From IMG/VR virus record IMGVR_UViG_3300021137_000072, positions 1 through 28,332 of that record: 28,332 bases of DNA; one strand, given 5' to 3'. This DNA is from a virus. Shown piece by piece: positions 1 through 28,332 of the stretch. The translations under genes and the position numbers were made by a program. Within the stretch, counting starts at the first letter, position 1; each line of letters begins with the position of its first letter. The notes beneath the pieces were generated by a model. That model did not search any database. It saw only the letters and a program-made list of their open reading frames with translations, and was not told the origin of the DNA.

Positions 1-605
1 AAAGAAACCATTTGTTCAGCCTCTTCAACATTGTATTTCTTACCATCAAATTCAAATTCTTTATCTCCAGCTTCTTTCGCCTTTTTAACTGCATCGCCGA
101 AAGCGTTACCTTCGTTTGTAATTGATTCAGCTAAACCATATTTGTTGATCGTTGATTTAACAAAGTATGCAGCATCTTTTACAGAATAATCTAGTTCCTT
201 TGCCAATTTCTTTAAGAAATTTTCGATCATTTTCTCTTCATAAGTTAAACCTTCAGCAAGTACAGACTCATCCATTTTCTTTTCAGCTTCAGATTCTTTG
301 CCCTGAGTCTTTGTTTTAAGTGCATCGCCTGCTGCCTCTTTCTCTTTCTTTGGTTCACCCATCGCAACGATTTTCTTCTCGATATCTTTGGCTTCATCTT
401 CATTAAAGATTTTTGCTACTAGAGACTTTCTTTTCTCTTCGTCTAATTCTTGTAATGATGTTACTCCCATTTCTTCAAGAGCCGCACCGATTTGACCTAA
501 GATTGATTCTCTTTTAGCCTTATTTTCTTCATGCATCTTGATTGACGATTGCTGCTGCTTAATTTCAGCAAAGGTCTTAAATGAACTGATTCTTTGTACT
601 GACAT
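1..605 (-). CDS. Charged, helical hypothetical protein (5' part only; possible head core/internal protein)
   Basis: Reading the minus strand from the ATG at 605 gives an open frame of 201 codons with no stop before the window edge, so the gene is partial at its C-terminus. The product is rich in Lys, Glu and Ala and looks almost wholly helical. It begins MSVQRISSFKTFAEIKQQQ, has a Lys/Glu-rich linker around residues 85-110, and later carries the stretch DKEFEFDGKKYNVEEAEQ near residues 180-197. Such polyampholytic proteins are common among head-core (scaffold) and internal head proteins of T4-like phages, but I see no diagnostic domain. The start is fixed by the ATG, by the in-frame continuity, and by a 65-nt A/T-rich gap upstream that holds a promoter-like box. 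No Shine-Dalgarno motif is present. It follows uvsW on the same strand. The function is unknown; a scaffold or internal protein is a guess from composition and from the FKTF motif shared with the gene at 5952-6332. Confidence 0.8.
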   Translation of the reverse strand, partial: MSVQRISSFKTFAEIKQQQSSIKMHEENKAKRESILGQIGAALEEMGVTSLQELDEEKRKSLVAKIFNEDEAKDIEKKIVAMGEPKKEKEAAGDALKTKTQGKESEAEKKMDESVLAEGLTYEEKMIENFLKKLAKELDYSVKDAAYFVKSTINKYGLAESITNEGNAFGDAVKKAKEAGDKEFEFDGKKYNVEEAEQMVS

Positions 606-636
606 AATTTTTAGTATTTTTTTATATTTGTTCACA

Positions 637-646
637 ATTATATATC
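637..646 (-). promoter_or_regulatory. Candidate promoter box GATATATAAT upstream of the 605 gene
   Basis: The minus strand reads GATATATAAT here, in the 65-nt gap between uvsW and the next gene; its downstream edge is 31 nt before the base of the ATG. The identical decamer occurs at 5170-5179 and 18871-18880, also at gene boundaries. It resembles the T4 late promoter box TATAAATA in composition and position. The promoter role is inferred. A second A/T-rich near-copy (ATATAAT) lies just upstream on the same strand. Confidence 0.4.
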
Positions 647-670
647 CATATATTATATGAATCTCATCGA

Positions 671-2179
671 TTACTCACTGCCGTCAAACTTCACCTTCTT
701 CACGTCGTATTCAAAAGTTTCTTGTCGATAGATCCTCTGGCGCTCTTGGCCATGTTTATACAGATAGTTTTCCCATTCTGTCGTACATAGATTATCAACA
801 AAGTCAACGATTAAAACGTCAGTTTTGGATTCATGTTGTCTAAGTCCCCTACCGATCGATTGTCTAATAATCACTTCCGATTTAAAACTTTCTGTAAAGA
901 AAATATTGTGGATCTTTTTAACTGAGATACCGGTTGAAAAAGTACCATACGACGCGACAATAACGACCTCGTCTCCTGCCTCCATTTTCTTTTTATGTTC
1001 CTCTCTAATATCAGTATCGGTTCCACCGTCAACGTAATAAACCTTCTTATCGCTTTTTGCACGAAGAGCTTCATATATCTTTCGGCCGTGTTCAATACGA
1101 TGGAAAAGTACCAAACTATTCCTTGGTATTCTGGAAATGACGCTGACAATAAAATCAAGCCTAGCTTTGTTATTAACGATGTAGTTTTGTTCAAGTTGGA
1201 AAACATCTTTGCTTTCATATCTATTTTGTGTGAGCTCTTGGAACGCTGTTTTTGTTGATTCTGGCGCATAATCCATCTCAATCACTTTAACCTTACAACC
1301 TGCGATATGTCCTTCTTTTTGTAAGAATGCCGCCTTGATCTCAGTAATAACTGGACCGGTCTGAGACATTAGGGTTAACTTATCTAAGGTACCATCTTTT
1401 GGAAGTGTACCTGATAGACCAAACTTGTAGTTTGCGTTTCTACATTTTGCAAGGATTTCTTTGATTGAAGCACTTTTTGCCTGGTGGGTTTCATCGACGA
1501 TCACTGCATCAAATTCGCTAAAGTATTCTGCCGTCTTTTTAACAAGAGACTGATATGTACCGATTACGACATTTGTATTTGGTTTGATCGTTTGACCTGA
1601 ATAGATCTGTTGAATCTTCATTTTAATTCGGTTCTTCCAATTATAATCTTGAAAGTCCTCAGTAGCCTGCACCACAAGTGAAACGTTAGGCACGATAAAA
1701 AGTATCTTTGTTGCCTTTTGTTTTTCAAGCATGTACGCAACCGTCATAAATGAAATCATTGTCTTACCTGCTGATGTTGCAAGTTCTGCCAAACATCGCC
1801 TAAATTTAAGGATGTTAAATGCAGCTTCTATTTGATAATCGTGTGGAGTTAATTTATATCCATTAAAGAATTCTAATGCCCATTCTTGGAATGACTCTGG
1901 ATTTATATTTGGATCAAATAGGCGCGAGACGCCATTGATCTTCAGTTCAAATTTATATTCTTTGCACACAACCATTACATAGCGCCATAGACCTACAGGA
2001 ATCCACTTGTTATCTTTAATATAACAAACGTAACCATCCCATATTCCGCGCTTTACCAATGGATTGAATCTCCAACTATCAATTCTCTTTGTTAGAGAGA
2101 TGTTTAATTGTTCTACTTCAAGTTCTGTAGCTTCATCAATCCTAAGGAATCTATTGTCTTCCGTTAGTGTTAATACCAA
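671..2179 (-). CDS. uvsW: UvsW-like ATP-dependent DNA helicase (recombination, SF2)
   Basis: This is a superfamily 2 helicase of about 502 aa, the same length class as T4 UvsW. T4 UvsW unwinds and migrates branched DNA and R-loops, driving the switch from origin-dependent to recombination-dependent replication. Visible motifs are Walker A ATSAGKT (K139), the DEAD-type box DETH (D229-H232), motif III GLSGT, and motif VI QSIGRGLRQ near residues 437-446. The N-terminal segment RFNPLVKRGIWDG matches the T4 UvsW N-terminal domain pattern (RFNP...GNWDG), so the protein is full-length there. The reading frame has an upstream in-frame stop two codons before a TTG at 2179 and no ATG until about residue 69, so TTG is the likely start. 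An out-of-frame ATG at 2184 opens only a four-codon mini-ORF. It lies 14 nt after the UvsY-like gene, the same partnership as in T4. Confidence 0.93.
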   Translation of the reverse strand: MVLTLTEDNRFLRIDEATELEVEQLNISLTKRIDSWRFNPLVKRGIWDGYVCYIKDNKWIPVGLWRYVMVVCKEYKFELKINGVSRLFDPNINPESFQEWALEFFNGYKLTPHDYQIEAAFNILKFRRCLAELATSAGKTMISFMTVAYMLEKQKATKILFIVPNVSLVVQATEDFQDYNWKNRIKMKIQQIYSGQTIKPNTNVVIGTYQSLVKKTAEYFSEFDAVIVDETHQAKSASIKEILAKCRNANYKFGLSGTLPKDGTLDKLTLMSQTGPVITEIKAAFLQKEGHIAGCKVKVIEMDYAPESTKTAFQELTQNRYESKDVFQLEQNYIVNNKARLDFIVSVISRIPRNSLVLFHRIEHGRKIYEALRAKSDKKVYYVDGGTDTDIREEHKKKMEAGDEVVIVASYGTFSTGISVKKIHNIFFTESFKSEVIIRQSIGRGLRQHESKTDVLIVDFVDNLCTTEWENYLYKHGQERQRIYRQETFEYDVKKVKFDGSE

Positions 2180-2193
2180 ACCATTTTACTTTT

Positions 2194-2637
2194 TTATAGT
2201 TGCATCATATCCATTCTTTGCTTTATTGCGAAGCTCATGTTATCAAGAGTTTTGATACTGCCTACTACGAAGTCACGTTGTGCCTCCAGCATCTCTTGAA
2301 TCTGCAACTCATCCGATAGATCAGCTTTGATGAATTTCTCACGCTGAGTATCGTTTAATTTATAATCGTAGCCATAGTAACGGATCCATGCCTCTTTAAA
2401 GGATCGATCGATTTTGGCCTTTTGTGTTCTAATTTTTGATGATAGTGAAGCAATGCTCTCTACCAATATTTGTCGATAGCTTAAAGTGTATGCTGCAACT
2501 TCATTTAATTTGTTTGCATTCTTTAAGTTCTCTGCAAGATCTCTGATTTTTTGAGTCCAATCACTTCGCTCTTTTCCAAGAAGCTCATCTAACTTAACGA
2601 TCTTATTTACTTTAACTTCTGGTTGTGCTTCTTGCAT
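2194..2637 (-). CDS. uvsY: UvsY-like recombination mediator protein
   Basis: This is a 147-aa, mostly helical, basic protein. T4 UvsY (137 aa) helps the UvsX recombinase displace gp32 from single-stranded DNA. The C-terminal part matches the UvsY pattern: a central IDRSFKEAWIRYYGYDYK resembles the UvsY region with an aromatic pair after a basic helix, a KADLSDELQIQ stretch corresponds to the T4 LSADKDVL region, and the end FAIKQRMDM resembles the T4 FAIKHIQDM. Its position directly before uvsW, and in one operon with gp32, strongly supports the call, because T4 also keeps uvsY and uvsW together. The ATG at 2637 is preceded by A/T-rich sequence without a Shine-Dalgarno motif. Similarity is recognised by eye from memory of the T4 protein, so the call is strong but not certain. 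Confidence 0.72.
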   Translation of the reverse strand: MQEAQPEVKVNKIVKLDELLGKERSDWTQKIRDLAENLKNANKLNEVAAYTLSYRQILVESIASLSSKIRTQKAKIDRSFKEAWIRYYGYDYKLNDTQREKFIKADLSDELQIQEMLEAQRDFVVGSIKTLDNMSFAIKQRMDMMQL

Positions 2638-2648
2638 AATTTTATTTT

Positions 2649-2864
2649 TTAAAAAAGTTTACCTTTTGATCTATCATCTTTGATGAAAATCGATGTCTTC
2701 ATCTTCTTTTTAAATTTAGGTTCAACCTTCATCGTGAATTGAGAACCATCATACTCTGATAGGTTACTATCAAAATCAAGTATCGTTTTAAGTCCTTTGC
2801 TCTTCTTACGATCTTCATTAAAATCTTCTAATTCCTTATCAATCATTGCTAAAAATTCGATCAT
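2649..2864 (-). CDS. Small charged hypothetical protein, coupled to primase
   Basis: This 71-aa protein is highly charged, with a Glu/Asp-rich first half and a Lys-rich second half containing EPKFKKKMKTS. It has no membrane segment or cysteine. Its ATG overlaps the TGA stop of the primase gene (ATGA arrangement at 2861-2864), which points to translational coupling. It sits between primase and the UvsY-like gene, inside the gp32 replication/recombination operon. I do not recognise the family. A small accessory or late-transcription co-activator would fit the neighbourhood, but I see no gp33 or gp59 signature. Confidence that it is a real gene is good because of the tight packing; the function is unknown. 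Confidence 0.75.
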   Translation of the reverse strand: MIEFLAMIDKELEDFNEDRKKSKGLKTILDFDSNLSEYDGSQFTMKVEPKFKKKMKTSIFIKDDRSKGKLF

Positions 2865-3937
2865 AGGTAGTATGCATCTAACGGTGAGGTACTGAAATAT
2901 TCTTCTATGGTTTTAAGGCAAGTACTCTTTAAATTATATGCAGCCATAACCAGATCATTTAGATCTTTTATTTGCTTTTGATATGTATCTAATTTATTCT
3001 GCTTCAAAAAGCGATCCCAAGTGAACACGCTTTTACCACGCTTCAACTTCTGCATCATCTTTTCTTTACCAACAATGTCATTATCAAACATATATCTGAC
3101 GCTATCGATCTCATCCAGTTCAGTCGTATCCCTTTGTGCCGAAGCCAATGCCAATGAATTATTCATAAACAATCTATCCATTGGACCTTCAAATACTGTA
3201 ACCGATCTGGTAAAATCACATTGCATAATACCAAAGAGTGTCGATACCTTATTAATATTGGTTGATTCTTCCTCTTCCAATTCTGGCATCCTTTCTAACC
3301 ATTCTAAGATCTTACATAAATCATAGGTTAAGTATCTTGAACTCTTTGTTTTCACAAGTGCTCTTGATTGCATACCAATAACTTTATCGTCTGGACCTAG
3401 ATTTAAAATATAAAGTCTCTTGTCCTTTGGTGAGTACATAAAGTACTCTAATTTGTTGGACAATAAACGATCTCTTAAATAAAAGAATGCTGGTTCTCCA
3501 GGTTCTACATCGACAAATTTAAGCTTTTCCTTTAGTTCTTGTTTGGTTGGAGCCAATTCTAATACCTTTGCATAGACGCCATGCTGTAGAACTTCGACAT
3601 GATCTGCTTCAATACGATGCTCTTTGACGTAATCAATTAGTTCGATCGTATCATCTGCATTTAATTTAATACCATGGTCTTTCAATAACTTGTAGGCATC
3701 AGTGTGCTCTCCACAGTTAAAACAATGATATTGTAAAGTGTCCCAATAAAGATTTCCACGTTTCATGTGATCGTCTTTAGTGGAGTCTCCACAGTATGGG
3801 CACGCAAGAGATATTCGGCCCGGCATGTTCTTGATCTTTTGCTTATTTAAGTTTTGATGTTCTTTTACAACAACTTGCTTAACTAAGGTCTTGATTTTTG
3901 ATTTAAGTTCTTCTGATATTTTATAAGTCGAGGTCAT
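2861..3937 (-). CDS. DNA primase, T4 gp61-like (zinc ribbon plus Toprim)
   Basis: This is a 358-aa primase, close to the 342 aa of T4 gp61. It would make RNA primers for lagging-strand synthesis together with a gp41-type helicase, which is not in the window. The N-terminal zinc-binding domain shows CPYC (C46, C49) and CFNC (C72, C75), typical of DnaG/gp61 template recognition. The Toprim catalytic part shows the acidic FEGPMD motif (E250) and the FDND motif (D285, D287) that bind magnesium. A C-terminal helical region of about 60 residues follows. The start ATG at 3937 lies inside the end of the gp32 gene (17-nt overlap), and the stop overlaps the next start, so the three genes are probably translated in a coupled way. 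In T4, genes 61 and 32 are not adjacent, so this arrangement is different. Confidence 0.92.
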   Translation of the reverse strand: MTSTYKISEELKSKIKTLVKQVVVKEHQNLNKQKIKNMPGRISLACPYCGDSTKDDHMKRGNLYWDTLQYHCFNCGEHTDAYKLLKDHGIKLNADDTIELIDYVKEHRIEADHVEVLQHGVYAKVLELAPTKQELKEKLKFVDVEPGEPAFFYLRDRLLSNKLEYFMYSPKDKRLYILNLGPDDKVIGMQSRALVKTKSSRYLTYDLCKILEWLERMPELEEEESTNINKVSTLFGIMQCDFTRSVTVFEGPMDRLFMNNSLALASAQRDTTELDEIDSVRYMFDNDIVGKEKMMQKLKRGKSVFTWDRFLKQNKLDTYQKQIKDLNDLVMAAYNLKSTCLKTIEEYFSTSPLDAYYL

Positions 3938-4871
3938 TCAAAAAAGAGTCTAAATCATCAGAAGATTCTACGTTTGCTGCTGGAGCCGCTGCCTTTGTAG
4001 GTTTCGTTGCAGTAGCAGTTGTAGTTGGAGTTGTATCGAAAGAGAAATCATCTGTGCTTTCAGCAACTGGTGCTGCAGTCTTTGCAGATTTTCTGCTACT
4101 TACGATTTCATCCATTGCGCTTCCTGGATTTAAATACTGTCTTAAGATTGAATTAACAAAGTCTCTTGTTTCATCATCCCATGCTTTAAATTCGTATGGA
4201 GTTAATGTTGGAGCTTTATCTAATTCGGCTCTGATTGCAGCCATGTTCTCTGCATTCTTTTCAGCTGGAGTACCTTTAATTAAAAGAGCACTTTTTGTTG
4301 CTGAGAATTTAGACTTATCATAATTGTTATAGTCACCTTGACGGGTGATAATCAATTCGAAGTTCTTACCTTGGAATAGGTCAAATACCTGGGTTGGTTC
4401 ACCGAATGCTGGTTTTAATTCTTCATCGATCTTCTCTTTGATTTTGTAACCAAATTTGAATACCTTGTAAGTACCTTCAAATTCTGGGAACTGAGGATCT
4501 TTGATGATTTTAACCAATGCATAATATTGTTCTCTTCTCTTTAATGTTTCGCTCATCTTACGATCCACTGCTGAATCAGATTTACGTAACTTGAAGAATG
4601 CATCTGCGATTGGACATTTTTCGCCAATAGAGGATGGAGAATCAACTAATTTACCTTCACCGCCGGCATCTTTAAGCCAATGCACGTACTTCTTAATTAA
4701 TGAATTGCGGGGGTTGGTTGGGTTTGGAACAAATCTAATAAGTGCTTTGTAAGTTCCGTCTTTGCCTTGATCGGCTACTGGTTTGTAAAGGTCATTACCT
4801 GAACCAGATGATTGGGTTTCGTGGGTGTCAACATCATTGACCCCGAGATTGAAGATGTCAAAATCTGCCAT
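3921..4871 (-). CDS. 32: Single-stranded DNA-binding protein, T4 gp32-like
   Basis: This is a 316-aa homologue of T4 gp32 (301 aa), which coats ssDNA during replication, recombination and repair. The core matches the T4 OB-fold: ALIRFVPNP near residue 43 (T4 AVIRFLPS), GEKCPIADAFF near 83-93 (T4 region DSCPVC), KIIKDPQFPEFEGTYKVFKFG (broken here only for description), and NNYDKSKF (T4 SNYDESKF). After residue about 260 comes a Thr/Ala/Pro-rich flexible linker. The protein ends in an acidic tip, DDLDSFLNDLDL, equivalent to the T4 DLDDLLNDL tail that contacts partner proteins. Of the T4 zinc ligands (His64, Cys77, Cys87, Cys90) only a His at 64 and one Cys at 86 remain, so zinc binding is probably lost. 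It is preceded by an 84-nt A/T-rich leader and overlaps the primase gene. No Shine-Dalgarno motif is visible. Confidence 0.94.
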   Translation of the reverse strand: MADFDIFNLGVNDVDTHETQSSGSGNDLYKPVADQGKDGTYKALIRFVPNPTNPRNSLIKKYVHWLKDAGGEGKLVDSPSSIGEKCPIADAFFKLRKSDSAVDRKMSETLKRREQYYALVKIIKDPQFPEFEGTYKVFKFGYKIKEKIDEELKPAFGEPTQVFDLFQGKNFELIITRQGDYNNYDKSKFSATKSALLIKGTPAEKNAENMAAIRAELDKAPTLTPYEFKAWDDETRDFVNSILRQYLNPGSAMDEIVSSRKSAKTAAPVAESTDDFSFDTTPTTTATATKPTKAAAPAANVESSDDLDSFLNDLDL

Positions 4872-4955
4872 GTCTTTAATACTTTAATTTTCTTTAAATT
4901 GGTTAATTCGTTAAACGTTTAATCGTTGATAACTTTAATTATAAGGAGAATCTTC
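4872..4955 (-). promoter_or_regulatory. A/T-rich leader of the gp32 gene with a 12-bp palindrome
   Basis: This 84-nt gene-free stretch lies directly upstream of gp32. It holds the perfect palindrome TTAAACGTTTAA at 4911-4922, and next to the ATG an A-rich, G-poor segment reading AAAGAAAATTAAAGTATTAA. T4 gp32 is known to repress its own translation by binding a pseudoknot and an unstructured A/U-rich leader. The unstructured A-rich part here would suit the same autogenous control. The palindrome could be an operator or a weak hairpin. Both roles are inferred. Confidence 0.4.
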
Positions 4956-5165
4956 CTATTGTTTCACATTCATAAACAATAAATCACCATCTTCGTTCTT
5001 ATATTGACCTGCCTTTATTTTAATTAGGCCAGATTTACTCAATAGATCTTCCATCTCAATAGATGTGATCTTATTAAGAGAAACCATTTTTGCTAACGCG
5101 TCGAATAGGTCAAAATGATCTGATGAGTTTAATGATGAATCTAAATCGAATACTTGATTTTCCAT
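4956..5165 (-). CDS. Small acidic hypothetical protein upstream of gp32
   Basis: I place the start at the ATG at 5165, giving 69 aa beginning MENQVFDLDSSLNSSDHFD. A longer reading from a TTG at 5201 would add 12 residues, but it would run through the promoter-like box at 5170-5179. The product is acidic, appears helical in the middle, and ends in a short beta-like stretch (DGDLLFMNVK). It has no cysteine pairs, membrane segment or recognised motif. It is the first gene of the gp32 operon and lies 84 nt before it. If the box is a promoter, the message would start within a few bases of this ATG, making it nearly leaderless. The function is unknown. Confidence 0.65.
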   Translation of the reverse strand: MENQVFDLDSSLNSSDHFDLFDALAKMVSLNKITSIEMEDLLSKSGLIKIKAGQYKNEDGDLLFMNVKQ

Positions 5166-5169
5166 ACAT

Positions 5170-5179
5170 ATTATATATC
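5170..5179 (-). promoter_or_regulatory. Candidate promoter box GATATATAAT before the gp32 operon
   Basis: The minus strand reads GATATATAAT, identical to the copies at 637-646 and 18871-18880. It lies only four bases upstream of the ATG at 5165, within the 119-nt gap between the RuvC-like gene and that start. I see nothing else definite in the gap: no stable G/C-rich hairpin followed by a U-tract. The promoter role is inferred. Confidence 0.35.
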
Positions 5180-5284
5180 TCACTCTCTTATTGTTTCCCA
5201 AAATACTTTAAAAAAACTTTAAGAATCTTGAAACAAAAGGGCCTACACAGAATATAAGTTATGGTTCCATTGGTTGAAAGGGTT

Positions 5285-5950
5285 CTAGGAGGGGCTTAAA
5301 GCCAGAGACTGGATATACAGGGACAGGAAATAGGCGTCCACCAAATCATCAAAGGGCTTCGGGACCTTAGCACCGACTTCAAGCGCTACCGCGAACTTCC
5401 AAACACCGCTTCCCGACAGAGAATCGTCTTCTAATGTATTTTGAACAAAAACATCCCAGAGCTCTCTTTTCTTTAATCTACCCCCACCAGCATGCTTCTT
5501 GATCGAAGTCGGAGCTACCGTAAGAATATTATTATCAGGATGCTGAAACCGAATTAATAAAGAATATTTAAAGATGGCTGCAGCCGCCGCTAGATCGATT
5601 AAATTATTGGTTCCTCCACCCCCACTACCATAAGAAACACCTTCGAATGCAAAGATCGTATGTGAATCAGTTGCAACTCCAGCCGAGATAATCATTTCGA
5701 TCATGTCTTCAGCCATAGTAATGTACCGATTCAATTTGGTTAACTCTCTTTCGGAGAACTCTTTACTGGTTTCAAATCCGGGTTGAATCTTAAAGTCTAT
5801 ATCATTTTGCAGAGTTAACTCTTCCTGCATCCTAATTTCTGACTTGGTACCACCAGCTTTCATATAAGACAAGAATTTGAGCTCATTTTCATGAGTTCGA
5901 ACTACGATACCAGGAGAGTTAAGTGAAAAGTCGATTGCGACTATGTTCAT
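5285..5950 (-). CDS. RuvC-like Holliday junction resolvase
   Basis: From the ATG at 5950 the protein is 221 aa. It starts MNIVAIDFSLNSPG, the RNase H-fold first strand with the catalytic Asp (D7) typical of RuvC-type nucleases. A second acidic residue lies in FAFEGVSYG (E103), followed by a glycine-rich turn, and the third site is the C-terminal FDDLVDAYF motif (D201/D202 and D205). The spacing fits the RuvC acidic set. The enzyme would cut four-way junctions or branched DNA, clearing replicating DNA for packaging. T4 uses the unrelated endonuclease VII (gp49) for this. I reject the longer TTG start at 5992 because it overlaps the preceding gene by 41 nt, while the ATG at 5950 follows that gene's stop by one base. 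It lies between virion genes and the gp32 operon. Confidence 0.82.
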   Translation of the reverse strand: MNIVAIDFSLNSPGIVVRTHENELKFLSYMKAGGTKSEIRMQEELTLQNDIDFKIQPGFETSKEFSERELTKLNRYITMAEDMIEMIISAGVATDSHTIFAFEGVSYGSGGGGTNNLIDLAAAAAIFKYSLLIRFQHPDNNILTVAPTSIKKHAGGGRLKKRELWDVFVQNTLEDDSLSGSGVWKFAVALEVGAKVPKPFDDLVDAYFLSLYIQSLALSPS

Positions 5951-5951
5951 A

Positions 5952-6332
5952 TTAGATTCTATTGCCAAGAGCTGCACCGACTGCGGCACCAACTAATCTT
6001 GATGTTAATAAATCATACAATAATCCAGATTGTACGCCTAATGCTCTAGCAACTATTTTACCAACTGTAGATCCAAGAGCAAATCCAGTTAGTCCGCCGA
6101 TGATTGAACCTAAGATACCTTCATTTGTAAGTTCTTCATTGAATCTTTCGATATCAATAACTCCATTCGCATCGGTATAGTTGCTCATAAATTCATCAAT
6201 CGCAAGATCAATTTTGCTTTCCAATTGCGGAGTTAGTTCCGAAGTCAATGACTCACGTAACATTCCCCATTCTTTATCGGTAACATTTTGCTCGTTTAGA
6301 TAATCTTCGAACGTTTTAAAATCTTGTTTCAT
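5952..6332 (-). CDS. Small glycine-zipper protein with a capsid-targeting-like N-terminus
   Basis: This 126-aa protein has two parts. The N-terminus, MKQDFKTFEDYLNEQ, resembles the T4 capsid-targeting sequence of internal and core proteins (MKTYQEFIAE in T4), including an L-x-E site like those cut by the T4 gp21 protease. The second half, from about residue 72, is rich in Gly and Ala with small-residue spacing (GSIIGGLTGFALGSTVG, later RLVGAAVGAALGN). These are glycine-zipper-type segments able to insert in or cross a membrane. The middle is acidic and helical. This architecture would suit an internal head protein ejected with DNA, or a small pore or channel protein; neither is proven. It sits between the tail-tube-like gene (10-nt gap) and the RuvC-like gene (1-nt gap). 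The start is a clear ATG without Shine-Dalgarno. Confidence 0.75.
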   Translation of the reverse strand: MKQDFKTFEDYLNEQNVTDKEWGMLRESLTSELTPQLESKIDLAIDEFMSNYTDANGVIDIERFNEELTNEGILGSIIGGLTGFALGSTVGKIVARALGVQSGLLYDLLTSRLVGAAVGAALGNRI

Positions 6333-6342
6333 ATTCTATATA

Positions 6343-6894
6343 TTAGTCTATTTCTAGGATAACACTGTATCTATTGTATTGGAATTGGCATGTGAACGTA
6401 TTAAATTCTGCAGTATTGCTGCTCATGTTAAGATCTAGTTCTGAAATTTCTTTTAGTAGAGGTCTTTCAAAAAGAACTGAAGCCAATGCGATACCTTCAG
6501 CATCTAGCAATTGTAATTTTAAATCTTCAATGTATGGCTCATTTTCACCCTGAGAATAGTAATACAACATAGTGTCTCTCATGATCCAATAATTGATAAA
6601 TCCATCAAGCAATTGCATTGTTACTGTAAATTCTCTTTGTATCAAATTTTGTATTGGTTGAGATCCTCTAAAGTATCTTATGGTACCATCAAAATTTTGT
6701 TGGGTGGTCGGCTCATACGTTAAACCTGGAAGATTAATTCCTTGCACTGCATAATTTACAAAATCTATCGGCTCCGTAATAATATTACCAGGCATCCTGT
6801 TCAAATACTTTGAGTATTGATCAGATACTTCCTTAGGTACAAAGTTCCTTGGGAACTGGAAGTTGAATAAATTATTTCTACTATTTAATATCAT
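6343..6894 (-). CDS. Tail-tube-fold protein, T4 gp19-like
   Basis: This 183-aa protein resembles T4 gp19 (163 aa), whose hexameric rings form the inner tube of the contractile tail. Points of likeness, in order, are a segment where small hydrophobic residues lead to NLPGLTYEPTTQQ (T4 ALPAGIVEKIP region), REFTVTMQLLDGFINYWIM (T4 DWTVTVMND...), LKLQLLDAEGIALASVLFER, and a C-terminal ELDLNMSSNTAEFNTFTCQF (T4 ELQLDWDSNNEIQTFEVTL). The last match is the most convincing. It could instead be another tube-fold protein such as a tube initiator (gp48/gp54 type), because it does not sit next to a sheath gene here. Its ATG overlaps the TAA of the 687-aa gene by one base (TAATG), indicating translational coupling. 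Confidence 0.6.
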   Translation of the reverse strand: MILNSRNNLFNFQFPRNFVPKEVSDQYSKYLNRMPGNIITEPIDFVNYAVQGINLPGLTYEPTTQQNFDGTIRYFRGSQPIQNLIQREFTVTMQLLDGFINYWIMRDTMLYYYSQGENEPYIEDLKLQLLDAEGIALASVLFERPLLKEISELDLNMSSNTAEFNTFTCQFQYNRYSVILEID

Positions 6895-8957
6895 TATACA
6901 ATGTTGACTATTCCGTAATATAAGGTTGAAGAACTTCCACCATTCGTTAAGTTAATGTAGAACTTATCATTTGCTGCATTCACATCAGGTTGATCGAATC
7001 TCGTTGCAACTGATTTCGGTATTTTAAATATTACCTCTCCTTTGCTTAGATCGATATCTGGAAATGTATAGTCTGCGGCAATGCTTTGTTCTACTGAGCC
7101 ACTCTTAATTAAAAGATTCACTGAATCTGCATTCACTAATGAAACTGCAGTCATCGAATCTCCTGTTTGTTGAGCAATTATAAATTTAATAAAATTATCT
7201 GCAACTTTAGAAAGGGTCATAACACCAGATCCTTGCGGTTGATAATTTAATGGGCTTGTTGTTGTTATTGTGGTACCGTTTAAAGTAGCTTGAGAATTTC
7301 CAGCCATTATATTTACAGTTTCAACTGCAACTGGAACGTATCTGGTTTCTCCAACAGTAGGTCTAATTGAATTGATAAAGGTTTCTATTGCTCCTGTTGC
7401 TGCAGTAGATGCGATCGTGTTATAAACCTTGTTCACTACATTATTTCCAATACCAAGTTGCAACATCTTTTTGCCATATTTCGATGGCTTATTATAGATT
7501 AAAGAAGCTTGCTTTAATATTTGAGTATTATCAGTTTCATTGTAGATTCTTAAATTCAAATTAATCATAAATGAAGCTGCAATATTTGCATTTTGAATTA
7601 TTGGTCTAAAATTAATTGGAGTATCAAAGTTTTGAGTTTGAACATACGAACCTGTAAAGGTTGAAGCAAAAGCCAAACCAATTTGTTCTAAGATTTCAAT
7701 ATCATAAAATACAGTGATGTCATCGCTACTAGTAGTCAATCTATTTAAAATATATTGAGAGAAGTTAGATATTGAACCATCTTTTTCTCCATATAATTGA
7801 AAGTAATCTCCATCTCCAGCTTCTGCGATTACTGCAGTAATATCTTGATATTCATCTTGCTGTGCAATAGTAACATCAGTTTCATGGCCAGTATCTGCAT
7901 AATAAACATTATTAACTTGTACTAAGCTATTAATTAATTTAAATGCAATTTCATAGTTTGCAGTTGGATTTAATGCTATCGAACTTGTAGGATCTGCTGA
8001 TCCAAAGAACGCAGTTTCAAAATCTAAATTGATCGCTGAATTAAACATATCCACCAATGATGGAACTTTAACTTCGATAAATTTAGAGAATGGAGTTCCA
8101 GCTAAAACAAATGGTGAAGGATTCTGAACTTCATAACTTGAAAAATTCAAGTACGCTAAAGAGGTAAAGAAGTTATAGATTCCAGAGTTTCTCTTTGATT
8201 TAATTTGAAAGATAAAACCCTGTAAGCCTCTTGCTCCAAATGAGAATCCAGTTCTTAAGTGTAGTCTAACGGTATCATAATTTACTAAATTGTTAGTAAT
8301 CGTTTGATACGTTAAATTTTGAGCAGTTGTACCAGTCCAGCTTGGATCAGAAAGATAAGTTAATGCATTGTCCAATAAGGCAAAACGGGTACCGTCAGTG
8401 TTATCAACAATCGCATAATATCTTCCAACCTCTCCAACTCCAGTTTTAATGGTGTTTCCAGTTTCTTGTTCTGGTAAAGTATAGTAAGGATTTACTTTGT
8501 TTCTAACTTGAATGGTTCCAGCATTGTAATTTACATTTGCTGCTCCAGTATATGAATATTGATATGTTCCATTTGTATTTGGAGAATAAATCAAGTTAGT
8601 TCCTTGCACTGTTAAACTTCCACCTCCACTTATTACAAAGTTTGATGGTGTTGGTAATGCTGAAAGGTTAAAAATATAAGTATTTCCGTTTTGTAATTGT
8701 AATTCTCTCGACGCAAAATCGTTAATAACGATGTATGCACCATTTAACGTAACTGTAAAGTTAACAACATCTCCACCCAATTCATTTATTAAATAACGGG
8801 TTTGAGTATTGTCAGATGCTATAGTATTTAAAAATTTGACATGGCTTCCGCTATTGCCAACTGTAATTTCAGTAGCAGTAGGATTCGATTGATCGTGATA
8901 GATGAATTCTAATAAGACATCCGGATCTAACCTTAAAAATTTAGAAGATTGAGCCAT
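6894..8957 (-). CDS. Large putative virion structural protein (unknown family)
   Basis: This 687-aa protein is rich in Asn, Thr, Ser and aromatic residues and has almost no cysteine, the composition of a beta-rich virion protein. It starts MAQSSKFLRLDPDVLLEF with no signal peptide. Residues about 85-150 form a Gly/Asn/Tyr-rich beta segment (LQNGNTYIFNLSALPTP, then a triple Gly) that looks like a small beta-sandwich. Long stretches of alternating hydrophobic and polar residues follow. I do not recognise the family. Its place between the fibre genes and the tube-like gene, with which it is translationally coupled, suggests a tail or baseplate component. It is preceded by a 14-nt A/T-rich gap and no Shine-Dalgarno motif. 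Confidence 0.8.
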   Translation of the reverse strand: MAQSSKFLRLDPDVLLEFIYHDQSNPTATEITVGNSGSHVKFLNTIASDNTQTRYLINELGGDVVNFTVTLNGAYIVINDFASRELQLQNGNTYIFNLSALPTPSNFVISGGGSLTVQGTNLIYSPNTNGTYQYSYTGAANVNYNAGTIQVRNKVNPYYTLPEQETGNTIKTGVGEVGRYYAIVDNTDGTRFALLDNALTYLSDPSWTGTTAQNLTYQTITNNLVNYDTVRLHLRTGFSFGARGLQGFIFQIKSKRNSGIYNFFTSLAYLNFSSYEVQNPSPFVLAGTPFSKFIEVKVPSLVDMFNSAINLDFETAFFGSADPTSSIALNPTANYEIAFKLINSLVQVNNVYYADTGHETDVTIAQQDEYQDITAVIAEAGDGDYFQLYGEKDGSISNFSQYILNRLTTSSDDITVFYDIEILEQIGLAFASTFTGSYVQTQNFDTPINFRPIIQNANIAASFMINLNLRIYNETDNTQILKQASLIYNKPSKYGKKMLQLGIGNNVVNKVYNTIASTAATGAIETFINSIRPTVGETRYVPVAVETVNIMAGNSQATLNGTTITTTSPLNYQPQGSGVMTLSKVADNFIKFIIAQQTGDSMTAVSLVNADSVNLLIKSGSVEQSIAADYTFPDIDLSKGEVIFKIPKSVATRFDQPDVNAANDKFYINLTNGGSSSTLYYGIVNIV

Positions 8958-8971
8958 TCTTTTTTATTATT

Positions 8972-9766
8972 TTAAAATTGTAAAAACTTAGGACTCCAGT
9001 ACAATCCAACTCCGATAGTCGGTCCGAATTGTATTATTTGTCCATTGATTAAAGATGCGCCATAGCCAACCCCAAATCCGATCGACCATCTTGCTTTCTT
9101 TTGGATTTTTTCGTTTAGTTTATTATTTATCAAGTTTATATTTTCAATAGAATCAAATTTAATTCCAGGATAAGAAGTACTCATTTTAAGAGACTTGTAA
9201 CCATTATTGTCTTGTATGTCTGCATACAATTTAATATTTTCTTGAATATCAAACTCTGAATTTTGAACACTAAATTTATTTTTAATAAAAGAAAACTTCA
9301 CGTTTCCATTAAATGTTCTATTGTTTCCATTTCCATAATCTTTAAAATCATTGATCTTAAAAACATCTGTTGTATCATTAATTGTAGCGATCGATCCAGA
9401 AACTTTAATTGTATCTTTTAAAGTCAATTGAGATTTTAAAAGTGAATTAACGTTAGACAAATTTTTGTTTAAAGATAGAGCAGTTGAATATTGATTACTT
9501 AATTTTGAATATTGTTTTTCAAAATTTTCAGTATCAAAAGTGTAACTTCTTTTTTCAGCTACCAAATCTCCAGCAGTATTTTTATATACCTTGATGGTAT
9601 CTTGTGCTGCTAATAGGTTATTATAATTGGTAGTTGCGGTTGTATTCGCGGCTACTAATTGTTGTTTCAAATTTGAATTTGAATTACACTCTCTTAGAAA
9701 TAGTAGAATAAAAAGAGCTACTACTACAAAAATAATTGTGTTTCGTGTAAGATTTAAATTTAACAT
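8972..9766 (-). CDS. Membrane-anchored coiled-coil protein, possible spanin
   Basis: This 264-aa protein begins with a short polar head and one strong hydrophobic segment at about residues 10-24 (IIFVVVALFILLFL), best read as an N-in signal anchor. There is no proper lipobox at the following Cys (LREC). Residues about 35-115 are polar with heptad-like Leu/Ile spacing and repeated Asn, suggesting an extended coiled coil. The C-terminal 40 residues have an amphipathic beta pattern, WSIGFGVGYGASLINGQ, then GPTIGVGLYWSPKFLQF, ending in Phe like outer-membrane strands. An inner-membrane anchor, a periplasm-spanning rod and an outer-membrane-seeking end are the layout of a spanin (host lysis) protein. 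A structural role remains possible given the fibre neighbours. Spanin function is inferred from architecture only. Confidence 0.7.
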   Translation of the reverse strand: MLNLNLTRNTIIFVVVALFILLFLRECNSNSNLKQQLVAANTTATTNYNNLLAAQDTIKVYKNTAGDLVAEKRSYTFDTENFEKQYSKLSNQYSTALSLNKNLSNVNSLLKSQLTLKDTIKVSGSIATINDTTDVFKINDFKDYGNGNNRTFNGNVKFSFIKNKFSVQNSEFDIQENIKLYADIQDNNGYKSLKMSTSYPGIKFDSIENINLINNKLNEKIQKKARWSIGFGVGYGASLINGQIIQFGPTIGVGLYWSPKFLQF

Positions 9767-9777
9767 AGATTAAAGAA

Positions 9778-11997
9778 TTAAGATATTGATGCATTATTGC
9801 CAGCAGAACCATTATGCCCTGTTAAAATTAATGTATATGAATAAGTTCCATTTGAAGATATATCAAGGGTTTGCGTATCTGTTAAATATCCGTCTGCATA
9901 TCCATTCACCTGTCCAATTCCACTTATATTTAATTGTGAACTTGTCCAATGTCCAGAACTTGCACCACCAAACGTTTTTAATGTTATTGTTACTGGAGCA
10001 TTTTGTACATTGATAACTCCACCGACGTTTGTATTATCTAGATCAACATATGTTGGACCTAAAATAGTATATGGAGCAGCTACAATTAATGATATTGCAT
10101 TTGATTGGAAATATACTCCGTATGATGGAGGTACTGCACTATTGTCTTGCAATCTAATCAATACTCTGTATAAATAAGTTCCTACTGCTGATTCATTTGC
10201 ATCATACGTTGCACCCGTTGCCCCTACAACATTACTCCATGTTGTTCCACTGTCTGCACTTCTTTCCCATTGATATGATGGACCAGCATCGTATCCTACG
10301 GGTAATAATGTTTTAGATGCGTACATCGTAATTGTTGTGTTCGCTGAAGTCGTATATGTATGAACACCAGATCCAACGTTATCAAATTCTGCAACCGCAT
10401 TTACACATGTCATTGCATTTGTTCCCTCTAATGTACCAATTGGATTTCCAATCAATACTCCAGAAGTAACGTATCTGATATATCCATTGATTGCATAATA
10501 TCCTGAAGATACTTTATTTGTTGTACCTGTATAATAAACATATACCGTAGAACCAGTTTCAGAAAATGCAAGTGTATCATCTCTCCATGCCGTTGGGAAC
10601 GTTGAATTATTGTAAGCTTGCCATGCTGCAAATGTTGAATTCGTAGAAGGTATTACAATGTCATATCCAGCAGGTGTACCACTACAAGAATCAGTTGTAT
10701 TATTAGTATTATTTAAAAGCGTTATATTTGTGAATGTTACATTAGATCCTGATCCTCCTTGGTTTCCAGCATCTTCCCAATATAAATTATCAGCTCCTAA
10801 ATAAACAATGTACACCATTTTGTATAGGTTGTATTGCGTTCCACTTCCAGCAGTGTAGATATTATCTGTTGCGGTATTTAGCGTTGTTGTTATTGTATAT
10901 GTAGGAGAAGCGTAAGCTGCAGCCATCGATGTATCTGAACCTCCTGGTATTGCAATGATGCTATTTGTTACCGATGCAGCTCCTTGACCGGATCCCGCAG
11001 GTCTATTTGTGTTATTATCAATTGTATAACTAAATGAACAAAGATCTACCGTTGAAAATGAAGTAGCACCATTCTCCCATGTTTTACCATTTGAAAGATA
11101 CCATCCTGCATAGTTTCCAATACCTCTACCATACGCAACTTCTAATACATCAGAATCTGATGGTAATGTAACGCTTTGCGCAAAATTACTAGTGTTTGTA
11201 AAAACAGATGTTAAGATTGGAATGATTGTACCAATTGGAACTGAACCTCCTAAATCTGAAACTGATTTCCAAGCTACGGTACCATTTGTATCAGTACTAG
11301 CTAGAATTTGTCCAGAAGCAGGTGATCCAACATTAACTTTTAAGTAGTTATTTATTGTTGCTCCTGCATTAAAGATTGCTGGTGTATTTGCAAGTAATTG
11401 ACTTGCATTTATGGTAACGATGTCATTGGTACCATCAGAAAAAATATATTTAGATGCATTCTTTTTAGAAAGAGTTGCTATTGTTGTATTATCAAATCCT
11501 TCTGTTTTTGTAACTACATTTCCGGAACCAAGTTCAATTCTTAAGAAGCTAGTTGCTGCGGTAACTGCATTTACGCTGTCATCAGTCATTTGTATGTTAT
11601 CGATATAAACATTAGACTTTTTATTTACCAACATCGCCGTATCAGAAATCACATCTCCATAAATAGGATCAGTTGAATCAACACCAATCATAATGGTCGG
11701 TGGATTTATCTTTCCGCTTACCTGGATCGGTACTAAAGTATCATTGTTACTTCCAATATTTGAATTCCAATATTCTGAACCGATTGTACCTTGAGCACCT
11801 TGAGGTCCTGTTGAACCTTGAGCTCCCTGTGGACCGGTATCACCAGTCAAACCATCAAAACCCTGAGCACCTTGAGCGCCTTGGGATCCGATTGGTCCAC
11901 CGCCATTCACCAAAATTTGGTCAAAATTATAATTAATCTTGTCCAACTTTTGCTGATCAGAATCGGTATTTAATATTTCTTTAAGATTGTCAATCAT
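9778..11997 (-). CDS. Collagen-like tail fibre protein 1, with collar-like and Ig-like domains
   Basis: This is a 739-aa tail fibre candidate. Residues 15-31 carry the head motif KLDKINYNFDQI shared with the gene next door. Residues 34-73 are 13 Gly-X-Y triplets (GPQGAQGSTGPQGAQG), a collagen-like trimeric stalk. A segment VPIGTIIPILT followed by GWYLSNGKTWENG near residues 250-300 resembles the phage tail-collar domain. Further on come a beta-repeat (SGYYAINGYIRYV) and an Ig-like domain near residues 535-640 with the core SYQWERSADSGTTW. The end is Gly/Ser/Asn-rich. The likely role is host-receptor recognition at the distal tail. It is collinear with the 690-aa paralogue for about 500 residues, then diverges, as expected for fast-evolving receptor tips. 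The start is an ATG without Shine-Dalgarno, 41 nt after the paralogue. Confidence 0.85.
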   Translation of the reverse strand: MIDNLKEILNTDSDQQKLDKINYNFDQILVNGGGPIGSQGAQGAQGFDGLTGDTGPQGAQGSTGPQGAQGTIGSEYWNSNIGSNNDTLVPIQVSGKINPPTIMIGVDSTDPIYGDVISDTAMLVNKKSNVYIDNIQMTDDSVNAVTAATSFLRIELGSGNVVTKTEGFDNTTIATLSKKNASKYIFSDGTNDIVTINASQLLANTPAIFNAGATINNYLKVNVGSPASGQILASTDTNGTVAWKSVSDLGGSVPIGTIIPILTSVFTNTSNFAQSVTLPSDSDVLEVAYGRGIGNYAGWYLSNGKTWENGATSFSTVDLCSFSYTIDNNTNRPAGSGQGAASVTNSIIAIPGGSDTSMAAAYASPTYTITTTLNTATDNIYTAGSGTQYNLYKMVYIVYLGADNLYWEDAGNQGGSGSNVTFTNITLLNNTNNTTDSCSGTPAGYDIVIPSTNSTFAAWQAYNNSTFPTAWRDDTLAFSETGSTVYVYYTGTTNKVSSGYYAINGYIRYVTSGVLIGNPIGTLEGTNAMTCVNAVAEFDNVGSGVHTYTTSANTTITMYASKTLLPVGYDAGPSYQWERSADSGTTWSNVVGATGATYDANESAVGTYLYRVLIRLQDNSAVPPSYGVYFQSNAISLIVAAPYTILGPTYVDLDNTNVGGVINVQNAPVTITLKTFGGASSGHWTSSQLNISGIGQVNGYADGYLTDTQTLDISSNGTYSYTLILTGHNGSAGNNASIS

Positions 11998-12038
11998 GTT
12001 TGTATATCTTTTTCTATATAGCTATGTATCTATTTTAA

Positions 12039-14111
12039 TTATGTGCAAGTATTTTTGATGCCTAATATTCCATTGCTTATTGAAAACCTATTATACACTG
12101 TTCCTTCAATATCTACTACCCAATCGCTATAGTAATATCCTTGTGTTATTTGCAACATTGCTTCTGTTCCTTCGGCAGTAGAATCACTATTTGAATTTAT
12201 ATATGCAGTTAGTGTTGAATCTGCTGTATTTTCTAAATTACCCAATAGTGTATAAACAAACATTTGAGTTCCAAAACCCAAACATGCATTTGATGCCGTT
12301 GCTGATTGTACACATGTAAATCCTGTGACCGGTGCACCTGGTACACCTCTATTTGCATTCATTATTATGGTTCCATCTATATTTGTTCCATCAAATGAAT
12401 TTAATCCATTATCCCAGAATCTTAATAGTGTACCGACTCTGTACCAACCTGTCGGTGCTGGAATTGTTCCTTGTGCATTTGTAAATAATTTGGTAGCACT
12501 AATTAAATTTGAATTATCACCATATAAAGTAACATTAAATCCAGTTGGAGGATTTCCATTTGAATAATTTAGATCAAAAATAACTGCGCTATGCATCGCA
12601 TTTAATATCTGAGATGTTGTTGGACATGATCCAACGTAATTTGAACCATTAAACGCAGGAGAAACCCAATATCTAACCACTCCGCCGTAACTGTAAAAAC
12701 CAGATGTTGCGAGGGTTACTCCATCAATATTATAAAGATGCAGACCAATAAGATTGTTACTTAAATTCGTCCAATCTTCTACAGAAAAATCTGCTTTAAA
12801 TGTATTTGTTCCAGCAGCGCATGCAGATGCTTGAGAACTTGTATCATAACCTAAATCAATATTATTTAATGTAGGAGGAACATAACTTCCAGTTTCCCAT
12901 GTAAATCCAGTTTGTCCTAAATAACATATATAGATCAATTTTGTATCTCCATATTCAGTTCCAGTATTCGGAAAATCTATCACTCCTGGTTCTCCAGTGC
13001 TTGCAAAATCTACAATTGTCGAAGTGATTGTATATCCACTGGAATACGGCATTGTTAGCGTAACTTCTGCGCCTGCAAGCATTGAAAGATCTGCAGGTCC
13101 AAATGTTTGTTCTGTCTGTCCTCCGTCATTTGATGCAATGTTATATTTAAATGCATTTATGTTTGGAAGAGTATAATTAAGAGTTCCAATAGTCCAGGTT
13201 TGTCCATTACATGCATACCATCCTTCGAAAAGGGTGTTTGCCATACCGGCTCCGGTTCTATTTTGTAGAATTGGAGTTCCTGTTTGTTGTATTGTCTCGT
13301 TTAAATAAAAATTAGTTGAATTAAAATACGAAGGATCGATTCCAATAATTGATCCGATTGGAAACAACGCGATTAAATCTCTTAATCTTGCCCAACTTAC
13401 GCTCCCACTACTATCTGAAGATCTTACAACATAGTTTGCAACTGGACTCGCTACATTAAATTGAGCACCTATGTGCATCTCTGATCCTGAATTTAAAATT
13501 GAATCAACTGAACTTGTTAATCCACCATCAATTTCAATAAAACCAGAATAATTATGTTGCGATGCAGCATCCACCAAAATTCCAGATGCATTTTCATCAA
13601 AGCTCTCTTCTAAAACTATTTGTGATCCAACTGAATCATAATAAAAATTATAATGAGATCTATTATCAGAATCTGAAGTTTTTAAAGAAAGGTTATATGT
13701 GTTCTTATCAGAAGTATGTAAAGTTTTTAATCTGGTAGTCGGATTGTTATAATCTGCTGATGAGCTTGACACTCCAATTTCAATCGTGGTTGGATTTAAC
13801 TTTCCAAATTGATTTGTCTTTAGGGTATCATTATCGCTTGTTATAAGTGTATTCTTTAACCAAACCGATTGTCCTTCATCTCCTTGTGGTCCAGCAAATC
13901 CATCATCTCCAGGGTCACCTTGCGCTCCGGTTGTTCCTTTGGATCCATCATCTCCAGGGTCACCTTGCGCTCCTTGTGGACCATTTGGTCCTCCATGATT
14001 CAATTCAATCTGCTGGAAGTTAGCATTTATTTTTTCAACCTTTTCGGGTGATAAAAATACGCCAGATCCATCGGCATCTGAATTGTATATTTCTGTAATT
14101 ATTATTGACAT
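12039..14111 (-). CDS. Collagen-like tail fibre protein 2, paralogue with tandem beta repeats
   Basis: This is a 690-aa tail fibre candidate, paralogous to the 739-aa protein downstream. The head motif EKVEKINANFQQI lies at residues 23-35, and Gly-X-Y triplets run from residue 41 to 80, acidic in character (GDPGDDG repeated). A tail-collar-like part follows: FPIGSIIGI, then GWYACNGQTWTIG and a TLPNINAF stretch. The C-terminal third looks like about three degenerate repeats of roughly 70-85 residues built around LYN..GVTLATSGFYSYGG (dots are unshown residues), GWYRVGTLLRFW and QGYYYSDWVVD. Cysteines near the module boundaries may help define them. The protein likely binds a surface receptor. 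Its ATG lies one base beyond the stop of the 1577-aa gene, so the two are probably co-translated. Confidence 0.85.
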   Translation of the reverse strand: MSIIITEIYNSDADGSGVFLSPEKVEKINANFQQIELNHGGPNGPQGAQGDPGDDGSKGTTGAQGDPGDDGFAGPQGDEGQSVWLKNTLITSDNDTLKTNQFGKLNPTTIEIGVSSSSADYNNPTTRLKTLHTSDKNTYNLSLKTSDSDNRSHYNFYYDSVGSQIVLEESFDENASGILVDAASQHNYSGFIEIDGGLTSSVDSILNSGSEMHIGAQFNVASPVANYVVRSSDSSGSVSWARLRDLIALFPIGSIIGIDPSYFNSTNFYLNETIQQTGTPILQNRTGAGMANTLFEGWYACNGQTWTIGTLNYTLPNINAFKYNIASNDGGQTEQTFGPADLSMLAGAEVTLTMPYSSGYTITSTIVDFASTGEPGVIDFPNTGTEYGDTKLIYICYLGQTGFTWETGSYVPPTLNNIDLGYDTSSQASACAAGTNTFKADFSVEDWTNLSNNLIGLHLYNIDGVTLATSGFYSYGGVVRYWVSPAFNGSNYVGSCPTTSQILNAMHSAVIFDLNYSNGNPPTGFNVTLYGDNSNLISATKLFTNAQGTIPAPTGWYRVGTLLRFWDNGLNSFDGTNIDGTIIMNANRGVPGAPVTGFTCVQSATASNACLGFGTQMFVYTLLGNLENTADSTLTAYINSNSDSTAEGTEAMLQITQGYYYSDWVVDIEGTVYNRFSISNGILGIKNTCT
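13898..13973 (-). repeat. Direct repeat of 31 bp inside the collagen-like stalk
   Basis: The same 31 bases occur at 13898-13928 and 13943-13973, with a period of 45 bp, which is five Gly-X-Y triplets. Each copy encodes GAQGDPGDDG. Exact nucleotide identity, rather than only protein similarity, suggests a recent duplication or gene conversion. Such repeats can change stalk length by slippage or recombination. Confidence 0.9.
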
Positions 14112-14112
14112 G

Positions 14113-17100
14113 TTAAGAAATTATATTGACTAGGAGCTCAAATTGATAATTATAACCTGGCCTCTTATTATATATTAGTCTAAATCCAAGTCGATCCGTA
14201 GGAAATGTCTGAGTCTGATAATTGGTTTGCATTGTATATACTGAGGTATCAATCAATGATGGATTATCAACACTTAAAAATTCTGTTGAAATATCTTTAC
14301 CCTCTCTGGCATATACAACAATGCTGCCTAAATTAAATCTTGGTACAATATTATTATCAGTATAAACTATAAGATCATCCAGGGTTGTCGTTACATCACC
14401 GTATGAATGATTAGCACTAACATAGTCATCGAATTTATATTTAATACCATCTGCTAATAATTTAGCAAACATAGATTTTTTAATGTAAACGTCGGCATAT
14501 ACTTTGTCCGTATCTTCGAACCAAACTATCGAACTGGTTTCTGAATCATTTGTTCTAATCGTATTCATTTGATCCAATGAACTAACGTTCATCGAAGTAA
14601 AATTAGTTATTTGATATTGACTTTCAACCTTCATTATCGTCGATGCCAAGAACGCTGTCTTTTCAATAGGACTTAGGGTTCCATATGCCGTCGAAGAAAT
14701 ATTATTCGGAGAAGCTTTTGTAAAATATGTTGGAGAATACTTAGATTCTAAAACATTCATCGTTTTCTTATCAATCGCGATCTCACCAATTTTTGGATAT
14801 AGAGGTAATTTATCAGATGATGTTGACAATTTCAATGTAGAATCAGGTGCCTCTGGATTTACTTTATGGAAATAATAGTTATTTAATAGACCAAATCCAT
14901 TTTCATTTGTAGAAATATAGGTATCAAATGCGATTCCTAATCTATTAAATTTATCGTAGATTAATTTCTTTCTATAATCTACCGATCCGCTAGTATCATA
15001 AGCCTTGTATTCTGTAAAAATATCTGTGAATGCAACAACATCTTTTACCAATGGGTTATATAAACCATTCATTCTTCGCATCGCCGTAAAATATGGATCA
15101 CTTCTTTCAGTAATAATCTTACCGACATCCTGTGATGTAATTTTGTATGAATTAGGTTTATCTGAATCCACAGAAGGTTCAATGTAAGAAGCCTTTGCAA
15201 ATGCAGTACCATTATCGATTTCTAATACAAAATTATTTACTGATTCTGTTCCATCAGCGCTAATTGTTGTATAATTAATATTTGTTGAAAATTGATTAAA
15301 TAAATTTGCAAAGCTCGATGCCTGTAAAGATTCTAATATAGATTTAAATGCATTATAACCTCCACCGATGTAGGTGTATGGTATTACGCTCTGTTCATTA
15401 ATAGAAATACCTGCAACACCAGTCCATTCTGTACCTAATGCTCCATTTGCCCATACTCTAGGATATCCATCTACAATAATTGATGAATCATTAGAAACAC
15501 TTAGAACTTTTAATGCATATTGATCTGAACCATTTAATGGCCAGTTAAAAACCAAATATGAATATCCTCCACTTTCGGTAAGAGTTAATTGACTTTCAAA
15601 TTTAGTTTGATTTCCCAAATTATCTGGAATTCCATTTACGGTTACTGGACCATTTGTCCATGCTGCATGTTTTAAATCTAATGTGCCACTCATTGCAGAA
15701 TTATTGTAAGTTCCATTTAATTTAGAGTGTACCAATTCATACAGAACCTTTCTAGTCAATTCGTTTACATCATTTGGATTTAATTGTAAGTTAATATAGA
15801 TACAAATAAAATCAAATGCATCATTTTTAATAACATCAATAGAATATCCGTTTGATGTCGCATCTGTTAAATTAATTACTGAACCAAATTTATAATCATT
15901 CACTAATGTATTACTAATAAATTCAGTAGGATTAACCTTATTGAATTCCTTTCTTGCCTTGTAAGTATATCTTAAACCTCTAAATACTGTCGATGCAAAT
16001 TTATATTGAGATCCTTTATCGAAGTTAGAGTACAACTTTTTAGATCTATCTTTTACAAAAGAAATTTGATCTTTTAAAAATAAATCATTTATTGAAAAAC
16101 CTGGATTTGATCCAGAAAAGCTTAATATTGATGCTCCATCTACTGTTGAAATATTTCCAGCACTTGGAAGCGTTATAATTGCACCATCTAATCTAACTAC
16201 CGTAGTCGAAGACGTTAAAATAGTTGAAGAAACGATATCACTAAAATAAATTAAGGTAACTGATCCAGTTGTTATTTTTGTAACTGAAACTGTATCTCTA
16301 AATGCTCCATCCCAAATAAAATATTTGCTAAAGTAATCATTTGTATAACTTTTTAAATTTGCAACATTTAATTCTGGATTATTTGAATTCAATAGAATAG
16401 AATCATATCCAATATAACTATCCAACTCATTAATATTTGAATCTGTATCTTTAAAAATAGTAGGGATTCCATAGATATGAAAGTGTTCCATGCTATAGTC
16501 TAATGGATTTCTAGATTTTCCGCTCTGAATATCAGGAGATATATTGTCAGTTCCAAATGCCTCATTAACATTTAAAAGATATGGTTTCATCCTTGCATTA
16601 AATGCATCCTTAAGAGCAAACTTATTTATTGTAGGAACCATCCTACTTAAAATTGCAGTTTCTTTTAATTCATTTTCATAAAGTCTATCATATTCAGAAT
16701 CTGCAGTTACATCTTTAATAATTAAAGTAGCATCCTGGGATAGATCAGTTATTGTTGATCTTCTATTAACTATTTCCGGTTGCAAAACTGAATACAGTGT
16801 TGGAAAATATGAAGATGCTTCCTCTGTAAAATTAGAGCTACATGCGCCCGCATAATTATTATAATAAGAAGAACTTAATAAAAGGTCCTCAAACGATAAT
16901 TCACCTAAATTAGAATTAGAAGTGTCATAAAAATCAAAGTCAAAGTCTTTAATTGCATATGCACTAAATTTACCGTATGTCGTAAAAGATTCAGCGTATA
17001 CGTTTAATACTTTAGATTTCGGTACATCTATTACATTTTCTAAAATGATTCTGCTCGTAGCAGTTAAAAATGGATCAGCAATAATTTGAGTAATTTTAGA

Positions 17101-18846
17101 GAATGTATTTGAAGTAGAACTCATTAAGAATTCACCAACATCAACAGTTCCTTTGTTTTGATTCTTTACCAAAACTGCTCTATTTTGTATTGCTCCTCCG
17201 GTTGGAGTCCATATAGTCCATTGAGTAAAATCAGTATGCGATCCTACTGGAAGTATTGAATTTGTTAAACCAATATTATTCTGTAGACCTACATTTATTT
17301 GAATGAAATCAGAAATATTACCATTTAAAATACCTAATGCGGTCAATTTTCTATTATTTCCAACTCCATAATCTTGTAAAATTATTCTATCTCCGATCTG
17401 TTGAACCGTATAAGGAAGCTCTGATAGATTAATTGATCCAGCTAGGGCACTTGCAATATCACTCGGTGTACCGTGGATTGAGTAGGTATTCTCAGTAAAT
17501 TTGCCAATTGGTAAATTAGCTATTGCAGTAAACTCAAATCCGTGCAACTTATAATCAAAGCCTTTCAATTCTGATTTGGGTGCAATAAATATTTTATCAC
17601 CATCGTGTGGAGTGTCGATTATTTGAAGATCGATAAAATCATTTAGGTTAACTCCAAACTCTTCAATTTGAATCGAAGATTGTTTAACCATATCCGTAAA
17701 TTCATTAAGACTTGCTCCATTTAATGAAACCGGTAGATATTGAGTATTATTAAATCCAACACCATTTCTGATATGAAAGAAATTACCAACTCCAGATTTT
17801 ACCCAGTTTAGGGTTGGAATTGATAAATCACTTTGATTCAAGAACATATCTTGATGAGTCAAACCATTTGATAAAGGATATAAAGTAGAAACCGAATCAG
17901 CCTCAATCTTTAAGATTTCAGTTGAATCATTTTTAACCAGATCGTATGTTGTAAATTGTCCTTCTTGGATTGCATCAACATATAAACCAAAATATCTATA
18001 AATCTTATAGGTTTCTGCAGTTGGATCATTGAATAAAAATTCAAGATTTAATATGTTTGCAACTGCGATATCATTTCTTTGAAAACCAGAAGTTAAAAGA
18101 TTATTATTTAAGATTTCTATCTTATCAACGATAAGATCTTTATTCGTGTATTCCTTTCTATTAACAAAACCACCCTTCGCCGTATCGATACCACTAAAAA
18201 TAGTAGGTTGCGATGGATCAAAGTTCTGTGTTATTGCAGCATCTGGAAAATTAGAATCATTTATATGAGTACTAATATATTTACCAATTCCAGTTTTTGT
18301 AGTTAAATCAAATGAAGTAACGATCGTAGCCTTGCTTAACAATTCCATCACTCTTGTGTTTTGTGATGATATTGTCGTATCCATTTGTTTAGAGTAGTCA
18401 ACATCTTCAACTCTATAAATTACAAAGTAAGAAGGTGTATTCTTTTCCAACCAAATAGGAGCAAAGAATCTATATTGTTCTAAATAAAATTTTGAAGTAT
18501 TAAAGAAGGCACCGTACTGATATTGAGATTCATATTGCTTTGCATAATCTCCATAAACACTCAGATCAGAATCTTCTCTTAAAACATCGTATTTAATAGA
18601 ATTCGGAGCAGTAGAATAGAATGCAGAAAGATCTTGCGAGTATGATCCTCCAGAATTGATTGGAAACTTTTTAAATGCAGAATTTGAGAGAGTACTATTC
18701 GCGTCAATTGAATCCATATAAATGGATCCAGTAGAGTCAACTACTAATTTTACGTTCGTAGTTAATACGGGATTGGTTCTTAATAAACCAAATGATAGAG
18801 CGTCTAGATTATTCTCAGACGCATCAAAGTTTGTTGTTATACTCAT
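14113..18846 (-). CDS. Very large putative virion protein (1577 aa, unknown family)
   Basis: The 1577-aa product is the longest in the window. It has no signal peptide or membrane segment and is rich in Ser, Asn, Asp, Tyr and Phe with few cysteines, like a large beta-rich virion protein. It begins MSITTNFDASENNLDALSFG followed by LLRTNPVLTTNVKLVVDSTG. A conserved-looking central part near residues 720-800 reads YENELKETAILSRMVPTINK and then NPLDYSMEHFHIYGIPT. The C-terminus is rich in Tyr, Arg and Asn. I do not recognise the family. Position suggests a baseplate rim, fibre-connector or long tail-fibre base protein, because the two collagen fibres follow immediately. Expression looks specially marked: it has the clearest Shine-Dalgarno motif of the window (AGAAGG, seven bases before the ATG) and a promoter-like box upstream. 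Confidence 0.85.
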   Translation of the reverse strand: MSITTNFDASENNLDALSFGLLRTNPVLTTNVKLVVDSTGSIYMDSIDANSTLSNSAFKKFPINSGGSYSQDLSAFYSTAPNSIKYDVLREDSDLSVYGDYAKQYESQYQYGAFFNTSKFYLEQYRFFAPIWLEKNTPSYFVIYRVEDVDYSKQMDTTISSQNTRVMELLSKATIVTSFDLTTKTGIGKYISTHINDSNFPDAAITQNFDPSQPTIFSGIDTAKGGFVNRKEYTNKDLIVDKIEILNNNLLTSGFQRNDIAVANILNLEFLFNDPTAETYKIYRYFGLYVDAIQEGQFTTYDLVKNDSTEILKIEADSVSTLYPLSNGLTHQDMFLNQSDLSIPTLNWVKSGVGNFFHIRNGVGFNNTQYLPVSLNGASLNEFTDMVKQSSIQIEEFGVNLNDFIDLQIIDTPHDGDKIFIAPKSELKGFDYKLHGFEFTAIANLPIGKFTENTYSIHGTPSDIASALAGSINLSELPYTVQQIGDRIILQDYGVGNNRKLTALGILNGNISDFIQINVGLQNNIGLTNSILPVGSHTDFTQWTIWTPTGGAIQNRAVLVKNQNKGTVDVGEFLMSSTSNTFSKITQIIADPFLTATSRIILENVIDVPKSKVLNVYAESFTTYGKFSAYAIKDFDFDFYDTSNSNLGELSFEDLLLSSSYYNNYAGACSSNFTEEASSYFPTLYSVLQPEIVNRRSTITDLSQDATLIIKDVTADSEYDRLYENELKETAILSRMVPTINKFALKDAFNARMKPYLLNVNEAFGTDNISPDIQSGKSRNPLDYSMEHFHIYGIPTIFKDTDSNINELDSYIGYDSILLNSNNPELNVANLKSYTNDYFSKYFIWDGAFRDTVSVTKITTGSVTLIYFSDIVSSTILTSSTTVVRLDGAIITLPSAGNISTVDGASILSFSGSNPGFSINDLFLKDQISFVKDRSKKLYSNFDKGSQYKFASTVFRGLRYTYKARKEFNKVNPTEFISNTLVNDYKFGSVINLTDATSNGYSIDVIKNDAFDFICIYINLQLNPNDVNELTRKVLYELVHSKLNGTYNNSAMSGTLDLKHAAWTNGPVTVNGIPDNLGNQTKFESQLTLTESGGYSYLVFNWPLNGSDQYALKVLSVSNDSSIIVDGYPRVWANGALGTEWTGVAGISINEQSVIPYTYIGGGYNAFKSILESLQASSFANLFNQFSTNINYTTISADGTESVNNFVLEIDNGTAFAKASYIEPSVDSDKPNSYKITSQDVGKIITERSDPYFTAMRRMNGLYNPLVKDVVAFTDIFTEYKAYDTSGSVDYRKKLIYDKFNRLGIAFDTYISTNENGFGLLNNYYFHKVNPEAPDSTLKLSTSSDKLPLYPKIGEIAIDKKTMNVLESKYSPTYFTKASPNNISSTAYGTLSPIEKTAFLASTIMKVESQYQITNFTSMNVSSLDQMNTIRTNDSETSSIVWFEDTDKVYADVYIKKSMFAKLLADGIKYKFDDYVSANHSYGDVTTTLDDLIVYTDNNIVPRFNLGSIVVYAREGKDISTEFLSVDNPSLIDTSVYTMQTNYQTQTFPTDRLGFRLIYNKRPGYNYQFELLVNIIS

Positions 18847-18853
18847 CAGTTTT

Positions 18854-18859
18854 CCTTCT
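18854..18859 (-). promoter_or_regulatory. Shine-Dalgarno site of the 1577-aa gene
   Basis: The minus strand reads AGAAGG with seven bases (AAAACTG) before the ATG at 18846, a near-ideal ribosome binding site. It stands out because most other starts in the window, including gp32, uvsY and the fibre genes, have only A/T-rich sequence at this position. It fixes the start of this gene. Confidence 0.7.
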
Positions 18860-18870
18860 ATTCGTTGTTA

Positions 18871-18880
18871 ATTATATATC
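18871..18880 (-). promoter_or_regulatory. Candidate promoter box GATATATAAT before the 1577-aa gene
   Basis: This is the third exact copy of GATATATAAT. It lies in the 57-nt gap between the 1363-aa gene and the 1577-aa gene, 24 bases before the base of the ATG. This is the best-placed copy: the box, then about 11 bases, then a Shine-Dalgarno site and the ATG. It probably starts the transcript for the fibre and tail genes that follow. The role is inferred from position and repetition. Confidence 0.45.
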
Positions 18881-18903
18881 AAGAAATGAAGGAGACGTCT
18901 GGG

Positions 18904-21900
18904 TTATCTCAGTACTGACATTTCACCTGGTGTTGAAAAGTCATTAGAATCAGCAAACTGACCGGTATTCTTATTGTGGGAAACTAATCCTTCAACAACA
19001 TACGTATGTGCATTTCCAATTTCAAGTTTAACTATTTCTGCGTTACCAACCGCCTGTTTGTATGTGATTGTAACAATTCCATTTTCTGATTGGATCTTAT
19101 CTCCAACGTGTAGATCTGAGATCGAAACGTATTCTCCAGCTTCAGTTAAGAATTTATGTGAATTAGAAACTGTAACATTGCTTCCACCTGCGCTAACTAA
19201 TACGATTGGTTGAATTCCTCTCGATGTATTAATCAATGGATATGTTCCCCATACTCCTGTTAATTCGTGTTTAGTGTAAACTAGATCACCAATCTTTAAG
19301 TCTCCTGCTGGTACTAAGGTATTAGATCCAGTTAAGATTCTCATGTTTGGTGTAGGACAACCTCCTCCGCCTGAAGAAGGTGCATTGTAGTTATTTAACA
19401 TTGCACTCGTTACGTTTGTAGAAGAAGAACCCTCTTGTTTGTATTTCGCGTAAACTTCGACGTCAAACTGGAATGAATTTCCAGCAGCATCTAAAATATC
19501 GATACCTATCTTTTTAGAATAAGTGATGTTTGTTAAAGTATTGCTATAGATACCACCAATTCTACCAGTGTTATTTGCAGCAGTTGCAGTTGTTGAAACT
19601 GTACTGTCAGCTATACCATAGTAATCAGTCATTCTATATTGGAAGATCAAATCTACTGAAACCGCATTTGTGGCTCCAGATGCTATTGTTTTTACACCAA
19701 ATTTATTATCTGCATCTACGATAAGACTTGTCTTTTGTAGAGGTGCAACATATAAATAGGCTCCACATGATTGACCACCTAATAGATATTGATCATTTGC
19801 ATCGAATGCCATTTTCAAAGTTCTATGAACTGTGTTATTCGCATCATTTACCCATGTTGTATATTTGTATGGATTTTGGAATCCGCCATCTGCCATGTTT
19901 GCTCTTCTTGGTGCATTTTTAGACATTGCAACCATACCAGCACCTTGGATTTGCAATGGAGTGATCGCTCCATTTGACAAGATTGGATGGTCTTTATGAA
20001 TGAAGATACCATTGTCATATGCAGAACTTGATATTGGATTTGTAGCTCCTGCAAGATCAATTATCGTTATTGCTGGTGTAGTACTATTAAATGAACCTGT
20101 CCAAATAAATGCATTTGCTAATACAGTTGGATCAGTAGGTGCATCAAATGGTGTACTTGAAGCCGCAGAATAATTTCTTTCTTTGCTAGTTGGATCGATT
20201 GTAACACCAGTAAAGATGTTTGAAAGACCATACTCATAATCATCAATACCAGTTGTTATTGATAAATCTGGCGCAGTTAAAGAATAAAGATCAGTATCAT
20301 TCGCTAGATTTCTGAATCTAGAGTTAACGAACTGTCCTCTTAATTGTCCTGACTGTAATGGTATTTGATTGAAGAAGATATTTGCTGAAATATCTGCTGC
20401 TGCCAAATTTTGATATAATAAAGGTACTAAATCATAGTTACCTTCAGTTGTATAATATGTGTTTGTTGCAACCGCAGAATCAGGTGTTGTAGTTCCATTT
20501 GCAGAAACTCCTAACGTTGCAGATTTACCTGAGTTATAAATAGGTTGAGTTCTATCACCTAGAATTCTTGCAACTAATTCTAAATTGGTTGCTTTAGTGT
20601 TTGCTAACTTTAATTTAAAACTCTTTGTAACAATTGCACCTTTTCTATTTGTTTGACTTGTAATCTCATCAACATAGTAACCTGCAAATAACTGAACTGA
20701 CGTATTATTAGATACTACAGTTTGAGTTCCATTTTGATCTTCAAGGTATACTGAAAGTTCTCCAAGAGTACCAGCGATTTGAGCAGTTAGTGTTTGAATT
20801 TGATTTTGTAATTCAATCAACTTATCAAATACTGAAACTGGATTTTGATTTGCATCTAAGAATCCTGAAGCTATTGAGGTACCGATGTGCGCAAAATATT
20901 TAGAGTTTGCAGTAAATGAATCACCAATGTGTGTATAAACTCCACCAGTTGTTAGATCCTGATCAACTTGAACCTTTACCAAATCGGTTTGGTTTTGATT
21001 GATAGCATCTAATAATTTATCTCCAGTGAATTGTCCTTCTGGGAAAACGATTTGAACGATCGAAGAGAATTCTGATTCTGCTGGATTCGATGGGAAACCT
21101 GCCTCAGATCTTGAAGCGATCATGATTTCAACAGCCTCTCCAGATTCAATTGGAATATCTAATGAATTAAAGTTTACGGTTTGAGCGTCTTCTTCATTCT
21201 CATTTTGCCATTTGTACTTTCCAGTAGTTGGATCCAAAGCTCTTTGTCTAACAGGTCCTAAAATTTCATTCCAGTTAGAGAATGCCGCAGTTTTAACGGT
21301 ATTAGTTGTACTATCATTAAAAGGGATCTGATCAACTTGACTGGTTTTACCATTTACTGAAAGATATCGATATCTTATTTTAAATTGTACAACCTCTTGA
21401 GGTACGGTGTTTGCTACATTTTTTGGAAGTGGCACTGACCAGAAACCTCTTACGCTAAATTTAGGAGCTACATTCGTTAAATTGTTTGAAGCTGCTATAG
21501 TTTGAATTTGCGTAACTATTGATGCATATAAATTTGATTCAGTTGCTCTTTGAGAAACTAAAGCATTGTATTCATTCGTGTCTCTATCTTTATCAACTGA
21601 AGACGTATACTTTTGTGTATTGATTTGCGTTTTCTTTTGAGCAATAGAAGTATCTAACTGAGCCAATGACTGCTCTGCCGCAGCTTTATCTGACTGCAAT
21701 TGAGTAATCTTGATAGTCGAATCGTTATCTGTTAAGTGATTGTTTATTTGAACCACTTTAAAGTTATTTACATCCAGAACCGGCGCATCTGGAGGAACTG
21801 CCATTGCAGCAGGTGGAATAAAGTCTACTTGTAAACTTTTAATGAATTGACCAAAATCTGCAACCTCTGATTTATAATAATCAGCAAGTGTTACAACGCT

Positions 21901-22995
21901 TCCATCAGCCATGGTTATTTGCAAATCATTTGAATAGAATGCAACACCCGGTGAAAAATTAGCCGCTTCGATTTTAGAAACTGGATCAATTGCTTTAACA
22001 AATACAACCTGTCTTTCATCGAAATTGATATTTAATTTAATATCAGTTGCAATTGAATTATCTTTGTAGATTGTTAATTGTGATGCTCCAATTTTAATAG
22101 GTTCAGAACCTTCAACCAATAATAAAGAAACTTGAGAGGTGCTTGAATTGATCGATTGTACTGTGTATCTTGTTGCCAAGTTTCCAGAATTAACAACCAA
22201 TGAATCTCCAACCTTTAAGGTTTCAGTATCCTGAAGTGTTTTAGATGAATCTGAGTAAGTTAATTTATTTAATGTGAATAACCTAACAGTGTTCGTTTGA
22301 CTAACACCGTTAACAATCTGTGTAACTTGAACGTTGTCTACGCTTATAACATCTAGATCTCCATAATACTGAACCATCTTAGCTGGCATATCAACAGTAT
22401 TCGAATCCAATGTATATTGGTATGAATTCTGAGATAATTGAGTTAAGAATGTTTTGTAATCGATGCTATTCGATCCTTTGTAATTATTATCGAATGCAGC
22501 AGAACTTGTTTGGTCTGCACTGTTAAAGATATATCTTTCAACATAAATTTTTTCAGTGTTAACTGCAATTTGATTGCTAACGTCCATTGTGATGGTTAAC
22601 AATGGATTTAAAAAGTTCTGAAAGAATTGATTGTTCTTAGTTTCAAATGCAGTTGGAGTGTATAGACTGGTAATAGTTGGAGCTGGTCCATCTAATTTAC
22701 TGGTCATAACTCTTCTATAAGTACCATCTGACAATTGAATATTCGCTGTTGAATTTCCAATTGCGCTAAGGTTGTTAACGTTATTGCTTAATCTTTCAAT
22801 CTCTCTTTTCAAGAAACCAAATGATGGAACTTGAACTGTTGTAACATTGGTAGTCGATGGATCATACAAGTTAATAACTACACTATCCTTATCGGTAGTA
22901 ATAGCAGTATTTGTTTGTTGGTATGTTGCCAATGCGTTATTATACAATTCTACGAATTGTTCTAATAGTTGCGAGATTGAATTGTTTGCGCTCAT
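18904..22995 (-). CDS. Large virion structural protein with C-terminal self-processing Hint domain
   Basis: This 1363-aa structural protein is built as follows: an N-terminal helical part (MSANNSISQLLEQFVELYNN), a mixed region, a coiled coil near residues 415-500 (SDKAAAEQSLAQLDTSIAQK), a fibronectin-III-like domain near 510-655 (FKIRYRYLSVNG, later VEIMIASRSEAG), a second short coiled coil near 718-750, and a long beta-rich part. After a Ser/Gly linker comes a Hint domain at residues 1213-1341 and then a 22-residue tail. The body probably belongs to the baseplate or a fibre connector. The Hint domain suggests cleavage or ligation at its ends during assembly (inferred). The ATG at 22995 follows the previous stop by one base, so translation is probably coupled. 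No Shine-Dalgarno motif is seen. The exact virion location is unknown. Confidence 0.88.
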   Translation of the reverse strand: MSANNSISQLLEQFVELYNNALATYQQTNTAITTDKDSVVINLYDPSTTNVTTVQVPSFGFLKREIERLSNNVNNLSAIGNSTANIQLSDGTYRRVMTSKLDGPAPTITSLYTPTAFETKNNQFFQNFLNPLLTITMDVSNQIAVNTEKIYVERYIFNSADQTSSAAFDNNYKGSNSIDYKTFLTQLSQNSYQYTLDSNTVDMPAKMVQYYGDLDVISVDNVQVTQIVNGVSQTNTVRLFTLNKLTYSDSSKTLQDTETLKVGDSLVVNSGNLATRYTVQSINSSTSQVSLLLVEGSEPIKIGASQLTIYKDNSIATDIKLNINFDERQVVFVKAIDPVSKIEAANFSPGVAFYSNDLQITMADGSVVTLADYYKSEVADFGQFIKSLQVDFIPPAAMAVPPDAPVLDVNNFKVVQINNHLTDNDSTIKITQLQSDKAAAEQSLAQLDTSIAQKKTQINTQKYTSSVDKDRDTNEYNALVSQRATESNLYASIVTQIQTIAASNNLTNVAPKFSVRGFWSVPLPKNVANTVPQEVVQFKIRYRYLSVNGKTSQVDQIPFNDSTTNTVKTAAFSNWNEILGPVRQRALDPTTGKYKWQNENEEDAQTVNFNSLDIPIESGEAVEIMIASRSEAGFPSNPAESEFSSIVQIVFPEGQFTGDKLLDAINQNQTDLVKVQVDQDLTTGGVYTHIGDSFTANSKYFAHIGTSIASGFLDANQNPVSVFDKLIELQNQIQTLTAQIAGTLGELSVYLEDQNGTQTVVSNNTSVQLFAGYYVDEITSQTNRKGAIVTKSFKLKLANTKATNLELVARILGDRTQPIYNSGKSATLGVSANGTTTPDSAVATNTYYTTEGNYDLVPLLYQNLAAADISANIFFNQIPLQSGQLRGQFVNSRFRNLANDTDLYSLTAPDLSITTGIDDYEYGLSNIFTGVTIDPTSKERNYSAASSTPFDAPTDPTVLANAFIWTGSFNSTTPAITIIDLAGATNPISSSAYDNGIFIHKDHPILSNGAITPLQIQGAGMVAMSKNAPRRANMADGGFQNPYKYTTWVNDANNTVHRTLKMAFDANDQYLLGGQSCGAYLYVAPLQKTSLIVDADNKFGVKTIASGATNAVSVDLIFQYRMTDYYGIADSTVSTTATAANNTGRIGGIYSNTLTNITYSKKIGIDILDAAGNSFQFDVEVYAKYKQEGSSSTNVTSAMLNNYNAPSSGGGGCPTPNMRILTGSNTLVPAGDLKIGDLVYTKHELTGVWGTYPLINTSRGIQPIVLVSAGGSNVTVSNSHKFLTEAGEYVSISDLHVGDKIQSENGIVTITYKQAVGNAEIVKLEIGNAHTYVVEGLVSHNKNTGQFADSNDFSTPGEMSVLR
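18973..19359 (-). other. Hint (intein-like, BIL-type) protein domain
   Basis: This stretch encodes residues 1213-1341 (129 aa) of the 1363-aa protein. It starts after four glycines with Cys1213 (CPTPNMRILTG), followed by the block-A pattern VPAGDLKIGDLVYT. Block B shows NVTVSNSHKF with His1280, then DLHVGDKI. Block F reads EIVKLEIGNAHTYVV. The end is VSHN (His1340-Asn1341). These are the residues that carry out N-S acyl shift and Asn cyclisation in inteins. The residue after Asn is Lys, not Cys/Ser/Thr, so standard splicing is not expected. This matches bacterial intein-like (BIL) domains, which cleave or do non-canonical ligation. No homing endonuclease is present. Confidence 0.88.
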
Positions 22996-22996
22996 A

Positions 22997-24961
22997 TTAT
23001 CTTAAAATGTCAAGTTCAAATATTTTATTCACTGGATCAACACATACTAATTCAACATAAGGTTTTGCAGTGATCATTGAAGAGGAATTAAAGTTTCCAA
23101 CCAATGCCCAACCTGTTGAGGTTTTGTTGCTGTAGATATTTAAACTGAATGTACCCAAATTCAATATTGAATTGAATGCAATTTTAACAGCTTGACCTAA
23201 TTTCCAGCCAGACGAGGTATCGTCTAAGTATATATTGATGTTATTTAAAGTCGTATTTGCCGAATTTAAATTCAATGAAATTCTATTTGTATATGGTTTT
23301 AACCTAGCATAGATGCCAGTGTTTGCAGCCGCACTTGGATTGTATAAATTACTTGAAGTAATTTGATCTGCTACCGTCCAATTTAAAAATGATGTACTAG
23401 CAGTATTATAATTATAAATAGGTGCTAATGAATATCCATAAACTGAATTGCTGATCTTAATTTTACCAGGTACGCTTTTATCATATAAGATACCATCTCC
23501 TTGTGTTAATACATCGATATTGTATTGTACACTTGTAGGAACAGTACCATTTAACATTTGATTGATTCTGTCATTAGTTGACTGGATCAAAGATAATAGG
23601 GATGATGAAGTTGCATAGTTTAGTTTTGCATTTTCTACATCGGTTTGTAAGGTAGATAATTTATTTTGAATATCTGACAACTGACTTGTTGTTAAGAATA
23701 AACTTTGTAGATCTTGAACCTGTTGTGAAAGTGCAGTATAATTGTCATTTGCACTCAATAATAGTTTAGTTGCATTATCTAATGCTGATACGGTATCTAA
23801 GAAAATATCCATACCGAATGTAGAGAAATCGTTAATATTATTTTCAACACCAACATTCTCTAAAGAAGTATTAAATTTAACATTCAACTTTAGGGCAAAT
23901 GCATTACCATTCAATGAAGTTATATCATTTGGTTTGTATTTGGTTTGAGTTGGAATGTACCATCCATTAACGTTAGGATCTTGTTTGAAATTATCAAGGA
24001 TCAAGATACCATATAAATTTGTTGATCTATTCGCTGGAACAGACTTAGAATATAAATCATAGTAAACTAAGATTGCATTGAAACTAAAGTCTCCACCATT
24101 AAGTGAATAATCATATAAAGTATTTAACTTTGTTGAATTTACGATTTGAGCATAAGACGTAGGATCCCAATCGATTCCAACCGCATTTTCAACAAATCCA
24201 TTTTCATGTGGATCAATTACCATTTCTCCATCTGCCTGATCTACAACTGAACGTAGATTTAAATTTGCATCTGGATGGGTTTGTCCTGCTCTTCCATCGA
24301 TATAAGTTGATGGAGTATAAGATAAGGTTGAAGTGTTATAGGTTCCTTGCTTTAATAAAACCGTTGGAGTGTAACCAACCGAAGAAGGTACATTAATAAA
24401 TACCTCATTGTAAACATCTCCCAAATAATTTTTGTCATTCGATACATCGATATTACCGACGTATTTAACAACTCTTTCATATTCAGAACCTGTTTGTAAA
24501 GAAGTATCATCTTCAACAACTCTGCTAACTGAAGAAACTGACTCCTGTTGAGTTGCAGTTCTTACTCTAAAACCTCCAATTCTATTTAGATATTTAAAGA
24601 AAATCTTTTCTGCGTCAGAACTTAATAGAGTAGAATCAAAATTGCCATCATTGATAATCAACTGTTCAAGATTCAATGCATAGTTTTCGAAAGTTTGTGC
24701 AAAGTGTACGTTTGCATCATCTATTGTAGCATCATCGTATGGAGATCCACCAATATCATATAAGTCTTTGAACTGCAGATAGTTATTAGTAGAACCTGCA
24801 CTAGGAGTTGTCACCACTGGAATATTCAGTAGCGCAAACTTTGAAAATTCAAAGTTTAGATCTGGATTGTAATAAGATCTTGTCAAATCTCTAGAAGCTC
24901 CTGCAAATGCATAAAGCGTTCCTCCCTGTTCTTGTGGTATTCTAACTAATGGTGTTGCCAT
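22997..24961 (-). CDS. Putative virion/baseplate protein with central coiled coil
   Basis: This 654-aa protein starts MATPLVRIPQEQGGTLYAFA, without signal peptide. The first half is mixed alpha/beta (for example SKFALLNIPVV, DPHENGFVENAV). A coiled-coil stretch near residues 390-470 (ALSQQVQDLQSLFLTTSQL and onward) probably drives trimerisation. The final 170 residues look like a beta-rich head (LNLNSANTTLNNINIYLDD, GTFSLNIYSNK). This layout suits a baseplate or short-fibre component. I do not recognise the family by name. It is preceded by a 30-nt A/T-rich gap and abuts the 1363-aa gene, whose start follows its stop by one base, so the two products may interact. No Shine-Dalgarno motif is present. 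Confidence 0.82.
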   Translation of the reverse strand: MATPLVRIPQEQGGTLYAFAGASRDLTRSYYNPDLNFEFSKFALLNIPVVTTPSAGSTNNYLQFKDLYDIGGSPYDDATIDDANVHFAQTFENYALNLEQLIINDGNFDSTLLSSDAEKIFFKYLNRIGGFRVRTATQQESVSSVSRVVEDDTSLQTGSEYERVVKYVGNIDVSNDKNYLGDVYNEVFINVPSSVGYTPTVLLKQGTYNTSTLSYTPSTYIDGRAGQTHPDANLNLRSVVDQADGEMVIDPHENGFVENAVGIDWDPTSYAQIVNSTKLNTLYDYSLNGGDFSFNAILVYYDLYSKSVPANRSTNLYGILILDNFKQDPNVNGWYIPTQTKYKPNDITSLNGNAFALKLNVKFNTSLENVGVENNINDFSTFGMDIFLDTVSALDNATKLLLSANDNYTALSQQVQDLQSLFLTTSQLSDIQNKLSTLQTDVENAKLNYATSSSLLSLIQSTNDRINQMLNGTVPTSVQYNIDVLTQGDGILYDKSVPGKIKISNSVYGYSLAPIYNYNTASTSFLNWTVADQITSSNLYNPSAAANTGIYARLKPYTNRISLNLNSANTTLNNINIYLDDTSSGWKLGQAVKIAFNSILNLGTFSLNIYSNKTSTGWALVGNFNSSSMITAKPYVELVCVDPVNKIFELDILR

Positions 24962-24991
24962 TTAAAATTAAAGATTAATATTATTTAAAAA

Positions 24992-25540
24992 TTAGGCAAT
25001 AGTACATCCATGTTGACCAACGATATACCATTTTGTTCCGATAAACTTAAGATCAATTGCACCATATTGCGCAATAGTTAAGCTTGAAATACCAGCAATT
25101 TGTGTAGTACTTACTGCTACTGATCCAGCTTCAGAAATAATTGTGATTGCTTGACCAGGGTTACCAACATTAAGATTTACTGAAGTAATTCCAGAACCTG
25201 TAATATTATAAACGTTACTTGTAAATTGATTTGCTGCTGGTAAATCGCCAGAAGCAACATTAGTTACTGATTTAACTTCATCAGCTCCAAGAGTAAAGGT
25301 TGCATTTACCGTGGTCGGTACTGCTGAAACCATTGCAGTTGAATTGATGGTTACTTTGTTTGTTGCAATTGCTAACGAACCAAAAGAACCAGCACCTGTT
25401 AAAGTGATAGTTTCATTGTTTGTGTCCAATAACGCTTCAATATTTGCAAGATCTGAATTGATCGATGCAAAGTTATCGTTTATTGTAACTCTAGATGAAG
25501 ATACGCTGTCGGTACCTAAAATTGTTGTAATTGTTGCCAT
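24992..25540 (-). CDS. Small fibre-like structural protein
   Basis: This 182-aa protein has an N-terminal motif SRVTINDNFASINSDLANIE at residues 16-35, of the IN-x-NF type also seen at the start of both collagen-like fibres. The rest is Thr/Ser/Ala/Gly-rich with alternating hydrophobic residues (TLTGAGSFGSLAIATNKVTI, later SSLTIAQYGAIDLKFIGTKW), typical of a trimeric beta-structured fibre or decoration protein. It ends in a short segment, GTKWYIVGQHGCTIA, as in many phage fibre C-terminal strands. It has no signal peptide. It lies nine bases after the 924-aa gene and 30 before the 654-aa gene. It likely attaches to the baseplate or head through the N-terminal motif; this is inferred. Confidence 0.75.
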   Translation of the reverse strand: MATITTILGTDSVSSSRVTINDNFASINSDLANIEALLDTNNETITLTGAGSFGSLAIATNKVTINSTAMVSAVPTTVNATFTLGADEVKSVTNVASGDLPAANQFTSNVYNITGSGITSVNLNVGNPGQAITIISEAGSVAVSTTQIAGISSLTIAQYGAIDLKFIGTKWYIVGQHGCTIA

Positions 25541-25549
25541 TTTGAACAG

Positions 25550-28324
25550 TTATGTTATTGTTAATAAATTCTTTGTTGTCGAATTTGTATTTCCATTGCA
25601 GTCAACCAATTCTAATCCTATGGTGTAATCACCTTTATGCGGAAAGAGATATGTTAACCACTGATTATTGTAATATATATCACTATCATTTCGACTATTG
25701 TTTTTGATTGTCCATCGTTGGCCTACAATTCCCGGCATCTTCGTATGATCCCATGAGAATGTAACATGTGTTAATAGACCTAAGTTTTGGTGACTAGTTA
25801 AGATATTAATATCATTATAAGTAGGATTGTAACCGGTATAATTTACCTTTCCAGTTATTGAACCACCCGATACTGCGCTGAAAGATATGCTTGTAAAATC
25901 ATACGTTGAAGAATAGTTTCTTCCTACTCCCACGATAAATTTACATTCATCTTCAGTTCCAGAACCAGTAGAATCATAATATGCTGGATTGAATTCAAAC
26001 TTACTTAAAATTGGATTTGTAATTGGACTTAAAGCATTTAATTCATCAGTAACATTTTGCCATGCAGTTAAATCTGCATAATTTAATGGATAGGTCGAAG
26101 TTATGGTATAGTTTTCAGTAATTGTTTTTCCAGTAGCTTGATTGTACCATGAAATTACGATAGTTCCACCACTTGTATATCCTTGATCCTGTCTAACATC
26201 GATCACAAACGATGCTGCAAGATCTCCACCAACTCTCATCATATCCCAGCTTAAAGATCCATCGTTCCATGTGTGTTCCTTTAGATAATTCCAAACATAA
26301 GGACCTGGTGTCTCAGAGAAACCAGTCGATGATGTGTGGTCTAAATATCTTAAAACTGTAGAGAATTGTGTACCATTTGAATTGTCATGCACGTAATTTG
26401 CACGGTCTAAACTTTCATACCAAGTTGCCAATGAATCATCCATTGTTGTTGGACTCTCTTGCGCTAGATCGAATGTTCCTCCTGCTTTATTATATTGAGT
26501 TGTATAGTAATCCCATGTAATTAATGGTTGTTTTGATTCAAAGATGCCATAGATTTCGATGGATTTGGACTGAACTGTTACCGCCGATTTGATATTAGTA
26601 TAAGATCTGGCATTATATAAATCATATAGATTCAACATGATGTCATAAGATCCAGCATATGGTAATATTATCGCAGATTCAAGCATGTTATCGATTGTAT
26701 CTCTTTTAGAAAATTGATACCCTGCAGGACCACTAATAATCCATTCAGCTTCGTATACACTTTTATGCCACCAATTATTCCATGTCATAAAACTATTTGT
26801 ATTGCTATTATAGCCATTGCTAGAGAATCCAGCGTCATCCCATGTAAATTCGCATGAATCCCAATCAGTTGGAAGCGATGTATTTTTCAAAATAATCGGA
26901 CATCCAATTGGTGTTGCGCTTAACGTTGGAAAGCTATTTAAATCATGACTATAATAATCTGCATAAAATGTGTTTATCGCATCAATTGCTACATTTTGAT
27001 TTGCTGCAACCCATGCTTCATCGCAATTAGGATTAATGTATCTTAAATCTTCAATAAATACCGATCTTTGCGGTACCACTTCAAAGGAAACCTCAACTCC
27101 TGAACTTTGTACTTGTATCGAGTGTTGATTGTTCCATACGCTTTGCTTAAATTGAGAGAAGTAGTCGCCTTCACCAGTAATATCTACAATTCTAGATTGA
27201 TGGGGCAAATAAGATTTTTGTAACTTATTCTTAAGACCATATAATTTAACCAAAATTTCTTGAGGTGTAAATACTGTGGTCTCAACAGTAGTTGGAATGT
27301 CCCATTCATCTACATTTCCTGTGGGTTCATTGAGTCTATAAACTAATGAAAATCTATTTGTTTTCTTTTGATTTGAGTTTGGTAACTGAAACCTATTCGA
27401 TTTCTCGATTAGAAATCCTTCTTGAGTTTGATTTGGTACTGCAACCGCCATTAACTTTCCAAAGTATGGAGATTGCTCATTTATATTTAACCAATATTCT
27501 TTTAGGGTTATATCATTATAGCCATAAAATTTGATTGCATTTAAAATTGCTTTATAGGTACCGATATATGGTTGAATGTTTGCATTTTCCAGCAACAATT
27601 CTTTTTTCTTATTGTTAATGATTTGCCAGTCAACGCCTAATTCATTCACATCAGTATCATTAAAGATCATCATATCTTCTTCTGGAATTGAAAGGCCCAT
27701 ATTACCTAATAGAACGGTCAATCTCTCGTCATCTGCGACAGTTTCACCGTAAAATCTAATTGCTGCAACTGGCGCAGTTTGAACTCCATTTTGAACTTCA
27801 TAGATATTTAATACTCTAACATGAATATCTTCACTGATTGAATTGATTGCAATATTACAGTGAATTGCATTTTTATCATAGATTCCAGAAACGGTTTTGT
27901 AATCAATATTTTTTGTTACACTACCATCCGAAGAATTTGATTCAGTATATGTTGTAATTCCATTGCTTTCAGTGCTTGACTGCATTTGATCATCAACATA
28001 ACTTGGTATCGATATCTCATAGTTTCCTTGAGCATCTTTAACCATGTCATACACAAAGATTGCATCGCTTGAAGTTTCATCATCAATAAATTCAAATCTT
28101 AATGTTGTTGTCGCTGCATTTTCTGAAATTGGTCTAATATAATCTATGTGACCTGTTGAGGTTATAACCTCTTCAAAGATGTATAAGTTACAAGTTTCAT
28201 AAAGACCAGACGCTACCCTTGGCAAATAGATATTACCTGACCAATATTGATTGGTCTCATCATAGTAAAAATCTAATTCTCCTGATTCTCCATTAAAAAA
28301 TCTCAGGTTTTGGTATTTCAACAT
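25550..28324 (-). CDS. Large baseplate protein candidate: gpI/gp7-like segment with PKD-like domains
   Basis: This 924-aa protein starts at the ATG at 28324, eight bases from the window edge. No in-frame stop lies upstream in those bases, so a longer start cannot be excluded. Residues about 238-282 contain YIGTYKAILNAIKFYGYND followed by KEYWLNI, a pattern like the P2 gpI / Mu gp48 / T4 gp7-core family of baseplate wedge proteins (GT..AL..AL...GY...I.EW, where dots are variable). Later parts contain PKD/Ig-like beta-sandwiches: one near residues 523-578 (EWIISGPAG, then LPYAGSYDIMLNLYD) and one at the C-terminus near 862-924 (FSWDHTKMPG, then FPHKGDYTIGLELVD). The wedge role is a tentative inference. 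The PKD-like domains may reach the cell surface or bind fibres. Confidence 0.7.
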   Translation of the reverse strand: MLKYQNLRFFNGESGELDFYYDETNQYWSGNIYLPRVASGLYETCNLYIFEEVITSTGHIDYIRPISENAATTTLRFEFIDDETSSDAIFVYDMVKDAQGNYEISIPSYVDDQMQSSTESNGITTYTESNSSDGSVTKNIDYKTVSGIYDKNAIHCNIAINSISEDIHVRVLNIYEVQNGVQTAPVAAIRFYGETVADDERLTVLLGNMGLSIPEEDMMIFNDTDVNELGVDWQIINNKKKELLLENANIQPYIGTYKAILNAIKFYGYNDITLKEYWLNINEQSPYFGKLMAVAVPNQTQEGFLIEKSNRFQLPNSNQKKTNRFSLVYRLNEPTGNVDEWDIPTTVETTVFTPQEILVKLYGLKNKLQKSYLPHQSRIVDITGEGDYFSQFKQSVWNNQHSIQVQSSGVEVSFEVVPQRSVFIEDLRYINPNCDEAWVAANQNVAIDAINTFYADYYSHDLNSFPTLSATPIGCPIILKNTSLPTDWDSCEFTWDDAGFSSNGYNSNTNSFMTWNNWWHKSVYEAEWIISGPAGYQFSKRDTIDNMLESAIILPYAGSYDIMLNLYDLYNARSYTNIKSAVTVQSKSIEIYGIFESKQPLITWDYYTTQYNKAGGTFDLAQESPTTMDDSLATWYESLDRANYVHDNSNGTQFSTVLRYLDHTSSTGFSETPGPYVWNYLKEHTWNDGSLSWDMMRVGGDLAASFVIDVRQDQGYTSGGTIVISWYNQATGKTITENYTITSTYPLNYADLTAWQNVTDELNALSPITNPILSKFEFNPAYYDSTGSGTEDECKFIVGVGRNYSSTYDFTSISFSAVSGGSITGKVNYTGYNPTYNDINILTSHQNLGLLTHVTFSWDHTKMPGIVGQRWTIKNNSRNDSDIYYNNQWLTYLFPHKGDYTIGLELVDCNGNTNSTTKNLLTIT

Positions 28325-28332
28325 CCTTATTT

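Follow-up and report, generated by a model that had tools for sequence, protein, structure and literature searches.

C-terminal Hint domain of a phage tail-cluster protein is one of a widespread class with a near-universal lysine in the short tail after His-Asn

The question raised by this locus was what a Hint domain might do at the very end of a presumed phage structural protein and whether the few residues behind it take part. The window (the whole 28,332-nt stretch analysed, IMG/VR record IMGVR_UViG_3300021137_000072) contained a minus-strand ORF in which a long body was followed by a glycine linker, the Hint domain, and a short tail, as listed below:

18904..22995, minus strand: ORF of 1363 aa, tail/baseplate-cluster protein with C-terminal Hint (ORF and translation)
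19372..22995, minus strand: body, residues 1–1208, homologous to Hint-less Bacteroidota jumbo-phage proteins up to about residue 1190
19360..19371, minus strand: Gly1209–Gly1212, tetraglycine linker before the predicted scissile bond (translation)
18973..19359, minus strand: Hint domain, residues 1213–1341, A-type BIL-like (PT-HINT, alignment, model, Foldseek, and profile versus PDB)
19357..19359, minus strand: Cys1213, predicted thioester nucleophile (invariant in 28/28 aligned Hints)
19156..19158, minus strand: His1280, block B histidine within SNSH (invariant in 28/28)
18973..18978, minus strand: His1340–Asn1341, block G, predicted Asn cyclisation site (invariant in 28/28)
18970..18972, minus strand: Lys1342, sole lysine of the tail and proposed amine acceptor (tail-lysine statistics)
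18907..18972, minus strand: C-terminal tail, 22 residues, 1342–1363 (translation; pLDDT <50)

The Hint ORF was assigned to a tail/baseplate cluster because of matches in neighbouring genes, namely a tail tube match (phrog_45, E 1e-11) and a Tail_P2_I match (E 0.009, below its Pfam cut-off); the ORF body itself matched phrog_29329 (function unknown; best stretch residues 1–821, E 1.2e-136), and replication genes (helicase, ssDNA-binding protein, and primase) were also present among the neighbours. The Hint protein would thus presumably be located in the virion; virion mass spectrometry of relatives of the ORF protein was not found in the literature searched, including the accessible parts of PMC7412058 and PMC10537231. 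Two consecutive collagen-repeat proteins were encoded near the Hint protein, likewise on the minus strand (9778–11997 and 12039–14111), and their Collagen Pfam matches (E 4.9e-5 and 1.6e-5, respectively) were both below cut-off.

The earlier note, made from the letters and translations of the window, had placed a Hint domain at the C-terminus of a phage structural protein, and this placement was borne out for a tail/baseplate-cluster protein by profile match, alignment, and fold, the position 18973–19359 being exact; the four glycines, Cys1213, His1280, His-Asn1341, Lys1342, and the 22-residue tail were each located by script as claimed. Comparison of residues 1213–1341 with Hint/BIL profiles, also proposed there, gave (i) PT-HINT (PF07591) above cut-off on residues 1231–1340 (28.6 bits versus a cut-off of 27.7, E 1.9e-6, Pfam) and (ii) matches to the Clostridium BIL and to BIL2; NCBIfam gave no match near cut-off for the window Hint. 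The PT-HINT match began downstream of Cys1213, and this residue was placed by alignment with 27 other Hints. Cys1213, His1280, His1340, and Asn1341 were invariant columns in the resulting 28-row alignment, the other 27 rows of which had been collected via Cys or His-Asn motifs and chosen for ending in His-Asn. The window Hint shared 17–29% identity with these 27 rows, and it was divergent in block A (CPTPNMRI versus CFxxGTxI of the aligned set) and in block B (SNSH versus TxxH, with Ser for Thr).

An AlphaFold2 model of 155 residues, built from the alignment of the window Hint and the 27 others, displayed the Hint fold with a mean pLDDT of 84.8, its residues 138–155 (the tail) being below 50; the objection that the earlier note had reserved for a structure prediction without such a fold therefore did not arise. 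Foldseek against the PDB gave 64 matches at E ≤ 0.001, the 50 listed being inteins, BILs, or Hedgehog domains without exception. The top match was BIL2 from the BUBL1 locus of Tetrahymena (E 2.3e-10, TM-score 0.78), with the DnaB intein, the gp41-1 intein, and the Clostridium BIL (2.5e-8) behind it. Against PDB sequences, the alignment profile likewise ranked BIL2 highest (6.4e-21), ahead of the Clostridium BIL (6.5e-17). That the Hint is degenerate or inactive, a passenger only, might be suspected from the divergent blocks A and B, but the catalytic positions were retained and the model was confident; moreover, three IMG/VR contigs carried a nearly unchanged copy of the gene, and both contigs covering the whole Hint retained it with 0 and 1 aa changes within (the third stopped at residue 1219), and we consider inactivity very improbable. 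The IMG/VR search with the window Hint alone gave near-identical copies only.

Comparison with the known Hint systems was centred on the C-terminal motif and the residue behind it. A-type BIL (e.g., that of Clostridium thermocellum, PDB 2LWY) shared with the window Hint the fold, Cys1 plus the block B His, His-Asn, and the lack of +1 Cys/Ser/Thr. The remaining systems differed: (i) B-type BIL has no intein-like C-terminal motif, while the window Hint has His-Asn; (ii) inteins have a +1 Cys/Ser/Thr nucleophile, while the +1 residue of the window Hint is Lys1342; and (iii) PT-HINT pretoxins (PF07591), matched in sequence just above cut-off, have a toxin domain after the Hint and Hedgehog has the Hog sterol-recognition region there, while only 22 residues follow in the window. 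Phage inteins of terminases and helicases had the fold in common with the window Hint, and its named-phage matches were Corynebacterium phage terminases (25% identity) plus one Vibrio phage; the intein-like scan matches, unlike the window Hint, mostly had +1 Cys and lay in terminase- or helicase-looking ORFs. As far as sequence tells, the window Hint belongs to the A-type BIL kind and is predicted to be self-processing. The residues retained support both an intact thioester side (Gly-Cys and His1280) and an intact Asn-cyclisation side (His-Asn), and the Lys following Asn1341 is probably the most informative residue.

The Hint was an add-on to its protein, because Bacteroidota jumbo-phage relatives shared the body to about residue 1190 without it. 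Whole-protein tblastn gave 31 phage records, every one with <60% identity, including Chryseobacterium phages MA9V-1 and MA9V-2, Flavobacterium phage MaF61, Tenacibaculum phages PTm1, PTm5, and pT24, Sphingomonas phage PAU, Lak phages, and uncultured huge phages; none of these matches extended beyond query residue 1198. There was no Hint at the C-termini of the seven relatives inspected (L007–L013), and tblastn with the Hint alone gave 9 Corynebacterium and 1 Vibrio phage records and none of the phages of the Hint-less relatives. The residues after the last shared block numbered 26–49 in the five relatives where this block could be placed; in the window, 27 residues before Cys1213 plus 22 after Asn1341 made 49, and the tail of the nearest relative LR756500 was also 49, an agreement that fits, and does not prove, insertion of the Hint into a pre-existing tail. 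As for the insertion into a conserved protein that characterizes inteins, homologues without the Hint existed, but the Hint sat in a variable C-terminal tail.

The window Hint is no peculiarity of its phage: Hints of its class are widespread. The first viral scan (IMG/VR), with a pattern of four glycines, Cys, and the block A motif, gave at least 120 stretches with two arrangements: (i) C-terminal Hints, as in the window, and (ii) Hints inside glycine-rich stretches of ORFs, in which GGGGKGGGG or similar often came after His-Asn among the matches listed. We take the ORFs with such internal glycine-flanked Hints to resemble lambda gpI/gpJ tail tip proteins. Hints glycine-rich on both sides in tail-tip-like ORFs were seen in L017, L024, L026, L035, L036, L040, and L050 and likewise in L064, L066, L099, L106, L115, and L126, and the glycine stretch looked duplicated around the Hint in L035 and L040. 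Among the closed short ORFs of the first scan, 23/71 were without His-Asn near the end: 18 were Hints of one viral family ending in motifs such as NVNILNA, and 5 were other or chance matches. This family was composed of L023, L037, L042, and 15 similar loci, which had the glycine linker, Cys, and Hint-like blocks but NVNILNA-like ends instead of His-Asn. Two collagen-like, lysine-rich viral fibre-like ORFs, L192 and L199, were capped by a Hint with the two-residue tails KF and LK.

Deposited phage records were matched as well, and 14 regions were opened. Eight of them contained nine C-terminal Hint tails, 9/9 with lysine and five belonging to one family: Erwinia phages Y3, Alexandra, and Yoloswag, Dickeya phage AD1, Yersinia phage fHe-Yen9-02, NCTB (three ORFs in two regions), and LR756508. 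In four of the remaining six regions the Hint was followed by a long C-flank, with Ser, Leu, Ser, and Ala at +1. Serratia ORF L333 had no Hint at the C-terminus, and the Hint ORF of one Lak phage, read with table 11, closed on HN-SGTNF, with no Lys; stop-codon recoding is possible in Lak phages. Y3, Alexandra, Yoloswag, AD1, fHe-Yen9-02, and NCTB each had the C-terminal Hint, His-Asn, and lysine tail beside tail fibre genes, and the Hint ORFs of these six phages were annotated 'virion structural protein' or 'tail protein', with 'contains intein domain' in NCTB and Y3. The window body had no match in any of the six (tblastn), and the Hints of Y3, AD1, Alexandra, Yoloswag, and fHe-Yen9-02 were, unlike that of the window, without a glycine run.

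Further viral scans were applied to test the lysine excess, using a query without glycines and without the tail, together with a prokaryote-genome scan whose query alignment ended at His-Asn; most members of this alignment themselves had +1 Lys, and near relatives may therefore share +1 Lys by descent. The viral and prokaryote counts are of samples, because the scans returned listed matches or the best 80. L021 (His-Asn outside block G), ORFs without a stop inside the locus, and duplicates with the same last 60 residues were left out, and +1 Cys tails were counted apart; 13 C-terminal Hints were picked by eye from the YF-pattern matches, and the full set was used in the tail count. The viral tail set thus consisted of distinct C-terminal Hints whose +1 residue was other than Cys and whose closed tail did not exceed 30 aa (n = 86 among the matches listed); 342 other ORFs on the first-scan loci supplied the length-matched C-termini for the expectation.

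Among the matches listed, lysine was present in 47/47 C-terminal Hint tails of the first scan versus 15.7 expected and in 85/86 viral tails altogether versus 29.5 expected. Shared descent inflates these counts; for representatives (<50% ungapped identity over 60 residues), the value was 43/44 versus 14.5 expected, with a log10 probability of -25.2. Exactly one lysine was found in 70/86 viral tails, as in the window tail, whose only lysine is at +1; Lys stood at +1 in 26/86, and 59 of the 60 tails with another +1 residue had lysine elsewhere (19.8 expected). The lysine position ranged from +1 to +19 and the tail length from 1 to 30 among the matches listed, and therefore no fixed geometry was apparent. 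Very short tails were present (HN-K, HN-KK, HN-LK, HN-KF, and HN-SKD), while a zero-length tail was found in none of the viral or prokaryote Hints listed. Only Lys, of the 20 amino acids, was far above expectation in the viral tails listed, the next being Gln (30 versus 21.3 expected); arginine was not enriched (22/86 versus 27.8 expected). In prokaryote genomes, the tails listed contained lysine in 48/52 (22.7 expected; 33 at +1) and arginine in 12/52 (15.8 expected), and closed Hints with >30 residues after them and +1 not Cys had +1 Lys in 20/20 of the matches listed. For viral Hints in longer proteins with +1 not Cys, +1 Lys was found in 16/41 (at least 2 of the 41 probably being chance matches) and, in a separate count, in 10/13 of the matches listed.

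The controls gave no comparable excess. In the proteins of the first 60 tails, lysine occurred in 3/60 length-matched stretches upstream of the linker versus 60/60 tails, and random body stretches of these proteins contained it in 18%; inteins with Cys at +1, taken as a control under the same limit on tail length, had lysine in 19/26 versus 17.1 expected among the matches listed. Three simpler sources of the lysine were considered: (i) a composition artefact or a gene-end ribosome-binding-site effect was rejected against length-matched C-termini of other ORFs on the first-scan and genome loci; (ii) a simple need of Asn cyclisation for Lys at +1 was dismissed as the full explanation, because nearly all the tails without +1 Lys hold Lys further on; and (iii) positive charge in general became a weaker candidate with the absent Arg enrichment, while it keeps some standing because several lysine-less tails begin with Arg, and Arg at +1 would make more sense for charge than for nucleophilic attack. 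The tails without lysine were L285 (HN-RCDVDAGGDCQ) as the viral exception and 4/52 prokaryote tails (RFNN, RYIN, RRNFSDGG, and EFSQNE). L185, with a 40-residue tail without Lys, is probably a chance match and lay beyond the 30-residue limit; L196, included in the 86, had +1 Ser, looked like a terminase intein, and held Lys.

A known system with lysine chemistry was also the one most like the window Hint by profile and fold: BIL2 (Tetrahymena thermophila BUBL1 polyubiquitin-like locus; PDB 6TMM and 6Y75), which according to its structure providers splices with an isopeptide to the lysine epsilon amine (PMC8616854, partial text). BIL2 differs from the window Hint in being eukaryotic, in lying between two ubiquitin-like domains, in its 19% identity (Foldseek alignment), and in its reported zinc activation (same partial text), while the window Hint is C-terminal with its 22-residue tail. 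A lysine for a BIL2-type transfer to the epsilon amine is present in the window tail, and by analogy such a transfer might take place.

We lean, by a little, towards an A-type BIL Hint that hands the acyl group of Gly1212 from its thioester to the amine of a lysine and comes free when Asn1341 cyclises. We infer every chemical step, together with the virion location and the purpose, as follows: (i) Cys1213 and His1280 would turn the Gly1212–Cys1213 bond into a thioester, as the conserved residues and the predicted fold suggest; (ii) a lysine amine would take the Gly1212 acyl group to give a Gly-Lys isopeptide, the acceptor most likely being the side chain of Lys1342 of the own tail or the same residue of a neighbouring copy, in view of the near-universal tail lysine and the reported BIL2 chemistry; and (iii) Asn1341 would cyclise and free the 129-residue Hint, as its His-Asn suggests. 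The net outcome would be removal of the Hint, with the C-terminal glycine of the body capped by or joined to a lysine peptide with no ATP or enzymes, overall a lysine-using relative of protein splicing. The side chain is favoured as acceptor because lysine appears required yet may stand anywhere from +1 to +19 and is not generally replaced by Arg. The earlier idea that a reactive thioester couples the protein covalently to a partner gained strength, because the tail lysine is near-universal in relatives and isopeptide chemistry has been reported for BIL2. Several points count against a lysine acceptor: an isopeptide to a free tail of 1–3 residues offers the phage no obvious benefit, the lysine position varies too much for a fixed geometry, viral Hints with longer C-flanks often have another +1 residue, a few tails hold no lysine, and the window Hint departs from the aligned rows in block A and in the Ser of block B. 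Candidate gains would be disposal of a folding aid (the self-detaching S74 domain in tail fibres offers a comparison; PMC7824862, partial text), capping of fibre ends, or cross-linking of subunits.

In an ordinary A-type BIL, Asn1341 would cyclise first, and either the freed +1 alpha amine would attack the thioester or both ends would be hydrolysed and the Hint shed, the Lys side chain not being the acceptor. Type A BILs are described as splicing via the freed alpha amine with cleavage dominating (PMC4031507), and cleaved products of BILs as predominating (PMC7664689), both in the parts of these sources available; the Lys at +1 in the window would suit this course, and so would the common Gly at -1, a residue favourable to aminolysis and found in 28/47 viral Hints listed from searches without glycines in the query. 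It leaves unaccounted for the lysine in 59/60 tails lacking +1 Lys and the preference for Lys over Arg, and we hold it to be doubtful, on the unlikely side. The absence of +1 Cys/Ser/Thr, which the earlier note had read as ruling out normal splicing, was confirmed, while its consequence was only partly upheld: it does not alone preclude splicing according to PMC4031507, while type A BILs cannot ligate according to PMC7765530 (partial texts).

The Gly1212 thioester might also be passed to an external nucleophile, i.e., an amine of a virion subunit or of the host surface, in the manner of Hedgehog or of the BIL2 platform, the tail only shaping the site. BIL2 has been reported to conjugate ubl4 to different substrates (PMC8616854, partial text), and some related C-terminal Hints adjoin tail fibre genes or end fibre-like ORFs with collagen-like or PT-rich repeats; however, the lysine of the cis tail would compete, His-Asn and the tail would not be needed, and 22 aa make no long extension beyond the Hint, so that we judge this course improbable. 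Transfer to the tail lysine stays the preferred reading.

The near-universal tail lysine suggests that such domains may join a protein end to lysine without a helper enzyme. Tentatively, and as a proposition falling somewhat short of probable, a widespread phage and prokaryote Hint class could use the short-tail lysine as its splicing nucleophile and form isopeptides with neither enzyme nor ATP, thereby capping or cross-linking virion and surface proteins at their ends. This would be likened to ubiquitin transfer within one protein, with the signature 'His-Asn, then short tail with one lysine', and the window protein, from a contractile-tail Bacteroidota phage, would be an instance of it. With lysine as the acceptor, splicing that forms an isopeptide would be no ciliate oddity but widespread in viruses and prokaryotes and recognizable by a sequence signature, it would point to the way in which many fibre- and tail-cluster proteins end, and it would offer compact ATP-free ligases joining a C-terminus to lysine; should the acceptor be something else, a residue held in nearly every sampled viral tail while length and other residues vary would still demand explanation. 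Described BILs lie in variable bacterial proteins (PMC7765530, partial text), and a C-flank lysine requirement was not mentioned for A-type BILs in the accessible parts of the literature searched. Lysine tails after Hints, or a Hint in a virion protein, were undescribed among the literature matches listed, as far as their accessible text goes (including PMC3556154, PMC5259590, PMC5526547, PMC7468147, PMC9200820, and PMC13282480), a scope outside of which the original BIL/BIL2 papers lie.

Two further arrangements were observed in the scans. Tandem Hints within a single viral ORF were present in L282, L290, L301, L302, L308, L312, L423, L424, L427, L428, and L430, with the short linkers HN-K-Cys, HN-RA-Cys, HN-YKA-Cys, and HN-KGGGSGG-Cys, reminiscent of the BUBL arrangement. 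Five cyanobacterial ORFs (L364, L366, L377, L405, and L416; Nostoc, Calothrix, and Adonisia) of about 410–440 aa harbored an early Hint followed by HN-KGGGGG, plus a hydrophobic-looking segment near the end.
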